Source: a virus
DNA: 64,000 nucleotides
Direction: 5' to 3' (one strand)
IMG/VR virus record: IMGVR_UViG_3300022539_000610
Location: 1 to 64,000 of that record
Shown: piece by piece, positions 1 through 64,000 of the stretch
How positions within the stretch are numbered: position 1 is the stretch's first letter
Layout: each line of letters starts with the position of its first letter
The notes under the pieces: generated by a model
The model's database searches: none
Seen by the model: the letters and a program-made list of their open reading frames with translations, nothing else
Told to the model about the DNA's origin: nothing
Translations under genes and position numbers: made by a program

Positions 1-345
1 CCCCATACCCAAAAAATCAAAATCAAACTTTTGACTAAATCTAGACATAACCAAATCAATAAACAATTTATTCCTTCTCGGAATCAACAGACCACCATCA
101 GGACTAAATTCTTGTATAAAACCAGCGCCAACTTCAATCAATGGAAACAACTCAGCCACTGCCTTAGTGGCAATAAGAGGCCATAGAGTCTTCATGGCTC
201 TTCTCTCCCTTTCGGAATAGCTCCCAGGACGATGCACCAAATACACAGGCCAAATCTTATTGTTCGGCCCAAGTTGGGTAACCAACTGGGCTAATACAGC
301 CGTACTATCTACCCCACCACTCCATAAAACTAAAGTATTATCCAT
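1..345 (-). CDS. queC: QueC-like 7-cyano-7-deazaguanine synthase, 5' part (cut by window edge)
   Basis: 115 codons are visible, from ATG at 345 to the window edge. The N-terminus carries an ATP-pyrophosphatase P-loop (SGGVDST, residues 9-15), as in QueC, which converts 7-carboxy-7-deazaguanine to preQ0 using ATP and ammonia. The start follows a GAGAGGAGG ribosome binding site that begins just after the stop of the upstream gene. The C-terminal zinc cysteines lie outside the window. Other PP-loop amidotransferase-like enzymes share this motif, so the assignment leans on FolE, QueE and QueD lying within 5 kb. Confidence 0.75.
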   Translation of the reverse strand, partial: MDNTLVLWSGGVDSTAVLAQLVTQLGPNNKIWPVYLVHRPGSYSERERRAMKTLWPLIATKAVAELFPLIEVGAGFIQEFSPDGGLLIPRRNKLFIDLVMSRFSQKFDFDFLGMG

Positions 346-359
346 TCAACCCTCCTCTC

Positions 360-1100
360 TCAATATTCAGACATCAACAACCAATCTGTAAAACCGGTAA
401 AACTCTTTTTTACCACAATCTTCGTTTTAGGATAAATCCTTCTAAGCTCATCAAATCTAACAGAAATAGGAATCCTACCAGACCCAAAACCAGAAATTAC
501 CAAAGAGACATGGAAATCTCTTAATGCCCTCATAATAGTCCTTACAAGAATCGGCTCATTGTCCTTCATAAATCTTAACCCTTTATCAGTAGCCTGGTTC
601 ATTGCTCCCAAACCACTGTATCTCTCAAAAAAGTAGGAATTGTCCTCAAGGAGGGTAGGTGATCCAAAATAAGCGACGTCACTCGGATGATTTTCAATGA
701 CTGAAAAAAACTCTCCCCATTGAACAGACCAGACAAATCGATTGGTATGCCTCTTGGACAAACTCCAATTTCCAGGAAAATACCACCCCTTAAACTCCCT
801 CTCATTAACTCGATCAATAATAGCTAACAACTCCGCACACTTGACAAAACCTTTTCCATCTACTAAAGTCTTTCCAATCTGAAACGAAATTTCTTGTTGG
901 TCAGAAGCCACAATGTCTCCCTTAAAGCCAGACCACCTGAGGTACCAAGGGAGTTCTTGTCCGGCAGCAAAAGGAATCAAAACAGAAGCCCCCCGAGGAA
1001 TACAAGAAATGATATCAGGTATCAATAATCGCTGCCCCCCCAAGTACGGAGACCTATACTCTGGACAAGACAATCTTTCGTAAATGGAGTAACTCATCAT
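360..1100 (-). CDS. Unknown 246-aa protein inside the preQ0 cluster
   Basis: No family is recognised with confidence. Residues around 40-70 (LIPFAAGQELP, then a hydrophobic strand ending VASDQ) faintly recall motif I of D12-class DNA adenine methylases. The DPPY catalytic motif is absent; the nearest equivalent is YFGSP. It may therefore be a diverged or inactive SAM-binding protein. A GTG at 1103 and ATGs at 1100 and 1097 are all possible starts; GAGG lies 5-8 nt upstream, and ATG 1100 is chosen. Its position between queC and folE suggests a link to base modification, which is inference only. Confidence 0.5.
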   Translation of the reverse strand: MMSYSIYERLSCPEYRSPYLGGQRLLIPDIISCIPRGASVLIPFAAGQELPWYLRWSGFKGDIVASDQQEISFQIGKTLVDGKGFVKCAELLAIIDRVNEREFKGWYFPGNWSLSKRHTNRFVWSVQWGEFFSVIENHPSDVAYFGSPTLLEDNSYFFERYSGLGAMNQATDKGLRFMKDNEPILVRTIMRALRDFHVSLVISGFGSGRIPISVRFDELRRIYPKTKIVVKKSFTGFTDWLLMSEY

Positions 1101-1188
1101 CACTTAATCCTCGTAAGAACTTCAATAATCGTTCATTCCATTTAACTTTCCTTTGCTCCGTTTGAACTTCTCGTTTTACTTTATCCAT
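1054..1188 (-). CDS. Small basic/acidic helical protein, unknown
   Basis: A 44-residue reading frame starting MDKVKREV after a GAGGAG site 7 nt upstream. It is highly charged and probably helical. It overlaps the start of the next gene by about 47 nt, more than usual here, which lowers confidence that it is expressed. A longer upstream start (1248) exists but lacks a ribosome binding site. Confidence 0.4.
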   Translation of the reverse strand: MDKVKREVQTEQRKVKWNERLLKFLRGLSDDELLHLRKIVLSRV

Positions 1189-1260
1189 CTTTACTCCTCT
1201 GTATGTAAGCTGTAAATAAGTTTCAATCAAAGCTGGAAGAATCACCAATAATTAACACTT

Positions 1261-1851
1261 TCATAGTCCTTCTCTATTTATCAATGAAATCATCACAAGG
1301 GTCAAACCTTTCGATTCAAGTGAGGGCTCTTCACGAAAATTACCATATACTACAGAAGTGGTAAGTCCGGCACCCCCCACCTGTTTCACCCCCCTACATT
1401 TTACACAAGCATGTATAGCCCTCATAAGAATCATGGCTCCCAAAGGTTCTATAGCTTTAACAAACACTCGCATAGCCTCATGCCCAATATGCTCTTGCAG
1501 TTGTGGTCGAGCAGCATAGTGTTCAATCATCTTAGGCATCTTAGAAGCGCCCACCAACTTCTTATCCGGTATATAGAGCACCCAGGCATGCCCGGAAAAC
1601 GGGAGAAAATGATGTGCACACATAGAAGTAAAAAAGATCTTATCAGACATGATAATCTGATCATAACCATAAGCATTAGGGGATGATTGAAAATCAGTGA
1701 ACTCAACCCCTACATTCTTAAGAAATTCCTCACCATACATCTTAGCCATACGCTTAGGGGTATCTTTCAAGCTCGAATCAGTCAAATCTAATTTATACAC
1801 ATCAGACAAAAGTTGCTTAATAAGTAATTCAGCCCGGTCATATTCAATCAT
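1261..1851 (-). CDS. folE: GTP cyclohydrolase I (FolE)
   Basis: 196 aa, the normal length for bacterial FolE. It hydrolyses GTP to 7,8-dihydroneopterin triphosphate, the first step of preQ0 synthesis. The zinc-site sequence CAHHFLPFSG, the YIPDKKLVGASKM strand with following YAARPQLQE helix, and the second zinc cysteine in HACVKCRGV are all present. The C-terminal SVVYGNFREEP matches the family's usual end. Start ATG 1851 has GGGGGA about 8 nt upstream. In a phage with QueC/D/E this copy most likely feeds 7-deazaguanine production rather than folate. Confidence 0.93.
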   Translation of the reverse strand: MIEYDRAELLIKQLLSDVYKLDLTDSSLKDTPKRMAKMYGEEFLKNVGVEFTDFQSSPNAYGYDQIIMSDKIFFTSMCAHHFLPFSGHAWVLYIPDKKLVGASKMPKMIEHYAARPQLQEHIGHEAMRVFVKAIEPLGAMILMRAIHACVKCRGVKQVGGAGLTTSVVYGNFREEPSLESKGLTLVMISLINREGL

Positions 1852-1923
1852 TAGTTGTCCCCCGTTACTAACTTAACCATCCTTCTCCATTTAAACCTCT
1901 AACCACCTTATTTTTCCTAGTCA

Positions 1924-1952
1924 GACTCAGGCACAACAAACATGCCTGAGTC
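1924..1952 (-). other. Perfect 10-bp hairpin between genes
   Basis: A 10-bp inverted repeat (GACTCAGGCA / TGCCTGAGTC) with a 9-nt loop lies between the unknown gene at 1970 and folE. There is no T-run on the downstream side, so a standard intrinsic terminator is not indicated. It may be a processing or stability hairpin. Confidence 0.5.
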
Positions 1953-1969
1953 CGCGCTAATGTTACAAC

Positions 1970-2698
1970 CTACTTTTTAACCCCAGCCGGAAAATCTTTA
2001 CCCTTCTTCCACTGGCATACCCAAAACCTAATAGTGGACAACTTTACTCTCTCATTAATAAAACTATGGAGGTCCTTGACTTCCTCGGTGCCTTTGGATT
2101 CCTCCCACTTGGTATATACCAGAAACTTATTACTCGGAGAACCCTTCTCCTTTACCTCTTTCCCCTTACCTTCGGAATTACCTTTCGTGACTACCTCTGC
2201 CTGAGCAACCTCTTTGGTAGGTTGCTCTTTTTTCTTGGTCTCCTTCTCTTTTCCTTTTTTAGGTTCTTTTTTCTTAGCCATGATTTCTCCTTCTTCTAAT
2301 TGTTGGTTAATAGATTCTTCCTCTTCCTTCACTTCTGTCTCAGACACCCCTTGAGTCTGAGTCATTTCCTTACACTTCTCAAACTCATTGGGATAATCTT
2401 CTTGACACTGCTTACATTCCTTCAACTTAGGATTCCACCCAGTGCCATACATCTCGCATTCATCTGTGGCTGCAGCAACTGTGACTTCATCAGATATCTC
2501 ATTGTATAAAGAAACCACAACATCAGGCAACTTTCCCTCCTTCTCAAATGGAACGGCCTCTGCTGCATCCACAAAATGAGCAAGTAACTTATTTGGATCA
2601 ACACCTTCATCCAAAGCAATCTGCTTCTCCGATAGCTCTGAATCATTTAATGCCTTTACTGCTTCTTCTAACCTCTCAAATTCAATTGTCTTTCCCAT
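1970..2698 (-). CDS. Unknown 242-aa acidic/lysine-rich protein
   Basis: No family recognised. The first 100 residues look folded and include a cysteine group (CEMYG, CKQCQ, KCKEM between residues 80 and 110) that could bind metal. A Lys/Glu-rich low-complexity linker follows (about 115-185). The last 55 residues look folded again (KFLVYTKWEE, then RFWVCQWKKG). Strong AGGAGG site and a TATAAT-type promoter sit directly upstream. Confidence 0.7.
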   Translation of the reverse strand: MGKTIEFERLEEAVKALNDSELSEKQIALDEGVDPNKLLAHFVDAAEAVPFEKEGKLPDVVVSLYNEISDEVTVAAATDECEMYGTGWNPKLKECKQCQEDYPNEFEKCKEMTQTQGVSETEVKEEEESINQQLEEGEIMAKKKEPKKGKEKETKKKEQPTKEVAQAEVVTKGNSEGKGKEVKEKGSPSNKFLVYTKWEESKGTEEVKDLHSFINERVKLSTIRFWVCQWKKGKDFPAGVKK

Positions 2699-2716
2699 CT
2701 CTTCTCTCCTCCTTTA

Positions 2717-2722
2717 ATTATA
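2717..2722 (-). promoter_or_regulatory. -10-like TATAAT, member of a repeated promoter motif
   Basis: TATAAT on the minus strand about 10 nt before the ribosome binding site of the gene starting at 2698. It is one of eight sites of the form (T/C)NTATAATNAAAG placed 20-40 nt before gene starts. No clear -35 box is visible. Confidence 0.5.
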
Positions 2723-2749
2723 ATAATCTTTACTATGATTTATAAACAT

Positions 2750-3460
2750 TTACTCAATACTCTGTAATTCCATCAGTCCGTGTTCGCTAGTCATAGGGCC
2801 GAGCCATCCAATGCGTTTGACCATGCCAACACCTTCAGCATACCAAGCAACCCATTTGTAATTGCTAGTGGTACAATGAACTTTAATACATCCAGTAAAA
2901 GTCCCTGCGGGCACCGTGACATCTTCAATGGCTAATATGGAGAACATTTTCGTGTTAGTTTCACTATCAATACCACCAACGGATTTTGTAGCTATATAGC
3001 CGCCACCCCAGATTTTCCCTACTTCTTTAGGGCCAGCTAAGTCAACACCAAGCAACGGCGGGTCATATGTAAGATCCTTTATAAGTATACCAGAGGTATC
3101 ATACTCATTACGACCAATTTCCATAGTACCCTCTGGGCTATCGGCGGTCAAATATTCTACGCTTGACCCGTCTAAGTATGTCCATGTCTCCATGCCAGGT
3201 TCCGTGATTATGGAGACCAGGGTTGTTGGTGAGCCGGTGTGCTCGAAGGTTTTGGTGGTATTTGTCGGGGTGCCATAATCATACATTACTACCAGATTCT
3301 TATTCATGATATATTGGATGGCTTCAAACATCTCATTCATCTGATCTGCCTTGGCCACAGCACCTTTTTCAAAGACATGCGGCACCACCAGGGCCTCATC
3401 TGCTGCCCAGGCAAGTGAAAAGGACATGATAATGATACATGTTATTATTAGCTTTTTCAT
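2750..3460 (-). CDS. Exported protein with signal peptide, unknown
   Basis: 236 aa from ATG 3460, chosen because GAGGAG lies 6 nt upstream and the first 20 residues form a Sec signal peptide (MKKLIITCIII, hydrophobic core, cleavage after AWA). The frame extends further upstream without a good start. The mature part is rich in beta-strand-like segments and contains VPAGTFTGCIKVH, a motif I associate with secreted or periplasmic bacterial proteins of unknown role. It sits beside a lipoprotein gene. Exported phage proteins can act in surface exclusion; that role is inference. Confidence 0.75.
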   Translation of the reverse strand: MKKLIITCIIIMSFSLAWAADEALVVPHVFEKGAVAKADQMNEMFEAIQYIMNKNLVVMYDYGTPTNTTKTFEHTGSPTTLVSIITEPGMETWTYLDGSSVEYLTADSPEGTMEIGRNEYDTSGILIKDLTYDPPLLGVDLAGPKEVGKIWGGGYIATKSVGGIDSETNTKMFSILAIEDVTVPAGTFTGCIKVHCTTSNYKWVAWYAEGVGMVKRIGWLGPMTSEHGLMELQSIE

Positions 3461-3482
3461 AATTTCTCCTCTTTCTAAATGT

Positions 3483-3749
3483 TTATTCCCAAGTTCCCTC
3501 GCCCCATTTGCTTTGTCCCCAGATGAAGGGAGCAGGGGTTGTGTCATCTTCTTCTGGTTCTTCATTTACTTCCTCATCTGGTTCTTCATTTACTTCCTCA
3601 TCTGGTTCTTCATTTGGCTGTGAAGGTTGCCCATTGATAACTGGATCTACCATTACGTCCCCATTCTGACCATCCCTATTACTTCCATCATTACAACCGA
3701 CCAATATTAAAACCAACACCAATACAAATAATATACTTATTCTTTTCAT
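3483..3749 (-). CDS. Small lipoprotein with acidic tandem repeats
   Basis: 88 aa. A lipoprotein signal (MKRISILFVLVLVLILVGC) with the lipobox LVGC at residues 16-19 marks Cys19 for acylation. Glu/Asp/Pro repeats (NEEPDEEV and variants) occupy residues 46-70. The start at 3749 is preferred over an ATG 9 nt upstream because AGGAGG is then 10 nt away rather than 1. Probably a membrane-anchored surface or exclusion protein; function unknown. Confidence 0.8.
   Translation of the reverse strand: MKRISILFVLVLVLILVGCNDGSNRDGQNGDVMVDPVINGQPSQPNEEPDEEVNEEPDEEVNEEPEEDDTTPAPFIWGQSKWGEGTWE
3553..3616. repeat. 24-bp tandem repeat within lipoprotein gene
   Basis: About 2.6 copies of a 24-bp unit (ctggttcttcatttacttcc plus tcat on the plus strand) encode the acidic NEEPDEEV repeats. 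In-frame unit length allows copy-number change without frameshift. Confidence 0.75.
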
Positions 3750-3772
3750 ACTAATCATTCCTCCTTTCGTAA

Positions 3773-4438
3773 TTATTTATCTTCTTTCAAACCAATGTAC
3801 TTATGGAGCTGCAAGTTTACAATAGCATCAAATTGCTCCAACTTCTCCAAATACTGAATCAAGTCTTTTGGATCTAACTCTCCATGAAGAGGTGAAAATG
3901 CAAATCTTGCTCCACATCCTTTCCTTTCCAACTCCTTACGAATCAGCACCGCTTCAATACAATCTGCTAAACTTCCTACCACAAACTTAACAAAATCTAA
4001 GCCTCGTAAATGTATGAAGGCTTCCTCATTCATCTTATCTCTCATCCCAGAATTCAACAACTTATAATCAACAACACAAGAACCAACATAATACTCCCTC
4101 CCAAACCCAAAACCTGGCAAAGGAGGATAACAACCATTAGTTTCAACAGAAATCAAAATCCCTTTTAATGTTAATGCTTTTATTAGCAAAAAGAAGTCTG
4201 ACTGGAGTAATGGCTCCCCTCCTGTAATTGTAACTTTTGGACACCTCAACTCCAATACCTTCTCTACAATCTCTTCAACACTCATTTCTTTACCTACACT
4301 GGGGTCTTGAGCATAAAGGGTGTCGCAGTACTTACATTTCAAGTTACAGCCAGCAGTCCGAATAAATGTGGTGAACACCCCCTGATGAAAGCGATCAACT
4401 TCACCTGAAATCGACCGAAAGATACTATATATCTGCAT
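3773..4438 (-). CDS. queE: 7-carboxy-7-deazaguanine synthase (QueE)
   Basis: 221 aa radical SAM enzyme that contracts 6-carboxytetrahydropterin to 7-carboxy-7-deazaguanine. The N-terminal SISGEVDRFHQG segment and the cluster-binding CNLKCKYCD (Cys31, 35, 38) fit QueE. TITGGEPLLQ near residue 70 is the SAM-binding GGEP motif. The start follows directly on the stop of queD, so the two are almost certainly co-translated. Length matches the family. Confidence 0.92.
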   Translation of the reverse strand: MQIYSIFRSISGEVDRFHQGVFTTFIRTAGCNLKCKYCDTLYAQDPSVGKEMSVEEIVEKVLELRCPKVTITGGEPLLQSDFFLLIKALTLKGILISVETNGCYPPLPGFGFGREYYVGSCVVDYKLLNSGMRDKMNEEAFIHLRGLDFVKFVVGSLADCIEAVLIRKELERKGCGARFAFSPLHGELDPKDLIQYLEKLEQFDAIVNLQLHKYIGLKEDK

Positions 4439-4804
4439 TTAATCCCTCCTCCACTCGGCATAGGAGTCCTCTGTTTCATAAAGACGAATTCGAACAAGTG
4501 ACTCATTAAAATAGGGAAGCAACCAATCCCGAATCCACTCAACCAAATTCTCAGCAGTAGAAATGGCTACAATATCATTCAAATCACAATGGTCAACAAC
4601 AGAAAGAACTTCTTTTTTGACTATACGAGTTAGTTCTCTAAAATCAATCACCATTCCTGGGTAAGATTCCAAGCACTCATCTGTTCCCCCTCTGACTTCT
4701 ATAAAAAGTTTGTAAGAATGACCATGCCGGTCTGCGCAACTTCCAGGGTAGTCCGGCAATGAATGAGCTGCCTCAAAAGTAAATCTTTTACATACAGTTA
4801 ACAT
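4439..4804 (-). CDS. queD: 6-carboxytetrahydropterin synthase (QueD)
   Basis: 121 aa, the family's usual size. It converts dihydroneopterin triphosphate to 6-carboxytetrahydropterin. The zinc ligands are visible: AAHSL near residue 13 and DRHGHSY near residue 25, with the nearby catalytic Cys. VIDFREL and DHCDLND near residues 50-75, and the C-terminal YETEDSYAEW, match QueD/PTPS proteins. GGGAGG lies upstream of ATG 4804, and the stop abuts queE. Confidence 0.92.
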   Translation of the reverse strand: MLTVCKRFTFEAAHSLPDYPGSCADRHGHSYKLFIEVRGGTDECLESYPGMVIDFRELTRIVKKEVLSVVDHCDLNDIVAISTAENLVEWIRDWLLPYFNESLVRIRLYETEDSYAEWRRD

Positions 4805-4806
4805 CC

Positions 4807-5163
4807 TTACTCCTCCCTCTTAGGCTTTCCACATGACTGACAAATATTAGTCTTCCTCCAATCAGTCAATAATGCCGGTCTATTCCCTTCCTCATAACAA
4901 ATGCAATACTCTCCCTCAACAACATTCCTTTCTTTCTCCTTTGGTTTGTGTACGACTTTCCCAAACTCTGACTTCGCATACTTCTTAAACCCAGTCAGTT
5001 CAAATTCTTCTGGTTCAACTTTGGTAACATAATGTTTCAAATTCTCAAATCCAACTGCCCGTACAACCTCAGCCCACGCCGACCCGTAATCGTACAAAGA
5101 AATACATTGTAGCGCTACACATATTCCACCATAGAATGCTTTGTCCTTATCGGTTAACCTCAC
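4807..5163 (-). CDS. Small zinc-ribbon-like protein, unknown
   Basis: 118 aa starting at GTG 5163, which overlaps the upstream stop as GTGA. The C-terminus has CICYEE and CQSCGKPK, likely a four-cysteine zinc site. No family recognised. It lies directly before queD, possibly in the same operon. Confidence 0.65.
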   Translation of the reverse strand: MRLTDKDKAFYGGICVALQCISLYDYGSAWAEVVRAVGFENLKHYVTKVEPEEFELTGFKKYAKSEFGKVVHKPKEKERNVVEGEYCICYEEGNRPALLTDWRKTNICQSCGKPKREE

Positions 5164-5390
5164 TTCTCCCCTTCCAGAACAATCCGATATTCAAAAAGCG
5201 TCAACCCTCCATGGCCTGTTAAAGTATGTATTGTTTCACCATGCTGCTCATAAGTCGATTTACCAGCACATAAAAGGTCTCGATCCTTTCTTATCTCCAG
5301 TTCAAGGTCCTCTAATGAGTCAACATCAAACGTTTTTTCACCATAACATCCTACAATACCTAAACGTGTTCCTCCTTCAACCGTAAACAT
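5160..5390 (-). CDS. Unknown 76-aa protein
   Basis: A compact reading frame with good ribosome binding site (GGAAAGGATAT) and a 4-bp overlap with the next gene. Mixed alpha/beta composition with no recognisable motif. Confidence 0.6.
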   Translation of the reverse strand: MFTVEGGTRLGIVGCYGEKTFDVDSLEDLELEIRKDRDLLCAGKSTYEQHGETIHTLTGHGGLTLFEYRIVLEGEK

Positions 5391-5409
5391 ATCCTTTCCT
5401 CCTTCCTCA

Positions 5410-5613
5410 CTAGGTACAAACTTCCTTTATCACAGCAGACAAGGTGAGCACTGCAATACGATACCGATCCACTGCATCAACAAGTTCAGGGTATTGTTTA
5501 CGTAATAAAGGTAATTTTTCCTTCCATTGAACCCACCTTGTCACATCCCCCTTTTCTTCCCAAAAATACCGTACCATATCCAAATCTTCATCTGTAATTT
5601 TTTCAGTCTCCAT
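5410..5613 (-). CDS. Unknown 67-aa helical protein
   Basis: Start METEK at 5613 is chosen because it lies just after the stop of the small membrane gene at 5627 and has GGAAGAAG upstream. The frame extends to 5649 but would overlap that gene. Highly charged and helical; no family seen. Confidence 0.6.
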   Translation of the reverse strand: METEKITDEDLDMVRYFWEEKGDVTRWVQWKEKLPLLRKQYPELVDAVDRYRIAVLTLSAVIKEVCT

Positions 5614-5626
5614 TTCTTCTTCCCAT

Positions 5627-5740
5627 TTAACCATTAAAAACAATATCAAGTAACAAGGCTATAAGAGCCATAATACCCCAAAACCATCCAAAGTTGGCCC
5701 AAAAAGCCATTATAATTAATATCCCTAAAAATATTGTCAT
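5627..5740 (-). CDS. 37-aa single-pass or hairpin membrane protein
   Basis: A strong AAAGGAGG site 4 nt before ATG 5740 precedes a 37-codon frame that is almost entirely hydrophobic and rich in Trp/Phe (FWANFGWFWGIMALIALLL). It would span the membrane once or twice. Tiny phage membrane proteins can be holin-like or act in exclusion; nothing identifies which. Confidence 0.65.
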   Translation of the reverse strand: MTIFLGILIIMAFWANFGWFWGIMALIALLLDIVFNG

Positions 5741-5755
5741 CTTACCTCCTTTCCC

Positions 5756-6004
5756 TCACTTAAGCCGCATCTCTTTCCCTGTCAATGCCATCACAATGTC
5801 TCTAACAGAATCTTCATGTTCTTTTACCATTCTCTTTTGATCCTTCTCAGCTACTTTAGCTTCTTCTTCAGAAGACGAGTGCGCCAGTTGTTGTATACCA
5901 CCTAAATTAGAAAACGCTTCATCTAAAATCTTATGTACCTCATAAGCTTCACCTAAACTCGTAAGACCTTGTCCCATAAAAATAATTTCATGTATCCGTC
6001 TCAT
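5756..6004 (-). CDS. Unknown 82-aa helical protein
   Basis: Charged helical protein with a likely coiled segment in its second half (HSSSEEEAKVAEKDQKR). AAAGGAAAA site upstream of ATG 6004. Function unknown. Confidence 0.6.
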   Translation of the reverse strand: MRRIHEIIFMGQGLTSLGEAYEVHKILDEAFSNLGGIQQLAHSSSEEEAKVAEKDQKRMVKEHEDSVRDIVMALTGKEMRLK

Positions 6005-6018
6005 TTTTCCTTTCCTCT

Positions 6019-6408
6019 TTACCGCTCATAGATACTTTGGTACTCTGGATTCCCAACTAAACGATCTCCAAAACTGTTTGAGAGCCCAAAGCCAGATAAC
6101 AGACCTACTCCATCACAACTCAACATGAGCCCATAAAATTTCTTAAGGAGGAGATCACGATCCTCTGGAACAAACTCAAAAAACCTTTTCATTCTTCTCC
6201 GGAACACTCCAAACTGGGCTTTCTGCTTCCTGTCAGAACATAACTCCTCCAGCTCCAGCACCATCTCAGAAAGACCAACAGCCAACTCTTTAATTGCTTC
6301 ATTAGACCAATATTTTAAGGTAGGAATTGCCTCCATCATTGTAAAAAATGACTTTCCTGGTTTTTGGTTATGAATCGAAAATTCATTAAACAAAATATAA
6401 TTCTCCAT
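6019..6408 (-). CDS. Unknown 129-aa protein
   Basis: Start at 6408 (MENYILF) is set by GGGAGG 6 nt upstream; the longer frame to 6501 runs through the promoter and binding site. Mostly helical, ending in a Gly-rich segment. No family recognised. Confidence 0.65.
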   Translation of the reverse strand: MENYILFNEFSIHNQKPGKSFFTMMEAIPTLKYWSNEAIKELAVGLSEMVLELEELCSDRKQKAQFGVFRRRMKRFFEFVPEDRDLLLKKFYGLMLSCDGVGLLSGFGLSNSFGDRLVGNPEYQSIYER

Positions 6409-6430
6409 TTCTTCCTCCCTTCTCACTTTT

Positions 6431-6436
6431 ATTATA
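6431..6436 (-). promoter_or_regulatory. -10-like TATAAT of the repeated promoter motif
   Basis: TCATTATAATAAAAG on the minus strand, about 25 nt before the start at 6408. Same flanks as the sites near 22.5, 37.3 and 44.7 kb. Confidence 0.55.
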
Positions 6437-6529
6437 ATGATTTTTGAAGAAGTTAGAAAAACTTTAAAAAAATAAAGGTCACTGGGATGGGATTCTACCA
6501 TAGAAGATATTCCGGTAGGAATTACCCGC

Positions 6530-7207
6530 CTATATTACCTTCCTCCACCCCAGCGATTTATAATGTATAATTGGTACCACAAAACTATCCTCCAAAACTC
6601 GCTTTCCATATCTCCTAAAAACAGCCTCCTTTAGAATAGGTTCACCTGTAAAAGTGACATAAAAATTAACCCCCGCTTCTACTAAACAATCAAAGTTCCT
6701 CCATAATAAATCATAATTTACTGGAAAATCTTTCAAACTTACTACATGTAACCCCGGAAGATTCTCCAACCACTCTAATTCATACTCCTTTTCGATTAAC
6801 AAGAAATCACTATGAAACACTGGCGGTAATGAAGCTATCTCTTTCCAATTCTCTAAATACAAAGCCGGAGCACCTCCCATCAAATGGAACACACTTACAA
6901 AAGCTTTATCAAAAGAAGTGATTAATTCCTCCGTTGATTTATATATTGGTTTACCAAAAACCCCACTTTTTGTAACATAACAATAACTACAACTTAGAGG
7001 ACAACCATACAACTGTACTACAAATTGTACCGCATTGATTGTATATCCAAATCTTCGCTCAAAAATTACGGGAAATCTATCATAACCACCTCCTCCTTTA
7101 TACACATCACATAAACGATAGAGTCCATTCTCAAGAAGGTCATCTGGATTTACATCCAATAACTGATTACTACAAATTGGTACCACCGGCCACTTTCTCA
7201 CTACCAT
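6530..7207 (-). CDS. Stand-alone radical SAM protein, substrate unknown
   Basis: 225 aa. CPLSCSYCYV gives the iron-sulfur ligands Cys69, Cys73 and Cys76. FHLMGGAPALY about 35 residues later stands where the GGEP motif usually is, in altered form. About 60 residues precede the cluster motif. It differs from QueE in spacing and N-terminus. The partial TIM-barrel length suggests a small-molecule or activating enzyme. It overlaps the DnaB-like helicase gene by 7 nt. No substrate can be inferred. Confidence 0.75.
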   Translation of the reverse strand: MVVRKWPVVPICSNQLLDVNPDDLLENGLYRLCDVYKGGGGYDRFPVIFERRFGYTINAVQFVVQLYGCPLSCSYCYVTKSGVFGKPIYKSTEELITSFDKAFVSVFHLMGGAPALYLENWKEIASLPPVFHSDFLLIEKEYELEWLENLPGLHVVSLKDFPVNYDLLWRNFDCLVEAGVNFYVTFTGEPILKEAVFRRYGKRVLEDSFVVPIIHYKSLGWRKVI

Positions 7208-8721
7208 TCCACCTCCTCCGAATCAATAAAAGGTTGACCTGCTTTGAGCTGTTGTAAAACCGTTACCTGCCTTAGCTCATTAAAATCTTGATCCCTCAAG
7301 ACAACACTTATCCTCATCACCCCTCTGGCCTTCTCACTCCCAGTTTGAGAAATGATAAACATCCCGTCAACATGAGCAAGCTTTCGATAATCCTCAGAAA
7401 CATCACCCGATTTCGTAGTCTTCTTGTCCCACGAAGCCTTGTTTGTCTGAGTAGCAGTGGCTACAAGACACCTCCTCTCTGCGGACAGACCACCAAGAGT
7501 TTTCCAGGTTTCATCTACCATCTCCCTCCCCTCTGTGCGTTCCTTCTCTGGCTTTAGAATATCAGCATAATCAACAACAATCACATCTGGTACAAATCCC
7601 TCTGAAAACTCAAGAATATCTAAATCATGCTTAATATCAGTGATGTTAGCCGAAAACCTCGGATAGGCAATTAACCTAAAGTTATTCAATAGTCCATAAG
7701 TAGAGGCCATTGCTTTGACTGACTTTCTAACTGTTGTGCGAGTGAACTTAGGCCGCTCTACCACAGTGAACCAAGTAGTAGGGATAAAATGCTCCTTATC
7801 TCTGGTCCGACACCACATACAAGGTCTATACTTGAGATTAGAATTATACTTGGGAGCATTGCCTTCTTCATCTAAAAGAGTGACAGTGTTTTGTCTGACC
7901 CTCCGCTGGCAAGAACCATCCTGATTGCTAAGACAATCGAAACAAGGGTAGACGACTGATCCCCCCTGCTCAACCGCAGAGGTGACCCGTTTATACAACC
8001 TCCTCTCAATCTTGACATCCCTCATCTCCAGAGAGATAAAGGCGACCTTAAACCTATACATTACCCCCAGGATAGCAAGCTCCTGGAGCCACCAAGATTT
8101 AGTCCTCTTCGTGGGGCCCATGAAACCAATGAAGTGACCTCTTTCAAAATCCTTAGCCATCTCCCCCAACTTCCCTGGAAAACGAAAGAGGATATCATCC
8201 TTCTGATAATCAAAAACCCGATTGATTTCCTTGGGTGAAAATGGACTTACCCACTTTGACGTCTGCTTAGCCACTTTTCTGTAGTTTGCTACCTGAGCTT
8301 CTGCTTCCTTTATCCTCCCAGTGTCAAGTAGAGAAGAGACATTTTTATCCAAAAGACGAAGCCCACGCTCTATACTATACTCCAACCCCTTGTCTACACA
8401 ATAGTCGGCATTAAAAGAGTCTTCCTCCTCATACTTCCCTGAGAGCTCAACTAAAAAATCCTCAACCACAGGTACTGCAGAGGGTTTAATCTTTGCCTTC
8501 TCCGCCTCAAATAAATCACGTAAATGAGCTCCTGGAGCCTTCTCATAGCTGGCATAGTAGGAACGAATCCACTTAAAAACAATCGCTGCATATTCACTCT
8601 GCAAATACTCAGGTTTGAGTGCAGGGATTAACTCCCTACATACTTTGTCCGAAACGGCAAGGCCAGTCAGAATCCGTTTCTCAACACTAATGTCAACTCT
8701 TCTGCGTCTTAATTCTGCCAT
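7201..8721 (-). CDS. DnaB-family replicative helicase
   Basis: 506 aa. The first 150 residues look like a DnaB N-terminal helical domain. The RecA-like ATPase core follows: a P-loop that is unusual (GFMGPTKRTKSW near residue 195), FISLEM, then Walker B VIVVDYADIL near residue 383 and ATATQTNKASW. Two CxxC pairs (CFDC and CMWC, around residues 245-290) sit in an insertion not typical of DnaB and could bind zinc. Likely unwinds phage DNA at forks with the primase at 15.2 kb. Confidence 0.85.
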   Translation of the reverse strand: MAELRRRRVDISVEKRILTGLAVSDKVCRELIPALKPEYLQSEYAAIVFKWIRSYYASYEKAPGAHLRDLFEAEKAKIKPSAVPVVEDFLVELSGKYEEEDSFNADYCVDKGLEYSIERGLRLLDKNVSSLLDTGRIKEAEAQVANYRKVAKQTSKWVSPFSPKEINRVFDYQKDDILFRFPGKLGEMAKDFERGHFIGFMGPTKRTKSWWLQELAILGVMYRFKVAFISLEMRDVKIERRLYKRVTSAVEQGGSVVYPCFDCLSNQDGSCQRRVRQNTVTLLDEEGNAPKYNSNLKYRPCMWCRTRDKEHFIPTTWFTVVERPKFTRTTVRKSVKAMASTYGLLNNFRLIAYPRFSANITDIKHDLDILEFSEGFVPDVIVVDYADILKPEKERTEGREMVDETWKTLGGLSAERRCLVATATQTNKASWDKKTTKSGDVSEDYRKLAHVDGMFIISQTGSEKARGVMRISVVLRDQDFNELRQVTVLQQLKAGQPFIDSEEVEW

Positions 8722-9007
8722 TTGTAGACGACTCCTTGATAGCTTTCATGTATCCTCTTATTTGTTTAGATCCTGTAGAACCTTGTCTTTTAGGTTTAGA
8801 TTTAGTTTTGCTATCCTTTCTCCTTCTCTTCTTTAGCATCCTAATATTTAATTTAGTCTTTCCAAGCATCCGCCCCTTCACAATTAGAAAAAGAAACTCA
8901 TCGGATACACCATAGAAATTACCCGTACGTTTCCTCATTACAACCTTTTGTTCGAGTTCCTTTAAAACGTCTTCATCAATAACTAATTCAACTTTATACT
9001 CACTCAT
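8693..9007 (-). CDS. Unknown 104-aa basic protein
   Basis: The first half looks folded; the second half is very Lys/Arg-rich and probably disordered, suggesting nucleic-acid binding. It overlaps the helicase start by 29 nt and is likely co-translated with it. Ribosome binding site GGGAGGAAAA precedes ATG 9007. Confidence 0.65.
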   Translation of the reverse strand: MSEYKVELVIDEDVLKELEQKVVMRKRTGNFYGVSDEFLFLIVKGRMLGKTKLNIRMLKKRRRKDSKTKSKPKRQGSTGSKQIRGYMKAIKESSTNGRIKTQKS

Positions 9008-9022
9008 TTTTCCTCCCGTGTA

Positions 9023-9505
9023 TTATAGCGCCTTATCTCCCCAAAACGCATTATCTCCCTTGTATGTATTATAATGAATACATAACTCCTTTCTTACTTT
9101 CATTAAAATCTTTCCTAAATGATTCTGTCCTACACCATTACAAACACCCCAAAACTTATCACCCCACCAGTTACCCTCAATCAACTCGGTGTCTCCAGTG
9201 GCTAAAAGTTTATCTCTCAGGGTTTTCCGGCGAAACTTACTCCTAACTAAAGTCTCCATTACAGTAAGTTTGATCTCTTCCCAGTCAGGTCGAAGAAAGA
9301 TAACTCTTCCAGCCCGCTTTGCTTCACCAGGCGTAGATAGATCCCTTATGCGCTCTTTGTCAGGCTCATAACGAGCTTTCGCCGCTTGATATGCATGCTC
9401 CACAGAAGGGTATATTAGACCTTCAAAATAAAGGTTGACAGCGTAAAAGTTTGAAAGAAATTTATATCTCCCACTAAACTTACTTATCTCACTCTGCTCA
9501 CTCAT
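9023..9505 (-). CDS. NADAR / YbiA-like domain protein
   Basis: 160 aa from ATG 9505 (AGGAGG 6 nt upstream). Family hallmarks are present: KFLSNFYAVNLYFEG, YPSVEHAYQAAKA, the GEAKRAGR helix, DWEEIKLTVMETLVRSKF and a C-terminal WGDKFWGVCNGVGQN-LGKILM block. NADAR proteins cleave N-glycosidic bonds; members act on riboflavin intermediates or remove ADP-ribose from DNA guanine opposite DarT-type toxins. In a phage with 7-deazaguanine genes, an ADP-ribose reversal or counter-defence role is plausible but inferred. Confidence 0.88.
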   Translation of the reverse strand: MSEQSEISKFSGRYKFLSNFYAVNLYFEGLIYPSVEHAYQAAKARYEPDKERIRDLSTPGEAKRAGRVIFLRPDWEEIKLTVMETLVRSKFRRKTLRDKLLATGDTELIEGNWWGDKFWGVCNGVGQNHLGKILMKVRKELCIHYNTYKGDNAFWGDKAL

Positions 9506-9707
9506 TTTTCTCCTCCTTGTTGTTTTTATAATGCTTAAACAATTTGCATGTTTTTTCATTCAAATCTTTATCACGTTGCCAGTCTACTCGTTTGCGTTCC
9601 TTAAACTTATACTTCTTCTTTCGACAGTCTGGCTTTAATCCATTTCTTGTGATTATTATTCCTATAAATTCACAAATAGCACATTTATTATCCGTCTGCT
9701 TATTCAT
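9498..9707 (-). CDS. 69-aa Cys/Lys-rich protein, possible zinc knuckle
   Basis: CAICEF near residue 9 and a later DCRKKK suggest a small zinc-binding unit, followed by a very basic tail. GGGAGGAGAGAA precedes ATG 9707. It overlaps the NADAR start by 8 nt and lies just downstream of the conserved GAGATCTC element. Confidence 0.6.
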   Translation of the reverse strand: MNKQTDNKCAICEFIGIIITRNGLKPDCRKKKYKFKERKRVDWQRDKDLNEKTCKLFKHYKNNKEEKNE

Positions 9708-9720
9708 TTCTCTCCTCCCT

Positions 9721-9779
9721 ATACAAAGTATACCTTAACAAGAGATCTCTTAAGTAAGACGGTGTTTTACTAATCTGAC
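9721..9779 (-). promoter_or_regulatory. Conserved GAGATCTC element, copy A
   Basis: About 59 bp shared with sites at 25611-25674 and 38454-38514. Conserved spacing: TATA(C/G)CYTAA, GAGATCTC (9742-9749, here within a 12-bp palindrome), 11 nt, then GGTGTTTT on the plus strand. It occupies a 150-bp gene-free gap immediately before the gene at 9498-9707. Probably a promoter/operator or protein-binding site. Confidence 0.6.
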
Positions 9780-9873
9780 GGGGTTTCAATGAGTTAATCT
9801 CTGCCTCAATTTCTCTTGGCCGCAGTCACGATACAATTTTTTGGATATACCACCCTTTCATTGAACATTGTTG

Positions 9874-10107
9874 TCACCACCCACCACTATCTAAATAACA
9901 ACCATGAGTATTTACAGGTTCGCCTTGATTACCATCCGCTCTATATTGAACATCACACACAGCTCCAAGTTCAAAAATTTGTTTTAGTTCATCAGCATCA
10001 TAAGCTAATAGATTGCCATCCATACCCACAAAACCAAGCCTTGCCTTTTTACAAATAGAAAATACACTTGATAGCTTTGTCAACGCTTTTGTTTGTTCCT
10101 TATTCAT
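9874..10107 (-). CDS. Unknown 77-aa protein
   Basis: Start MNKEQTK at 10107 is preferred because GGGAGA lies 6 nt upstream; two in-frame ATGs further up overlap the preceding gene. Contains FVGMDGNLLAYD and a C-terminal Gly-rich end. No family recognised. Confidence 0.6.
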   Translation of the reverse strand: MNKEQTKALTKLSSVFSICKKARLGFVGMDGNLLAYDADELKQIFELGAVCDVQYRADGNQGEPVNTHGCYLDSGGW

Positions 10108-10121
10108 AATATCTCCCTTCA

Positions 10122-11513
10122 TCAATACTCAGGCTCCCGCACCATGGCCTGGTCATTTAAGTATGCAGGCAAGGTTTTGGTATATAATGTATCATTACTA
10201 AACCACCCAGGAGTCACACGAGTAAAATTTCCATTAACCTGATTTTCTATAGCATCAAACACATAATCCACAAACCGCAATGGATTCCTCTCATCAGGGC
10301 CGAAGAGAAGGTTACCACGGTGGATTTTCAAAAAGGCAACCATCTTTAACGACGCCCGTCTAAAGCAGACTTCATCATGTGAGGTAAACTGTCCTTTTAG
10401 ACCCCCAAGCACCTTCTTGCTAAAAATGCGTTTGAACTTTAACGTCATTTTGGGATAAGTATCAGGGATGGTATGAGCTTCAGAGATATACTTCCCAACT
10501 GGGTCTTTATCAGGCAGGCATTCATCAAACCAACTTTTAATCTTCGATACTTCTGTTTGCTTCTTCATCCTATCTCGGGTAAAGGAGGAGAAGCCAAAAA
10601 GTTCATCTAACCCTACTACATGTCCTGGGATGCCAAAGTGGATGGAGGTAGTAGGAGAAGACAATAATTCATAATACTGTCTAATAGAGCATTTAATATC
10701 CTCCAAAGAATGAGAAGTAAGGTGCTTTTGGATTTGCTTTATTGCCCGCATCATAATTTTCGAGTTGGGGTCGTTGTGCTGGGTGAATGGCTTACCAAAG
10801 CTATTCCATAAGCGAACTATATCTTTTACCTCATCACTGGCAGAGTCTAGTAAGGAAGGTATTGCTCTATTAGCCTTCAAAGTTTTTTGCTTGTAAGAGG
10901 GTTCTTCTATTGCCTTTTGTTTTCTTCTATGGAGACGGCCAGAACTGGAAGTTGGTGGGGAAGAAGGCTTTGCCTTTTTAAACTCATTTCTTAATGAGTT
11001 TAAAACATTTTTATTATTGCTATTACTATTCTTATGCCTTAGTCTTTTTATGACCCGATTTTCCCCAATTGGGTTTTCCCCATCTAGGCTTTTACCATTG
11101 AGGCTTTCCATGGTTTTTGAATTACTAGTAAACAACTCTAATCCACGCTTATCAAGTTCAGCTAAGGTATCATCGATTTGAAAAAGTCCTTGAACATCTG
11201 TATATGCCCAGAATGAACCAACTAATTTTTTACCTTCCTTGTTCCTGTAACGCATTCTTCGTAAATAGTCAACTTGTTCTAATTCTTTAAGTCCGGCGCG
11301 AATAGAATCTTCACATTCTTTCATCATTTTCTTTATAGCCGATACATGACTAATCCACCCATCATGATTAGAAAGAAGTAAACATAATAAAGCCTTTGCT
11401 TTACCTGTAATATCTGGATTACGAAGTAGCTGATTAGGAACTTGTGTAAATTCCTTTGATATAGAAGCATTGATTGCATCTGGTAGCCGTTTTAACAAAT
11501 TATTCTTAAACAT
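10122..11513 (-). CDS. Phage replication initiator-like winged-helix protein
   Basis: 463 aa. Residues 20-110 (FTQVPNQLLRNPDI, KAKALLCLLLSNHDGW, DSIRAGLKELEQVDYLRR) match the winged-helix domain common at the N-terminus of phage replication proteins and DnaD/O-type helicase loaders. A basic Ser/Pro-rich linker spans roughly 150-215. The C-terminal 240 residues look folded but are unrecognised. Position near the DnaB-like helicase supports a role in origin recognition or helicase loading, which is inference. Confidence 0.7.
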   Translation of the reverse strand: MFKNNLLKRLPDAINASISKEFTQVPNQLLRNPDITGKAKALLCLLLSNHDGWISHVSAIKKMMKECEDSIRAGLKELEQVDYLRRMRYRNKEGKKLVGSFWAYTDVQGLFQIDDTLAELDKRGLELFTSNSKTMESLNGKSLDGENPIGENRVIKRLRHKNSNSNNKNVLNSLRNEFKKAKPSSPPTSSSGRLHRRKQKAIEEPSYKQKTLKANRAIPSLLDSASDEVKDIVRLWNSFGKPFTQHNDPNSKIMMRAIKQIQKHLTSHSLEDIKCSIRQYYELLSSPTTSIHFGIPGHVVGLDELFGFSSFTRDRMKKQTEVSKIKSWFDECLPDKDPVGKYISEAHTIPDTYPKMTLKFKRIFSKKVLGGLKGQFTSHDEVCFRRASLKMVAFLKIHRGNLLFGPDERNPLRFVDYVFDAIENQVNGNFTRVTPGWFSNDTLYTKTLPAYLNDQAMVREPEY

Positions 11514-11544
11514 TTATTTTTCCTCCTCTACCATATCTCCTTTC

Positions 11545-11967
11545 TTATTTATAGAATTTATAAACTTCCTTAGATCTAAAACCTTCCTCAACACCATAGA
11601 TATCTTCAGGTAGAGACTCTTCATTCCATTCATGTAAAATTAGAGAATCTCCGATAGGCTCTTCTGTAGCCTTATCCATTATGGTATCATAGGCAATTAA
11701 CCCTAAGTCTTCTAATCTATAGAGATATTCACGTACTTCTTGATTATCCATGTCAGTATAGGCGGCACAGGTTTCTACAAGATCATGAACACTATTTACT
11801 CCATTTTCCCTCATATCACTCTCAATTTCACAAACTGCCAAATAGGTATGATTTATCTTTCCATAGTCCTCTTTAGTGAAAACCATTCTAAAGAATTTAA
11901 GTATTCGTTTATCAACCCATAGATGGGCGACATTCCTATCCTGTCGAATTTTGTTTTTCCCAGTCAT
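11545..11967 (-). CDS. Unknown 140-aa protein, possibly winged-helix
   Basis: Helix-rich centre with VREYLYRLEDLGLIAYD, which resembles the recognition helix and wing of a winged-helix domain. An AAGGAGG site precedes ATG 11967. It sits directly upstream of the replication protein, with 31 nt between, and may assist it. Confidence 0.6.
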   Translation of the reverse strand: MTGKNKIRQDRNVAHLWVDKRILKFFRMVFTKEDYGKINHTYLAVCEIESDMRENGVNSVHDLVETCAAYTDMDNQEVREYLYRLEDLGLIAYDTIMDKATEEPIGDSLILHEWNEESLPEDIYGVEEGFRSKEVYKFYK

Positions 11968-12036
11968 CTACTTTTCCTCCTTGACCCAGGTTAATAGTTA
12001 ATTAAACCCTTGCCTGAATTACTCTTTCTCCGCTAT

Positions 12037-12142
12037 AAAAAAAATAGCCCGAGAGTAGTTAGAGTTGGTGGTAAACTCCCCCGTACCTCACGACACAGGG
12101 ACTCTCAGGCAATAAGTTCCTTACCACTATTCTAACTACTCT
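12037..12142 (-). ncRNA. Candidate phage small RNA with intrinsic terminator
   Basis: A 12-bp perfect stem (12131-12142 with 12052-12063) encloses a second stem GTGGTAA/TTACCAC and a central CCCTGT/ACGGGG hairpin. It is followed by CGGGCTATTTTTTTT (U-run at 12037-12044). No open reading frame of note fits. A near-consensus promoter lies directly upstream. This arrangement (promoter, compact fold, terminator) is that of an independent small RNA. The predicted start falls within the first stem arm, so the exact 5' end is uncertain. Confidence 0.7.
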
Positions 12143-12143
12143 T

Positions 12144-12172
12144 GTTATATAATATTCGAAAGATAAAGTCAA
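12144..12172 (-). promoter_or_regulatory. Sigma70-type promoter of the small RNA
   Basis: TTGACT (12167-12172) and TATAAC (12144-12149) are separated by 17 nt on the minus strand. This is the best consensus promoter seen in the window. Confidence 0.75.
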
Positions 12173-12189
12173 TATATTTTTACAGGTAG

Positions 12190-12444
12190 TTATTGTACCT
12201 GATTAAGAAACATTTGCCCTACTGGAGAACCAAGCCACTGTATAACAGTTGCTGCCACCATACGATCTCTGTCAGTGACTTCCCCACGTGGTTCATTTGG
12301 ATTCTCTGCAAGTATGTAATCAAGTATTCTTCCACCATTCAAATTTCCATGTTCATCGGTGTTTAATTCTTCCCACAGCTTAGCAAAATCCTTTTCGAGG
12401 GGATTTTGTTTAAACCTGTAAGTGCTTTTACCCTTATTCTTCAT
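12190..12444 (-). CDS. Unknown 84-aa protein
   Basis: Includes DRDRMVAATVIQWLGSPVG, a helix-rich C-terminus of a type common in small phage proteins. It overlaps the upstream gene by 11 nt. Function unknown. Confidence 0.6.
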   Translation of the reverse strand: MKNKGKSTYRFKQNPLEKDFAKLWEELNTDEHGNLNGGRILDYILAENPNEPRGEVTDRDRMVAATVIQWLGSPVGQMFLNQVQ

Positions 12445-12664
12445 TGTCCTCTCTCCTCTTTAAAAGTATTTCCTCTTTCTTCTTTTTTGCCTTCTCGTAA
12501 ACAGCCTTCCGGCTTTCTTCCCTGGTGAATTCTACAACTTTGTTCTCACATTCTCTACAACACCAGAAACCTTCACTTCCAATTATGTAGAGATTGATAT
12601 GCCTCACAGCTATCTGGGCTTTGAGGCACATCATACAAATTCCTTCACGGTATTCACTTTCCAT
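12434..12664 (-). CDS. 76-aa zinc-finger-like protein
   Basis: CMMC near residue 10 and CCREC near residue 35 form a probable four-cysteine zinc site. The C-terminus is a charged helix (KAKKKKEEILLKRRED). Probably a small nucleic-acid or protein-binding factor. Confidence 0.65.
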   Translation of the reverse strand: MESEYREGICMMCLKAQIAVRHINLYIIGSEGFWCCRECENKVVEFTREESRKAVYEKAKKKKEEILLKRREDNEE

Positions 12665-12692
12665 TTTATACCTCAGTTTAAAAGTAAATCAA

Positions 12693-12962
12693 TTATAACA
12701 TAACAACAATTGAAATTATAATCCCAATTATTATAAGACCCCAACCAAACAATAATCTATAATATAATTTTTTCTTCCTCCTGCAAAGGTAATAACTTAT
12801 GAATTCATCCGATTCAACGGAGTTTAATAATTCTCTAATACTTTTTATACCAGTACCATCGATAATCTTTATTGCTGAATTCAAGGTTATCCCATAAGTA
12901 TTGGACATTGTTTTGACACTTGATAACCATATCTTATATCTACTTTTCTTATTTTTATTCAT
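12693..12962 (-). CDS. 89-aa protein with C-terminal membrane anchor
   Basis: Residues 1-60 are soluble and basic; residues 66-89 (LYYRLLFGWGLIIIGIIISI) form one transmembrane helix at the very C-terminus, a tail-anchored layout. AAAGGAGGCATT precedes ATG 12962. Function unknown. Confidence 0.65.
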   Translation of the reverse strand: MNKNKKSRYKIWLSSVKTMSNTYGITLNSAIKIIDGTGIKSIRELLNSVESDEFISYYLCRRKKKLYYRLLFGWGLIIIGIIISIVVML

Positions 12963-12983
12963 AATGCCTCCTTTCTTTTTGTT

Positions 12984-13196
12984 TTATATTTTTTTATACC
13001 TGACGGCAATAAAGAAAGCTCCTCCTTCAGGTACTTGATCAGAATAGAAGGAGCCGGAATAGTACCCTTTGAAGAGACGAAGTGAATTAGGTATAAACTC
13101 CCCTTCCTTTCCTATATATACATGACTAAATCGATAGCATGCATCTTTTTCGTGAATGTGAGTAATTTTAATTTTTCTAGATTTCCCTGATCTCAT
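12984..13196 (-). CDS. Unknown 70-aa protein
   Basis: Basic N-terminus, then beta-strand-like segments. GAAGAGGGAAG lies upstream. No family seen. Confidence 0.55.
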   Translation of the reverse strand: MRSGKSRKIKITHIHEKDACYRFSHVYIGKEGEFIPNSLRLFKGYYSGSFYSDQVPEGGAFFIAVRYKKI

Positions 13197-13231
13197 TTTT
13201 ACTTCCCTCTTCTAATGTTAAAAAAGAGGCA

Positions 13232-13373
13232 ATGGGAGGTGGGAGTTGAACCCACGGATGTAGTTTGACAGCCTCAGTACGACGATCTGGCTTGCCCCTT
13301 GACCCATCTTGTAGCCTCGCACGGCCCTGCACCTCAAGATGATTATGACCCCCAAAAGGTCAACTACTCCCAT
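13232..13373 (-). ncRNA. tRNA-like structured RNA, 142 nt
   Basis: The 3' end is a tRNA 3' half by form: T-arm GTGGG-TTCAACT-CCCAC, then CTCCCAT pairing perfectly with ATGGGAG at the 5' end (the pairing extends to 11 bp). In between, TAGTTGAC pairs with GTCAAACTA (one bulge), CATCTTG with CAAGATG, and AGCCAG with CTGAGGCT. It is 50-60 nt longer than class II tRNAs, encodes no CCA, and no standard D-arm or anticodon loop is clear. It could be an intron- or insertion-bearing tRNA, a reduced tmRNA-like RNA or a tRNA mimic. Confidence 0.6.
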
Positions 13374-13378
13374 TGCCT

Positions 13379-13585
13379 TTAGTTACTCGCTTCAGCAGTT
13401 GAATGTTTCCCCTCACAACTGCTACATGAATTCTCTCCATACTTTTCAGGATCAATTATACATCGCTCGTCACAGTCCCAATCCCATTTGCTGTAGTCAA
13501 CCATTTGTCCATGCCCATCATCCCAAATCTCTTCCTTAACAGGGTCAAACTTACCTATAATTTTCTCACATACTGCTTTTGCCAT
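13379..13585 (-). CDS. 68-aa acidic Cys-containing protein
   Basis: Contains DWDCDERC and NSCSSCEGKH, a possible zinc site. Start 13585 (MAKAV) has AAAAGGATAT upstream; 13603 is an alternative with AAAGGAGG 12 nt upstream. It overlaps the preceding gene's end. Function unknown. Confidence 0.55.
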   Translation of the reverse strand: MAKAVCEKIIGKFDPVKEEIWDDGHGQMVDYSKWDWDCDERCIIDPEKYGENSCSSCEGKHSTAEASN

Positions 13586-14003
13586 TTTTAATATCCTTTT
13601 CATTTGAGTTTTTTACCTCCTTTCCTTCTCTTTTTAAAGGTAAAATGGTTGGGTCAGGCTTACCAAGATCCATTATGACTTTCTCATCTTTAATAACTTC
13701 CGTCATTGCAAGGATGGATAAACATCTCCCAATTACTGCCCCGAAGAAAGTGTACTTGTTCCTTGAAAGCTTCCAATACTTATTAGGATCAAGATCAAAG
13801 ACAAACTCCTTAAATTCCCATAAAGTATTTATAAGAGGATAGGCCATGGATATTAACATCCTTGCTATATCCCCAGGAAGTATATATTTAGGGTCCATCC
13901 CATTTCGTTCAGCAAATATTTGTTGCAAATCCTTTATTGTATCTGTTTCTCGGTAATGACTTTTTGCGTAAAGATAAACATGCCTATCTGCTTGGTCTAT
14001 CAT
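13566..14003 (-). CDS. Unknown 145-aa protein
   Basis: Start MIDQADR at 14003 is set by AAAGGGGG upstream. Residues 5-110 look like a helical domain (DLQQIFAERNG, ARMLISMAYPL, RCLSILAMTEV), followed by a charged tail. No family recognised. Confidence 0.6.
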   Translation of the reverse strand: MIDQADRHVYLYAKSHYRETDTIKDLQQIFAERNGMDPKYILPGDIARMLISMAYPLINTLWEFKEFVFDLDPNKYWKLSRNKYTFFGAVIGRCLSILAMTEVIKDEKVIMDLGKPDPTILPLKREGKEVKNSNEKDIKNGKSSM

Positions 14004-14220
14004 TTTGAATCCCCCTTTCAAACTGTTCTTCTTTTTTATATAGTTCTAAGAAAACTCTATAAACTCCAGCACCAAGAGATTTGCTCTTGATGTCCCACAG
14101 ATTTCCTTGACTTATCATCCTACCGTGAGTAAACAAAAGTAGTTCTTTTAAATCCTTCCTATCCATAACAGTATCAGCAAGGGAAGGTCTTTTCTGGAAA
14201 TCAAGTGGTAGTTCCTTCAC
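13984..14220 (-). CDS. Unknown 78-aa protein
   Basis: Helical, with DLKELLLFTHGRM and YRVFLELYKKEEQ. AAAGGAGAGTGA precedes ATG 14220; it overlaps the next gene by 20 nt. Confidence 0.55.
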   Translation of the reverse strand: MKELPLDFQKRPSLADTVMDRKDLKELLLFTHGRMISQGNLWDIKSKSLGAGVYRVFLELYKKEEQFERGIQNDRPSR

Positions 14221-14252
14221 TTCACTCTCCTTTCAACAAAGTATGGAGATTC

Positions 14253-14369
14253 CTACACCTCTATGGACATTCCTAAAAGTCTTGAAGGCATAATATACCT
14301 TATTCCTGGCCCTCCTTCTTCCTCTGGATCATACCATTCTCTGACTACTTCAAAAGTTTCTCTCTTCAT
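14253..14369 (-). CDS. 38-aa acidic small protein
   Basis: A 38-codon frame behind GGGAGGTGGAGA. It includes EWYDPEEEGGPGIRY and ends at TAG 14253. It lies tightly between two genes and is spaced as a real cistron. Function unknown. Confidence 0.55.
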   Translation of the reverse strand: MKRETFEVVREWYDPEEEGGPGIRYIMPSRLLGMSIEV

Positions 14370-14386
14370 TCTCCACCTCCCTTCTT

Positions 14387-14659
14387 TTAAATTCCCATCT
14401 TCTTGCATAAATAGATATCATCTAAATCCCTTAACTCGTCCATTGTTGCAACATCTATGCAGGCAAGGTACATACGCTTTACAGATTCTCGCGTCCAGCC
14501 CATTTCATATTCAATTTTATGATTCCAACATACTTTGTCACACCAACCAGTCCACCTTGAATTTAAAAGTTCAGTCCAGTAAGGTCTACCAATAGCAGTC
14601 TTATTTCATAACCATCTACGCCATCGTGTTCTGAAGCATCTTATATGATCACTATCCAT
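14387..14659 (-). CDS. 90-codon Trp-rich gene interrupted by in-frame TGA
   Basis: The frame runs from ATG 14659 (GGAGG 10 nt upstream) to TAA 14387 with one internal TGA at codon 18 (14608-14606). On both sides the frame is coherent: CFRTRWRRWL before, NKTAIGRPYWTELLNSRW after, continuing to a normal end. Tryptophan would fit at the TGA. Either the gene is broken by a point mutation or the TGA is read through. No family recognised. Confidence 0.6.
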
Positions 14660-14680
14660 AATGAAAACACCTCCAATTCT

Positions 14681-15043
14681 TTAGCAAGTGATGATTTTAT
14701 CTTCTGGTACCATCCTTTTTAATTCATCTAAGGGATCTATTATATCATGTATGGTAGCAGGCAAAGGTTTTACCTCAAGGTATTCACTATACTTTTCTAC
14801 CTGTTCCTCCGTCCATCTTTTATAGTTATCAGGATTCACATCAGAAGCGTCTACATCATTTAACCAGGAAAATTGGGCCTTTAACCATGGTCTACATTCA
14901 TCTGCAGCTCGTGGAAGTTGATGGTCATATAGATTGTCTCCTGTCATGTAGTTAAGGATGTTACGTATCCCACCAATGTGACTAGGTGAAACTATCTTAC
15001 TTGTCGTAATTGATAAAATGTCACCAATGTGATATTTTTTCAT
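14681..15043 (-). CDS. Unknown 120-aa protein
   Basis: No motif recognised; mixed composition with WLNDVDASDVNPDNYKRW in the middle. Good AAAGATG-proximal GGGAGG site; overlaps the upstream gene by 4 nt (ATGA-type coupling). Confidence 0.6.
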   Translation of the reverse strand: MKKYHIGDILSITTSKIVSPSHIGGIRNILNYMTGDNLYDHQLPRAADECRPWLKAQFSWLNDVDASDVNPDNYKRWTEEQVEKYSEYLEVKPLPATIHDIIDPLDELKRMVPEDKIITC

Positions 15044-15225
15044 CTTTCCTCCCTATATTTGAACCAATGAACTAAATTCCATAATCCCAGGAAATCCCAC
15101 TTCCACGTGCCTTGATCATGCTCAATATGAAAACCTGCAATCTGTCTATCCTTAATATCAAAATAAAGAAAACTAATCCACCAATGACGGTCATAGATTT
15201 TGACCTCCAATAAACAAAATTCCAT
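15040..15225 (-). CDS. Unknown 61-aa protein
   Basis: Start MEFCLLEV at 15225 follows AAGGAGGAGAAA; the longer start to 15255 is less likely. Trp/Tyr/His-rich beta-type sequence (HWWISFLYFDI). Couples to the next gene by a 4-nt overlap. Confidence 0.6.
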   Translation of the reverse strand: MEFCLLEVKIYDRHWWISFLYFDIKDRQIAGFHIEHDQGTWKWDFLGLWNLVHWFKYREER

Positions 15226-15247
15226 TTTCTCCTCCTTCCTTCTCTTT

Positions 15248-16180
15248 CTAGTCAAACCCTAAATCTTTCCTTAACTCCCTAACTTCCTCATCTGACAAGT
15301 CATCTGGGTCACCAGATGGTAACTCCAACACCTCGACGTGGGGTATGAGGCTATTGAGGGTGCCTGCGAGTTTGTAGGCTTGTCGAAGTTCCTCCTCTCC
15401 AGTGTCAAACATAACAAAAGCTTTTTTCACTTTCTTCCTTGTTAGCAGGAGACCAACTTGATCTAGTGTATACTTAACACCAAACATCCCTACTGCCCCT
15501 TGACCCCATCGCCACACGTCGGCAGGACCCTCGACAATTAAGACCTTGTCTTCCACAGAGTCAAGATTGTAAAGACACTGCCGAGTTGGAATCACTGTGT
15601 TTTCATTAGGACAATTTCTGTATTTGTCTTCCTCAGCCTTCTTGCCTGTTACATCGAGGGCAGTATAGCTAACCATCTTTCCCTCAAGGTAGATGGGGAT
15701 AACGATCCTAAACTTAAACCCATACTCCCCAAGGTTATGGATTGCATAAAGATCATACCTTTCGATAAGAAAATCAGGATCAAACCTCCTACCCTTTAGA
15801 TAATTATAATGGATAGATGGGAAATCTTTAGAACTTCCCTTTGGTAGATGGAGAGTGGAATGTCGGGGCCTCAGTACTTCCTTCTTTAGTTCAGGGAAGG
15901 TTACGTCCTGAAACTCATCTATAATACCATTTACTTCTGCGAGCGAGCACCCGCCTTCTAGCTCCTGCATGAGAGTGGTGACAAACCCCTTCTCTCCACA
16001 CTTATAACAACTATAGAACTTAGTTTCTAAGTTGATTCCCATGTGCCAGCTTGGATCATCACACCAAGCATACGGACAAGTAATATTCACCCATCCTTGA
16101 GAGACGTTCTTTTCACCTGGATAGTGGACGTCATGGCCCCGATCTTCAAGGTAAGCAACTATGTCGAAGGTGTCAATCAT
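15248..16180 (-). CDS. DNA primase (zinc-binding and TOPRIM domains)
   Basis: 310 aa. An N-terminal CHC2-type zinc domain is visible (CPYAWCDD, then CYKCGEKG near residues 34-65). A TOPRIM domain follows at 210-290: VLIVEGPADVWRW and FVMFDTGEEE, where the second acidic motif is reduced compared with the usual DxDxxG. It is shorter than DnaG and resembles stand-alone phage primases. It presumably primes lagging-strand synthesis with the DnaB-like helicase at 7.2 kb. Confidence 0.85.
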   Translation of the reverse strand: MIDTFDIVAYLEDRGHDVHYPGEKNVSQGWVNITCPYAWCDDPSWHMGINLETKFYSCYKCGEKGFVTTLMQELEGGCSLAEVNGIIDEFQDVTFPELKKEVLRPRHSTLHLPKGSSKDFPSIHYNYLKGRRFDPDFLIERYDLYAIHNLGEYGFKFRIVIPIYLEGKMVSYTALDVTGKKAEEDKYRNCPNENTVIPTRQCLYNLDSVEDKVLIVEGPADVWRWGQGAVGMFGVKYTLDQVGLLLTRKKVKKAFVMFDTGEEELRQAYKLAGTLNSLIPHVEVLELPSGDPDDLSDEEVRELRKDLGFD

Positions 16181-16410
16181 TCTAACTTGAATTTTAGTTC
16201 GGGAATCATAAACTTGATGTGTTTTGTATCAACAACTAATTTTATAAGTAGTTCCCGAATGTCTAATAGAACTTCAAGTTTTGCTTGTTCTCTTTTCCAT
16301 TCTTCCCCATCGGATGTTAAATGCCCAGGATAGACTTCATTGTTTATTTCCTCTCTCGATCTCATATCTCTGGCTTTATTTTTTCTTTCATGTTTGATTT
16401 CATTCTTCAT
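16177..16410 (-). CDS. Unknown 77-aa helical protein
   Basis: Strongly charged N-terminus then a Leu-rich helix (LEVLLDIRELLIKLV), likely coiled coil. ATGA overlap with primase suggests co-translation. Confidence 0.6.
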   Translation of the reverse strand: MKNEIKHERKNKARDMRSREEINNEVYPGHLTSDGEEWKREQAKLEVLLDIRELLIKLVVDTKHIKFMIPELKFKLE

Positions 16411-16621
16411 CTTTACCTCCTATCTCCTTCGTCACCACAAATCTATCAGACTTCTTATTTTTACCTGTGAATACAATTACTTCATCCGTCCACGTCGTTA
16501 CATAGCAGTATTGAGTGTCATTTTGACTGATACGCCCCTGCCTAATAACATGACGGACATAAGATAAGACCTCACTCATAGGCAGATCAGTCTGGTTGTC
16601 AATTATAATACGTTCAGACAT
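16400..16621 (-). CDS. Unknown 73-aa protein
   Basis: Alternating charged/hydrophobic pattern with YCYVTTWTDEVIVF and a basic tail. Overlaps the next gene by 11 nt. No family seen. Confidence 0.55.
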   Translation of the reverse strand: MSERIIIDNQTDLPMSEVLSYVRHVIRQGRISQNDTQYCYVTTWTDEVIVFTGKNKKSDRFVVTKEIGGKDEE

Positions 16622-16637
16622 ATCAATCCTCCCCTAT

Positions 16638-16859
16638 CTACTGAATGGGCACCCATATTTTGTTTTCAATTAAAAGCATAGCAGCCTTATACAGATTAGG
16701 ATCTTCCTCATGATCCCATAAGACAAGAGCCCATTTTCTATCTTTTATGAAAAAATTTCCAAAATATTCACCTTCCTGATTAGCCATGTCTGTACCCTCT
16801 TTCCCCTTACAACGCATGGTTTCATCATTACAGAAATCAAAATCAATTGGTAATGACAT
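16638..16859 (-). CDS. Unknown 73-aa protein
   Basis: AAAGGAGGAAGTAATT precedes ATG 16859. Central GEYFGNFFIKDRKWALVLWD suggests beta structure. Function unknown. Confidence 0.55.
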   Translation of the reverse strand: MSLPIDFDFCNDETMRCKGKEGTDMANQEGEYFGNFFIKDRKWALVLWDHEEDPNLYKAAMLLIENKIWVPIQ

Positions 16860-16878
16860 AATTACTTCCTCCTTTCCA

Positions 16879-17049
16879 TTAATCTTTCTCTTTCCTTTCT
16901 ATATCTTCTTCAAGAGCTTCTATATTTGTTTCAATGATTTCTAAAAGCTCTTCCATTGAATCTTTTGTAGTTTGTAGATCCACAGAGGTATCACTAAAAA
17001 CTTTGTTAATAGCGACCTTAGCATTTAACATTAACTCTAAATGGTTCAT
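16879..17049 (-). CDS. 56-aa coiled-coil protein
   Basis: ATG 17049 with GGAGG 7 nt upstream. The whole product is helical and acidic (SMEELLEIIETNIEALEED), probably a coiled coil. It overlaps the 3' end of the 672-aa gene by 32 nt. Confidence 0.6.
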   Translation of the reverse strand: MNHLELMLNAKVAINKVFSDTSVDLQTTKDSMEELLEIIETNIEALEEDIERKEKD

Positions 17050-19036
17050 CAGTATTCCTCCTTCTTTTTAACAACCATTCAATATTACCTATTTGAATTG
17101 TCCGTAAAGTTCTTTTAGTAAGGTAAATCTCAACATTGAAATTTATTTCTTTCCATGGATTTTCTACAACCCATTCCATTGGATCAACACGATCTAAAAT
17201 TGAATTGCCTGAATACTGGTCTTGTTTAACCCAATTTTGTAAGACATCTGGTAATTCTTGTCCTGTAAGTTCCTCTAAGGCCAAGTATGTTGTTGGCTCA
17301 AAAATAACTTGAATAGTTGCTCTTTGATTTGTAAAATAACAACAGTGCCTGTACTTATCTTTCCCCGACCCTTCTAATATTACAGTATGAAAACCAAAAT
17401 ATGGGAAAGAGTAATAACGTTTATCATTCCATTTTTCCCAAGAATATATTGACATTATATTTTGTTTTTCTTTACTTAATGTATCTCCAAATGACTTATG
17501 TGTGAGGCCAATAACTTTAAATTCTCGCTGCTGAATTGCTTTCAATAAAACTGGTAAATTAGCTGTCACCGCATCCCTATACCAGTTGGTGATTTCATCT
17601 TTTCTTTTCTCAAACTCCAAATCTGCTTCTCGTTGTATAAGTTGAGCAAAATTATATCTGGCAAACCACTTTTGATCACGAACCAACTCTTTTTGAGTAC
17701 CAAACTCTGTGGGGTCTAAAGCTTGTAGTTTATACTGATCCGTACTGCCATAATATCGAAGAAGCCGAGATTTCCCCGTCTGAGTTTCATCCTCGTGTCT
17801 AAGTATAAGAGTTTTCCTAGAAACCCACTGAATTTCTGTCGATGTGGAGCATAAATTCAATAGCCTATTTGGCACCTTATCCTTGTATCGATCTTCCAAC
17901 CATTTGTTTTTCTTTGTGGGTTTCCTCTTCCACTGATCTTTAACGTTCTCATGTAGGACATCCTCAACTTTTAATGCTGGGGCTTTTATTGATCTATATC
18001 TCTCAACTGCTAATGGTTGTGTTTCTGCAAAGTCTATAAGAGACCTATCCACCTTTACCATCTCACCTGTATAGGATAATTGTTTGGTTTTAAATTTGTT
18101 TTTCCAAAATTTCTCAGTGATTAGACTAAACATCATAAAGATCCAAATGACTTGCTGTGGTTCCAAATCTTGAATCCTTTTTAATTTTAAAGCTTCTTTT
18201 TGATAAGGGACTAAACCAGGAGTACCACTGTCAAGGACTCTTGCATTTCTTTTATGGTCAATCTCAATGTTTAGTAAATCATATGGAAAATGGTTTTTAT
18301 ACATACGTTCTGCAAGATGCCTCCCTGGTGATCTGGTCATCCTGTGCTGCAAGGGGTGGGTATATTTGTGTTTATCTGACAAAATAGATAGATTTGCACC
18401 ATTACGAACCGCAAAAGCAAAATAAGATCTAACCCCATCCTGACTTCTTATCAAGTTGAGTGAGATACCATTCTCTGAAAAGACACACATGTATTTTAGC
18501 AGAGAGTTTATATTCCAAAACTCATGTACGTCTTGTATATAAACTGGAGTTTTCTCATCAAATCCGCCTTGCAGAAATTGGAACACCTCAAATATATTAA
18601 TTGCTTTCAGAGCATCCCTCCATAGAAATACAAGAGAGTGTCTATCCGATATCAGTATATCAACATCCTTTCTCTTAACGTCATAGAATGACATGGCCTC
18701 TCTGATATGGTTCTGAAAGTCAAGTCTTACCACTTCAAGTTCTGGTTTTTTAAGAATCTCTAACAATTCATGGCATTTATTTAAGTACTCCTGGATGGAA
18801 CTGAAATCATCAATTGATTGTTGTACTGTAAATGAACGTTGGTCAAAGTAACAATATGCAAAATAATCAAGCATAAGAAGAGCAAGAGCATTTGTAGTAT
18901 CAAGTTCTAATCCTTCTTTAAGCGCTTTATTCATTTCATGGATATCCCAATCACCATACTTAAAGGAGGTGCTTTGTGGGTCGACGCCGGTGAGTTCGAT
19001 CCACAGTTCTAACGCTTTTTCTATTTCTGAATACAC
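17018..19036 (-). CDS. Large unknown protein, 672 aa
   Basis: Start GTG 19036 is preferred: AGGAGG lies 6 nt upstream, whereas the longer frame to 19123 would translate that site and an inverted repeat. No domain is recognised. The N-terminal 150 residues are helical; the rest is mixed with many aromatic and charged residues, and basic segments (WKRKPTKKNKW near 400) suggest nucleic-acid contact. It is the second longest gene in the replication half and lies between primase and UvsW-like helicase, hinting at DNA metabolism. Confidence 0.7.
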   Translation of the reverse strand: MYSEIEKALELWIELTGVDPQSTSFKYGDWDIHEMNKALKEGLELDTTNALALLMLDYFAYCYFDQRSFTVQQSIDDFSSIQEYLNKCHELLEILKKPELEVVRLDFQNHIREAMSFYDVKRKDVDILISDRHSLVFLWRDALKAINIFEVFQFLQGGFDEKTPVYIQDVHEFWNINSLLKYMCVFSENGISLNLIRSQDGVRSYFAFAVRNGANLSILSDKHKYTHPLQHRMTRSPGRHLAERMYKNHFPYDLLNIEIDHKRNARVLDSGTPGLVPYQKEALKLKRIQDLEPQQVIWIFMMFSLITEKFWKNKFKTKQLSYTGEMVKVDRSLIDFAETQPLAVERYRSIKAPALKVEDVLHENVKDQWKRKPTKKNKWLEDRYKDKVPNRLLNLCSTSTEIQWVSRKTLILRHEDETQTGKSRLLRYYGSTDQYKLQALDPTEFGTQKELVRDQKWFARYNFAQLIQREADLEFEKRKDEITNWYRDAVTANLPVLLKAIQQREFKVIGLTHKSFGDTLSKEKQNIMSIYSWEKWNDKRYYSFPYFGFHTVILEGSGKDKYRHCCYFTNQRATIQVIFEPTTYLALEELTGQELPDVLQNWVKQDQYSGNSILDRVDPMEWVVENPWKEINFNVEIYLTKRTLRTIQIGNIEWLLKRRRNTDEPFRVNVKC

Positions 19037-19103
19037 TTTGCACCTCCTTTCTAAGATTCTCTTGGGCAGATGGTTAATAGGAATAAAATAAGAAAAAGCA
19101 AAT

Positions 19104-19130
19104 GCAAATGCTGAAGAATCCACTCAAGGG
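19104..19130 (+). repeat. Left 27-bp inverted repeat flanking the barrel gene
   Basis: Matches 19758-19784 in inverted orientation at 23 of 27 positions (core AATGCT, then GAATCCACTCA). Together the repeats bracket the predicted outer-membrane protein gene. Confidence 0.75.
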
Positions 19131-19157
19131 TTAAAGCCATTTTATCCTCCTAAAATA

Positions 19158-19730
19158 TTACCAATGGTACCCAAATAACAGTCCGGCATGATTACCTCCA
19201 ATCTCAGTTTCTTCACCAAACAGAGTAGCCTCAGCCCGAGACGATCTACACTCAAGCCCTATACCAAAACTCTCGGATATAGTTAAGTACACTCCTCCTG
19301 TAGCCCAAAAACCTGGTACAGTATCACTATCAGAGATACCGATTCCCCATAAGCTTCCTGTGAGCTCAGCACTAATGAGTGCTATACCAATACCGATATA
19401 GGGACGTAAGTTTAAAGGACCACCCTCCCAGATCTTCTTCACACCTAAGCCCAACTCAGTGGTTTCAACCTTAACACTAGCATAGCCACCGATTGTCTCT
19501 TTGTAGGAAGAAGATAAGTAGCTAACTGCAACACTAAAAGGCCAACTCTCCTCTTTGTAGTCTAACAAAGCACCAAGTTCGCCTTGTTTCTCGCAAGGTT
19601 CCCACCAACCTCCAAGGTGTTTGGTACCTAACAAGAGATTAATATTCCCTGTTGACTCTTCACAGATTGCAAAGTTGGGAATTGAAAACAGGAAAACTAC
19701 CATAGCCAGTAATACAAATAATCTTTTCAT
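19158..19730 (-). CDS. Predicted outer-membrane beta-barrel protein
   Basis: 190 aa. Sec signal peptide at 1-23 (MKRLFVLLAMVVFLFS, cleavage near CEE). The mature part has alternating strands and ends LLFGYHW, an aromatic C-terminus of the type recognised by the BAM machinery. Length suits an 8-strand barrel. The gene is bracketed by 27-bp inverted repeats, hinting that it is an acquired cassette. Phage-made outer-membrane proteins can mask receptors; that role is inference. Implies a diderm host. Confidence 0.75.
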   Translation of the reverse strand: MKRLFVLLAMVVFLFSIPNFAICEESTGNINLLLGTKHLGGWWEPCEKQGELGALLDYKEESWPFSVAVSYLSSSYKETIGGYASVKVETTELGLGVKKIWEGGPLNLRPYIGIGIALISAELTGSLWGIGISDSDTVPGFWATGGVYLTISESFGIGLECRSSRAEATLFGEETEIGGNHAGLLFGYHW

Positions 19731-19757
19731 ACTCTATCCTCCTGGTTAAATGTGTTT

Positions 19758-19784
19758 CCCCTGAGTGGATTCCTTAGCATTTAC
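19758..19784 (-). repeat. Right 27-bp inverted repeat flanking the barrel gene
   Basis: Inverted partner of 19104-19130. It lies in the 5' leader of the barrel gene, about 30 nt before its start, so it could also affect transcription. Confidence 0.75.
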
Positions 19785-19808
19785 ATTGTTTCCTTCACCA
19801 CACTACCT

Positions 19809-20105
19809 TCATTTCCTAATGTAAGTAAATCTGACACCATTTGTTGCTAAATGAGAAATCAAGTCCATGACAGACATTTTGCATAATTCATCTATTGACC
19901 AACCAGCTCCTCCTACCTCATCTACCGCCTTAAGTAATGATTTGAACATCTCTATACCACACATCGCAACATAAGACCTTGCTCCTTCATATGTTGAATC
20001 TGGATAGTGGTCTGATATTACTTCTATGATCTTTTCCAGTTCATACTCCGCCTTAAATAATTCAATTGCTTCTTTCATTATTGCAGTCCTTGTCTTGTCA
20101 TTCAT
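19809..20105 (-). CDS. Unknown 98-aa helical protein
   Basis: Start MNDKTRT at 20105 follows AAAGGAGAG. Helical throughout (KEAIELFKAEYELEKIIEVI). Overlaps the prepilin-like gene by 8 nt. Function unknown. Confidence 0.6.
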   Translation of the reverse strand: MNDKTRTAIMKEAIELFKAEYELEKIIEVISDHYPDSTYEGARSYVAMCGIEMFKSLLKAVDEVGGAGWSIDELCKMSVMDLISHLATNGVRFTYIRK

Positions 20106-20304
20106 TTTTCTCTCCTTTCCTTTCCTTTTGTTTACCCTCCCAAACCTCTTCAATAACATTCTTAAGGCCAAGCTCTTGAATATTATCTACTGCACGTGAA
20201 CAGTCTTTCATAACAAGAAGTAAAGAACAAACAAAACCTACAAGCACTATAAAGAAAATAATACTTATGATTAACTCTGTTATTGTATATCCTTTTTGAT
20301 TCAT
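20098..20304 (-). CDS. Small protein with type IV prepilin-like N-terminus
   Basis: 68 aa from ATG 20304 (GGAGG upstream). The sequence MNQKG-YTITELIISIIFF has the prepilin peptidase pattern: Gly before the cleavage point, a hydrophobic/aromatic residue at +1, and Glu at +5, followed by a 20-residue hydrophobic helix. The remaining 30 residues are a short charged tail, far shorter than a pilin's globular domain. It could be a minor-pilin mimic or a simple membrane protein with a chance match. Confidence 0.65.
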   Translation of the reverse strand: MNQKGYTITELIISIIFFIVLVGFVCSLLLVMKDCSRAVDNIQELGLKNVIEEVWEGKQKERKGEKNE

Positions 20305-20324
20305 TTTCCTTTCCTCCCTTCCTT

Positions 20325-21665
20325 TCAAAGCCATCCATTGTCCATGTATAAGCAAATTCTCTCACCGAAATGGTCTATGAGGAAATGGTGACTTGGATTG
20401 AAAAAGTCAACTATCGTTACATGTTTCTTTTCATCCGTTCTCCTTAGACCCCGACCGACTGCTTGAAGAGTCAAAAGTTCAGCCTTAGCCTCACAAGCAT
20501 TAATGACCACATCGAGGGATGGAACATCTAATCCCTCTCGGAAAACAGCAGATGCCACCACTCCCTTTACCTTTTTAGTTGAAAGAGAGAGTTGAATCTC
20601 ATCCCTCACCTCTTTGTCAATGTCTCCATAGACAAATTCTAAATCTACATTATACAAACGTTTCGCTGCAGCTACAATATTCCTTCCATGCTCAATCTGT
20701 ATGACAAGAATAAGAACAGTTTTTCCTTCTTTAATCGCCTGAACTGCTCTCTTAGCAACAAGACGGTTAAAGGACTTGCTGTTGACTACTCCCTGGTCAT
20801 AGACATCGGGGTACTTCCGAAGACCTTTAACTTTCGCATTAAAAGGCACTCGAATCCACTCAATCTTTGGAGTTGATAAAATTCCCATCTTTCCAGCCTC
20901 CTGAATAGTTAATTCTCCAATAACAGGACCAAGGTTTCCCTCCATAGTGAGTTGAGCTCTTTTCTCAGGAGGTAAAGTACCAGTGAACCCTAACCTAACA
21001 GGAGCAGAGGAGTGCTGTAAGACTCCTGCATACGACCCTTTTGGGTTACTCACGTGATGACACTCGTCGATAAAAACAATATCATACTTATTCCAATACT
21101 CCCTTGGGTCTTTGTGGAAAAAAGCTTGCACAGTAGCAACTTCAACCCTTTCCTCTTCTCCTATTTCCGCAACAGCCTTTGTGATCTGAGAAATAATTGT
21201 ATGAGTATGAGCAAGTATAAGCACTCGTGCCGTAGGATAAGCAAGAACAATACCCATCATAATGTTGGTTTTACCTACTCCGGTAGCTGCTTTTACAATA
21301 CCTCTCCCACAATCGATAGCTTTCTGAACTAAGCTCAGCTGAACTTGAAGCTGGTCATGGTCATACTTGTCCCAAAAGAACTTAGGATAATATGGTTGGC
21401 AGGTCTCTAACTTTTCTATCTCTCCACTAATAGTAACTTCAATGTCGTTACTTGCACAATAGTCGTTGATCTTGGGGAGAAAACCAGTCAGAAACCTGCC
21501 TTTCCTGCTTACAAAGTCTGCTTGGTATACCTTTCTTTCTCTCCTGTATCTGCCTGGTTTCCAAAAGACAGACTCATAAGAGAGACACGGACTTATGAGA
21601 GGTATAGACGCCTTGTCTACAGAGCACTCAACTGGATTTAAGATGTTGATTTTTAGTTTTATCAT
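20325..21665 (-). CDS. SF2 helicase, UvsW-like
   Basis: 446 aa. Helicase motifs in order: I AATGVGKTN (near 125), Ia ILAHT, II IDECHH (near 205), III FTGTL, V AVFREGLDVPSLD and VI QAVGRGLRR. The ~110-residue N-terminal extension and overall length resemble T4 UvsW and bacterial/phage UvsW-like ATPases, which remodel recombination and fork intermediates. It overlaps the upstream gene by 38 nt. Confidence 0.87.
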   Translation of the reverse strand: MIKLKINILNPVECSVDKASIPLISPCLSYESVFWKPGRYRRERKVYQADFVSRKGRFLTGFLPKINDYCASNDIEVTISGEIEKLETCQPYYPKFFWDKYDHDQLQVQLSLVQKAIDCGRGIVKAATGVGKTNIMMGIVLAYPTARVLILAHTHTIISQITKAVAEIGEEERVEVATVQAFFHKDPREYWNKYDIVFIDECHHVSNPKGSYAGVLQHSSAPVRLGFTGTLPPEKRAQLTMEGNLGPVIGELTIQEAGKMGILSTPKIEWIRVPFNAKVKGLRKYPDVYDQGVVNSKSFNRLVAKRAVQAIKEGKTVLILVIQIEHGRNIVAAAKRLYNVDLEFVYGDIDKEVRDEIQLSLSTKKVKGVVASAVFREGLDVPSLDVVINACEAKAELLTLQAVGRGLRRTDEKKHVTIVDFFNPSHHFLIDHFGERICLYMDNGWL

Positions 21666-22038
21666 TTGCTAACTTGGTTTCAAGGTAATTAACTACATTC
21701 TCTAAATACATAACTCTTTTTACTTTCTCATCATCACAAGAATGACATTCTTTTAATAGCCTTTCTACTCGTTCAACCTCTTCTATTTTCCAATCTAGTT
21801 CTTTCTTTAATTCCAGTTCCGCTGGTGTCGCAGTCACAAGGACTTGAGAAAGGTCAATACCTCGGTATTCTTTAGCATCATTTTCTGTAGTTGTTTTACT
21901 TTCGCGCTTCCACATTTCTACAATTACGCACCAATGCTCTCCTACTAAACTACACCATGTAGCAAGCCCAGTCTCCTTATCGGATAAAAGCTTACTTAGC
22001 CTATTGACATGAAATGATAATTTATTAAAATCCGGCAT
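21628..22038 (-). CDS. Unknown 136-aa coiled-coil protein
   Basis: AGGAGGTAAAC precedes ATG 22038. The second half is a probable coiled coil (ELKKELDWKIEEVERVERLL) with CHSC inside. The 3' end overlaps the helicase start. Confidence 0.6.
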   Translation of the reverse strand: MPDFNKLSFHVNRLSKLLSDKETGLATWCSLVGEHWCVIVEMWKRESKTTTENDAKEYRGIDLSQVLVTATPAELELKKELDWKIEEVERVERLLKECHSCDDEKVKRVMYLENVVNYLETKLANDKTKNQHLKSS

Positions 22039-22047
22039 GTTTACCTC

Positions 22048-22221
22048 CTATTTATTAAGTTCTCTTTTGATTTCTTTGTATGTGTCTATTGCAAATGCAG
22101 CTATAATATTGTCAGGGCATTCTTTGAGTTGATCTTTAAACTCATCAATCATGTTATTTACATATCTTTTAATAGCCCTTAATTTGTGGCAGCTGTAATA
22201 ATCACAAATATCTCCTTCCAT
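22048..22221 (-). CDS. 57-aa Cys-containing helical protein
   Basis: GGAAGGGAGATT precedes ATG 22221. DICDYYSCHK and KECPDN contain three cysteines and a histidine; the rest is helical. Its own TATAAT-type site (22239-22244) lies upstream. Function unknown. Confidence 0.6.
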   Translation of the reverse strand: MEGDICDYYSCHKLRAIKRYVNNMIDEFKDQLKECPDNIIAAFAIDTYKEIKRELNK

Positions 22222-22238
22222 AATCTCCCTTCCTTTTT

Positions 22239-22244
22239 ATTATA
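22239..22244 (-). promoter_or_regulatory. -10-like TATAAT of the repeated promoter motif
   Basis: CATTTATAATAAAAAGG on the minus strand, 18 nt before the start at 22221. Confidence 0.5.
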
Positions 22245-22408
22245 AATGGGTTGGCCCATGAAAACGGGCCGGCTTTCATATGTATTCAGAAATGTCCATC
22301 CTTTTACAGTTTCTTTGCTCAAGCTTTGACACTCCGCTCCGCCGTAAAAGGATAAATAGCCATTTATCGCTACCTTTTCCTAGTTTTCACGTGCCACCCA
22401 TTTAACTA
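22245..22408 (-). other. Gene-free stretch with several hairpins
   Basis: 164 nt without a credible gene. It contains a GGCCC/GGGCC hairpin next to the promoter, GATAAAT-GGCT-ATTTATC, and CTTTTAC/GTAAAAG about 45 nt apart. A 14-codon frame after GGTAGCG is too short to call. It could be a leader or small RNA. Confidence 0.4.
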
Positions 22409-22525
22409 CTAAAAATTCCACCATAACCAAGCACATATTCTGGGATTACTTTTAAGTGTCAGTCTTTTCGGACGCCAGTAACGAAGTGCCCGATTTATAC
22501 TTCTTCTTGGTATTGCAAGAACCAC
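22409..22525 (-). CDS. 38-aa basic Arg/Trp-rich protein
   Basis: GTG 22525 has AGGAGG 5 nt upstream and a TATAAT-type promoter (22548-22553) just before. The product (LAIPRRSINRALRYWRPKR...) is strongly basic and ends WLWWNF. Could bind nucleic acid or membrane; unknown. Confidence 0.55.
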   Translation of the reverse strand: MVLAIPRRSINRALRYWRPKRLTLKSNPRICAWLWWNF

Positions 22526-22547
22526 TTTAACCTCCTTCCCTCTTTTT

Positions 22548-22553
22548 ATTATA
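22548..22553 (-). promoter_or_regulatory. -10-like TATAAT of the repeated promoter motif
   Basis: ACCATTATAATAAAAAG on the minus strand, 23 nt before the GTG at 22525. Confidence 0.55.
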
Positions 22554-22572
22554 ATGGTTTATGTCTGGATTC

Positions 22573-23262
22573 TTAAAAACTTGCCGTCACAGTTTTCAAC
22601 TCTCGAAAGGTCTCAGCTATAACCTTATGAGCCCAACCATCTCCCCTCAAGTAAGTAGCAAGGCTCCCTTTCGTAATATTTCCAGTAAGAGCGCTACATA
22701 CTTTTTCAGGGCTGGAAAAGATAAGTTGAACAACCCCTGCTGCTTCCTTGGATAAAGACTTTTTTAATTGCTCTTTCCGTAGAAGTACGTCTAATGGGGT
22801 CAACAGACTTACCAACTCATACTCATCTGCTGATGTTGATAAGTAAGAATGAACATTAGATGCGTCAAGAGCAGCATCGAGGGCGGTCAGGCCACTAGGT
22901 TTAATTCTTTTACCATTACCACCTTTGGAGGAGTTGGCGACCTTCGGATACTTCCTTGTTTTAATACAACCAGGAATTCTTTTTAACTTCTTCTCTTCTT
23001 TGAATTCTATGAGCTCTGCTACTATTAAGCATCTCTGCTTACAAGGCTTATGGAAGCAGAGCTGTTGTAGTGACACCCAATGTCTTGCTTCTTCACACCA
23101 GACATGCCGTGCAAGGACAAAACCGGGGCAGGAATTTGTGATACTATTAACAACTTTATTAACTTCAAAACATAGTCTTGAATGTTTAACTATCTCTCCT
23201 ACTTGTCTAACATACCTTTTTGTACTCGTGCGATAGTACTCGCAGTATGCACAACTTGTCAT
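22573..23262 (-). CDS. Cys-rich protein with helical C-terminus, possible regulator
   Basis: 229 aa. The first 80 residues have ten cysteines in pairs (CAYC, later CFHKPCKQRC), suggesting one or two zinc sites. After a basic linker (100-120) comes a helical region: ALDAALDASN, then LLTPLDVLLRKEQLKKSL, then a helix-turn-helix-like end (GSLATYLRGDGWAHKVIAETF). The C-terminal layout recalls sigma-region-4-like proteins in phages, but I cannot assign a family. May regulate transcription; inference. Confidence 0.6.
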   Translation of the reverse strand: MTSCAYCEYYRTSTKRYVRQVGEIVKHSRLCFEVNKVVNSITNSCPGFVLARHVWCEEARHWVSLQQLCFHKPCKQRCLIVAELIEFKEEKKLKRIPGCIKTRKYPKVANSSKGGNGKRIKPSGLTALDAALDASNVHSYLSTSADEYELVSLLTPLDVLLRKEQLKKSLSKEAAGVVQLIFSSPEKVCSALTGNITKGSLATYLRGDGWAHKVIAETFRELKTVTASF

Positions 23263-23331
23263 GTTTTTACCTCTTCTCCATGTTTAACCTCCAAAAAACA
23301 AATTATCCTCCTCCTCACTACTAAGACTTTT

Positions 23332-23490
23332 TTAACGTTTTGCTACTTTATAAGCAATTCCTTTATGGTTCCTCCACTTACTTGCCTGCCTTGTACTTGG
23401 CTTGAAATTTTGATAACTGTTCATACTAGCTACCTTCTTACATGCTTCTAAAAACTCCTCATTTGTCTTAGCAAATTCTGCGTGTGTCAT
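23332..23490 (-). CDS. Unknown 52-aa basic protein
   Basis: Start MTHAEFAK at 23490 follows GAGAGGAGG. Ends in a basic segment (SKWRNHKGIAYKVAKR). Function unknown. Confidence 0.55.
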   Translation of the reverse strand: MTHAEFAKTNEEFLEACKKVASMNSYQNFKPSTRQASKWRNHKGIAYKVAKR

Positions 23491-23507
23491 TCTATTCACC
23501 TCCTCTC

Positions 23508-23813
23508 TCATTGTTTTCTTTCTGGCTCCCACTCCACTAAATATTTTTGACTCCACCTATCTCGTAGTCGATCAACTTTTTCAACTAAAAGGGGACCTAA
23601 ACCAAATACAGATTCAACTTCATAATCTTCAGCCTTTACGATCTCTTTGATTTTATCTCGGATTAAGTCATAATCACAAATCGTTTGTTTTATCTTTATT
23701 GCTTCTTCCTCTGACAGTTCTAAATCAACTAAGTGAGAATCAATGGAATAAAACGTTTCTCCATTTACCTCCACACCTTCTTTGTAGGTAAGTACATTAA
23801 CCTTGGTTTTCAT
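23508..23813 (-). CDS. Unknown 101-aa protein
   Basis: Start MKTKVNV at 23813 with AAGGAG upstream. Beta-like N-terminus then helices (LSEEEAIKIKQTICDYD). No family recognised. Confidence 0.6.
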   Translation of the reverse strand: MKTKVNVLTYKEGVEVNGETFYSIDSHLVDLELSEEEAIKIKQTICDYDLIRDKIKEIVKAEDYEVESVFGLGPLLVEKVDRLRDRWSQKYLVEWEPERKQ

Positions 23814-23852
23814 TGCTTTCTCCTTCCTATTACTTGTCATCTCTTTTTATCG

Positions 23853-24038
23853 CTAGCCATAAACTACCATGGCCCTCCTGTCTATAAGCTCTATTAAAGC
23901 TTCCCTTATTGTAGGTAGATGTACTGCTAGTTCCAGTGGGACTCTGTCAACACGGATTATGCTATTTTCTACCTGTTCTAAGGTAGCCTTCAACTCTCCG
24001 GTAGATCTGGGTTTACCACTCCTGTCTTCAAATTCCAT
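23853..24038 (-). CDS. Unknown 61-aa protein
   Basis: AAGGAGGTGATTA precedes ATG 24038. Helical, ending LIDRRAMVVYG. Unknown. Confidence 0.55.
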   Translation of the reverse strand: MEFEDRSGKPRSTGELKATLEQVENSIIRVDRVPLELAVHLPTIREALIELIDRRAMVVYG

Positions 24039-24056
24039 TATTAATCACCTCCTTTC

Positions 24057-24269
24057 TTAATAGTCACCACCCTGTAAAACCAATGCCTGAGCTACATCCA
24101 AAGATACCTCATCCAGAGTATACTCCTGCTCTGCACGAGGAAGTAAGCCTCGTACTACCAGCTCCTTATCCAACAGCTTCCGTGCTTGCCTCTTGTCTTT
24201 TGCCACTATTACAGAAGCCACACCGATAGGCCAATGCCCATCATGATCTGTACAAGTAAATACCTTCAT
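24057..24269 (-). CDS. Unknown 70-aa protein
   Basis: Looks like a small alpha/beta fold (FTCTDHDGHWPIGVASVIVA, then KRQARKLLDKEL). AGGTGATTAG lies upstream, and a single short gap separates it from the deformylase gene. Unknown role. Confidence 0.55.
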   Translation of the reverse strand: MKVFTCTDHDGHWPIGVASVIVAKDKRQARKLLDKELVVRGLLPRAEQEYTLDEVSLDVAQALVLQGGDY

Positions 24270-24271
24270 CT

Positions 24272-24733
24272 CTAATCACCTCCTTTCTTCCTGTTCAAGA
24301 TCAAAACTCCATTTAAGTGATCAATCTCATGTTGTAAAACAATAGAAGTAATCTTCCTCCTTCCACAAAAAATGCAAATTAGTTTACCCCACTCGTCAAG
24401 AGCTGTCACTGTTACTTGTCTGGAGCGTTTAATGTCAAATCTTTGCCCTGGGAGACTCAAACAACCCTCTTGATGAGAGGTGATCTTACCCTTTCTTATT
24501 ATAACTGTGGGGTTGATTAAGATCAGCGGAGCATTACTATCGTCAAGAATAATAATAACTCTTCTGCTTACTCCAAGTTGGGGGGCAGCAAGACCCCTAC
24601 TACCACTATTGGTAACAATGTGGAGCATGTCATCGAAGAGTTTATTTTCTCGAAGTATAGATATCTCCTCCCGTGCAACTTCCTCAGCCTTGGTTGTTAG
24701 AATATCGTTTGGGTAAATCAATAGCTTTCGCAT
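24272..24733 (-). CDS. def: Peptide deformylase
   Basis: 153 aa. All three family motifs are present: motif 1 GLAAPQLGV (near 48), motif 2 EGCLSLPG (near 90, Cys metal ligand) and motif 3 QHEIDHLNG (near 133, two His ligands and catalytic Glu). It removes the formyl group from nascent N-termini. Phage copies are known and tend to be compact, without the long C-terminal tail, as here. Confidence 0.94.
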   Translation of the reverse strand: MRKLLIYPNDILTTKAEEVAREEISILRENKLFDDMLHIVTNSGSRGLAAPQLGVSRRVIIILDDSNAPLILINPTVIIRKGKITSHQEGCLSLPGQRFDIKRSRQVTVTALDEWGKLICIFCGRRKITSIVLQHEIDHLNGVLILNRKKGGD

Positions 24734-24735
24734 GG

Positions 24736-24960
24736 TTAACCTCCTACCGATTTATGTAACTCAATTACAATATGAGGACCTGTGGCATCTCCTATTCCAG
24801 TGTCAGATTCTATATGGGTTATTGCAACAACACGCAAACTTCGACCACTACGAGCCCGGACTGACTCTCCAACCTGAGGGCATCTACAAAACTTCGTGGG
24901 CCATTGCTCATGGCAGTAATCATCTAAGTTTGTACGACAAATTCCTCTTACTTCATCCAT
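24736..24960 (-). CDS. Unknown 74-aa Cys/His-containing protein
   Basis: CRTNLDDYCHEQW and FCRCPQ place four cysteines in the first 30 residues, followed by a beta-type segment (LRVVAITHIES). Abuts the deformylase gene. Unknown. Confidence 0.6.
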   Translation of the reverse strand: MDEVRGICRTNLDDYCHEQWPTKFCRCPQVGESVRARSGRSLRVVAITHIESDTGIGDATGPHIVIELHKSVGG

Positions 24961-25150
24961 TTTTATTTACCCCCTTTCCAAAATCATCGCCTATTACAGT
25001 GACATCTTGTTGCCCTGGATACACATTACCCAAAGCTTTAAATCAAAAGATATTTGCCCCTTCCTCATTACACACCCACAAACGAACTTCTTTCTCAGAA
25101 ATAGTGACTTTTATATTTCCCTCGAACTCTCTTCTCTCAATTTTTTCCAT
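24953..25150 (-). CDS. 65-codon gene interrupted by in-frame TGA
   Basis: ATG 25150 follows GGAGGTTAGGA. The frame continues through one internal TGA at codon 36 (25045-25043) to a TGA at 24953 that overlaps the next gene's ATG, a normal junction here. Flanks are coherent: EGANIF before and FKALGNVYPGQQDVTVIGDD after. A Trp would fit. Either a nonsense mutation or readthrough. Confidence 0.55.
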
Positions 25151-25183
25151 TCCTAACCTCCTACCACTTTATACCGTTTGACT

Positions 25184-25540
25184 TCAATCTGATGAAACTT
25201 TTTCTAACTCATTAAGACCATCACAGAATTGTTGGGCAACTATTTTAGCCCATTCCCACCTTTCTTTAGTTACAACTGTGTCATCTTCAGTTCTGCCCAA
25301 TTCATTGTAACCATGACTGTGATTACATTGAAATAAAACAATTTTGTCATTTATACTACCAGACACATTGTCCCAACCCCAAGACCTGTGCCCGTGCACA
25401 TTCCCTTTACGTAGTACTGAAATTTCATACTCATAAATTCCATCTTCTATATTTAATTCCTCAAACTTACCTTCCTTATATCTTGAGCTTAAATGTACAG
25501 TTTTGATATCAACTTCCCACTTCATATCTTTTGATTTCAT
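25184..25540 (-). CDS. Unknown 118-aa protein
   Basis: AAAGGAGATAAAAAAG precedes ATG 25540. Beta-type centre (DGIYEYEISVLRKG, then CNHSHGYNELG) and helical end. No family recognised. Confidence 0.6.
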   Translation of the reverse strand: MKSKDMKWEVDIKTVHLSSRYKEGKFEELNIEDGIYEYEISVLRKGNVHGHRSWGWDNVSGSINDKIVLFQCNHSHGYNELGRTEDDTVVTKERWEWAKIVAQQFCDGLNELEKVSSD

Positions 25541-25610
25541 CTTTTTTATCTCCTTTCACTTTGCTTAAAGGATTATGAAATACCAGTCTTTCCTTATTAG
25601 CTAAAACCTT

Positions 25611-25674
25611 CTTAGATCAACAAAACACCGTCTATTTAAAGAGATCTCCCTTTAGGCTATACCTTTGTATAAAC
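25611..25674 (+). promoter_or_regulatory. Conserved GAGATCTC element, copy C (inverted)
   Basis: Same element as at 9721 and 38454 but in the opposite orientation relative to the genes: GAGATCTC at 25641-25648, with AAAACACC 11 nt on one side and TATAGCCTAAAGG on the other. It fills most of a 150-nt gap between two unknown genes. Confidence 0.6.
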
Positions 25675-25691
25675 CTCTAAAAACGACCACC

Positions 25692-25877
25692 CTATTGAAC
25701 AGTTTTGATATCCTTTAACAACATTTCTTGCATCTCTGCTTTAATCATTTCCCAATCATCCGGGTGGAAACTAAGAGTTACACTATTAAGGTAGAAATCG
25801 ACAAAGATGTATTCTTTATCCTTCCAAACTCCTGTAAATCTACCTTGATAAATATTTTCAATATTATTTTTTTCCAT
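25692..25877 (-). CDS. Unknown 61-aa protein
   Basis: AAAGGAGGAATT precedes ATG 25877. Compact alpha/beta pattern (YIFVDFYLNSVTLSFHPDDW). Unknown. Confidence 0.6.
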   Translation of the reverse strand: MEKNNIENIYQGRFTGVWKDKEYIFVDFYLNSVTLSFHPDDWEMIKAEMQEMLLKDIKTVQ

Positions 25878-26040
25878 AATTCCTCCTTTTTCGTTTAGAT
25901 TGACTTGTTAGATTTTGTTCGTCTAATCTAGGATAACATCTAAGACAAATATACTCATCATTAGGTAACAATATTTGATAGGTATTCATTTTACAGATAA
26001 AACAGAAATGATATCTTTTTACTAATTTACCTTTGTTCAT
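25864..26040 (-). CDS. 58-aa zinc-ribbon-like basic protein
   Basis: CFIC near residue 13 and CLRC near residue 32 form a probable zinc ribbon, followed by a basic tail (SQSKRKRRNY). AAGG lies upstream of ATG 26040; overlaps the next gene by 14 nt. Missed by length cut-offs but well formed. Confidence 0.6.
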   Translation of the reverse strand: MNKGKLVKRYHFCFICKMNTYQILLPNDEYICLRCYPRLDEQNLTSQSKRKRRNYGKK

Positions 26041-26045
26041 ATACC

Positions 26046-26378
26046 TTATTCGTCCTCCAACCCACTAGGTTCAAGCTCATGTAGTTGATCTACCAGACTT
26101 TTGAACCTTGGGCCTTTATGTGCACTTATCATTGCTCTCCTGGACCCACAATCATTTAGAACGCTTATTTTCTTAAAATGTTCGCACATCCTCTTGTTTG
26201 TAACTTCTATATCATTATGCTCAACATATCCTAATGTATCCACTAAGTCGTTCAACTCGAACTCTTCACCTTCAACATCTACGTAGCGAGTAATTTCTAC
26301 AACCCTCCTCCGTTCTTCTCGTACCTTAATCACCACAGGATGACCTTGAAGATTCAGTTTCAGTTGTTTCTCTTCCAT
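26046..26378 (-). CDS. Unknown 110-aa protein
   Basis: Start MEEKQLK at 26378 (AAGGAG upstream); the longer frame overlaps another small gene. Beta N-terminus then helices (FELNDLVDTLGYVEHND). No family seen. Confidence 0.6.
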   Translation of the reverse strand: MEEKQLKLNLQGHPVVIKVREERRRVVEITRYVDVEGEEFELNDLVDTLGYVEHNDIEVTNKRMCEHFKKISVLNDCGSRRAMISAHKGPRFKSLVDQLHELEPSGLEDE

Positions 26379-26406
26379 TATAACTCCTTCCCTTTTGTTT
26401 TTTGAA

Positions 26407-26568
26407 TTAAAATTCAATCCAGAACTCCCAAACACCTTTCCAGGACTGTTTGAAGCTAATGCTATCTTCTGGATCTGGGTGCATGAAATTCCAAACCAAA
26501 TAATCACAAATGACTACAAGTGGATATAGTGGAAAACCTATTATTTTTACTAACTGTTTGATTCTCAT
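26407..26568 (-). CDS. 53-aa probable membrane protein
   Basis: GGAAGGAGATAAAGCA precedes ATG 26568. Residues 6-28 (LVKIIGFPLYPLVVICDYLV) are hydrophobic, and the tail is Trp-rich (WKGVWEFWIEF). Unknown. Confidence 0.55.
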   Translation of the reverse strand: MRIKQLVKIIGFPLYPLVVICDYLVWNFMHPDPEDSISFKQSWKGVWEFWIEF

Positions 26569-26598
26569 TGCTTTATCTCCTTCCTTTGTCTAATAGTT

Positions 26599-26850
26599 TT
26601 ACTTCTCCACTGGACGTTTTTTAACAGCTGCGCTATAAGTATGTTTCCAGGGATCTCCCCCTTCACATATTCCTAAGTTCTCCATAACAAGGGGCTGAAA
26701 AGTAGCTATGTAATTATAATTATCTAATTCTTTTCGATCAACAGCTTCAAGATGTCCATCAGCAAAAAGAGCCATAGTAGGAGGCATTTTCTTCATCAAA
26801 CTTCTTACTTTACTGCACCATGCTTGTTCTTCCTTTGTTGGTTTTCTCAC
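26599..26850 (-). CDS. Unknown 83-aa protein
   Basis: Contains MPPTMALFADGHLEAVDRKEL, similar in form to small phage orphan proteins that carry a 'value of field' beta hairpin. Good GGAAGGAGG site. Unknown. Confidence 0.55.
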   Translation of the reverse strand: MRKPTKEEQAWCSKVRSLMKKMPPTMALFADGHLEAVDRKELDNYNYIATFQPLVMENLGICEGGDPWKHTYSAAVKKRPVEK

Positions 26851-26851
26851 T

Positions 26852-27175
26852 TTACCTCCTTCCTTCTACTTTAGCGAGGGCTTGTTTAGCTAACCAGTAT
26901 GGACATAGATCAGTATGGTTTGGTACATGAACACACGATGAGGCCGGTATAATTAAAGGCTCGTCCTCGTCTTCAAAGTCTCGTACAATAGCTTTACATG
27001 CCTCATACATTTCTTCAGCAGCATCTCTTTTAGCCATTATCCCCGTCAATACTTTTCCCTTATCCTCTTTAACAACCTGCATAATCCTATCAGTTGCAAC
27101 ATCAACAACATTAGGTTCATTGTGGCAAATACGAACAACTGTTATAATTTCTCTTACCTTATCTTTTAATTCCAT
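26852..27175 (-). CDS. Unknown 107-aa protein
   Basis: Helical N-terminus, central EMYEACKAIVRDF, and a C-terminal segment with two cysteines (SSCVHVPNHTDLCPYW) that may bind metal. Lies between helicase gene and the 83-aa gene with 1-3 nt gaps. Confidence 0.6.
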   Translation of the reverse strand: MELKDKVREIITVVRICHNEPNVVDVATDRIMQVVKEDKGKVLTGIMAKRDAAEEMYEACKAIVRDFEDEDEPLIIPASSCVHVPNHTDLCPYWLAKQALAKVEGRR

Positions 27176-27178
27176 TAT

Positions 27179-29884
27179 CTACCTCCTTCCTTTGTCTAAT
27201 AGTTTCTTTGCTCCCTTCTGAATCCTGATTGCCATTGTTGGCTGGAAAAGTTTTGTAAGTTTCTTTTTGCTCTCAGGATCAGCTACATCTGCAACTGACT
27301 TAACCCCTGCATCCCAAAGCTTCCGAGCTCTCTTTCCTCCAATGCCAGGGATGGATACAAGTTCCATCATGTGCTCTGGTATCCCATAAGCAATCCTGAT
27401 GGGGATAACTTTAAACAGGTCTTTCCTTCCCCACTTTGCATAATTATAGTCAATAAGGTTGATGGCTTCGGTGATTCGTTCAATATCGAACTTCAATCCC
27501 CTCATTCCGGCCTTAACTGATGGTGCAGTATTTTCTCCTTCACCTCTCAAACACTCATAGGCAGCAAGGGTAGAGACCACGGCATTTGATGACAATAGCC
27601 CCTTATTCTTAAGGTGCCATTGGAGTTCCTGGCATTCCTTTTGTACATCTTTTGGAATATAACCCATGTCATTTGTTGGGATATCTGTCAAAGCCCATGC
27701 AAGTGCTAAGTCATCTTGTTCCAGTTTACCTTTAAACATTTGATTGTGATTGTTATACCAGGCATAGACGTCCCAAGGGCTGAAGTACAACCAACTCCCC
27801 ACTTTTCCTAAGCCAGTCAAGGTATAGATTCCACCCTTGTTAACAACCATCTCCATCCGCTCAAGATCGTCTAAAAGGCCCTGGGCATCCATAAGGTCCA
27901 ACTCATTATTTTGAACCTTTGCAAGACTACGTGAGTACCATGTAAGAAGAGACCTAGCATCTTTAATCACCCCATTATCAATCTCTGCCAAGACATGAAA
28001 TGCAAGGGTATGATGGTTATTGATCACTGAGGTGACTGAGCGTGGGTTCTTAATTCTTTCTTGCCAAATAGGTGTTGAGTTCTCAGGAATGACTAAATAT
28101 ACATCTCCGTGATCATCATAGCCGATTCTTCCAGCACGCCCCAGTTCTTGTACAATATCGAGTTCATCTACTTCATTAATACCCCTGTGGACTCCAACAA
28201 TAATAACATTCCTGGCTGGGAGGTTTCGACCATAAGCAGTGGTGCTGGTGGAGACCATAATCCTCAGGCCAGTCTCTCTGTTCATGAAGGAGTCTTCAAT
28301 CTCTTTTCGTTCTCTGAAGTCAAGGTCTGCATTGTGGAAATGAGCTTCCTGACCTGCGTTTTCAAACCTTTTGAGGAGGTCACGCCCAGTCCCTTTGTCA
28401 TGTACAAAGATGAGGAACTTCTCCTCCGGCTTGGACATAGCAATATCAACAGTCATAGAACGTTTTCGTTCCTGAGAAGCCCAATAGTCCTCCCTGCCCC
28501 AGGAGTTTCGAGTAGTAGGATACTCCATGTAGTGAATGTCTAACTTTACAGGTCTCCAGTGAGAGTTTATCACATCTGTTTTCTTTTTGTTTAATAAGGT
28601 GAGCCATCGTTGAAATTCCCCAACATTAGGCATTGTAGCGGAGAGGCACACAATCCTTGCTTTATCGTTGAGGGAGGAAAATCTCATTAAAGCACATTCT
28701 ATAATATCCCCACGTGAATCCAACGTTACGCAATGGGACTCGTCAACAATAACAAGCCCTACCCTTCCTAACCAATAGTATTTCTCAGTCAACATCTTTC
28801 TTGTAACTGAATCTAACAACTCCGATGTCATTATCACCACATCAGCAGTATTAGCCTCTCCCATCTGCCTGTCCCTCTCACGCTTGCTTGTGAGGGTATC
28901 ACCAGTGAGCATCAGAACTTTCTTATCAGAGAAAACCCCCTCTGTCCAGTCCATGAAGCGCTCAGTTGACAGGCTCTTAAGTGGTGACATGTATATAATT
29001 TTCTTACCCTCTTTTAAAATCTCAAACATGATAAGCTCAGCAGCAATAGTCTTCCCACTGGATGTGTTGGCTCCGACTACAACATTGGAGTCTTCAGCTC
29101 TGAAAGGAAACACAGCACTCTGAACCTTATTGAAATGAGAGAACTTATAAGGGTAATCGTTTGTTGAAATTAACTCCTCTGCTCCCTCCAGTACCAACCC
29201 CAAATTGCGTTCTGTCTGCGTCTCTCCAGACGGTTCCTCTGTTTGATCATTCGTTTCTGCAGTTTCTTCATTGGATGTTGTTCTTGGTCTTTCTTCATTT
29301 TTTCTATTTTTTTCATTCCTTTCCTCCTCTCTTTCTCCCCATGTAAGATAGTGGTCTTGAAGGTCTGGTAATTGCTTTTTTACCATCGCCTCAAAAGTTG
29401 CCCTGCCTTTAGGATTCATCTCTCCTAGTACATAGGCTAATTGCTTATCACTTAGGCTATCTCTCCGGCTGAGGTTATCCAGGAGAGACTGAGCAAATTC
29501 AGACCAGGAACAATTCTCAAGGATAAATCTTACATAGTTAAAATCTATAATCTCTTGAACTTTAGCAGATACAAGAAACTCTTCAATCCGCTCCTTAACC
29601 CGATCCTCGATGGTAGTAGCTTCCTCTACTCGGAGAATCTTTTTGCCTTTTCCTAGGGGTCTGTTATTTTTACTATCCCAGAAAACTACCCTGATCGCAT
29701 CTTTTCCTTTAGCTCGGGTTTTATTATAAAGGCTATCCACTGTGCTGTAAATGCGTACTCCTACTCCTTCCTTTTTTGTAGCAATCTGATAGATGATTTC
29801 AGTCCCATAAGTGTTCGCAATCTGCTCAAACTCCTCTGGGAGAATATCTTCAAATTGGTCTTTTGTTAAAGTTACAAATGACAC
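27179..29884 (-). CDS. Ski2/Hel308-like SF2 helicase, 901 aa
   Basis: Start GTG 29884 is preferred because AGGAGG is 6 nt upstream; the frame to 29914 would translate that site. After a ~250-residue unrecognised N-terminus come helicase motifs ANTSSGKTIAAEL (I), YMSPLKSLSTER (Ia), VIVDESHCV (II, DESH), LSATMPN (III), STSTTAYGRNLPA (V) and QELGRAGRIGYDD (VI). A winged-helix/ratchet region follows. The C-terminus holds a helix-hairpin-helix (LVSIPGIGGKRARKLWDAG). This order fits Hel308/Ski2-type 3'-5' helicases that act at stalled forks; the N-terminal extension is unusual. Confidence 0.85.
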   Translation of the reverse strand: MSFVTLTKDQFEDILPEEFEQIANTYGTEIIYQIATKKEGVGVRIYSTVDSLYNKTRAKGKDAIRVVFWDSKNNRPLGKGKKILRVEEATTIEDRVKERIEEFLVSAKVQEIIDFNYVRFILENCSWSEFAQSLLDNLSRRDSLSDKQLAYVLGEMNPKGRATFEAMVKKQLPDLQDHYLTWGEREEERNEKNRKNEERPRTTSNEETAETNDQTEEPSGETQTERNLGLVLEGAEELISTNDYPYKFSHFNKVQSAVFPFRAEDSNVVVGANTSSGKTIAAELIMFEILKEGKKIIYMSPLKSLSTERFMDWTEGVFSDKKVLMLTGDTLTSKRERDRQMGEANTADVVIMTSELLDSVTRKMLTEKYYWLGRVGLVIVDESHCVTLDSRGDIIECALMRFSSLNDKARIVCLSATMPNVGEFQRWLTLLNKKKTDVINSHWRPVKLDIHYMEYPTTRNSWGREDYWASQERKRSMTVDIAMSKPEEKFLIFVHDKGTGRDLLKRFENAGQEAHFHNADLDFRERKEIEDSFMNRETGLRIMVSTSTTAYGRNLPARNVIIVGVHRGINEVDELDIVQELGRAGRIGYDDHGDVYLVIPENSTPIWQERIKNPRSVTSVINNHHTLAFHVLAEIDNGVIKDARSLLTWYSRSLAKVQNNELDLMDAQGLLDDLERMEMVVNKGGIYTLTGLGKVGSWLYFSPWDVYAWYNNHNQMFKGKLEQDDLALAWALTDIPTNDMGYIPKDVQKECQELQWHLKNKGLLSSNAVVSTLAAYECLRGEGENTAPSVKAGMRGLKFDIERITEAINLIDYNYAKWGRKDLFKVIPIRIAYGIPEHMMELVSIPGIGGKRARKLWDAGVKSVADVADPESKKKLTKLFQPTMAIRIQKGAKKLLDKGRR

Positions 29885-30059
29885 TTTCTGCCTCCTTCCT
29901 TCCTTTTCTCTCATTGAGCTGAATAATAAAGGAAAACATATTTTTACTTCTCAATATTTTCCATAACTTCATTCTTAGTAAAAAGGAAATCATATCAATA
30001 TCTGCTCCTGTACCAGTGTTAGCGCATTCTGCTTGCCAACAAATCCAGTTATAAAACAT
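29850..30059 (-). CDS. Unknown 69-aa protein
   Basis: AGGAAGGAGGAAGCGATT precedes ATG 30059. Its last 11 codons overlap the helicase start in another frame, so the two are probably coupled. Begins FYNWICWQAEC. Unknown. Confidence 0.5.
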   Translation of the reverse strand: MFYNWICWQAECANTGTGADIDMISFLLRMKLWKILRSKNMFSFIIQLNERKGRKEAESVICNFNKRPI

Positions 30060-30194
30060 AATCGCTTCCTCCTTCCTCTACTCTTGATGAGCCATACTAA
30101 TTACCTTCCCTTTAGCTTTTGCTACCTTTGCCAATTGTTTGAACTTCTTCTCCAGCTTTGTATAGGATTTTGGTAGAATCTTTATAACGTCTAG
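30060..30194 (-). other. Gap holding a frame continuous with the upstream gene after its TAA
   Basis: No start codon or ribosome binding site is apparent. In the same frame as the Lar-like gene, 40 sense codons follow its TAA and end at TAG (includes SYTKLEKKFKQLAKVAKAKG). This may be a decayed 3' end. Confidence 0.35.
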
Positions 30195-30539
30195 TTAAGC
30201 AGGCGGCGGATCATCCATGTTAAGATCACATTGTGGACAAATACCTGTTTCAATTGTATTACCACAAGAAGCACAATCATCCGCCGCTCTGCTTCGACGA
30301 CTTGTTAGGTGACGCTTGTTCCATTCATTTATATGAAACATGACTGGCCCCCTAAGAGAACATTTGTAATTTGAACACCATACAAAATTGGCTACATTTA
30401 TGTGGGGTTTTGCACCACAAAACGGACATTCTTTCAATTCCATAAGGCACCTAACATCAGCATACTCTATATAAGTTATGCCTCCCACCTTTCTTTTGCT
30501 TTCAGAAACTCTTTTTATTTCAATCACTCTTTCTTCCAT
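30195..30539 (-). CDS. Lar-like restriction-alleviation zinc protein
   Basis: 114 aa. Residues 32-78 follow the Lar pattern: LKECPFCGAKPHI, then VWCSNYKCSLRGP, ending in an NEWNKR helix. Lar proteins in phages and prophages relieve type I restriction. A second zinc ribbon (CASCGNTIETGICPQC) is added at the C-terminus, which is unusual. AAAGGAGG lies upstream of ATG 30539. Confidence 0.72.
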   Translation of the reverse strand: MEERVIEIKRVSESKRKVGGITYIEYADVRCLMELKECPFCGAKPHINVANFVWCSNYKCSLRGPVMFHINEWNKRHLTSRRSRAADDCASCGNTIETGICPQCDLNMDDPPPA

Positions 30540-30834
30540 TTGTACTTTTACCTCCTTTCCTCATATGCTTTGTTATATGCTTCATTTTTCTTGAAAAAAG
30601 TTTTCCAAATGCTATACAAATATCTTGACAAAAAAGTCTTATCCTAACTATTAGAGTTCTATTCTTCCCCAGGAATGAACATATTGGACAGTCCTCTCCC
30701 AGACAGGATATGTAAGAACTACTACCTTCAACTTTTATAGCAGCAAGATTGTGAGGAAAATGAATATGTCTTTCTTTAGGTTCCAAAAACCTGATCGTAT
30801 ATGATTTTGAATTATCAAATTTAAACATTTCCAT
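30520..30834 (-). CDS. Truncated gp32-like (ssDNA-binding) protein, possibly frameshifted
   Basis: 104 aa. YTIRFLEPKERHIHFPHN followed by YISCLGEDCPICSFLGKN recalls the OB-fold start and zinc motif of gp32-type proteins, but the domain then ends early. The called frame runs on through the next gene's ribosome binding site. A one-base shift at a T6 run (around 30630) would give an alternative C-terminus ending KNEAYNKAYEERR at a TAA just before the next start. Truncation, sequencing indel or frameshifting are all possible. Confidence 0.45.
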   Translation of the reverse strand: MEMFKFDNSKSYTIRFLEPKERHIHFPHNLAAIKVEGSSSYISCLGEDCPICSFLGKNRTLIVRIRLFCQDICIAFGKLFSRKMKHITKHMRKGGKSTNGRKSD

Positions 30835-30852
30835 TCTTTTTCTCCTTCCAAG

Positions 30853-31221
30853 TTATGTATTTTTTATCTTCTCAAATAAGTCATAAAAACAACTCATCAA
30901 CTCCTTTTCCTTCATATCATTGATAGCTTCACCTTCTGTCGGATACTTTTTGAGGTAATAACTCTTTACTGCACCAATCGCCTTCTCCTTTGTCCAGTAT
31001 TCAACCAACCAGCCATCCAGGGAAATATTTCGTTCAATAAACCCTTCAGCACCATAGCTGTCAGGGTCCACAGCAACATAAAAAATCCCATGCTCAAATT
31101 CACCCTGCCATTCCTCATGACCTAATAAGGGACGAGGGGCATTGAAGATAAACCAGTTCTCTGGGATTGGATGAGGCCTCTCACCTATGATTGGTATCTT
31201 TTTGACGTCTTCTAATTTCAT
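30853..31221 (-). CDS. Unknown 122-aa protein
   Basis: Mixed fold with FYVAVDPDSYGAEGFIERN in the middle and a helical end. GGGAAGGAGAAAAAG precedes ATG 31221. No family seen. Confidence 0.6.
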   Translation of the reverse strand: MKLEDVKKIPIIGERPHPIPENWFIFNAPRPLLGHEEWQGEFEHGIFYVAVDPDSYGAEGFIERNISLDGWLVEYWTKEKAIGAVKSYYLKKYPTEGEAINDMKEKELMSCFYDLFEKIKNT

Positions 31222-31239
31222 CTTTTTCTCCTTCCCTTT

Positions 31240-31455
31240 TCAAGATTCAACAGTTTTTATTATTCGATCCAAATCCTTCTCTGCCTCTGTTATCTCTTCT
31301 GGACTTGGCTCCCAACAAACTGGCTTCTTTTCGCTCCTGGAATCAAGAAGCTTTCTAAGGGCAACCTCATGAAACCTGACGTGGAATACGGCCTCCGGTT
31401 TGTCATAGCCAAACTCCACAGCCCTGTCGAAAAGTTCTTTTTGCTCTTTGTTCAT
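31240..31455 (-). CDS. Unknown 71-aa helical protein
   Basis: Start MNKEQKE at 31455 follows AAAGGAGAGAAG. Charged, helical, with FHVRFHEVALRKLL. Unknown. Confidence 0.55.
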   Translation of the reverse strand: MNKEQKELFDRAVEFGYDKPEAVFHVRFHEVALRKLLDSRSEKKPVCWEPSPEEITEAEKDLDRIIKTVES

Positions 31456-31469
31456 CTTCTCTCCTTTCA

Positions 31470-32117
31470 TTAAACAAGTATTGATCCTTTTCTAATTACT
31501 GGATTAAACGGGTTTACCTGTATCTTGCCCAACCCATTACACTTTGAGCAAGTAGCCAGTATTTTTGCTTCCTTAAATACATATCCAAAACCTCCACACG
31601 TTCGACACTTTACTCTTTTCCAAATCCCAGTGCCATTGCATACTCGACAATCTACTATTCTGCCATTACGCAGTTTAAATTTGCCGTTGTCGCAGTATTT
31701 ACACTTCAAAGTCTTTATCCCAGATGCTTTTACACCACCCATGAAAATAAATGGGTGAACTATGTAGTCTTTTGGCACTGGATCACAGTCTGGACAAGCT
31801 TCAGTGCGACTACTACCAAAATGTTTCACTTTTCCTAAACCATTGCATTCAGAGCAAGTATCCCAAATAGTAAATATGTCTTCATCCTCCTCAAAAATCT
31901 TCCTTGCTTCCTGTTCTTGTTTCTCATCAATAAAAGCAGTGATTGCTAAATTCTTAAGATGTTTGTACGCCTCAATGAGCTCCCTTGTAGTGTCTTTAGC
32001 AGTAGGGTTGTTATTATTTTTATCTGGATGATGAAGCTTAACAAGTCCAATGTCACAACAACTACAGCACATACCAAACCTAAACATACAGAAAACCCTA
32101 ATATTATTACTGCACAC
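31470..32117 (-). CDS. DnaJ-like zinc-finger protein with partial J-domain
   Basis: 215 aa from GTG 32117. HHPDKNNNN (near residue 29) is the J-domain HPD loop, followed by a helix III-like segment (TTRELIEAYKHLKNL). Four to six CxxCxGxG-type repeats follow: CSECNGLG, CPDC, CKYCDNG, CRVCNGTG, CRTCGGFG and CSKCNGLG, as in the DnaJ cysteine-rich domain. Helices I-II of the J-domain are missing; the N-terminal 25 residues are Cys/Phe-rich and odd. A strongly translated hydrophobic frame overlaps here, so the true N-terminus may come from another frame. Confidence 0.65.
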   Translation of the reverse strand: MCSNNIRVFCMFRFGMCCSCCDIGLVKLHHPDKNNNNPTAKDTTRELIEAYKHLKNLAITAFIDEKQEQEARKIFEEDEDIFTIWDTCSECNGLGKVKHFGSSRTEACPDCDPVPKDYIVHPFIFMGGVKASGIKTLKCKYCDNGKFKLRNGRIVDCRVCNGTGIWKRVKCRTCGGFGYVFKEAKILATCSKCNGLGKIQVNPFNPVIRKGSILV

Positions 32118-32125
32118 AACAGCAT
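31946..32125 (-). CDS. 59-aa hydrophobic frame overlapping the J-domain gene
   Basis: ATG 32125 has the better ribosome binding site (AGGAGG, 7 nt). Residues 2-35 (LLCAVIILGFSVCLGLVCAV...) form one or two transmembrane helices. The frame ends at TAG 31946, inside the J-domain gene. It is either a separate membrane peptide or the true membrane-anchored N-terminus of the J protein joined by a frameshift. Confidence 0.45.
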   Translation of the reverse strand: MLLCAVIILGFSVCLGLVCAVVVVTLDLLSFIIQIKIITTLLLKTLQGSSLRRTNILRI

Positions 32126-32143
32126 ATCAACTACCTCCTTTCG

Positions 32144-32371
32144 TTACCATTTTAAACCCACTAGCTCCCCCTTCTCATTCTCTCTTTTCTTTCTAAAGCA
32201 AATAGCAGTTCTTGGAGAGAACATAGTACCCAATGAACTAGACGAGCTCTCTGCCAAGCCTTTTGAAACGAGTGATCTCAGTGTAGACAAACCCTCACGG
32301 AGTGAGTAAGCACTCTGATGTTTCTCAGTGAGTTTATCATACGCCCTTTGCTGGATTGATGATAATTTCAT
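32144..32371 (-). CDS. Unknown 75-aa protein
   Basis: Begins KLSSIQQRAYDKLTEKHQSA, a helical N-terminus, then a Ser-rich turn (AESSSSSLGTM) and basic end. GGAAGGAGAAG precedes ATG 32371, directly after an intergenic hairpin. Confidence 0.55.
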   Translation of the reverse strand: MKLSSIQQRAYDKLTEKHQSAYSLREGLSTLRSLVSKGLAESSSSSLGTMFSPRTAICFRKKRENEKGELVGLKW

Positions 32372-32400
32372 GGTGTCTTCTCCTTCCTTTCTTTTAGGTT

Positions 32401-32446
32401 AATTCCTCATTTAAGCCCCTCTCGAAAGGGGCTTAGTGAAGAATTA
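32401..32446 (-). repeat. Intergenic hairpin, family copy 1
   Basis: Inner stem AAGCCCC/GGGGCTT with TTTCGAGA loop and outer TAATTCTTCA/TGAGGAATTA on the minus strand. Lies between a stop codon and the next ribosome binding site. Confidence 0.65.
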
Positions 32447-32743
32447 CAAGAATTTTAAATACCACGCAAATGTACTTCTAACCTTTCTGTCTTCACAGAG
32501 AACTCTGTATGCAGGATTACGATACGTTATATATGACCCCATATTAAGAGTAACATAAGATCGAACAACCACTCCTTTACCAGTAAATCTAAATCTAGGA
32601 TCGCGAAAGGTAACTTTGTCACCAATCCCAAACTTCCCTGGCTTTAGAAAAGAACCGTCTCCATAATCCTTATTCTCCTCTACTGCCTTTATGATCTCTA
32701 GTCTTGTCATTTCTACCGTCACTATGATCTCTCGTTCTGTCAT
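32444..32743 (-). CDS. Unknown 99-aa protein
   Basis: C-terminal half is a beta-rich domain (FGIGDKVTFRDPRFRFTGKG), similar in style to small SH3-like or KOW-like folds. The N-terminus (MTEREIIVTVEMTRLEI) may be a strand-helix unit. Unknown. Confidence 0.6.
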   Translation of the reverse strand: MTEREIIVTVEMTRLEIIKAVEENKDYGDGSFLKPGKFGIGDKVTFRDPRFRFTGKGVVVRSYVTLNMGSYITYRNPAYRVLCEDRKVRSTFAWYLKFL

Positions 32744-32745
32744 TG

Positions 32746-32976
32746 TTATTTCTCCTTCCTCTTTAACGTTTTTAATGTCCTCTGTCCTTCTTTAAGGCCC
32801 AGAGTCGTGCCAGCTCCATGGTCCCTAATTATAAAATAGGCTACTCCCTCTGCAGTGCCTATATATACAACTCCTGCATTCTCACCTTCAATGTGAAAAT
32901 TAACTAAGCTACTTCGATACTTTTCAAGCAGCTTTCGTGACATGTCCTTAGGTTTAATTATTTGTCCGAGTTCCAT
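32746..32976 (-). CDS. Unknown 76-aa protein
   Basis: Contains GVVYIGTAEGVAYFIIRD, a beta hairpin, and a basic end. GGGAAT-type site upstream; near-abutting genes on the downstream side. Unknown. Confidence 0.55.
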   Translation of the reverse strand: MELGQIIKPKDMSRKLLEKYRSSLVNFHIEGENAGVVYIGTAEGVAYFIIRDHGAGTTLGLKEGQRTLKTLKRKEK

Positions 32977-33012
32977 ATTCCCTCCATATTATAGAGTTTA
33001 TATTAACTCACA

Positions 33013-33120
33013 CTACCTTCTATTTCTTCTTCTACTTGCCTTTGCCATTTTGCTTCTTTTACGATTCTTTGCCTTCATGTTAGCAAAATGTCTTGAGTCA
33101 TCTGAAATGATGAATTTCAT
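33013..33120 (-). CDS. 35-aa highly basic peptide
   Basis: ATG 33120 follows AAGGGG 6 nt upstream. After FIISDDSRHF the product is nearly all Lys/Arg (KAKNRKRSKMAKASRRRNRR), so nucleic-acid binding is likely. Short, moderate confidence. Confidence 0.5.
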   Translation of the reverse strand: MKFIISDDSRHFANMKAKNRKRSKMAKASRRRNRR

Positions 33121-33138
33121 TTTTTACCCCTTTTCCTT

Positions 33139-33540
33139 TTAAGAATTTCCAAGTGCCCGACCCCATCGAATAACTCCACTCCATTGCTCTTTTGGAACAG
33201 CATTGACAATCCTATCAATCAAACTGTCCAACTCAGATTTCTCCACACGATAAGAAGCAAGATAGAACTCAGCCCTTACAGGCATACAATGATGCGGAGC
33301 ATGTGGGGAGACCAAAAAAGCTACCATTCTCCACACATAAGCTGATCTTCCTCGTAACCGATCCTCCTCAGAGCTATACTTAAAATGATAATAAAGAATG
33401 CCTTCGCCATGTTTCACCTCTTCCAAATTAGGCTTCATTGGTGAGGAAGCCCTGAGATGACCTTTGACGCAAATCCTTTTTAAGATTTCTTCCTCTTCCT
33501 TAGTGGTGCCTTTGTAAGTAATTTCTGGCATTTCATTCAT
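33139..33540 (-). CDS. Unknown 133-aa protein
   Basis: AAGGAGGTAAAAGAA precedes ATG 33540. The central region has strands and a HAPHHC cluster; ends in a helix plus WSGVIRWGRA. No family recognised. Confidence 0.6.
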   Translation of the reverse strand: MNEMPEITYKGTTKEEEEILKRICVKGHLRASSPMKPNLEEVKHGEGILYYHFKYSSEEDRLRGRSAYVWRMVAFLVSPHAPHHCMPVRAEFYLASYRVEKSELDSLIDRIVNAVPKEQWSGVIRWGRALGNS

Positions 33541-33569
33541 TTCTTTTACCTCCTTCCCTTAAGGTTACC

Positions 33570-33785
33570 CTACCAGTAAAAGCAAGGTTTGCGGTCTTTT
33601 ACGTCTACAACTTTGCCCCACTGTTCTGGGTTAGTAGCATTACAACCTGCAATAATGGTTTCATTAGTATCCTCTGGATTCTCATGCAAATTGCTGGTAA
33701 GCTCTTGACCATCATCAAAAACCATTGTAAAACTAACCCCAGTTTTCCTTTTAGCTATGTTATCCAAGTCTCCGTAAGTTATCAT
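33570..33785 (-). CDS. Unknown 71-aa protein
   Basis: Includes FTMVFDDGQELTSNLHENPED and NPEQWGKVVDVKDRKP. Strong GGGAAGGAG site. Unknown. Confidence 0.55.
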   Translation of the reverse strand: MITYGDLDNIAKRKTGVSFTMVFDDGQELTSNLHENPEDTNETIIAGCNATNPEQWGKVVDVKDRKPCFYW

Positions 33786-33815
33786 CTTCTATTCTCCTTC
33801 CCTTAAAGTTAACAT

Positions 33816-33870
33816 TAATCCCTCATTTCTGCCCTCCCCTCTTTTAACGAAAGGGCAGAATCAAGAATTA
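33816..33870 (-). repeat. Intergenic hairpin, family copy 2
   Basis: Inner stem CTGCCCTTTC with GAGGGCAG; outer TTAATTCTTGA with TGAGGGATTAA. The stem sequence differs from other copies while pairing is kept. Confidence 0.65.
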
Positions 33871-34035
33871 ACTCGCTTCAAGTTCTACTCGACATAGTTC
33901 ACCAAGCTCTTGACGGTCAGTTGAGACAAGCTCTTTCAACTCAGTAATCTCAACTTTCCGTCCATGCAAGCCTTCACTAAAGAACTTTCATATAGCCGCC
34001 ACGTCAGACAATTTTTCTTCTTTTACCTCTGCCAT
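33868..34035 (-). CDS. 55-codon gene interrupted by in-frame TGA
   Basis: ATG 34035 follows AAAGGAGGTGATATATA. One TGA at codon 16 (33990-33988) splits an otherwise coherent frame: EEKLSDVAAI before and KFFSEGLHGRKVEITELKEL after, ending at TAA 33868. Trp would fit. Re-initiation in another frame is not supported. Nonsense mutation or readthrough. Confidence 0.55.
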
Positions 34036-34074
34036 TATATATCACCTCCTTTCCTTCCTTTTTAAATGGTTAAC

Positions 34075-34092
34075 CCTCTCATATCTGCCTAT
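34075..34092 (-). repeat. Half-copy of the intergenic hairpin repeat
   Basis: AACCCTCTCATATCTGC on the plus strand, identical to one arm of copy 3 (34379). It flanks the structured RNA at 34096-34378 on its other side. Confidence 0.55.
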
Positions 34093-34095
34093 TCT

Positions 34096-34378
34096 CTTAG
34101 TTTTAAAGAACCTCTGGTTTCAGCTCAGGTGACTCGTTTCAGGCACGTTCGCAGGAGAAACCCACTTGCTTGGCTGATTGATTACAGCGCCCGTGGCGGC
34201 ATCCTGACCTCACAGAGCCCAATCCCGACCTAATTTCCCTACCCTTAACGAATAAGGGGCCAAAATAGCCTTGTGCGGCCTATGGCAACTTCTCAGTACT
34301 AATAGCATCCGCTGGGGTGCTCGTCCTGTTTTCCCATCACTTTCAGTTTACGTTTCCCAGAGGTCCCTTAAAACTAAG
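34096..34378 (-). ncRNA. Large structured RNA closed by a 22-bp stem
   Basis: The ends (34096-34117 and 34357-34378) are complementary over 22 nt with two mismatches (CTTAGTTTTAA then ACCTCTGG). The 240 nt between are clearly richer in G+C than their surroundings, hold no credible frame on either strand, and include segments such as GGGTAGGGAAATTAGG and GATGCCGCCACGGGCGC. Orientation as the minus strand is assumed from purine content and neighbours. It resembles closed-stem ornate phage RNAs (GOLLD/ROOL-type) in style, but no class is recognised. Confidence 0.65.
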
Positions 34379-34437
34379 TAACCCTCTCATATCTGCTCAC
34401 TTTAACCTTAGTCAAAATGAGCAGTATCAAAAGATTA
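34379..34437 (-). repeat. Intergenic hairpin, family copy 3
   Basis: TAATCTTTTGATACTGCTCAT pairs with the arm ending GTGAGCAGATATGAGAGGGTTA; the stem is about 23 bp with one bulged A and a G-G mismatch. Confidence 0.65.
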
Positions 34438-34491
34438 TCCCTGATTCTTATACGGATATCAACCACCAAGAAGTGATTGAGGTTAAAGGGT

Positions 34492-34662
34492 TTAATCACG
34501 AGCGGCCCCAGTCCAGTTATCAGAGTTGGTGAAGAAGGCATCAAGGTCACCTCCGGCAGCAAGGTTGTCGCAGATACCGTCAAAGAAAGAATTAGTGTAA
34601 TCGTTAACATCATAGGGGCCAGTTACGGCAATCAAATCACGAAAAAAGAAATAAGTTGTCAT
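34492..34662 (-). CDS. Unknown 56-aa acidic protein
   Basis: ATG 34662 follows GAGGAGAAAAGAGG. The acidic, Asn/Phe-rich product (PYDVNDYTNSFFDGICDN...) ends TGAARD. This frame uses C-rich codons unlike neighbours. Longer frames on both strands here are shadows. Confidence 0.5.
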   Translation of the reverse strand: MTTYFFFRDLIAVTGPYDVNDYTNSFFDGICDNLAAGGDLDAFFTNSDNWTGAARD

Positions 34663-34697
34663 CCTCTTTTCTCCTCATATTTAAATGGTTAATCGTC

Positions 34698-34790
34698 AAT
34701 CCCTCACTTCCACCCTCTCATTTGCCTTCTCTATAAAAGTCGCGAAGGTTATGTGAAAAACGTTCAACGAAAGAGCGGAATCAAGGATCG
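34698..34790 (-). repeat. Intergenic hairpin, family copy 4 (long loop)
   Basis: CGATCCTTGATTCCGCTCTTTC pairs, with G-U pairs, to GAGAGGGTGGAAGTGAGGGATTG; the loop is about 45 nt and contains a further GCGA-type hairpin. Confidence 0.5.
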
Positions 34791-34813
34791 TCTTTCTCCT
34801 TCCTTGTTAATAA

Positions 34814-35110
34814 TTATGACAATAAAGATTCTAATCCCTTTGCTAAAGCGTTATCAGGATTAGTCCAGCATTCTGCTGACTCTGTTCCGTCAGGCAAAAT
34901 GTAAGAAAAATCTATGTTCTGATATCTGACTGTATCCCCTGCTCCATTTGTAGTAAGGACAAACTCTACATGCTTCCTATTGCTAATGCCCATTTTCACT
35001 GCTTCTTCTGCAATGGGCTCAACAATGCTATCCCAAATAGCTAATCTGTCTTTAAATGATATATGCTTCATACCAAAAACCCTGTCATGTTCTGTTCTTA
35101 AATCTATCAT
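34814..35110 (-). CDS. Unknown 98-aa protein
   Basis: Helical start (RTEHDRVFGMKHISFKDRL) then strands (KHVEFVLTTNGAGD). GGAAGGAGAAAGAAG precedes ATG 35110. No family seen. Confidence 0.55.
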   Translation of the reverse strand: MIDLRTEHDRVFGMKHISFKDRLAIWDSIVEPIAEEAVKMGISNRKHVEFVLTTNGAGDTVRYQNIDFSYILPDGTESAECWTNPDNALAKGLESLLS

Positions 35111-35146
35111 CTTCTTTCTCCTTCCTTTGTTAGTGGTTAAAATTTA

Positions 35147-35338
35147 TTAGCCATCTATAACATTATCATGAGTAATAGTGGCATTGCATTTTTTACATTT
35201 TGTAGATTTAAGAATTATAAAACTCCAAGCTGCAAGATCGTTAAATTCCTCAATATGATTACAATTAGAGCATTTTACTTTAATTCTAGAATTGTTTTCC
35301 TTCCTATCCATTTTAATCTCTTTGTCTAGTTTATCCAT
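35147..35338 (-). CDS. 63-aa zinc-ribbon protein
   Basis: CSNCNHIEEF and CKKCNATI, about 24 residues apart, form a zinc ribbon after a charged N-terminus. Probably binds nucleic acid or protein. Confidence 0.65.
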   Translation of the reverse strand: MDKLDKEIKMDRKENNSRIKVKCSNCNHIEEFNDLAAWSFIILKSTKCKKCNATITHDNVIDG

Positions 35339-35362
35339 AATTTCTCCTTCCCTTTAAATGGT

Positions 35363-35420
35363 TAACCTTCTCATATCTGCTCATTTAACTAAAAGCCAAA
35401 TGAGCAGTATCAAAAGATTA
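35363..35420 (-). repeat. Intergenic hairpin, family copy 5
   Basis: TAATCTTTTGATACTGCTCATTT pairs with AAATGAGCAGATATGAGAAGGTTA around an 11-nt loop. Sits just before the leader of the gene at 35147-35338. Confidence 0.7.
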
Positions 35421-35440
35421 CCTTCTGGTTCTATCACCTT

Positions 35441-35659
35441 CTATAGCTGAATCAAATCACTACTGTATTCATTGAAATAAGAGGTAAAATTGGCTTTCCT
35501 GGCTTTGGTAATTAATGCCTCCTTTGACTTACCACTTGCGGATCTAAACCCTGCTACGGTAGGACATTCATACCAAATCATCTGCCAAGCGCCTAATGTA
35601 TTTTTGTAAATCCTACAAATCCCATCTCCTACTACGATACCCGCGTTTATTGTTTCCAT
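35441..35659 (-). CDS. Unknown 72-aa protein
   Basis: NAGIVVGDGICRIYKNTLGAWQ suggests a beta-type fold. AAGGAGAAAAAAG precedes ATG 35659. Unknown. Confidence 0.55.
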   Translation of the reverse strand: METINAGIVVGDGICRIYKNTLGAWQMIWYECPTVAGFRSASGKSKEALITKARKANFTSYFNEYSSDLIQL

Positions 35660-35698
35660 CTTTTTTCTCCTTCCTTATTTATAGGTTAATCTACTATA

Positions 35699-35757
35699 TA
35701 ATCCTCTCATAACCGTTTACCTTAACCTAAGCCAAAGTAAACAGTATCAAAAGATTA
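35699..35757 (-). repeat. Intergenic hairpin, family copy 6
   Basis: The inner stem is CTGTTTAC/GTAAACGG instead of CTGCTCAT/ATGAGCAG, while the outer arm is unchanged. This is covariation that supports an RNA hairpin. Confidence 0.7.
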
Positions 35758-35943
35758 GCTTTCTTGACTTTCCCAATTTTTCCCATTCCAAATCGCACCC
35801 CACTTATCTCCATTAGGAAATTTGATGGGAACAATAACTTCTCCCTCATCCTCATAAGGGTCATCATAGACCAAACATTCTATCCACTTCCCTGTCCGCC
35901 ATTCACGTACATCTAATTTATCGCCCTTTTTCACTTTTTTCAT
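35755..35943 (-). CDS. Unknown 62-aa protein
   Basis: KVKKGDKLDVREWRTGKWIEC resembles an SH3-like barrel start. GGAAGGAGAAAGAAG precedes ATG 35943. Unknown. Confidence 0.55.
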   Translation of the reverse strand: MKKVKKGDKLDVREWRTGKWIECLVYDDPYEDEGEVIVPIKFPNGDKWGAIWNGKNWESQES

Positions 35944-36034
35944 CTTCTTTCTCCTTCCTTCCTTAAAGGTTAAATTAGTTATTCCTAAAACCCGTTACAT
36001 AATCCCCTCATATCTATTCTGGCCTTCTCCTTTG

Positions 36035-36313
36035 TCATGGTTTTATAATATTCTTTTTCAACATAGTATGTATTATCATTCCAGACATATTACCAAAACA
36101 ATGATCGTAAGTTGATCTGTGCTCTACTTTTAATTCTTCAGGGGTTCTTGTATCACCTCCATGGTAGTCAATAATATCACTCCAAAAGAATATATTATTC
36201 CACATTGCAGATTTTACCTTTTCCAGCCTCTTCTGAGTCATTCCATTAGCCCAAAACTGTTTATTAGCCATAAAGTGATTCCAGTATTCTTCTTTCTTCT
36301 CTTCTGTTGGCAT
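36035..36313 (-). CDS. Unknown 92-aa Trp/His-rich protein
   Basis: Helical, with YWNHFMANKQFWANGM and a second half rich in His/Asp (DYHGGDTRTPEELKVEHR). AAGGAGAAAAAAG precedes ATG 36313. Unknown. Confidence 0.55.
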   Translation of the reverse strand: MPTEEKKEEYWNHFMANKQFWANGMTQKRLEKVKSAMWNNIFFWSDIIDYHGGDTRTPEELKVEHRSTYDHCFGNMSGMIIHTMLKKNIIKP

Positions 36314-36338
36314 CTTTTTTCTCCTTCCTCGTTAAAGG

Positions 36339-36396
36339 TTAACCCTCTCATTCTGCTCATTTAACTAAAAGCCAAATGAGCAGTATCAAAAGATTA
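36339..36396 (-). repeat. Intergenic hairpin, family copy 7
   Basis: Nearly identical to copy 5 (CTGCTCATTT/AAATGAGCAG). Lies between the structured region at 36420 and the leader of the gene at 36035-36313. Confidence 0.7.
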
Positions 36397-36419
36397 TCCC
36401 TAATCTATTATCGTCTTAA

Positions 36420-36720
36420 CCTGTTGTCATCTTCCGGTTTGCTGACTACCCTACCCGACTGGCCATCTTTACCGGCTCTCGGGAGCTCCTCACCGGCTTA
36501 ATTCACCGGCTGCTCGCAATTTATATCCCATTTCTGGCTGGGTATTATCCGCACCTTTGCGCTACTAACCTCTTCCGCCTGAGATGTTCTCAACTCAATC
36601 TGGATCCCACTGACCCATGAGGCTTTCGACCTAATTGTCTAAGAGCGTTTTGGAAACTTTGCATTTCCCTCGGATGAGACCTAATGCCTCCCCCGGATGT
36701 GCCTTTTTACTACTATTTTT
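36420..36720 (-). ncRNA. Large structured non-coding region
   Basis: About 300 nt of G+C-rich sequence in an AT-rich context, without a credible frame. Local hairpins on the minus strand include GGAAA/TTTCC, TGAG-AACAT-CTCA, GCGC-AAAG-GTGC and GGGTC-AGTG-GATCC, plus three GCCGGT repeats. CATCCGG near the 5' end can pair with CCGGAAGATG near the 3' end. A TATAAT-type site (36747-36752) lies upstream. Probably an RNA gene of unknown class. A weak 50-codon frame (36719-36871) overlaps its 5' end. Confidence 0.55.
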
Positions 36721-36746
36721 ATATCTCTTTCTCATAATTTATTCTT

Positions 36747-36752
36747 ATTATA
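36747..36752 (-). promoter_or_regulatory. -10-like TATAAT upstream of the structured RNA
   Basis: CTTTATAATAAGAAT on the minus strand, about 30 nt before the structured segment. Same type as the other repeated -10 sites. Confidence 0.45.
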
Positions 36753-36915
36753 AAGGTTAGTTTTAAAAGGATCAAATAGCATATGCCCGGAATTTTATTG
36801 GTTAGATTAGAGTAATGTTTGTTATAACTATTTAATTTCATTACATAATCCGTAGAAACCGTAAAGACCATTAATAATACCGAACTCAAAAATCCTTTAG
36901 ATTCCTTAGTTTCTC

Positions 36916-37191
36916 TTAGTTTATTAAAAAAACCCGGTTTTTTCCCCGTTTTTTTTTATTTTTTTTATTTTTTCTTAGGGTTTTAATATCTTGAACGTTT
37001 ACCATAAGCCTTTTCTCTTTTTCAAAGTAAATAACAGAGAGCTCATTGTTGAGGTATCGTAAGCGGACAAGCTGACCAGAAACACCAAACTTTCGGGAGG
37101 CTTCTTCGACAGTTATCCACTCACCATCGGGCAAGTGAGACAACGAGAGTGGGTGGGACCTGGATGCTAACCATCTATAACTAGCTGCCAT
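36916..37191 (-). CDS. HTH DNA-binding protein
   Basis: 91 aa from ATG 37191 (GGAGTGAGAGAG upstream). GEWITVEEASRKFGVSGQLVR is a MerR/excisionase-style helix-turn-helix, followed by a wing (SVIYFEKEKRLMV) and a very basic tail. Its final codons overlap an AAAAAACC/GGTTTTTT hairpin with a T-run that may end transcription. Likely a small transcription regulator. Confidence 0.7.
   Translation of the reverse strand: MAASYRWLASRSHPLSLSHLPDGEWITVEEASRKFGVSGQLVRLRYLNNELSVIYFEKEKRLMVNVQDIKTLRKNKKNKKKRGKNRVFLIN
36919..36945 (-). terminator. Possible terminator at the end of the HTH gene
   Basis: AAAAAACC-G-GGTTTTTT hairpin followed by T-rich sequence, overlapping the last codons of the gene. AT-rich stem, so modest support. 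Confidence 0.4.
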
Positions 37192-37314
37192 CTCTCTCAC
37201 TCCTATATGGTAGGATATTCAGATTTATCAACAAAGGATTGTATATGAGGTAGGTCATGGTAGGTATGAGTGTGATTTGTTTCAATTCTTTTTCACTCTC
37301 CTTCCTTCACTTAT

Positions 37315-37320
37315 ATTATA
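37315..37320 (-). promoter_or_regulatory. -10-like TATAAT of the repeated promoter motif
   Basis: ACCATTATAATATAAG on the minus strand, just downstream of a terminator-like hairpin and before the HTH gene's leader. The 100-nt leader holds only a weak 34-codon frame (TTG 37285). Confidence 0.55.
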
Positions 37321-37344
37321 ATGGTTTTTAGAGGAAAACCAAAA

Positions 37345-37392
37345 AATCTCTCCACAAACCTGCTTGAGGTCATGTTGAAGAGATTTGATGAG
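37345..37392 (-). terminator. Terminator-like hairpin
   Basis: AAATCTCT pairs with AGAGATTT across about 25 nt and is followed by TTTT on the minus strand. It lies between the gene at 37421 and the promoter at 37315, separating two transcription units. Confidence 0.5.
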
Positions 37393-37420
37393 TCAAGTTG
37401 AGGTTGTGTTTGGTGGGTGT

Positions 37421-37993
37421 TTAGTCAACATCCTCACTGGCAGTCTTGATCATATTTTTGTAGTACTTCTTCTCCAGATCAGTCCGTTTCGCGGGGGGTA
37501 ATCCTTTCTTCTGAATCTTCTCAACGTTGTCAGCCATGTGTTTTGCTGCTGCCTTGAGGGCATCCTTAGATTTCTCATCTAGGTCTTCTTCTCGAAGTTT
37601 CTTCTTCTCCTTTAAATAACCTCCACAATTCACACAGAGTTCTTCCTTCGTTGGAAGCCCCACATAACCACAGGCAGGACAAGGGATTTTTCCCAGGGAA
37701 CTTAAGCCTTGTTCTAGAATTTTTTGTGCTTTTGACATTTTATTCTCCTTTATTTTTGTTAAAAGTAGTTGTATAGAGGAAGCTCTAGATTCACTCTTCC
37801 AGCCCATTTTTTTCGCACATTCAGGCCCAACCATTTTCTTTAGAACACCAACTACATACTGGTAGAATCTATCTGAGTCCTCTTCAAAGCCTTTTTTCTT
37901 TGCTCCTGCTTTTGCTTCTTCCCACTTACCCTCTAATTCAGACATGGGAATACCACAGGAGTCAGCTATTTTGTTTAGTAATGCTACTGGCAT
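37421..37993 (-). CDS. Unknown 190-aa protein with zinc ribbon
   Basis: Start MPVALLNK at 37993 follows GGAGTGGGAG. The first 60 residues (KIADSCGIPMSELEGKWEEA) resemble a domain common in phage proteins near proteases or scaffolds. A zinc ribbon follows (CPACGYVGLPTKEELCVNCGGY near 105-128), then a charged helix. Function unknown. Confidence 0.6.
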   Translation of the reverse strand: MPVALLNKIADSCGIPMSELEGKWEEAKAGAKKKGFEEDSDRFYQYVVGVLKKMVGPECAKKMGWKSESRASSIQLLLTKIKENKMSKAQKILEQGLSSLGKIPCPACGYVGLPTKEELCVNCGGYLKEKKKLREEDLDEKSKDALKAAAKHMADNVEKIQKKGLPPAKRTDLEKKYYKNMIKTASEDVD

Positions 37994-38180
37994 TTTTTCT
38001 CCCACTCCATTCTGTTTGGTTTTTTATTTCTTCTTCTACTCTTTTTGAGTATTCTTCCTCTGATTCATTATCATACCTATGAGGTGCGCCTGTATATGGA
38101 CTTAAAGCACCTCCTTCTACGATACCTTCTAACTCCTTTATCCTGGGAGTATCTAGAAAAGAAGTATCATTCTTTTTCAT
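37962..38180 (-). CDS. Unknown 72-aa protein
   Basis: ATG 38180 overlaps the upstream TGA as ATGA, favouring it over upstream GTG starts. Acidic C-terminal helix (NESEEEYSKRVEEEIKNQTE). Unknown. Confidence 0.55.
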   Translation of the reverse strand: MKKNDTSFLDTPRIKELEGIVEGGALSPYTGAPHRYDNESEEEYSKRVEEEIKNQTEWSGRKNASSITKQNS

Positions 38181-38404
38181 TCGATCACTTTTTTGGGAAG
38201 ATTCACCAAAAACCACTTTCCATTTACCTCCCGTTCAACCTTCAGAATCACACTCCTCTTAATAGGGGTGTTCTGCCCATTCAGCCTCCTCACATGTAAC
38301 CACTTTCGCCCAGCAGAATATTCATCGATGTCTCCCACATCAACTATTCCAGCCTTGGTGTGTACTCGAAGATGTTTCCGAGCTATTTTCTCATCATTTT
38401 TCAT
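38177..38404 (-). CDS. Unknown 75-aa protein
   Basis: Strand-rich sequence with many basic residues (RKWLHVRRLNGQNTPIKRSV). It is the first gene after conserved element B. TAGGAG is 10 nt upstream. Unknown. Confidence 0.55.
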   Translation of the reverse strand: MKNDEKIARKHLRVHTKAGIVDVGDIDEYSAGRKWLHVRRLNGQNTPIKRSVILKVEREVNGKWFLVNLPKKVIE

Positions 38405-38453
38405 CTGTGTGGTGGCTCCTATAAAATGGCTATTTTGGTTAGTTTTTCTTTAA

Positions 38454-38514
38454 GGCTATATGGTATAGCCTAATGGGAGATCTCTTAAGTAAGAGGGTGT
38501 TTTACTAATCTGAC
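38454..38514 (-). promoter_or_regulatory. Conserved GAGATCTC element, copy B
   Basis: Shares GAGATCTC (38477-38484), the 11-nt spacer and GGTGTTTT with copies A and C; also has a GGCTATA-TGG-TATAGCC palindrome. It fills the gap between the actin-like gene's stop and the leader of the gene at 38177-38404. Confidence 0.6.
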
Positions 38515-38526
38515 AAGGTATTAGAA

Positions 38527-39531
38527 TTAAATCTTTGACCAATACTCGTCAGGCATTTCTAAGGAAAGCTTAAGTGCCCCAACAGCACCTCCAAACTCAG
38601 GGTCCTGAGTGCACTCAACATTTCCACCTCCATAAGCCTCAAGGCCTTTTTCAACTGCCCGGTCTATGCCCCGGAGTCGTGAGCCCCCTCCAGCTATAAT
38701 GACATTATTACGTAGGTGCTCCTGAAAATCGGCATCAAATGAGCCTACCAGAGCCTGGACAGCTTTACAAATAGGATCGGTCATCTGGAGACAACAATCC
38801 TGCAAAAGTCCAGTAAGATCATAAGTTCCAGGTATTCCCTTCTCTGTTAACGTTACAATAACTTTTTCAGAAATTCCTACATAGCCATATTTCTCCTTGA
38901 GCCTTTGGATAATCTGAGGGGTTAACTGAACACCAGGATACAAGTTTAAAATAGCTTCGATAATTTTGCTGTCAAGGAAGTTCCCTGCAGTAGTGAGGGT
39001 AACTTGATCCCCCTCTTCTGGTAAGCTACCATGTATTCGACATGCATCCACTGTTCCTGCTCCCACATCAACCACCAGACACTCGTCAAACCTATCCATC
39101 CCATAGGCGACGGCAAAGGGCTCTGACACTATCAGAACCTTATCTACTAAGGAGCTACACAGGTCAACAAGAGCCTTTTTGTTATGTATACTTGCCTGAG
39201 CAGGTACTCCTATAGCAGCATAGATCTGGTCACCTTTCCTTTTGTCAGGAATAGCCTGGACAAGCATATCCCTTAAAATAAGGGTGGTTGCCTTGATAGA
39301 AGGTTCATCCTCCTTCATCACTCCATGCTCAAGGGGCCAGACCATGTTGAGAGCAAGCCGATTCTTTATTGCCTCCTGCCCCAGAAGGTAGTCTCCACCT
39401 TTAAGTCTTTTTCTTGATACTACATCCTTTGGGTATCCAATGCAACTCAGTGTTGTCAACCTTGCGCCTGTAGATGTTGCCAATGAAGTCCTGCTAGTCC
39501 CCAAGTCAAATCCGGTGTAAAAAATAGTCAT
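38527..39531 (-). CDS. Actin-like protein (MreB/MamK/ParM-type)
   Basis: 334 aa with the actin-fold phosphate loops: FDLGTSRTSLATS near residue 8, LVVDVGAGTVD near 150, and VIIAGGGSRLRGI near 280. These bind ATP in filament-forming bacterial actins. GTSRTS recalls MamK and MreB more than ParM, by eye. In phages, actin-like filaments can position or segregate DNA. No ParR-like partner gene is evident alongside. Confidence 0.82.
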   Translation of the reverse strand: MTIFYTGFDLGTSRTSLATSTGARLTTLSCIGYPKDVVSRKRLKGGDYLLGQEAIKNRLALNMVWPLEHGVMKEDEPSIKATTLILRDMLVQAIPDKRKGDQIYAAIGVPAQASIHNKKALVDLCSSLVDKVLIVSEPFAVAYGMDRFDECLVVDVGAGTVDACRIHGSLPEEGDQVTLTTAGNFLDSKIIEAILNLYPGVQLTPQIIQRLKEKYGYVGISEKVIVTLTEKGIPGTYDLTGLLQDCCLQMTDPICKAVQALVGSFDADFQEHLRNNVIIAGGGSRLRGIDRAVEKGLEAYGGGNVECTQDPEFGGAVGALKLSLEMPDEYWSKI

Positions 39532-39638
39532 TTTCTTTTTCCTCCTTTTTAAATTCTATTAGATTCAACTATCTGATTTTTCTTTTTTCTGTCACCTCTT
39601 GTGCCATAATATTAGGCTTGAGTAGCCAGTAAGGATTC

Positions 39639-40412
39639 TCATGCAATACTCGAACAGATACCAATACACTCAATTTCTTTTTCCTCTTTGCTGTCGTAAA
39701 AAGAGGACAATTCTTCACGTTCAATTCTTCCCCGAAATGCTTCTAGCGTTTCATCCTTAAAGAATGAAATGTCTTTACCTAAATATTGTCGCACTTCACG
39801 CTCTACACGCGCTCTGTCTGCATATACTTCTGGAAGTTTTTCATATAGAAGTTTCCAATGCTTCTTCCCTGCTCGAACACACCCACCGGAACAGTTGTTA
39901 TGTTTAAAGCCAAGTCTATACAATAGGGGTTCTTCTATCCCCACATTTCTTAAAAAGTCATTTATTTGTTCATTTGTTTTATTCTCTTGTATTAGGGGAA
40001 ATAAGAGTTCTGACTGTTTATCTTTTTTCATTGCCACCATTTGATAAACATCATCCAGTCTATTTGCTCTGTGGGTTTCACCAATTCCAATTCCAAAGAC
40101 TAAGGTGTCCCCATCTTTATAGAACCTCTGAAGCCTTTCTGCTTTTAGAATCCGTGAACAGAATGGCATACGATCGTTAGCTAAGGCATTATTATCATAA
40201 AACAACTCTTCTGGGCTTCTTCCATCTGAGTCTAAAGTTATCTTATGGTCAAAATAATTCTCTAAATCAGAGAGAAATCTATACAGATCAGGGTGTTCCC
40301 ATTTTGTATCGTTGAAATACAAAATGACATCTTCCTTCGGGTATTGTTTGAAAGTCCAATCAGCACACCATGCTGATGCCTTACCCCCGCTTATAGCTAC
40401 AATTACGCTCAT
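39639..40412 (-). CDS. PAPS-reductase-like PP-loop protein
   Basis: 257 aa. SGGKASAWCA near residue 8 is a PP-loop; PFCSRILKAERLQRF near 83 and NNCSGGCVRAGKKHW near 170 match the phosphoadenosine phosphosulfate reductase superfamily, including phage and phosphorothioation-linked (DndC-type) members. Substrate cannot be told. Its sulfur chemistry theme fits the APS kinase and sulfotransferases nearby, though a direct link is inference. Confidence 0.75.
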   Translation of the reverse strand: MSVIVAISGGKASAWCADWTFKQYPKEDVILYFNDTKWEHPDLYRFLSDLENYFDHKITLDSDGRSPEELFYDNNALANDRMPFCSRILKAERLQRFYKDGDTLVFGIGIGETHRANRLDDVYQMVAMKKDKQSELLFPLIQENKTNEQINDFLRNVGIEEPLLYRLGFKHNNCSGGCVRAGKKHWKLLYEKLPEVYADRARVEREVRQYLGKDISFFKDETLEAFRGRIEREELSSFYDSKEEKEIECIGICSSIA

Positions 40413-40443
40413 CTTTCAGTGTCTTAACAAGTTTCTCACTTGA

Positions 40444-40680
40444 TTAATCCTTCGGAAGGAGCTCTCCAAATATTGTAGAACGAACACTTTGGAAAGCATC
40501 TATATAACATGCAGCCATAGTCATTAATTTTTCTTCTCCCCCATCTAATGCAATCTTCTTCTTGCTTCTCCAATGTTTGATACTCCTGTCAAGGTACTCC
40601 ATAATAGTTTCTTTGTCAAAAGGAATTGTGTTACTCATTTTTACCGCCTCTCTAACAGGCGGTGGGTGTGGTGATGCCAT
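40444..40680 (-). CDS. Unknown 78-aa protein
   Basis: AAGGAG 7 nt before ATG 40680; a second start at 40638 is also possible. Helical, with EYLDRSIKHWRSKK. Unknown. Confidence 0.55.
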   Translation of the reverse strand: MASPHPPPVREAVKMSNTIPFDKETIMEYLDRSIKHWRSKKKIALDGGEEKLMTMAACYIDAFQSVRSTIFGELLPKD

Positions 40681-40691
40681 TTTATTACTCC

Positions 40692-41177
40692 TTAAACATC
40701 CAGTAGGTTAACTAAAAGTTTACATGCCTCAATCTCATCCTTTACCCAAGTGTGAACAGTAGCCTGTACAAAAGGATGCTGGCATCGGAGATCATTCCTA
40801 TGATCTTCATGTATTCCAATTACCATTTTCGCAGGATCGTCAAAGTACCAAGCCAACTCATAGATTGTCCCAATGGATGGCTCTTCAGGTGAGTAAATGT
40901 TCATGTTTGCAAGAGCAATAGTTGACCTCCTCACATGCTGCCTATCCTTATGAGGAAGGAGCCCCCAGACCTTCTGATTAAGAGCAATACTTAACCCGTT
41001 CTTTGAAATTCGACCATTTGTCAACACTTTCTGGTTCCATGCACTCTGACATGGATCAATGATAGTTAGATGACTATTAAACTTAGGTTCGTAATTAAAA
41101 AACTCTCTCACTCGCTTTCTCCACCTGTATGTTTCAGGATTTGTTGAAATCTGACCTGCTAAGTATACTATATACAT
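40692..41177 (-). CDS. Nucleoside 2-deoxyribosyltransferase-like protein
   Basis: 161 aa. The MYIVYLAGQIS start, the TIIDPCQS strand, and EPSIGTIYELAWYFD near residue 110 fit the deoxyribosyltransferase/DUF4406-type Rossmann fold, in which the Glu acts as nucleophile. Phage members are implicated in nucleotide salvage or in handling modified nucleotides. Confidence 0.65.
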   Translation of the reverse strand: MYIVYLAGQISTNPETYRWRKRVREFFNYEPKFNSHLTIIDPCQSAWNQKVLTNGRISKNGLSIALNQKVWGLLPHKDRQHVRRSTIALANMNIYSPEEPSIGTIYELAWYFDDPAKMVIGIHEDHRNDLRCQHPFVQATVHTWVKDEIEACKLLVNLLDV

Positions 41178-41207
41178 ACCTCCTCCTACAGTTTAGATTC
41201 TGATTTT

Positions 41208-41600
41208 TCAAACTTCCCTGATTCTTAAATTCTCCTCAATCAAAGCCTGAAAAATAGCTAGTTTCCCTTTATCGTCTACCCTTCCTATGGCTATGTTCAA
41301 AAGTTCACTTATGTTTTTTGAAAGACCTCCAAGCACCCCACCTTGTCGTATGGCATCTAATTCTTTTTGAAGCTGAGTGACTTTGGCTTTCAAAACCCTA
41401 TTCTTCTCAACTACTTTAAGGAACGAATCATATGGTACAGCCTTATGAAAGTAGATCCTCGGATCAGCCTTCAACTGCTTAAAATACTTTGGATTCGCCC
41501 CCGTACTGACAGACGTCTTGGGGTAGATACTAAGTAAAGTTTTAGCTGATATTCTTACCCGTACATTATAAGTATTAGGATTGTATATTGTTAAATACAT
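41208..41600 (-). CDS. Unknown 130-aa protein with coiled coil
   Basis: N-terminal beta-type domain (MYLTIYNPNTYNVRVRI) then a coiled coil at 65-85 (NRVLKAKVTQLQKELDAI) and a helical end. The layout suggests an oligomeric structural or binding protein. Unknown. Confidence 0.55.
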   Translation of the reverse strand: MYLTIYNPNTYNVRVRISAKTLLSIYPKTSVSTGANPKYFKQLKADPRIYFHKAVPYDSFLKVVEKNRVLKAKVTQLQKELDAIRQGGVLGGLSKNISELLNIAIGRVDDKGKLAIFQALIEENLRIREV

Positions 41601-41611
41601 TTCAGCTCTAT

Positions 41612-41812
41612 TTACTTGTTAGAGTTTTTACCAGTACCTGTACACTGTTGTCGTGTTTTTACCCATCCTCTTGTCTCTCTTCTACGTGGTCCATATGTAT
41701 GCAATCCAAGTTCACGAGCATTACTTCGATAGCCACGCCATCCATGTCGTGGAATTAAACCATTCTTTGTAAGCGTTACAGGCATCCAACAATCAGGACA
41801 TAGTATAATCAT
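41612..41812 (-). CDS. 66-aa Cys-containing basic protein
   Basis: LCPDCWMPV near the start and a basic, Gly/Arg-rich remainder with a late CTGTG. Possible zinc-binding nucleic-acid protein. Starts 12 nt after the preceding small gene region. Confidence 0.55.
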   Translation of the reverse strand: MIILCPDCWMPVTLTKNGLIPRHGWRGYRSNARELGLHTYGPRRRETRGWVKTRQQCTGTGKNSNK

Positions 41813-41820
41813 CTAAGAGT

Positions 41821-41988
41821 TCACTCTCTTCTACCTGAGTTAATACCATACTTCTTCTGGTAATAATATACTGGAGACAAGCCTATGTTTAGTCTTTGAG
41901 CAATAATACTTGGTGTTAACCCTTCCTTTGTTAACTTCCTAATACGTTCTATCTTTACCTCTGACAATTTACCAGATCGACCTGCCAT
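41821..41988 (-). CDS. 55-aa helix-turn-helix protein
   Basis: ATG 41988 with GGAG upstream. KIERIRKLTKEGLTPSIIAQ and RLNIGLSPVYYYQKKYG form a resolvase/homeodomain-like helix-turn-helix. Such modules often accompany homing nucleases; here it lies one gene from the IscB element. Possibly a transcription factor. Confidence 0.65.
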   Translation of the reverse strand: MAGRSGKLSEVKIERIRKLTKEGLTPSIIAQRLNIGLSPVYYYQKKYGINSGRRE

Positions 41989-42007
41989 ATCCATCTCCAA
42001 CGAATGT

Positions 42008-42745
42008 TTAAACTAATAAGGTTTTTTGTTTTTTCAAACTATCCCACATCTCATTTCCTTCCTGGGTACGAAAAGTAAGTTTGTTTGATTGAATAAAACG
42101 AGCCCTATCTACAATCTTACCAACAGGACGAGGTTTCTTAACTCCCAAAACACTGGCAAATTTCTCAGGGGTCACGATAATGTCTTTCCCTTCAATATAG
42201 TGAAACACATACTGAGGGTTGCTCTTATGTGCCTCATTAAACAACATAACTGAACGGTTGTAGTTTATCCAAATCTGCTCCAGGCATGTATAAGGATGAC
42301 CTTGTTTCCCTATCCACTGAATGTCTCTCTTCATCTTCCTTCGATAGAAAGATTGGATTATCTCAACAGGGTTTCTAAAAATTAAAACTATAGTGACTTT
42401 TTCCTTCGTATACTGTGAAAGCAAAGGGAGCCATGCCCATATACACAGAGAGTTAATAGGGGCCTTCCAGCCCCAGTTGGTAAAACAAGTTAGAGAGTTC
42501 TGAAGTTGAGCTTGCATTTCTTTCTTCACACTTGATGAAGGAGAGATGTCAGTGTGGTCAAATTTCAATCCATATCTATGCACACCACTGGAGCGAAGGA
42601 TCTTGTGAGAGATAGGTCTGTACTTCCTATTCTCACCCAGGAAGTCAATGGGAACACCTCCACTCATATCCACTCCACAATGGTGAAGGTATCGAGAAGC
42701 CAAAGATGTACCGCTTCCATGCATCCCGCAAAGGTAAAAAATCAT
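42008..42745 (-). CDS. Sulfotransferase-like P-loop protein
   Basis: 245 aa from ATG 42745, 5 nt after the iscB stop. The 5'-phosphosulfate loop is LCGMHGSGTSLA (residues 5-16) and the 3'-phosphate site is VLIFRNPVEIIQSFYRR (near 115), as in PAPS-dependent sulfotransferases. It would sulfate a glycan or similar acceptor. Its first 11 codons are repeated, with mostly synonymous changes, at 44227-44195 on the far side of the IscB element. The ribosome binding site is weak (GGGTATAAAAGCA), consistent with a rebuilt 5' end. Confidence 0.72.
   Translation of the reverse strand: MIFYLCGMHGSGTSLASRYLHHCGVDMSGGVPIDFLGENRKYRPISHKILRSSGVHRYGLKFDHTDISPSSSVKKEMQAQLQNSLTCFTNWGWKAPINSLCIWAWLPLLSQYTKEKVTIVLIFRNPVEIIQSFYRRKMKRDIQWIGKQGHPYTCLEQIWINYNRSVMLFNEAHKSNPQYVFHYIEGKDIIVTPEKFASVLGVKKPRPVGKIVDRARFIQSNKLTFRTQEGNEMWDSLKKQKTLLV
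42713..42745 (-). repeat. 33-bp imperfect direct repeat, right copy (sulfotransferase start)
   Basis: 26 of 33 bases match 44195-44227. Six of the seven differences are in codons that stay synonymous or nearly so; only Leu3-to-Phe3 changes the protein. Marks the probable right boundary of the IscB element. Confidence 0.8.
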
Positions 42746-42750
42746 TGCTT

Positions 42751-43932
42751 TTATACCCACACCAAAGTTCTGGAATGAAAAATCCAACTATCCAACTTTC
42801 CTACCACCCTATCAAAACCCCTTCCTGTAGAATCCTTTAAGCCGACAGAACTACCCCCATGCCATACTTCATAAATGCTATCAACTAATTTAATTAAATC
42901 CTTCGGTTGGTGAAAGTATCGTTGTTTTCTGATATTAATTCCATCTCTTCTCTGGATTTGCAATCGCCGATTATTCTTTCTTCTTTGGATTACACTGAAT
43001 GGTTTAGATCTAGTTTGCTTCGTTCCACTCGCTATAACGAAGGCATCATTTATATGTGACTTTTCCAAACCTAGATTCACTCTGTTTACTTTCGTTAAGT
43101 AGCCATACGTTCTTTCGATTTCGGGATACCATTTAGTGAATATACTTCTAATGATATTCATAAAAGAGGATTCTTTGTATTGTCTGGCCTTCTTCAACCT
43201 ATGTTCTAAATGTTGCTTATGCAACTTATCATGGCAACTCACATGAAGAAGGGCTCTGTTCTTGGGTCTATCTGTTCCCCCTTTACTTCTAGGTATGATA
43301 TGATGTAATTTCCATGGATCACTTTTCCTATATAGTTTACTACAGAGTTGACATCTACTTTTCTCTCTGGCTAAAACATACTCCTTTATGTTTTGGTATC
43401 CATACAAGTCCCCTTGCTGATACCCAGTGCCTTCGATGTCTGGATTTTCAAGTTTTTGGATATCAAAATTACCTAATTCAACAATTGTTTTAGATATAGG
43501 GAGAAAATCTTTTAACTTTTCTATGACTCTGAAATGGGTTCTAGTTCTCCTTTCTACTGAAGGGGGTAGCCAACCTTCTTTCCTTCTTCTATTGTTGAAT
43601 CTTGGTTCCCGATGTCTTAGTTTACCCCTACGATGCACTCGGTACATTCTACGATCGTCAAGTCGTCTTTTCGTATTACTGTCTACTCTCACCTCACCAC
43701 TAATTAGTTCTTCTTTCTTGGATACACAGGAAAAACCAATGTATTCATAGCCAGAGTCGATGCCGCAGGAAACATCCTGGGTATATTCCTTAGAATCATA
43801 AAGGAGCTGAATAGTGAAAGGTTTTCTCTTTACAACCTTTGCTTTGTCTTCTTTCAACAACAATCTGGCCACAACAGACCATGTTGGCATCAAAGGCTTT
43901 CCAGATTTTGATAAAACAAATACTTCTTTCAA
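42751..43932 (-). CDS. iscB: IscB RNA-guided nuclease
   Basis: 393 aa from TTG 43932 (GGAGG 5 nt upstream; TTG 43944 is in-frame but precedes that site). Domains in order: PLMP domain (SKSGKPLMPT, residues 8-17), RuvC-I (CGIDSG, Asp59), arginine-rich bridge helix (RRLDDRRMYRVHRRGKLRHR, 89-108), RuvC-II (VELGNF, Glu152), HNH (CQLC, HHIIPRSKGG near 210-219, Asn225, His234), RuvC-III (SHINDA, His293/Asp296) and a short C-terminal domain. All nuclease residues appear intact. IscB proteins, ancestors of Cas9, cut DNA with an omega-RNA guide, here encoded just upstream. Confidence 0.93.
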   Translation of the reverse strand: MKEVFVLSKSGKPLMPTWSVVARLLLKEDKAKVVKRKPFTIQLLYDSKEYTQDVSCGIDSGYEYIGFSCVSKKEELISGEVRVDSNTKRRLDDRRMYRVHRRGKLRHREPRFNNRRRKEGWLPPSVERRTRTHFRVIEKLKDFLPISKTIVELGNFDIQKLENPDIEGTGYQQGDLYGYQNIKEYVLAREKSRCQLCSKLYRKSDPWKLHHIIPRSKGGTDRPKNRALLHVSCHDKLHKQHLEHRLKKARQYKESSFMNIIRSIFTKWYPEIERTYGYLTKVNRVNLGLEKSHINDAFVIASGTKQTRSKPFSVIQRRKNNRRLQIQRRDGINIRKQRYFHQPKDLIKLVDSIYEVWHGGSSVGLKDSTGRGFDRVVGKLDSWIFHSRTLVWV

Positions 43933-43949
43933 ACTGTCCTCCAATTATA

Positions 43950-44210
43950 TACTCTACTTCTAAGAGTAGGTTGATTCCCTTCGTCAATGTTATCTTATGG
44001 TTTTTATTTACTACACTAAGACTTTCATCTTTATTTAATAGTAAATCGCAGAGTTCGGAACTAGGGAGGCATTCCGAAGTGCCTATATCATTCACAAGTA
44101 ACGTAGTACACGAAGTACTTAGACTAACCACCTCTTACGACATACATCACTGTATGTGCCTAAACCCCTGAGTTTATTAGGGTTTAGGTAGGTGGCTCCC
44201 ATGCATGCCA
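43950..44210 (-). ncRNA. Omega-RNA (HEARO) of IscB, with 5' guide
   Basis: Gene-free region upstream of iscB with an elaborate fold: CCACCT/AGGTGG (44190-44195 with 44128-44133) encloses CCTAAACCC/GGGTTTAGG and CATACA/TGTATG stems. Next come an AGTAC/GTACT hairpin and GGCA-CTTCGGAA-TGCC, whose loop TTCGGAA is complementary to TTCCGAA at 44060-44054, a pseudoknot. AT-rich stems follow down to iscB. Position and architecture match HEARO. The 16 nt before the scaffold (44210-44195) would be the guide. Exact ends are estimates. Confidence 0.87.
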
Positions 44211-44227
44211 CAAAGATAGAGGATCAT
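44195..44227 (-). pseudogene. 5' fragment of an interrupted sulfotransferase gene (and guide source)
   Basis: ATG 44227 overlaps the upstream gene's TGA as ATGA, the normal coupling here. It begins MILYLCGMHGS, the same P-loop start as the gene at 42745, then runs into the omega-RNA scaffold and stops. So the IscB element appears inserted after codon 11 of a sulfotransferase gene, and its guide is made of that gene's codons 6-11. Confidence 0.82.
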
Positions 44228-44469
44228 TTTACAAATGCTGGATGAATTGGATGTACTGCCTTTTCCCAATATAAATCTAAAGCTGCTACAAACAAGGAGT
44301 GCACTTTTTGAACCTCTTCTTCAGTCTTGTATGAAAAGAACTCAAACACTCCAGAACAATACTTAAATCCCCAAGTCCAATAAAATTTCTCTTCTTCAAC
44401 TGAGTACACATTCTGCACATGAGGAAGAACAGCATGATACCGATTGTCAATTTGAAATGTTGATTTCAT
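44224..44469 (-). CDS. Unknown 81-aa protein
   Basis: AAAGGAGATAAAA precedes ATG 44469. Mixed fold with FYWTWGFKYCSGVFEFFS. Its TGA overlaps the ATG of the interrupted sulfotransferase, so the two were one translational unit before the insertion. Confidence 0.6.
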   Translation of the reverse strand: MKSTFQIDNRYHAVLPHVQNVYSVEEEKFYWTWGFKYCSGVFEFFSYKTEEEVQKVHSLFVAALDLYWEKAVHPIHPAFVK

Positions 44470-44490
44470 TTTTATCTCCTTTCTAATAGG

Positions 44491-44574
44491 TGGTGGGTGA
44501 GAGAGGAATCGAACCTCTATGCTTTCGCAACGACTTTACAGGCCATGGGACTCACCACACTGTCCAACTCACCC
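44491..44574 (-). tRNA. tRNA-Tyr (GUA), CCA encoded
   Basis: 84 nt. Acceptor GGGTGAG/CTCACCC (7 bp), D-arm GGAC...GTCC, anticodon loop CTGTAAA giving GUA, a short class II variable arm (GC-GAAA-GC), T-arm AGAGG-TTCGATT-CCTCT, discriminator A and encoded CCA. Lies between two small genes, 17 nt after one and 2 nt before another on the strand. Confidence 0.9.
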
Positions 44575-44575
44575 G

Positions 44576-44710
44576 TTAGATTTGTTTTTGTCTTAGCAAC
44601 CATCTAAGAGGCTCTAATAATCTCCATAATATTCTGTATGCCCTTCCTCTAATCTTAATGTAGCCATATGTTTCTCCTGGTAACGGTTCCATTTTCGTTG
44701 CCATTCCCAT
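44576..44710 (-). CDS. 44-aa basic protein
   Basis: AAAGGAGGATAATA precedes ATG 44710, with a TATAAT-type promoter just upstream. Product is basic and helical (AYRILWRLLEPLRWLLRQKQ), possibly amphipathic. Ends 1 nt before the tRNA-Tyr gene. Unknown. Confidence 0.55.
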   Translation of the reverse strand: MGMATKMEPLPGETYGYIKIRGRAYRILWRLLEPLRWLLRQKQI

Positions 44711-44734
44711 TATTATCCTCCTTTCTCACCTTTT

Positions 44735-44740
44735 ATTATA
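44735..44740 (-). promoter_or_regulatory. -10-like TATAAT of the repeated promoter motif
   Basis: TCATTATAATAAAAGG on the minus strand, 25 nt before the gene at 44710 and upstream of tRNA-Tyr. Confidence 0.55.
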
Positions 44741-44751
44741 ATGATTTTGAC

Positions 44752-45348
44752 TTAGATTTCTAATCCCATTTTTCTGCCTACTTTTTCAAGATAGGAGATT
44801 ATTTTATTTACTGATTCCTCAATGGTTTCTTTATCAGTCGTAACTGTTATTTCAGGGTCTTGTGGTTCTTCGTATGGAGCAGAGATACCAGTGAATTCTA
44901 GGATCTCCCCGGCCCTTGCCTTTTTATAAAGACCTTTCATATCCCTCTCTTCACAGGCCACTAAGGTACATTTGCAAAAGATCTCTATAAATTCACTTTT
45001 ATTAGCCAGATCTCTTGCCTTTTTTCTATCTACCCTGTATGGTGATATAAATGCTGTCATGTTGATGACTCCAGCCTGACTAAAGAGATGAGCCACTTCA
45101 CCGATTCTCCTAATGTTTTCCTCCCGATCCTTGGGTGAAAATCCTAGGTCTCTGTTCAGACCATGCCTGATATTATCCCCATCTAAGACAAAGGTGATGT
45201 GTCCGGCCTCATAAAGCCTCTTTTCTACTTCAACAGCCAGGGTGGATTTACCTGAACAAGAAAGACCCGTAAACCACAGGGTAACTCCTTTTTCCCTATT
45301 GACTATAGGGTCATGCCATGTGATGTTTTGACTTTTTGGATTATCCAT
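44752..45348 (-). CDS. cysC: Adenylylsulfate (APS) kinase
   Basis: 198 aa. [11 protein letters not shown] (near 29) is the P-loop; [11 protein letters not shown] (near 56), [28 protein letters not shown] and the lid [20 protein letters not shown] follow, all typical of CysC. It phosphorylates APS to PAPS, the sulfate donor for sulfotransferases. No ATP sulfurylase is seen here, so APS would come from the host or from elsewhere in this genome. Three sulfotransferase-like genes lie within 18 kb. Confidence 0.93.
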
Positions 45349-45386
45349 TTCTTCTGGTAGCGGTTTGATATTGTCCTCCTTTCTTT

Positions 45387-45392
45387 ATTATA
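45387..45392 (-). promoter_or_regulatory. -10-like TATAAT before the APS kinase gene
   Basis: CTACTATAATAAAGAAAGGAGG on the minus strand; about 38 nt before ATG 45348. Confidence 0.5.
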
Positions 45393-45399
45393 GTAGTTT

Positions 45400-46266
45400 T
45401 CAAGTAAAATCTCTTAATTTTTCCCCTAATTCAATAGATGGGCGGACATCATCAATACCAAACCCTTTTCCATCTAAAATCCCTTGGTAAATCTCAGTGT
45501 GAAGATCCTTAAATGATCTATCAAGAGCAACTTTTTTTCCATCAATTATCATTTGACGAAAAGGTTGGAACCCCTCTGCACCATCTTCCTCGTTAATAGA
45601 GAGGAACAAATCTACTGCTGTCCTCTCTAATTGAAGGAGGCACTGGAGACTTCTATCTGTCCGTTTCTCAATACTAAATTCCTGCACAGGCCCAAACAAC
45701 CAGAGCAGTAAATCTAGAATGTGAGCTCCAATGTTCAATGCTAAACCTCCAGATTTCTTGATGTCCCCCTTCCAAGAAAAATCATACCATGGGCCACGAG
45801 GAGTAACATACTTCACAGTAACTAAACGAGGATAGAAATTATCTATTTGTCGCAATCTTTGTACATCTGGATGAAGCCGAAGTTGTAAAACTGAGTAAAC
45901 TCGTTGTCCAGTCTCCTGCTCCAACTGAGCTAAATAATCAAGATTCTCTGGGTTAATAGAAAGAGGCTTCTCACAGATCACATCACACCCCAGTTTCATA
46001 CCAAACCGACTGTGGGCCTCATGTAAGTAGTTAGGTGAGCAGACCGAAACATAATCGATCTGCTGTTTTGTACCCCTCAGTTTATTAACATATCTATCAA
46101 AAGCATCAAACTGAGTAAAGAAATTACATTTAGGAAAATAGCTATCAAGGATACCAACAGAGTCGTTAGGGTCAATAGCAGTAACTAACACGTTTCCTGT
46201 GTCCCGGATAGCCTTCATGTGTTTGGGCGCTATGAAACCGGCAGCTCCTATTAGAGCAAAATTCAT
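45400..46266 (-). CDS. Gfo/Idh/MocA-family sugar dehydrogenase
   Basis: 288 aa. Rossmann start FALIGAAGFIAPKH, YVSVCSPNYLHEAH and the catalytic-lysine motif CEKPLSINPENL (near 98) define the family. The size and context fit WlbA/WbpB-type nucleotide-sugar 3-dehydrogenases that supply 3-keto sugars to a DegT aminotransferase, such as the one at 49.3 kb. Exact substrate not determinable. Confidence 0.8.
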   Translation of the reverse strand: MNFALIGAAGFIAPKHMKAIRDTGNVLVTAIDPNDSVGILDSYFPKCNFFTQFDAFDRYVNKLRGTKQQIDYVSVCSPNYLHEAHSRFGMKLGCDVICEKPLSINPENLDYLAQLEQETGQRVYSVLQLRLHPDVQRLRQIDNFYPRLVTVKYVTPRGPWYDFSWKGDIKKSGGLALNIGAHILDLLLWLFGPVQEFSIEKRTDRSLQCLLQLERTAVDLFLSINEEDGAEGFQPFRQMIIDGKKVALDRSFKDLHTEIYQGILDGKGFGIDDVRPSIELGEKLRDFT

Positions 46267-46364
46267 CTTACTCCTCCTATACCACCGACAGCTTGTTGTG
46301 GGTTTGCTTCTACACGCACATTAGTTGCTTTCGCATATGCTCTCAGATAATCACTACTTTTCAT
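46263..46364 (-). CDS. 33-aa frame coupled on both sides
   Basis: ATG 46364 overlaps the upstream TGA (ATGA) and its own TGA overlaps the next ATG. The product (SSDYLRAYAKATNVRVEANP) is hydrophilic, and its end also encodes the AGGAGG site for the next gene. Possibly a small real protein, possibly a coupling frame. Confidence 0.45.
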   Translation of the reverse strand: MKSSDYLRAYAKATNVRVEANPQQAVGGIGGVR

Positions 46365-47272
46365 AACCTGCCCAGAATTTCTTGGAATTGCTCTACTCTA
46401 TTTAAGTCACTATGCCGTTTGCGTACAATAGCCATAGCTTTTACCCTCATTTCCATATAACCTTCTGGGTCGGACAAAACATTCCTTATCTGACTGAATA
46501 CATTGGCTTTTGTGATTGGAACATAGTGGACACCAGCCTCAAGTCCCATCACACCTAATTCTGAAAGTTCCTCCGCTAACATCAATACCCCAGCCGCCGG
46601 AATTTCAAAATATTTTGATACAGGAGCATCTTCAACTCCCTGTAGTCGTATATCATCTCGATAACTCCCACCTGTTGCAATAGCACAATAATATTTGTTG
46701 AGTAATTCAGGATACTTTTTAAATGGAACTCTTGGGAGCATAATTTCTAGTTGCGAAGTTTTGTGATTTTTAATATGCTCCCTTAAAGGGTAATATCTAT
46801 TTATAGAACCAAGCATTAAACACTTCATTATAGGATTGGGAAGAATTTGTAGTTTTGCGTATTTCTCATACGGAAAAAAGAAATAAGGAAAATGTATATA
46901 CTTAGAAACATATTGAGGATAGCCCTTCTTAAATGCTTCAATGCCTGCACCTATAATTACATCAAATCTATCAAACAATATATCCTTATTCTTTTGGCAT
47001 TCTTCACTTGCCCAACAATGTAAATCTTCAAAATAACCAATGAGCTTAACCTTCGAATCAAGTAAGCCTGGGGGTATTCCAGGTCTATTATGGTATGGTA
47101 CCGCATAGATAATTGCTACATCGAGACCATCCAAGTTAGGGGCATCTGTGTACACAATCGGAAACTTATACTGTTTGACCATTCTACTAAACAAGAATTT
47201 ACCCCTCTGGGATTGGACCCCTTTTTCATGGCGTCTCTTATAAAACGTGGGTATTATAATCGCTCCCTTCAT
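46361..47272 (-). CDS. Glycosyltransferase-like protein (GT-B/CgeB type)
   Basis: 303 aa. No N-terminal hallmark, but the C-terminus has PVSKYFEIPAAGVLMLAE followed by GVHYVPI and a final helix (VRKRHSDLNRVEQF), the pattern of CgeB-like GT-B enzymes where the Glu contacts the sugar nucleotide. Likely adds a sugar to the glycan; donor unknown. Confidence 0.65.
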   Translation of the reverse strand: MKGAIIIPTFYKRRHEKGVQSQRGKFLFSRMVKQYKFPIVYTDAPNLDGLDVAIIYAVPYHNRPGIPPGLLDSKVKLIGYFEDLHCWASEECQKNKDILFDRFDVIIGAGIEAFKKGYPQYVSKYIHFPYFFFPYEKYAKLQILPNPIMKCLMLGSINRYYPLREHIKNHKTSQLEIMLPRVPFKKYPELLNKYYCAIATGGSYRDDIRLQGVEDAPVSKYFEIPAAGVLMLAEELSELGVMGLEAGVHYVPITKANVFSQIRNVLSDPEGYMEMRVKAMAIVRKRHSDLNRVEQFQEILGRL

Positions 47273-47988
47273 GGTTTCCTTGCCTTTATTCTCATATAAT
47301 ACCTGGGGGTCTTCAGTCCCATTGTTTCTAACAGCATTAGTACTTTCGTAAATGTATCAGGCAAAGAAGGATGGTGGCCCTCTACTTGAATGTCTTTAAA
47401 CCCAATTGTAGCTAAAACATATTTGATTGCTCTAGCTTCAAGACCCCTCGAATGGTGATACTCACTAAGTTTTTCAAGTGCCCTTTCACTGGTAGATAAA
47501 GTCTTTTTTCTTCTACCAAGAAAAGCCCGTCGAAACTTGAGCCACCAACCAAACCAAGAGTGAAACCGAGCATTTGAATCATTATCAGTAATTAACCAAC
47601 CACCAGGGGCAAGAACTCGATACGCTTCTTGAAGCCCTTGATCCCACCTATACAAATGGTGAAGGACAGAATAAGCAGTCACCACCCCAAATGTATCACC
47701 TGCAAAAGGAAGTTGAAAGCAAGATGCTTGAAGAACCTGTGAGTACCTATGAGCTAAATCAAGCATACCAAAGGAAATATCAACTCCTATCGCCTCTTGG
47801 TAGTGTGAGTGGACTAAATTAAGAATCTTTCCAGTCCCTGTTCCTATATCTAATAGACGAATATTCTTAGGTGCCAATCCATACAGGCACTGTAAAAATC
47901 CTTCATCTATTGGAGCAGTGGTATCATCGTATCGGCCGGCTATCTGGTCATGAAACTCCCGATTAGCCTGTTCAATGCCTTTACGCAA
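47269..47988 (-). CDS. Class I SAM-dependent methyltransferase
   Basis: 239 aa. LLDIGTGTGKILN (near 45) is motif I, GVDISFGMLDLA motif II and VLHHLYRWDQGLQEAYRVLAPGGWL covers motifs post-II/III. Methyltransf_11-like. Probably methylates a sugar or lipid carrier; overlaps neighbours by 4-8 nt. Confidence 0.82.
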   Translation of the reverse strand: MRKGIEQANREFHDQIAGRYDDTTAPIDEGFLQCLYGLAPKNIRLLDIGTGTGKILNLVHSHYQEAIGVDISFGMLDLAHRYSQVLQASCFQLPFAGDTFGVVTAYSVLHHLYRWDQGLQEAYRVLAPGGWLITDNDSNARFHSWFGWWLKFRRAFLGRRKKTLSTSERALEKLSEYHHSRGLEARAIKYVLATIGFKDIQVEGHHPSLPDTFTKVLMLLETMGLKTPRYYMRIKARKP

Positions 47989-48661
47989 ATTGGCACCTGG
48001 TGTTAAACATTAAGTCTACCATCGAAAGATTCTCTACAAACTCCCCTCCCCATAACTGCAGATAGATTGGGTGGACAAAATCCTGATACTGCAACTGTAT
48101 CCCTGCCTTTTTGAAAACTTCCTCATCCATATAACGTTGTGAGCCCTTACCCGTCCCAGTAAGGTAAGTGTCAGCTTTTACCTCCTTAACTATTTGCATT
48201 ATCTTATCTAAGCCAGATCTCTCTATTCCATCACTCAGTTTGGAGGAGAAAACTAATTCTGCTCTTATATCTAACACCTTATTCATAACTCTAATTATCT
48301 CACAATTCAGATCCACTAACTTAGTCCACTCCTTTGCATAGATTTCTCTAAATACATCAATATACTCTGAGTAATATTTTGCCTTCCTATAAGCAAAGTC
48401 AATCGACTTTAAATGCTTCTTCCTCCAATTATCTGTAGTGACAATTTCAACCTCATTAATATTCTTAAAATCACCCTTGCCCAAAACAGGAACAGTTAAC
48501 CATGTTGTTCCATTTGGTGTTTTTATTCTCGTTCTGGTAACGTAACTCTTACCTCGCACAAGCTGAACATCGTCAAAAATAACAAAAACATCTGATAAGG
48601 CCATTTTGTGAAAAAGGCCTACCCAAGGAAGATAATTAGGTTGATGAACGGAAACAATCAT
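47981..48661 (-). CDS. WbqC-like protein
   Basis: 226 aa. SVHQPNYLPWVGLFHKM at the N-terminus and FDDVQLVRGKSYVTRTRIK define the WbqC family, found in O-antigen and capsule clusters with aminosugar genes. The C-terminal GTGKGSQRYMDEEVF also fits. The activity of the family is not firmly established. Confidence 0.85.
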   Translation of the reverse strand: MIVSVHQPNYLPWVGLFHKMALSDVFVIFDDVQLVRGKSYVTRTRIKTPNGTTWLTVPVLGKGDFKNINEVEIVTTDNWRKKHLKSIDFAYRKAKYYSEYIDVFREIYAKEWTKLVDLNCEIIRVMNKVLDIRAELVFSSKLSDGIERSGLDKIMQIVKEVKADTYLTGTGKGSQRYMDEEVFKKAGIQLQYQDFVHPIYLQLWGGEFVENLSMVDLMFNTRCQFA

Positions 48662-49263
48662 TTATAAATAAAAACCGTAAAATCGTTAACTCTATAATCA
48701 TGCCGAAGCACAACCTTGGAACTGAGTACAAAAGCCATATCTAAAACTCGTGAAGGAGCTGCATAATACACACCAGGCATGCGACTTTTACTGGTACGGC
48801 TTAAAAAATTTACCCCCATACCTACTTTACAGACCTCAAACATCTTAGTCAATATAGTCCTTACATAAGAGTGCCAATCCGGGAATTCTAAACCGAACAA
48901 GCCTGAAGCAATCACATAGTCGTACTGTTTCACAGAAAAGCTGAAGATGTCAGAAACTTGAAATTCAAAATCTGGGTACCTTACACTCGCCTCTCTTACC
49001 ATACCTTCAACGATGTCAATTCCAATATACCTTTTAGGCTTTATTTCTTCTCTGTATATATAGCCTGCAAAATCTCCAAATCCACATCCTACGTCCAACA
49101 AAGCACAATTATTTAAATCTCCAATAGATCCTAAAACTTCAAATCTCACAGATTGTGATTCCTTATCACCATAATGTATGGCTTTCAACGTGGGACCATA
49201 AGTTGCAAGGGCTCTCTCAAAAACTTTACGGCGAAATTTCATATTTTCATCTAAAGTATTCAT
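48658..49263 (-). CDS. SAM-dependent methyltransferase
   Basis: 201 aa. LLDVGCGFGDFAG (near 55) motif I, GIDIVEGMVREA motif II, YDYVIASGLFG motif IV. Overlaps the aminotransferase gene as ATGA. Likely modifies a glycan residue. Confidence 0.82.
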   Translation of the reverse strand: MNTLDENMKFRRKVFERALATYGPTLKAIHYGDKESQSVRFEVLGSIGDLNNCALLDVGCGFGDFAGYIYREEIKPKRYIGIDIVEGMVREASVRYPDFEFQVSDIFSFSVKQYDYVIASGLFGLEFPDWHSYVRTILTKMFEVCKVGMGVNFLSRTSKSRMPGVYYAAPSRVLDMAFVLSSKVVLRHDYRVNDFTVFIYK

Positions 49264-50300
49264 AACTCCTCTAACACACTATTAGCAACATACTCAACTT
49301 CACTCAATTTCAATGTCGGGTATATCGGAAGTGAAACCACCTCTCTCATAAGAGCTTCAGTTGATGGAAAGTTCCGACTGTTCAAATCTAACAATCTATG
49401 TAGAGGTTGGTAAACACCATTACCACATTCAATTCCTTTCTTTTTCATTCGATCTTTAAATTTATTAATATCTCCTTTTATCCTTATAGCAAACCTATAG
49501 TAAGCAGGTTGTGCCACATCATCATAAACAGGAAGCAATATTCTTGACTCATTTTTCAACAATTCAACATACCTATTAAAACGAATTCTTCTTGCTGCAA
49601 CAAAGTCATCTAATTTCGTAAGCTGGATAATTCCCATAGCTGCTGCCATATCCGTCATTTGATAACTATAATACATCCTGGTAATCAATTGTCTAATTCT
49701 ATGTATGGTTTCTTTGTCATCAGATGACACCATTCCACCCGTACCAGTTGTTAACATTTTAGTGGCATAAAATGAAAAAATAGACACCTTGCCAAAAGAC
49801 CCCAGTTTCAATCCTCTATACCTACCACCAATACTTGCTGCACAATCTTCTATAACAGCAACCCCAAACTCTGAAAACTTGTCTATTTCCAGCACAGGAT
49901 AACCAAACATGTGGGGAACGATAATAGCTTTACTTTTCTTCGTAATAGCATCTTTAAAACATTCTAAAGAGATATTCATAGTAGAATAGTCCACATCAAC
50001 TACCACCGGTCGTGCTCCCACAAGCATAATGGCATGCAACAAAGAAATACATGTATAGCTAGGCACAATCACATCAAATCTCTCATCTACACCGAGTGCA
50101 ATTAATGAAAGATGTAATGCAGACATTCCAGTATTCACAGCAACAGCGTACTTCCGACTAACATAGCTACACATCTCGTATTCAAATTGGCGAACCTTAC
50201 TGCCCCATCCAAGATATTCACTTTGAATAACAGCCTCAACTGATTCCATTTCAGCTTGGGCTAAAGTAGGACGTGAATGGGGTATTATTTTATCACCCAT
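49260..50300 (-). CDS. DegT/DnrJ/EryC1/StrS-family sugar aminotransferase
   Basis: 346 aa. NTGMSALHLSL (near 78) binds PLP phosphate, VIEDCAASIGG (near 150) holds the PLP-stacking segment, and FSFYATKMLTTGTGGM (near 180) has the Schiff-base Lys. It would transaminate a keto nucleotide sugar, perhaps the product of the Gfo/Idh enzyme. The N-terminal PHSRPTL and C-terminal YPTLKLSEVEYV match the family. Confidence 0.9.
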   Translation of the reverse strand: MGDKIIPHSRPTLAQAEMESVEAVIQSEYLGWGSKVRQFEYEMCSYVSRKYAVAVNTGMSALHLSLIALGVDERFDVIVPSYTCISLLHAIMLVGARPVVVDVDYSTMNISLECFKDAITKKSKAIIVPHMFGYPVLEIDKFSEFGVAVIEDCAASIGGRYRGLKLGSFGKVSIFSFYATKMLTTGTGGMVSSDDKETIHRIRQLITRMYYSYQMTDMAAAMGIIQLTKLDDFVAARRIRFNRYVELLKNESRILLPVYDDVAQPAYYRFAIRIKGDINKFKDRMKKKGIECGNGVYQPLHRLLDLNSRNFPSTEALMREVVSLPIYPTLKLSEVEYVANSVLEEL

Positions 50301-50884
50301 CTAACCACCTCGAAAGCTTCGGCATATCTAATTCCAATTTGCATTCCTCTATTAATTGCTAAACTTCTTATACACTCTTCTGATAAATATCGCTTTCCTT
50401 GCTGAGAACTATAACACAATACGGCCTCTACCTTTTTTACAAGATGCCGTTCCTCAATAGGCACAAATGCTCCAGCATTGAATATATAATTATTGTAAGG
50501 AACCTCATATCCTAAAATGCTCGCTTTTTTAAAGGCCCTAAAACCCTCCTGAGAAACTACTTGATGATCTTGATGTGTATCATAAGTAGATGGTAAGAGA
50601 ACTAAATCTGGCTTGATGTCCTCTTCCAACTTAGTCATATTATCCAATATCTTTTGACGATGAATGGGGAAGTTTCTTACTTCGTATGTAAACAAAATCA
50701 AGTCAGCCCCTAAAACTTTCATAGCCTTCTTTACTTCCTCTCTCAAAATATAATGCGGGGAGCCAGCAGGGAATGAAAACCCCACATAGGTAACTTGGTC
50801 ATTTCTTTCCATAAATTTAAAGATTGTCCCTCCACAGCTAATTTCTCCATCATCAGTATGTGGGGCTAAAACAAGTACCTTCAT
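50285..50884 (-). CDS. PIG-L-family deacetylase
   Basis: 199 aa from ATG 50884 (GGAGTGAG upstream). LAPHTDDGEISCGG (near 7) and THQDHQVV (near 107) carry the His/Asp zinc ligands and catalytic Asp of LmbE/PIG-L enzymes, which deacetylate GlcNAc-type sugars. Its action would expose an amine for further N-acylation or sulfation. Confidence 0.88.
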   Translation of the reverse strand: MKVLVLAPHTDDGEISCGGTIFKFMERNDQVTYVGFSFPAGSPHYILREEVKKAMKVLGADLILFTYEVRNFPIHRQKILDNMTKLEEDIKPDLVLLPSTYDTHQDHQVVSQEGFRAFKKASILGYEVPYNNYIFNAGAFVPIEERHLVKKVEAVLCYSSQQGKRYLSEECIRSLAINRGMQIGIRYAEAFEVVRWVIK

Positions 50885-51432
50885 TTTCTCACTCCATATC
50901 CCAGCCAAAAACAAGAAGATTTTTGTCGGGGAATCTTAATAACTTTATCAAAAGCCACTACTGTTCTATAACGTCGAATGACATCCTTAACTGTTTTGAA
51001 CTTCCTAACATGTCCTCTTCCTCCCGCATTGGGTACAGATAATATAACTAATTTCCCTACTGGTATTGCATTAAGTATAGCAATATCCTGTATGAGATGT
51101 TCAAGAACTTCTAAGATAACAAAAGCATCATATTTAATAAATTCCTTTTGTACCCTCTTATCATAAAGACTTCCCACAGTAAATGTAAATTCAGGAACTG
51201 CCTTTTTAGCTATTCCTACAAGAACTCCAGCAAAATCTATTCCCCAGTAGGTCTTATATTTCTTCGCATGTAAAATTCTAGCCATATGTCCAGGGCCACA
51301 ACCTAAGTCTGCTATAGCAGCACTTGATGGAAGAAGACTTGCCACCATATCATACATCTTTCTCCAGTAAGGATTGAGGGTTAAGTCTTTCGGTATATCA
51401 GCATTATAGTATCCTGGTCCTTCTTCTTTCAT
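50881..51432 (-). CDS. SAM-dependent methyltransferase
   Basis: 183 aa. IADLGCGPGHMAR (near 41) motif I, YWGIDFAGVLVGIA motif II, AFVILEVLEHL motif IV. Ends in a basic tail. ATGA overlap with the PIG-L gene. Confidence 0.82.
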   Translation of the reverse strand: MKEEGPGYYNADIPKDLTLNPYWRKMYDMVASLLPSSAAIADLGCGPGHMARILHAKKYKTYWGIDFAGVLVGIAKKAVPEFTFTVGSLYDKRVQKEFIKYDAFVILEVLEHLIQDIAILNAIPVGKLVILSVPNAGGRGHVRKFKTVKDVIRRYRTVVAFDKVIKIPRQKSSCFWLGYGVRK

Positions 51433-51455
51433 TTCTTATTCGCCTTTGTAAACAT

Positions 51456-52076
51456 TTACCATACGTACCCAAACTTTTCAAGTTCTTCACCCATCCACTT
51501 TTTAGCTATATCAACTTGGTTTTCATCCCATTCTGTCCAGTGAGGAAACCAGAGGTTCTTTGTTAGATGATCATGGGGTAAAGTTATTTCGTTGTACTTC
51601 AGTCCCAACTTTTCTACAAACCAACCAATAGGCCCTTTGATCAAATCTTCGAGCCTAACTATCTCAGAAGGGCATTTAGATATCGTTCTTTGCCCCAGTG
51701 CCCATAGCTTACAAATCTCTGAAAACTGATTTTTGTCTTTCTTGAACCATGGTCTTCCCATTCCAGACCTTACATAGTCTCGTCCATCCCTAACAAGATG
51801 CACTATGGTACAATCAGGATAATCCTCAGTCAAATCTTCTAAATGACAACGAGTACAAACAGAGCACTCGACATAGTGATAGCCTGCGTCTAAGGTAGCT
51901 GTTATCAAATTCAAGCGCCTCTTCTTTACTTCTTTTAAACTTTCAAGATACTTTTTACATATATAATTTTCCTCATGCATATCATGGAAGGCTTGCACTT
52001 CAAACACCTCTCCTAAAGCCGTAGCTAATGATTGTGATCCAGACCTTCCTGAAGAAGCAATGAATATAATTTTCAT
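51456..52076 (-). CDS. PAPS-dependent sulfotransferase
   Basis: 206 aa. 5'-phosphosulfate loop SSGRSGSQSLA (near 8) and 3'-phosphate motif VHLVRDGRDYVRSG (near 92) are both clear. A CSVCTRCH segment lies between. It would transfer sulfate from the PAPS made by CysC to a sugar hydroxyl or amine. Confidence 0.83.
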   Translation of the reverse strand: MKIIFIASSGRSGSQSLATALGEVFEVQAFHDMHEENYICKKYLESLKEVKKRRLNLITATLDAGYHYVECSVCTRCHLEDLTEDYPDCTIVHLVRDGRDYVRSGMGRPWFKKDKNQFSEICKLWALGQRTISKCPSEIVRLEDLIKGPIGWFVEKLGLKYNEITLPHDHLTKNLWFPHWTEWDENQVDIAKKWMGEELEKFGYVW

Positions 52077-52080
52077 ATTT

Positions 52081-53013
52081 CTATTTTCTCCCCCCTTTCT
52101 TCTTTTGTCCTTCTGGCCCTATCTTCTCCATCCTATTCCACTCCACTTGGCCCTCCTCAGAAGCTAAGGCATTTTTGTAATGTTCTTTTATCTCGTAGCC
52201 TGATCCATGGTAGTATTCATCAGGATGTCTAGTATAACCTCCTCGCATTCTCAAACTTTCAAATTTACTTATCTTTGCATACGCACCATCATTCCTTCCT
52301 CGTCTACCTCGACCACTAAGTACCTGCTTGTAGTACTCCTCATATTCGGGATTTGCAAATTCAGCGTCTTGTTCTAAAATACAAGGTTTCCCTAGCTCCA
52401 CATACTTCAAACCTAATTTGCGCAGCCTAATACAGAGGTATGAGTAAATACTTCCTACTTTCTTCCCTGTACCTATACTCCAGGGACTACGATGACCAGT
52501 CAAAAATTGAATATTATACTCATCAACAAGTTCTTTCTTAATAGCTAGGCCCCCACCAAATGGGATGTTCTTTCTCCATTTCTTTTCTACCAGTACACAA
52601 CCACCTCTTTCTGTCTCTAAAGAATTTTCCTTCACAAAGCCCGGCATGCGAAGGACACAAAAAATATAATCAGGACAAACCTCACTACTAACTACGAGCT
52701 TGAAGTTATCGAACCAGCCTTCCATACAGAAATGATCATTACTAAGCACTAACAACCAATTTGCTTTAGGATTCGCCAACTTCCAAGCATCGTTGATAGC
52801 AAGCCCTAAATTATTATAGTGATCTAACACAAGATGATCGACAACATTTGCTGCACGATATTCTTTTAACATTTCGACTGTGCCATCAGTGGAGCCATTA
52901 TCAACCACAATAAACTCATGTTCCCCTCTCGGAGCCCCCTCATGAACAGAGTCAATACAAAATTTAGAAAACTTTTTCCTGTTATAAGTTGTTAAACTTA
53001 TGGATACGAACAT
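52081..53013 (-). CDS. Family 2-type glycosyltransferase
   Basis: 310 aa. SISLTTYNRKKF at the start, VVDNGSTDGT (near 35) and the metal-binding VLSNDHF (near 90) mark a GT-A fold. A basic C-terminal half includes RGRRGRNDG and ends KKKGGRK. Adds a sugar to the growing glycan. Confidence 0.85.
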   Translation of the reverse strand: MFVSISLTTYNRKKFSKFCIDSVHEGAPRGEHEFIVVDNGSTDGTVEMLKEYRAANVVDHLVLDHYNNLGLAINDAWKLANPKANWLLVLSNDHFCMEGWFDNFKLVVSSEVCPDYIFCVLRMPGFVKENSLETERGGCVLVEKKWRKNIPFGGGLAIKKELVDEYNIQFLTGHRSPWSIGTGKKVGSIYSYLCIRLRKLGLKYVELGKPCILEQDAEFANPEYEEYYKQVLSGRGRRGRNDGAYAKISKFESLRMRGGYTRHPDEYYHGSGYEIKEHYKNALASEEGQVEWNRMEKIGPEGQKKKGGRK

Positions 53014-53053
53014 AGCAGCCCCTTACCTCCATCATTGCATCTTTAAATCCCAG

Positions 53054-53671
53054 TCATGGCATTTCAGCCCTCTTAAGAATCTTAGGCCACAAATCCCCTG
53101 CTTTGCCGCACCGACTTCCCAACCAAGTCTTTTGACCTTTTGCAGATTGATCAAGGGTACCAAACTTTTCAACTCTCCAATTATCATGACCAGGTTTCTC
53201 TATTTTCCAATCCTTACCATAATGTGTTTCCATATATTCCTCAAGATGGTTGGGCATTGGATACACGCTACCCAGAAACTTCACTAGTTGAGGTTCCTCA
53301 TACCATCTAACCCTCTCTACAAATTTCAGTCCAGGAGTCGAGCGTGGGAAGGATTCATAATACTCACCATTCTTGCGAAAAAACCACATATTAAGTTTAG
53401 AAAGCCTTCTCCCCCATGCAAAATAACTCCCGGGTCTCTTTATTTTAAAACCACATGTTCGTAAGGATTCATAAAGTTGTATCCGTCGTTTAGCAGAAAC
53501 CTCAATGAAAATCCCCATGTCCACATCTGTATCCCACGGCACAATTGCCTTATTTCTAACATAACCTAGTACAATACCATCTATGACCACCCAGGGAATT
53601 CCAACATTATCAAAAGCAGTTTTACAAGCCGCTAAATCTAATGCTATATTTTGAGACCTCGACTTTTTCAC
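53054..53671 (-). CDS. LicD-family phosphotransferase
   Basis: 205 aa. IDGIVLGYVRNKAIVPWDTDVDMGIF (residues about 29-54; the G..LG.VR...I.WD.DVD pattern) is diagnostic of LicD/fukutin-related proteins, which transfer a phospho-alditol or phosphocholine from a CDP-activated donor to sugars. The cytidylyltransferase at 58.7 kb could make that donor. Confidence 0.85.
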   Translation of the reverse strand: MKKSRSQNIALDLAACKTAFDNVGIPWVVIDGIVLGYVRNKAIVPWDTDVDMGIFIEVSAKRRIQLYESLRTCGFKIKRPGSYFAWGRRLSKLNMWFFRKNGEYYESFPRSTPGLKFVERVRWYEEPQLVKFLGSVYPMPNHLEEYMETHYGKDWKIEKPGHDNWRVEKFGTLDQSAKGQKTWLGSRCGKAGDLWPKILKRAEMP

Positions 53672-54627
53672 AACCCGAACACCTCCTTTAATCGAAGACC
53701 TACAGCCTTTAACCCATGTGTAGTTGCTGCCCAGTCTCTCGTGAGATGTTTTAATTCGATCAAGTTATTCTTAGACATAGATAATAATTTGTCCATAACT
53801 TTAACAAGCTCTTCTTCAGTATTTGCCACTTGTAAGGAGTGACCCCCATATACTTGTTTATATCGTTCCTCACCAAACTTGAAATTGGTTATCACAATAT
53901 CACCTAACGCTGCTGCTTCCAATGCAGCGATACTCCAATCATGCTTATTTACACTGATAGAGGCATTATTTAACGATTCTATGTAAATATCACATTCGTT
54001 CACCCTCTTCAGATTCTCAACCCATCCAACCCCATCTTTAGAAAACCTATATTGCACCTTATTCTTATATCTTTTCATGACCTTGTTTATTATGTATGAA
54101 CCTTTAAGCGTAAGATCTTTCCCACTGCCTCCACTCAAGTCGACCACCTCTTTCCCATGGGCATCTGGAGCACTGGGAAAGTGCCCCACTATCACTTTGC
54201 TGCCCACCGAAAAATCAGGTTCCATATCTCCTATATAAGCAGCCGGAAGCATCCATACCTCATTTCTAGCACCTAATCCAAGCATCTCTGCTGTTTGAAT
54301 AAGAGAAACGCTCATATATCTAAACGCTTTATTTGCCTTTCCAGAGTGCAAACGATACCTAGTTCCCCCATGAAACACCACTCTTTTCTTCCCTGAAAGA
54401 CTAATAGTTAATGGTATTTGCTTTGAATGCATCCACACTATCACATCAGCCCGTTCTACCATTCTCTCAAGTTCTCTACGATTTTTGTATATAATTGCCC
54501 GGCAAGAAGGACTGTACGAGGTAGGCCTTTTAGAAACTGCTTGGGCTTCTACTCCTACTTCATTTAAACACTTAGCAAAGATTGCTCCTACAGCTGCATA
54601 ATCACGAACACTTAAAAATAGCACCAT
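53668..54627 (-). CDS. GT-B glycosyltransferase-like protein
   Basis: 319 aa. VVFHGGTRYRLH (near 83) and, near 235-250, WSIAALEAAALGDIVIT give the GT4-like acceptor/donor layout with the E-x7-E region reduced. ATGA overlap with licD-like gene. Confidence 0.7.
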   Translation of the reverse strand: MVLFLSVRDYAAVGAIFAKCLNEVGVEAQAVSKRPTSYSPSCRAIIYKNRRELERMVERADVIVWMHSKQIPLTISLSGKKRVVFHGGTRYRLHSGKANKAFRYMSVSLIQTAEMLGLGARNEVWMLPAAYIGDMEPDFSVGSKVIVGHFPSAPDAHGKEVVDLSGGSGKDLTLKGSYIINKVMKRYKNKVQYRFSKDGVGWVENLKRVNECDIYIESLNNASISVNKHDWSIAALEAAALGDIVITNFKFGEERYKQVYGGHSLQVANTEEELVKVMDKLLSMSKNNLIELKHLTRDWAATTHGLKAVGLRLKEVFGL

Positions 54628-54648
54628 AGTTGATTCCCTTTAGTCTAT

Positions 54649-55806
54649 TCACACGCTTATTTTAACCTCACTTTTAACCAAATGTTCGCAAATGGCCGCT
54701 TTAACATATTCACACATTGAATTACAGCACCCACTAATTATGTAATGCTTTTTTGTAGGGACGGGCATACGTTTAAACGTCTTAGCCCACCATGAAACCT
54801 TAACCTTATGTGTTATATTTTCTGTAACGGCACCACTAACTCTGAAGAACTCCCCTGGCCGACCAGAGTGCCTCCCAAGTTTTAATAGTCCAGGATCTAT
54901 AAGTTCCATTAGTTGTACTTTAAGACGACCTTTCCCTTTTTTACTCATAACAAAATTCATCATTGTATCCATTACATCAAGTGAAGTAAACGGGACGATT
55001 ATTGCCCCAAACTCATTTTTGATGTCTAAAGAACCAGAAAAATAATTACGAAGCAAATTCCCCACACTCCAATTCCTAAGAAAAGTTTCATCAAAGCGAG
55101 TAGCAGTCACAAATTGGATGTCACTAAGTTTCAATCTCAGATTTTTAACTATATTTTCGATTGTTGCATAGATTAACATCTCACTTACAATACATCGACT
55201 CACTTCACTCCAATGTGCTCCTATGTAATCAAAATCTAATACATCAGCAAAATAATCCCTAGGCCTATCTTGCACACTTACTATACTTTTCTTAGACCAA
55301 TCCATGTAATCTGCAATTTTTAAAAACTCATCGACTTCTGGCTCGATACAAATATAGTAAATTTCTCCCTTTAAACCAAGCTTTTTTATAATACCTGAAA
55401 TAACTCTACTATCATATCCAGAACTATGAGGCATCACATGGACTTTAGAATCATCCCAATATTCCACCAAATAATTACAAATATCCTTGTAGACTCGCCC
55501 GGCCAAAGAGCCCCCGGGCTTAGGGCAGGAAGGGGATTCAAGCATAGTATAAAGCCTAGGATGTAGCTCCGGCAGTACAGCACTGATTTCATTAAACATT
55601 GTAGCTTGGGAATAAGTTTCTACAGAATTTTGATCTAAAGAGCCTTCGAGTACATTTCTTTTAGGCCACCCCGTCCAATTTCTCGAAATGTAGGTTTTAT
55701 TAATTGAGACTTCACCTATACTTTTAGCTGCTTCTTGAATCGACTTAAATACTTCCTGCCCAGCCTTGTAGTGAGCCATTGCATATGGTATCTGAGGTAA
55801 TATCAC
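54649..55806 (-). CDS. Asparagine-synthase-like PP-loop protein
   Basis: 385 aa. MPHSSGYDSRVISGII (near 124) is a PP-loop of the asparagine synthase/N-type ATP pyrophosphatase kind. ICIEPEVDEFLKIAD follows. There is no N-terminal glutaminase Cys. Similar stand-alone domains amidate or amidinate sugar uronates in glycan clusters. Activity here is inferred. Confidence 0.65.
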   Translation of the reverse strand: MILPQIPYAMAHYKAGQEVFKSIQEAAKSIGEVSINKTYISRNWTGWPKRNVLEGSLDQNSVETYSQATMFNEISAVLPELHPRLYTMLESPSCPKPGGSLAGRVYKDICNYLVEYWDDSKVHVMPHSSGYDSRVISGIIKKLGLKGEIYYICIEPEVDEFLKIADYMDWSKKSIVSVQDRPRDYFADVLDFDYIGAHWSEVSRCIVSEMLIYATIENIVKNLRLKLSDIQFVTATRFDETFLRNWSVGNLLRNYFSGSLDIKNEFGAIIVPFTSLDVMDTMMNFVMSKKGKGRLKVQLMELIDPGLLKLGRHSGRPGEFFRVSGAVTENITHKVKVSWWAKTFKRMPVPTKKHYIISGCCNSMCEYVKAAICEHLVKSEVKISV

Positions 55807-56342
55807 TTCAACTCCTTTACAACGAGTTCTCCTGCTCCCCCACTATCGTAGATATCATAGTTTAATTTTGCCTGCTGAAAAACCTCATTTGGAGAATTTC
55901 CAGTAACGTTACATCTTTTTTCTAATTGAGACTTGATTTCATCTGCATCAAGTCTCAAACCAATATCTTTAGCTGGGTTCCCTACGACAACATGAAACGG
56001 TTCTACATTCTTAACAACAACTGCTCCCATACCCACTATAGCAAAGTCCCCTATAGTCACTCCACCCTTAATCAAAGCCCACCAACCAATCCAAACATTG
56101 TCACAAATAACAATGGGCTTTGTTCTTTCATCACAAGCACTACCTATAAGTTTGCTACCATATTTAGTTTGAAGACAAACTCTATAGCTGATCCGACAAT
56201 GTTTACCAATTGTGATGTTCGCTCCAACTGCTCGAAGCCATGAATCAGGGTTTATATAAGTACCAGTTCCAACTCTCACTTTACCACCGTGACGCTCGAA
56301 AATGTACGCTTCAATTGATTTCGGGAATCTACTTTTTCCCAT
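55803..56342 (-). CDS. Hexapeptide-repeat acyltransferase
   Basis: 179 aa. Left-handed beta-helix repeats (VGTGTYINPDSWL, ITIGKHCRIS, IVICDNVWIGWWALIKGGVTIGD) end in VVVGNPAKDIGLR, the signature of sugar O-/N-acetyltransferases. It likely acylates an amino sugar of the glycan. Four-nt overlap with the PP-loop gene. Confidence 0.87.
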   Translation of the reverse strand: MGKSRFPKSIEAYIFERHGGKVRVGTGTYINPDSWLRAVGANITIGKHCRISYRVCLQTKYGSKLIGSACDERTKPIVICDNVWIGWWALIKGGVTIGDFAIVGMGAVVVKNVEPFHVVVGNPAKDIGLRLDADEIKSQLEKRCNVTGNSPNEVFQQAKLNYDIYDSGGAGELVVKELK

Positions 56343-56343
56343 A

Positions 56344-57561
56344 TCAAAACCTTGCTAAATAATCGTTAGGGTTATCAGACTTTTTGCTATGCATCTTAAG
56401 TATTGATCCCCTATGATATGACTTGATACCTTTTGATCCAATCAAATCATTCTTAACACAATAATCATACATACCCGTCCCAGGGAATGGATAAAACCAT
56501 GTCACTTGCCGAATCCCTGGGGATATTATCCGATTTATCTCCACTGTAGATTTGCAAAGCTCATCGTCATTAACAAAAGGCCACCCTATCACGTTGAATG
56601 AAGTAGTTGAAATCCCCGCAGCCCTCAACAACTTGAATGCATTTATAATCTGCTCATTCGTCATACTTCGCCTAAGATGTTTCTTTCTAAAGTTTTCATC
56701 CCCACATTCTATCCCCAGCGCTACGTATCTACAATCAGTGCTCTTCATAAAGTTCACAAGATCAGCATTAATATATTCAACTCGTCCCATACAACCATAA
56801 GGCCTGCCTACTTCTTCCTTTATAGCAGAAAATAACCTTTTCACATAATCCAAATCCGTAAACATCATATCATCGCCAAAATAAAACAATTTGAATTCAA
56901 ACTTGGTTTTCAAATATTTAAGTTCTTCGATAACCTGATTGACCGGCCTACTTCTAACATAGCCACTCTTATATAGCTTCAAATACACTCCATTGCAGCA
57001 ATATGGACAGTTAAATGGACAGCCTCGGGTAGCATTTACATAGATGTACTTTCCGGCAACCTTGTAAGGAAAAATACCCCATGGAAATCTAGGAAGTGTA
57101 GATAAATCCTCTGGAGGTCTGATCGGATTTGTATACACCTTTCCATCACTACGATAAATTAAGTTAGGTACTTCAAACAAAGAATCTTTTCCATAACTTA
57201 CCAAAAACTCCTTGACGAACGATTCACCTTCTCCCACACAAACATAATCAATATATGGAAACTGCTCTAAAATTTGCAACTTCATTATTGTAGGATGAAC
57301 TCCCCCAACCAAAACAGGAATATCACAACTAGCTTTAACTCCCTTAATAATACTAATCGCCTGAGACCAAAGAGTAGTCATACTTGATACCATTAAGATG
57401 TCAAAACTCCCCCCAACAATTTTTCTGATCACCGCAGCTGGTTTAATACCTCTAGTATCGTAAAACTTTACTCTATGCTCTTTAGGGATCGAAGACACAA
57501 TATAACCCGCCCCTCTACCAATATTCTTAGCTGTACTTGTATGCACAAAAGCTATATTCAT
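56344..57561 (-). CDS. B12-binding radical SAM protein
   Basis: 405 aa. The N-terminal half is a cobalamin-binding fold (PVLVGGVHPTIM near 85; VCVGEGE near 110). The radical SAM cluster motif is CPFNCPYCC (near 180). FYFGDDMMFTD and NVIGWPF follow. This layout is common among class B methylases and enzymes of lipid or sugar modification. In this cluster it may C-methylate an unreactive carbon or modify a sugar. Confidence 0.85.
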   Translation of the reverse strand: MNIAFVHTSTAKNIGRGAGYIVSSIPKEHRVKFYDTRGIKPAAVIRKIVGGSFDILMVSSMTTLWSQAISIIKGVKASCDIPVLVGGVHPTIMKLQILEQFPYIDYVCVGEGESFVKEFLVSYGKDSLFEVPNLIYRSDGKVYTNPIRPPEDLSTLPRFPWGIFPYKVAGKYIYVNATRGCPFNCPYCCNGVYLKLYKSGYVRSRPVNQVIEELKYLKTKFEFKLFYFGDDMMFTDLDYVKRLFSAIKEEVGRPYGCMGRVEYINADLVNFMKSTDCRYVALGIECGDENFRKKHLRRSMTNEQIINAFKLLRAAGISTTSFNVIGWPFVNDDELCKSTVEINRIISPGIRQVTWFYPFPGTGMYDYCVKNDLIGSKGIKSYHRGSILKMHSKKSDNPNDYLARF

Positions 57562-57562
57562 C

Positions 57563-58702
57563 TTATTCCCCTTGTTGTATCCGTAAAGTATACATTAATA
57601 AAACTATCATTAGAGAACAACCTGCCCATGCTCCGAATACTACTCCCCAACTGATGTCAATAAGTGTTGGCATGATTACCCCAGTCAACATAGCACCGAT
57701 ATACCCTACTCCATCTATAAACCCTGTTGCTGATGCTACTGTCTGTTTCTCTATATTTCTACCTGGGACTGTGGTTACTAAAAATACATGTGGCCCATAC
57801 AAAAAGAATCCACTCATTACAAGCAATGCGGTTAAAGTAATCCCTTTCGAAACCGAACATAACAGAATAATAATCGCAAGAATCACCATATAGATAGAAG
57901 TCAAAGTCTCACGGGCAAAACGATCTGAGAGCCAATTATAGACTAAAGTTCCTAAACAACCTGCTATAGGGATTAGAAAGATCTTCAACCCAACTTTATC
58001 AATCGACTGACTATGAATTTGGTATAGATATACTGGAATCCATACTATTACGCCATAACGTACAAAATTAAGGATTCCTAAAGCTACTCCTGACACAATA
58101 GTATTCCTAGTTAATGTCCCCTTTATTTGTCCTAAAGGACTACGCGATGATACGCTTATATAAGGTCTACTAATTATTAAAGTAATACCTCTTACTGCCA
58201 TTATAATAGCAGCACCCCAAAAACCCCACTCCCAACCAAAATTGTGAATTACAAAACCAGTCACAAGCCAAGCTACTGAATTGCCAACCTGGTATGATGT
58301 GCCCAAAATACAAGTGGCATTATCTGATTTATGCAGAGCAGCAGTAGCCCGTACACAAGAGGACCATCCCATTGATTGGAAAAAACCATCAAATACCTCT
58401 CCAAGAAATAGTAAAAAGAAGAACCCTCCAGCAAAACCAAGAAAAGTATTCATAACTGCTGAGAGAATTAAACCCACACCTATGTAGGTAAAAGGGTTAA
58501 ATCTTTCAGAATAATGGCCGTGAATAAATTGCCCTGCTGCGTATGCTAATAGGAATCCACTTACTACACCTCCAAGTTGTCCTTTTGTCATACCCATTGT
58601 TGCTATAAGAATTGGTATGATTAAAGATAAATTCACTTTTCCAAAATAAGACAGTGCATAAGATGTCCATAAATTTATGAACTGCTTGTTAAAAATTTTC
58701 AT
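57563..58702 (-). CDS. MFS transporter, organophosphate-antiporter-like
   Basis: 379 aa with about 12 transmembrane segments. The first half is reminiscent of GlpT/UhpT-type (OPA) carriers: YALSYFGKVNLSLIIPILI, a GQFIHGHYSERFN loop and SGFLLAYAAGQF. Full MFS transporters are rare in phages. If it brings in a phosphorylated compound such as glycerol 3-phosphate, it would supply the cytidylyltransferase next door; inference only. Confidence 0.75.
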   Translation of the reverse strand: MKIFNKQFINLWTSYALSYFGKVNLSLIIPILIATMGMTKGQLGGVVSGFLLAYAAGQFIHGHYSERFNPFTYIGVGLILSAVMNTFLGFAGGFFFLLFLGEVFDGFFQSMGWSSCVRATAALHKSDNATCILGTSYQVGNSVAWLVTGFVIHNFGWEWGFWGAAIIMAVRGITLIISRPYISVSSRSPLGQIKGTLTRNTIVSGVALGILNFVRYGVIVWIPVYLYQIHSQSIDKVGLKIFLIPIAGCLGTLVYNWLSDRFARETLTSIYMVILAIIILLCSVSKGITLTALLVMSGFFLYGPHVFLVTTVPGRNIEKQTVASATGFIDGVGYIGAMLTGVIMPTLIDISWGVVFGAWAGCSLMIVLLMYTLRIQQGE

Positions 58703-59099
58703 GTTTAATCTCCTCTTTAATTTTGGTTGAAGATTGTCCCTGGTAGTATGGCATTACTACCATCCGTCCACCTAGGGCTTTCATTAACGATTTACCATGA
58801 GCACGAAGTTTTTCGCTGTGGCTCGTACTCTCCATTAAAATATCTGCACCTACCATCTTAATATTATCATGTGGTGCATACTTCTCCTGTGGGATAGCCA
58901 AATCAACGCACTCTAACGCACTAATCAATGCTAATCGTTCCGTAAAGGGAATAACAGGACGGGGTTTCTTTTCCATCACTGCCTCGTCCGTGAGAACCCC
59001 AACAATTAACTTATCGCCTAATGCTTTAGCATTAAGCAGATGCCTTAAATGTCCGTAGTGCAGAATATCCCCAACTATATAAGCGTAGACAATAATCAT
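58689..59099 (-). CDS. Cytidylyltransferase-like nucleotidyltransferase
   Basis: 136 aa from ATG 59099 (AGGAGG 9 nt upstream). YIVGDILHYGHLRHL (near 6) contains the HxGH site and STKIKEEI (near 125) ends the fold; length fits glycerol-3-phosphate and related cytidylyltransferases. Product would be a CDP-linked alcohol, the type of donor LicD proteins use. Overlaps the transporter start by 14 nt. Confidence 0.82.
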   Translation of the reverse strand: MIIVYAYIVGDILHYGHLRHLLNAKALGDKLIVGVLTDEAVMEKKPRPVIPFTERLALISALECVDLAIPQEKYAPHDNIKMVGADILMESTSHSEKLRAHGKSLMKALGGRMVVMPYYQGQSSTKIKEEIKHENF

Positions 59100-59136
59100 A
59101 TCAATATGCCTCCTCTCTCTTGCCATTCCTTAATCT

Positions 59137-59925
59137 TCACTTTTTCCCTATTCCTCGTTTATGTTCTGGAAGATATTTCTTCAATGCAGCTACTCGGTCC
59201 AAAATCTCCGATGGTATATTGGCTTTCCAATCAAATGGGACATCTCTCCATTTATTGTGGCCATCTCGTATCCATCCCGTCCTTGCTAAGGTGCAGTTGT
59301 TGAAACCATCAGTATTAAATGCATGCTTCCAATTCTCATGATCAACATGCTCAACAAGCGGATGTCCTAGTACCCGAACATATGATTTTAAAAACCATTG
59401 ATCACAAACTCGTCTTCGCCCTCCACCATCTTGAACCTGCCGAGCAACACTTAATTTAACACCTCGACCAGAGCCCTTCGTCCCATTAAGAGCCATCTTT
59501 GCAATCCCGGAACCAATCTCATAAAATATAGTACGAGGCCTACATGTAAACCAATCAATCTTAGGATCTTGAAAAGCTTTGTGTTGATCCCTTAGTATAA
59601 ATGGAGATGAGTAATAATCCGCCGATTGAAACATAACTACCTTAGATTCCTCACTACAATTGTTAATCAATAAAACCATCTTGTCTGCAAGAGGAATCCA
59701 ATTCTCAACAGGTACATAGGTGATTTTAACGCAGCCCACTTGCTTTAATCGATCAGCATAATGCATAGCGGCATCTTGACCAAACATCTCAGGGTCATCC
59801 TGCTCTTCAGCACATACCAACTCCCATTCAAAATCAATCCCTTGCTGTCTACAAAGAGATTCAAGGGCTAACCAAGCAATATACTTTGCCCGAAATAATG
59901 GCATTCGAACGCTATGTTCAATCAT
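59137..59925 (-). CDS. GT-A-like glycosyltransferase
   Basis: 262 aa. MPLFRAKYIAWLALESLCRQ at the start and VMFQSADYYSSP (near 95) resemble family 2 transferases, with SAD in place of DxD. Later RRRVCDQWFLKSYV. Family assignment uncertain. Confidence 0.6.
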   Translation of the reverse strand: MIEHSVRMPLFRAKYIAWLALESLCRQQGIDFEWELVCAEEQDDPEMFGQDAAMHYADRLKQVGCVKITYVPVENWIPLADKMVLLINNCSEESKVVMFQSADYYSSPFILRDQHKAFQDPKIDWFTCRPRTIFYEIGSGIAKMALNGTKGSGRGVKLSVARQVQDGGGRRRVCDQWFLKSYVRVLGHPLVEHVDHENWKHAFNTDGFNNCTLARTGWIRDGHNKWRDVPFDWKANIPSEILDRVAALKKYLPEHKRGIGKK

Positions 59926-59926
59926 C

Positions 59927-60958
59927 CTAAACCTTTCCTGTAATCAATTTCATAATGGTATCAAACTTCTCCGCAAAGACCTTATTGTCCCAGGCATTAA
60001 CTAAAGTAGTAAAAGCCTGATTAGTAATATGATGATATTCCTTGTAATTAGTAACTACTTCTATGAGGGTGGATTCTAAATCACCCCAATCCCACTTAAC
60101 AGGAACGTATGTCTTCCATGGTTGATAAATGTCAGGCCAAGTCTCCAGATGTGACATATCTGGTTTAACAAGAATTGCTCCTTGTGAAATTGCTTCGAAG
60201 TCACGAAAAGAAATTTCTCCTAAACCCCAAGGACTCAAACAAACCTTTGAACGTGACATCTTCTCATGGTAGTCTGAACCACGGCACTTTCCAGAGACAG
60301 TGAAATTGTTCCTTTGTACAATCTCATCTAAAATAGTCTCACAGGAGGCACGATGAAAGGCATAATGATCATCTATCTTTCCTAAGTTCTCGCGCTCAAC
60401 TTTCGTTGAGTGCTTCGTCTTAATACTAAAATGAATGTCAATGTCACGAGCCTTCTTCCGGTCAGACTTAGTTCGGATGTCAACCCCTTCTCGTTCCATC
60501 AAACCAAGATTCCACCCCAGATGAACTTTACTCAATACTTGATCATCTACATTATGATCTACTTCAGTAGTATTAGCCAACTGAGGACTCAACTTACTCA
60601 ATTGAAAATAGTGCCATCGTGACCTTGGATACTTTGTCTTATAAAGATTTCTATCGATTAGGAGTTGCTTCTTAACATAACCAATAATTTTTTCAGGGTA
60701 CTGCTTCACAAGCCGCATTTTAGCCGTTCCAGTACTGGCCGCATCGTCAAAAAAAACAATAGGTTTACCCAATTCTAAAAACCAATCAAAATCGATCTCC
60801 TTCTTAATACCAGTCATCTGAATGAAAATATAGTCAGCACTATCTGGAGTTTGTATAAACTCATATCCCAACTGCTTGAGTTCCTTAGAGGCTCGGTAAA
60901 TGGGATGTATCTGCCCTCTCGCAATCTTTCTAGAACACGCTGCAATATATATCTTCAT
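59927..60958 (-). CDS. Exostosin-like glycosyltransferase
   Basis: 343 aa. The C-terminal half, SKVCLSPWGLGEISFRDFEAISQGAILVKPD (residues about 235-265), matches the donor-binding region of exostosin-like GT-B proteins, where the Glu precedes a Gly-Ala turn. Ends in a helical region. Couples by ATGA with the upstream methyltransferase-like gene. Confidence 0.7.
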   Translation of the reverse strand: MKIYIAACSRKIARGQIHPIYRASKELKQLGYEFIQTPDSADYIFIQMTGIKKEIDFDWFLELGKPIVFFDDAASTGTAKMRLVKQYPEKIIGYVKKQLLIDRNLYKTKYPRSRWHYFQLSKLSPQLANTTEVDHNVDDQVLSKVHLGWNLGLMEREGVDIRTKSDRKKARDIDIHFSIKTKHSTKVERENLGKIDDHYAFHRASCETILDEIVQRNNFTVSGKCRGSDYHEKMSRSKVCLSPWGLGEISFRDFEAISQGAILVKPDMSHLETWPDIYQPWKTYVPVKWDWGDLESTLIEVVTNYKEYHHITNQAFTTLVNAWDNKVFAEKFDTIMKLITGKV

Positions 60959-61605
60959 CTTTTCACCATAAATCCAAAGTTAGAAACCTTAAGCCAAACA
61001 GCAAACTCTGATTTCTCAAAATCTGTCAGCCCCTTGTCATCCATTCTATACTTAGATGCAACAAAGTCTAAGAAGGAAGTATTATAATCCACATCATGCG
61101 AACACAGCACCCCACCTTTATTAAGTTTAGACCAAAATGTTTCAAACTCCCACAACTGATGGCCGCGTCTATGTGTCGAATCATGTAAGAAAAGATCAAG
61201 TTTTAGTCTCTTAAACTCATCAGACTCAATATAGTCCTGTATCGATATGTGCATTTGACGACACCATTTCCTGAGATGCTTTGGAATTAAATCCCCTGTT
61301 TTCTTATTGTCACGCTCAATTGTAATTAATAATGGTGGAGCATTATCATTAGCTTGGACATTCTTTGATAATGCCTCTAAAATGAAACTAGAGGATTTCC
61401 CCAGCCCGGTACCAGTTTCTAAGCAAACTTGAGGCTTGAAGAATCTCACTACAGCATAAAGCATAAAGCAATCATCACTCCCCATCAAACCTTTGGGATC
61501 TTCTATCCTTGTTGAAAGATCTTGAAAAAACCCACTCCCTTTTACTTCCTGCATATAATCATAAAGTTCTTGCCACTTTATCCTAATTCTGCCTAACGCA
61601 CCCAT
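60955..61605 (-). CDS. Methyltransferase-like (class I, Methyltransf_24 type)
   Basis: 216 aa. CLETGTGLGKSSSFIL (near 67) motif I, LLITIERDNKK motif II and LDLFLHDSTHR motif IV resemble O-methyltransferase-like proteins found in glycan clusters. It could methylate a sugar hydroxyl. Confidence 0.72.
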   Translation of the reverse strand: MGALGRIRIKWQELYDYMQEVKGSGFFQDLSTRIEDPKGLMGSDDCFMLYAVVRFFKPQVCLETGTGLGKSSSFILEALSKNVQANDNAPPLLITIERDNKKTGDLIPKHLRKWCRQMHISIQDYIESDEFKRLKLDLFLHDSTHRRGHQLWEFETFWSKLNKGGVLCSHDVDYNTSFLDFVASKYRMDDKGLTDFEKSEFAVWLKVSNFGFMVKR

Positions 61606-62485
61606 TTGCCCTTCCCCCTTGTGTTAGATAGACAGTAAACAAAACATGTAACTCCGCACTATGAAAAGTATAAGAATCAAGGAAATCTTTCAACTCATTA
61701 AGAATAACAGAGATTTCAAGTTGAGTCAGTTTCTTTTTCCATAAATTTACAGATTCAACATATATACCTTCTTTAGATTCTAATTCTTGATATGAAGTAT
61801 AAGGACTACTGATCTCCTCCAACATTCCAGAAACTACTTCCTTACTACTATCAACCTTCAACTTCCTGAGAATAACCTTTAAGGTCGCCATAGGATGGGT
61901 AACAAGCTCTTCATAAGAGACGATACCTACTGTACTATCTGCAGAGCTTTCTACATCTATTATTTGTAAGGATTGAAAGAATCGACGAAGCAGTTGACTA
62001 ACATAAGCGGCTGTCTTCTCTAACTGTTGTAACCTAATATTTTCCTCTATACTTACCCATGCATCTCCCACATTACTCCAGTATTTTCTAGAAGCACATA
62101 CAGCAAAAGGATTCCTCATCATATAAATAAATCTACCACTTAACTCCTGATCATCGTAAGGAAAAGCCAATTTGTATAATTTAAGATCATGTTCACCTTT
62201 AGGAGTCTTATGAAGTCTAACAACGCACTCACTATCTTCAAAATGGGAAAGAATAGCCTGTCTGACAACCATAGAATTGGAACAATCCTTATGTCCAATC
62301 TTTTCCCAGAAGCTATCTACCTTCCACTCCATAAATTTTTTGATTTGCTTTATATCATACTTTCCATGAATAATACGCATAAGATCAAAATCATTAGGGG
62401 TAACATCTATCTCCGGATGAGCTCCGAGTAACCTCTGAAGTAGAGTTGTACCTGTTCTCTGTTCACCAAAAATAAAAACGTTCAT
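61583..62485 (-). CDS. Sulfotransferase
   Basis: 300 aa from ATG 62485 (GAGG upstream). 5'-phosphosulfate loop EQRTGTTLLQRLLG (near 7) and 3'-phosphate region FIYMMRNPFAVCASRKYW (near 120), with a VSYEELVTHP helix (near 205), define the Sulfotransfer family. Third sulfotransferase-like gene in this region. Confidence 0.87.
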   Translation of the reverse strand: MNVFIFGEQRTGTTLLQRLLGAHPEIDVTPNDFDLMRIIHGKYDIKQIKKFMEWKVDSFWEKIGHKDCSNSMVVRQAILSHFEDSECVVRLHKTPKGEHDLKLYKLAFPYDDQELSGRFIYMMRNPFAVCASRKYWSNVGDAWVSIEENIRLQQLEKTAAYVSQLLRRFFQSLQIIDVESSADSTVGIVSYEELVTHPMATLKVILRKLKVDSSKEVVSGMLEEISSPYTSYQELESKEGIYVESVNLWKKKLTQLEISVILNELKDFLDSYTFHSAELHVLFTVYLTQGGRANGCVRQN

Positions 62486-63453
62486 ATCACACCCTCGATC
62501 CACTTATACCAGTAAGGAACTACATTATCCCATGAGAAGTCTTCCACTATTTCTCTACATCTTCGTTTCATCTTTAAAAGGAGATCAGGATGTCTATTTA
62601 AAAAGTCGATAGCATCTACCAACGCAGGCACTGTCCGGTCAATAATGAGTCCGTTGTAATTGTGTACAACAAGCTCATTGATGGCTCCGCAATCTGTACT
62701 CACAATAGCACATCCACTCGCCATTGCTTCAAGTACAGAACGACAGCTTCCTTCTTCACGCGAAAGGCACAAATATGAGTCAATTCCTTTATAGAACTCA
62801 GGCATCTGTTCATAATGTCTATACGTTCTGCCCCTTGTTCCTGTTTTTCTTTCTAATCTGAAATCACACAAAGCTTGCACCAAAGTGACTTTGTTTACCC
62901 TTTTCAATGCCTGTTCAATAATACTCCTATTTCCCTTCTTCTGATCAGTATCTCTTCCAGCATATCCACAGACCAACGCTCCATCAGTAATTTGTGCATA
63001 GTTAGGAGTGAATAAATCAATAGGTACAGCATTAGGTGTATAAGCAACATGGCTAAGCCCACATGCTCGAAATAGGAGCTGAAGGCGATAAGAGACAGCA
63101 CTCACACCTCTAAACTGTTTTAGGTAGGTAATTGTTTCTTTATTAGGCTTGACTTGATTGGTGGGGGTTGTTTCTAAGTTATCCCAACTTTCATGGCTGG
63201 CGATGGAGACAAGTGTTTTGGCAGGATCTACACCATAACGTTTATGGCAATGGTTGAAGGTTTGAAAACCAAGGAAAAGATACAGATCACACTGTTCAAA
63301 CAAAGGAGCAACCTGTTTAGGGTCCTCTTTTCCTCCTATAATCTCAAAGGAAAGGAGTCTCCCTTTATACTTGTTTGCTATTTGGGTTGCTTTCGTTTCA
63401 TATGCCCATCCCCTCCTATCAAGGACAAGAAGGACTTTCACAGGAGTATTCAA
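62482..63453 (-). CDS. GT4-family glycosyltransferase
   Basis: 323 aa. VAYTPNAVPIDLF (near 140), and DSYLCLSREEGSCRSVLEAMASGCAIVSTDCG (about residues 222-253), containing the E-x7-E donor motif, mark a GT4 enzyme. ATGA overlap with the sulfotransferase gene. Confidence 0.87.
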   Translation of the reverse strand: MNTPVKVLLVLDRRGWAYETKATQIANKYKGRLLSFEIIGGKEDPKQVAPLFEQCDLYLFLGFQTFNHCHKRYGVDPAKTLVSIASHESWDNLETTPTNQVKPNKETITYLKQFRGVSAVSYRLQLLFRACGLSHVAYTPNAVPIDLFTPNYAQITDGALVCGYAGRDTDQKKGNRSIIEQALKRVNKVTLVQALCDFRLERKTGTRGRTYRHYEQMPEFYKGIDSYLCLSREEGSCRSVLEAMASGCAIVSTDCGAINELVVHNYNGLIIDRTVPALVDAIDFLNRHPDLLLKMKRRCREIVEDFSWDNVVPYWYKWIEGVI

Positions 63454-63497
63454 TCGTTTAAACCTCTTTTAGTTTTATCATTCAACTAAATACATGG

Positions 63498-64000
63498 TCA
63501 TATCGACACTTTGGCAATCTTCCTTACCAGACCAACCTTCGGGTATTGACGTACAATATTAATTGCCTTCTGTCGTTTTAAATGAGTATGGAAAATCTTT
63601 ATCAATGGTAATATCCTGCTCAACTCTTCCGGACAGGCGTGGAAGTCTAATAATAGGTCAACCCGAAAATTCCAATAATAGGACAATGGGTAAATCCCTA
63701 CATCATCAAACTTACTTAGAAGTCGTGAAAAAACAAAACGAGTAGGACCTTGAGAATCTTTTGAGCAAACTGTCTTATACCACCGGGAGAATAATTTTAA
63801 CGTTTTCTCAGTTTTTCTAACAAACATCACACCGTTTTGAAAATGAGAAATAACATTTCCTTTAATTTCTATTTCCTGTCGTGGGGCAAAAGACAGAGCT
63901 ATCTGACGTTGGCCCCTTATAAAATCAAACCCTCTAAGTACATTCCCAACCGGCAAGGTGTCATTGTCGAGTATCAAAGTATGTTCATAAGGTGAGTAAG
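63498..64000 (-). CDS. GT-A glycosyltransferase, 3' part (cut by window edge)
   Basis: 167 codons are visible and the frame is open to the edge. HTLILDNDT (near the visible start) is the DxD-containing segment of nucleotide-diphospho-sugar transferases; NVISHFQNGVMFVRKT and ILPLIKIFHTHLKR follow. The 5' end lies outside the window. Confidence 0.7.
   Translation of the reverse strand, partial: YSPYEHTLILDNDTLPVGNVLRGFDFIRGQRQIALSFAPRQEIEIKGNVISHFQNGVMFVRKTEKTLKLFSRWYKTVCSKDSQGPTRFVFSRLLSKFDDVGIYPLSYYWNFRVDLLLDFHACPEELSRILPLIKIFHTHLKRQKAINIVRQYPKVGLVRKIAKVSI

What the first reader, a model, noticed from the sequence alone, without database searches (positions are those of the whole stretch)
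42713..44227. IscB element whose guide comes from the interrupted sulfotransferase gene, with a recoded intact copy downstream
Seen: iscB is preceded by a HEARO-like RNA. The sequence just 5' of the scaffold is ATGA-coupled to the upstream gene and encodes MILYLCGMHGS, the start of a sulfotransferase, cut off by the scaffold. The intact gene 5 nt after iscB restarts with the same peptide (MIFYLCGMHGS). The two 33-bp stretches match at 26 bases, and all but one codon change are silent. Over the predicted 16-nt guide (44210-44195) three bases differ, all synonymous, one of them third from the scaffold-proximal end where a seed would be. Inference: an RNA-guided homing element sits in a conserved P-loop codon run, targets uninterrupted alleles in other phages, and carries a rebuilt, recoded 5' end that keeps the host gene working and protects it from self-cutting. 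Known: IscB uses omega-RNA guides; this gene-rebuilding arrangement is not one I know described.
Basis: partly seen in the sequence, partly recalled or inferred. Interest (0 to 1): 0.95.

Follow-up and report, generated by a model that had tools for sequence, protein, structure and literature searches.

The report
RNA-guided nuclease with recoded target gene
A phage carries an RNA-guided DNA-cutting gene (IscB) lodged near the start of another gene, and right behind it the beginning of that gene is written again with mostly silent changes, so the gene probably still works and no longer matches the cutter's guide; the same arrangement turned up in three unrelated elements, which makes it look like a natural counterpart of the laboratory 'home-and-rescue' gene drive.

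Summary
On the minus strand a HEARO/omega-RNA scaffold (44196-43970, Rfam 112.7 bits) and iscB (43932-42751) follow the first 31 nt of a gene (44227-44197), which therefore supplies the guide. The intact gene restarts 5 nt after iscB (42745) with the same peptide, differing at 7 of 30 nt; five of six changed codons are silent. No uninterrupted allele of this sulfotransferase-like gene was found. A survey of 182 IscB loci gave three more cases on separate branches of the IscB tree: a Ligilactobacillus plasmid ORF, a Staphylococcus Silviavirus RusA resolvase and a phage RNA ligase. For two of these, uninterrupted alleles exist. They match the guide perfectly, and it is the upstream fragment, not the downstream functional copy, that equals them. 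In the downstream copy, differences crowd around the guide site (19/63 versus 2/54 nt; 4/21 versus 22/579). Best reading: an IscB homing element in a gene's first codons, with a recoded 5' end that restores the gene and spares it from self-cutting. Cutting and homing are inferred. IscB is known; the layout resembles fungal mitochondrial endonuclease elements carrying diverged host-gene ends; I found no report of it for an RNA-guided nuclease. New variant of a known kind.

The parts
44224..44469 (-). upstream 81-aa ORF, overlapping by ATGA the start of the interrupted gene
   Evidence: no Pfam or PHROG match
44197..44227 (-). 5' fragment of the interrupted gene (ATG...CATGGGA, MILYLCGMHG), cut off by the scaffold
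44197..44212 (-). predicted 16-nt guide, 5' of the scaffold (TGTGGCATGCATGGGA)
   Evidence: boundary from the HEARO covariance model; guide length 16 from my own knowledge of IscB
43970..44196 (-). HEARO / omega-RNA scaffold
   Evidence: Rfam RF02033, 112.7 bits, full-length; the only one in the 114-kb record
42751..43932 (-). iscB, 393 aa (TTG start after GGAGG), PLMP, RuvC, RRXRR and HNH motifs intact
   Evidence: Pfam RRXRR 199 bits and HNH; motifs PLMP, GIDSG, VELG, HH, SHINDA
42713..42745 (-). rebuilt, recoded 5' end of the interrupted gene
   Evidence: 26 of 33 nt identical to 44227-44195, five of six codon changes silent
42715..42730 (-). former target in the rebuilt copy: guide match with 3 mismatches (bases 2, 11, 14 from the TAM side); next six bases GCGGTA (42714-42709)
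42008..42745 (-). intact sulfotransferase-like gene, 245 aa
   Evidence: weak CurM / Sulfotransfer_3 similarity; single copy

Best explanation
An IscB homing element sits inside the first codons of a host gene. Its guide is the gene's own 5' end, upstream of the scaffold; where the uninterrupted gene is known it matches that guide exactly (shown in two sister cases). The IscB-RNA complex cuts uninterrupted alleles in a co-resident genome, and repair on the element-bearing copy, with the upstream region and the gene body as homology arms, copies in scaffold, iscB and the rebuilt 5' end (inferred). The rebuilt end restores reading frame and translation start, so the insertion is close to neutral (inferred from the intact ORF). 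Its mostly synonymous changes break the guide match, so the genome is not cut, and shorten the direct repeat, so the element is not lost by recombination (inferred from where the changes lie). Upstream, the fragment is safe because the scaffold replaces the TAM side (inferred).
For: (1) Scaffold, guide position and intact nuclease motifs in the window. (2) Same layout at three other genes, on separate branches of the IscB tree whose nearest relatives lack it: L034 plasmid ORF, L045/L135 Silviavirus RusA resolvase, L187 RNA ligase. (3) Uninterrupted alleles: L037 is 98% identical to the L034 left flank up to the exact scaffold start and matches the guide perfectly; Romulus, LSA2308 and Koomba-kaat_1 match the VL10 guide perfectly, and 30 phage records are at least 99% identical to Romulus over 81 nt there. 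(4) The downstream copy changed, not the upstream fragment: L034 19/63 nt around the target versus 2/54 in the rest of the ORF (Fisher P 2e-4); VL10 4/21 versus 22/579 (P 0.01); MRSA28 3/21 versus 9/579 (P 0.007). (5) Mismatches to the guide: 3, 3, 4, 4 and 5 of 16; changes include Ser and Arg codon-family switches (AGT to TCG, TCC to AGC, CGT to AGG). (6) No unrecoded rebuilt copy among 182 loci. (7) Each rebuilt start keeps a translation signal: iscB overlap or near-abutment (window, VL10) or its own Shine-Dalgarno-like sequence (L034, L187). (8) No Y1 transposase in the window's record.
Against: No cutting, homing or expression data. No uninterrupted allele for the window's gene or for L187. 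In L187 the five mismatches lie at bases 11-16, away from a seed, so protection there would need a long seed or a changed TAM. In VL10 the TAM-side bases are unchanged. Non-synonymous changes in L034 (5) and L187 suggest that the rebuilt end came from a diverged homologue rather than by selection for silent changes alone. Only 4 of 182 loci show it, all in phage or plasmid elements. The P values treat sites as independent and the zones were chosen after seeing the data.
Confidence: 0.65

Rival explanations
1. Passive patchwork. The element landed in the gene by transposition or illegitimate recombination, and the gene was restored by recombination with a diverged homologue. The sequence differences are ordinary allele divergence and no homing or self-protection is involved.
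For: Non-synonymous changes in L034 and L187 look like natural divergence. The conserved L. salivarius element ends near L034 4356-4360, before the rebuilt segment, so the rebuilt end is not part of that element's shared body.
Against: Four independent cases, all with a changed guide site and none with an unchanged one. The VL10 serine codon TCG was not seen in the five uninterrupted alleles read, all AGT or AGC, while the gene body is about 96% identical.
Confidence: 0.2
2. Killing rather than copying: the nuclease destroys rival genomes that carry the uninterrupted gene, as in toxin-antidote drives or phage marker exclusion, and the recoded gene is the antidote; repair-mediated copying is incidental.
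For: Same anatomy; TnpB elements were reported to displace plasmids lacking the element by cutting them (PMC11870625).
Against: Long, highly similar homology arms flank the insert in L034 and VL10, which would favour repair by recombination; nothing here separates the two.
Confidence: 0.12
3. Two tandem paralogous genes, with the element inserted into or between them.
For: Two similar gene starts lie 1.5 kb apart.
Against: No remainder of a first copy follows iscB in any of the four cases; uninterrupted relatives of L034 and VL10 have a single gene; the window's record has one copy.
Confidence: 0.03

Closest known systems
IscB / HEARO (OMEGA) elements, Rfam RF02033
   Same: IscB with PLMP, RuvC, HNH; HEARO RNA immediately upstream; guide in the left flank (PMC9755519)
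   Different: The interrupted gene is rebuilt with a recoded start right after iscB; no Y1 transposase in the window's record
Mobile endonuclease ORFs (mORFs) of fungal mitochondria: Allomyces macrogynus atp6, Glomus atp6/atp9/cox2/nad3, Tremella N-terminal duplications
   Same: Endonuclease gene inserted in a host gene together with a diverged, largely synonymous replacement of the missing gene end (PMC3630166; PMC7315562)
   Different: Protein-recognised targets in mitochondria; usually the C-terminal end; here RNA-guided, in phages and a plasmid, with the guide copied from the broken gene itself and the N-terminal end rebuilt
TnpB gene drive of IS200/IS605 in plasmids
   Same: Transposon-derived RNA-guided nuclease whose guide records the insertion site and cuts uninterrupted copies (PMC11870625)
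   Different: No host gene rebuilding mentioned in the parts read; TnpB, with transposase
Synthetic home-and-rescue (HomeR) gene drives
   Same: RNA-guided nuclease at its own target gene plus a recoded rescue copy (PMC7968924, abstract start)
   Different: Engineered in Drosophila with Cas9; here natural sequence, activity untested
Free-standing homing endonucleases of phages (T4 Seg, MobE; own knowledge)
   Same: Expected spread by double-strand break and recombination in mixed infection
   Different: Those lie beside the genes they cut; here the element lies inside the target and rebuilds it

Membership tests
IscB / HEARO element | IscB protein with PLMP, split RuvC and HNH domains | tested here: met
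   Pfam RRXRR 6.8e-59, HNH 8.4e-12; catalytic motifs present; 56% identical to L001 IscB
IscB / HEARO element | HEARO / omega-RNA directly upstream on the same strand | tested here: met
   RF02033 at 44196-43970, 112.7 bits, gathering 83
IscB / HEARO element | guide 5' of the scaffold matches the uninterrupted insertion site | tested here: inconclusive
   window: no uninterrupted allele found; met perfectly in L034/L037 and VL10/Romulus
IscB / HEARO element | TAM on the 3' side of the target | tested here: inconclusive
   bases after the target in uninterrupted alleles: TGGGAA (L037), AGGTGA (Romulus); too few for a consensus
IscB / HEARO element | RNA-guided DNA cleavage | not testable with these tools
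   needs a biochemical assay
Homing element with resistant rebuilt host-gene end (mORF-like) | nuclease inserted within the gene it is predicted to target, gene end rebuilt and diverged | tested here: met
   window and three further cases
Homing element with resistant rebuilt host-gene end (mORF-like) | divergence concentrated at the target, in the functional copy | tested here: met
   L034 and VL10/MRSA28 against uninterrupted alleles; not testable for the window itself
Homing element with resistant rebuilt host-gene end (mORF-like) | super-Mendelian inheritance in mixed infection | not testable with these tools
   needs crosses
IS200/IS605 transposon | Y1 transposase TnpA | tested here: not met
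   no PF01797 match in the 114-kb record, controls ring; only a few HEARO loci are reported to have it (PMC9755519)
Sulfotransferase (interrupted gene) | sulfotransferase fold and PAPS-binding loop | tested here: inconclusive
   Sulfotransfer_3 12.9 bits, cut-off 27; CurM E 1.3e-4; single-sequence fold unusable, pLDDT 34

The most novel reading that the evidence does not exclude
IscB elements in phages and plasmids have repeatedly evolved into natural RNA-guided 'home-and-rescue' drives: they take their guide from a gene start, convert uninterrupted alleles, and carry a recoded 5' end that keeps the gene alive and immune.
Probability: 0.55. Interest if true: 0.9.

Novelty: new variant of a known kind. 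Interest (0 to 1): 0.8.

Why it matters
It would show how a Cas9-ancestor nuclease can persist without a transposase: by inserting harmlessly into a gene, restoring it, and converting rival alleles. It would be a natural precedent for recoded-rescue gene drives, and the Silviavirus and L. salivarius cases, with element-bearing and uninterrupted genomes both known, make the question directly testable. The pattern also gives matched sets of guide, target and protected site from which TAMs and mismatch tolerance of native IscBs could be read.

Tried and rejected
Uninterrupted relatives of the window's gene: protein scan and P-loop DNA pattern in viral contigs, protein search in phages, exact guide scan (one hit, L041, not in such a gene: chance), upstream ORF scan, and search of 40 virus records, all negative. 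Direct DNA match to phages: none. L035's high LE/RE score comes from two tandem HEARO-iscB elements, not a rebuilt gene. Several archaeal loci score through short hairpin-like motifs at both ends, within the control range. L036 and L121 looked possible but fall within controls. Golestan and JDF86 carry the same IscB type as VL10 directly after a stop codon, with no gene to rebuild. Single-sequence structure prediction of the sulfotransferase-like protein was unusable, so no fold search was run.

Full report
Observation. On the minus strand, reading 5' to 3': an 81-aa ORF (44469-44224) overlaps by ATGA the start of a second gene, of which only 31 nt remain (44227-44197, MILYLCGMHG). A full-length HEARO RNA follows at 44196-43970 (112.7 bits), then iscB (43932-42751), then, 5 nt on, an intact gene that begins MIFYLCGMHGS (42745-42008). 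A match this good at this place has P about 1e-9.

Survey. I collected IscB loci from viral contigs, phages, plasmids and genomes and compared, in translation, the stretch 150-450 nt upstream of iscB (scaffold 5' end and left flank) with the region from 60 nt before to 700 nt after the iscB stop, against cross-locus control pairs. Of 182 loci, L034 (90), L187 (80) and the window (58) stand out; L045/L135 (41) is inside the upper control range by score but sits exactly at both junctions and is settled by uninterrupted relatives. L035 scores through tandem elements. The four positives lie on separate branches of a 193-sequence tree, each with relatives that lack the arrangement.

Case L034, a Ligilactobacillus salivarius plasmid. 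The uninterrupted allele (L037, NZ_CP123973.1) is 98% identical over 541 nt up to the exact base before the scaffold, guide included, and continues TGGGAACATT. After iscB, L034 has the same Shine-Dalgarno and ATG, then a rewritten start: 19 of 63 nt differ from the uninterrupted allele over 21 codons (nine silent, five not), then 2 of 54 over the rest (Fisher P 2e-4). That L034 is a plasmid and not a virus is my inference from its replication gene and its plasmid relatives.

Case VL10, Staphylococcus Silviavirus. In uninterrupted phages such as Romulus, a RusA-like resolvase starts ATGACAAATAGTAAAAAAAAAGGTGATG, overlapping the gene before it. VL10 and CIFT_MFB_MRSA28 have that start up to the scaffold, then iscB, then the resolvase again, starting ATGCTTAATCTGACAAATTCGAAGAAAAAAGGTGATG in VL10: serine AGT became TCG in both. 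All five uninterrupted alleles read have AGT or AGC. Three of them match the VL10 guide perfectly; KSAP7 and V1SC04 do not. The rest of the gene differs at 22 of 579 nt in VL10 and 9 of 579 in MRSA28. The scaffold there is a diverged HEARO, below the Rfam cut-off (32-37 bits).

Case L187, a phage contig. LE is ATGCAATATAAATCCTATCAACACGTAGAGCGTTGGGGAAATGAGA, RE GTGCAATATAAAAGCTATCAACATATTGAGAGGCTTGGAAATGAGA, the start of an RNA ligase whose N terminus aligns with that of Cellulophaga phage phi19:3. No uninterrupted allele was found.

Interpretation. In L034 and VL10 the upstream fragment equals the uninterrupted allele and the functional downstream copy is the one that changed, the reverse of what decay of a dead fragment would give. 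Changes crowd at the former target, giving 3 to 5 mismatches to a 16-nt guide, and no rebuilt copy without changes was seen. Longest exact LE/RE repeats are 8 to 20 nt, too short for efficient deletion of the element, in my judgement. This fits an element that breaks a gene near its start, rebuilds it in a form its own nuclease no longer recognises, and can convert uninterrupted alleles. The origin of the rebuilt end, whether by selection on silent sites or by recombination with a diverged homologue, is open; the non-silent changes favour the second, and both leave the outcome the same. Cutting, homing and protection are inference.

Known relatives. IscB/HEARO nucleases are RNA-guided (PMC9755519). 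TnpB elements have been reported to act as gene drives in plasmids (PMC11870625). Fungal mitochondrial mobile endonuclease ORFs carry diverged, largely synonymous replacements of host-gene ends (PMC3630166; PMC7315562), the closest known parallel. Home-and-rescue drives are an engineered analogue (PMC7968924). In the paper searches I ran I saw no report of a rebuilt, recoded host gene behind an RNA-guided nuclease; the library lacks most subscription journals. PMC13346280 lists HEARO in these Silviavirus phages; the passages found do not mention a rebuilt gene.

Verdict. A real and, as far as I can tell, undescribed arrangement of a known element, seen four times. Its mechanism is well motivated and testable but untested.

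Noticed in passing
window 38527-50300: Auxiliary genes around the element: APS kinase (44752-45348), PAPS-reductase-like (39639-40412), sugar/aminotransferase and methyltransferase genes (45400-50300), ParM-like partition protein (38527-39531): a possible sulfation or surface-glycan cluster.
   Followed up: partly
window 44491-44574: tRNA-Tyr (GTA) just upstream of the 81-aa ORF.
   Followed up: no
L035:2642-6362: Two HEARO-iscB elements in tandem, separated by a small ORF; the first guide covers a Shine-Dalgarno and start codon (AAGGAGAAAAATATGTATGAGGAATT), a possible but unproven fifth case.
   Followed up: partly
L028:30-241: HEARO RNA with no iscB directly behind it, a possible stand-alone guide RNA.
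   Followed up: no
L046, L047: The Staphylococcus-type IscB inserted directly after the TAA of an upstream gene, so the guide is the gene's end and nothing is broken.
   Followed up: partly
L136:2724-3056: Staphylococcus-type iscB truncated early in phage RSM-J51Sa, scaffold still present: a decayed element.
   Followed up: no
L034:1897-2724: The insertion also replaces the C terminus of the overlapping upstream ORF with scaffold-encoded residues.
   Followed up: no
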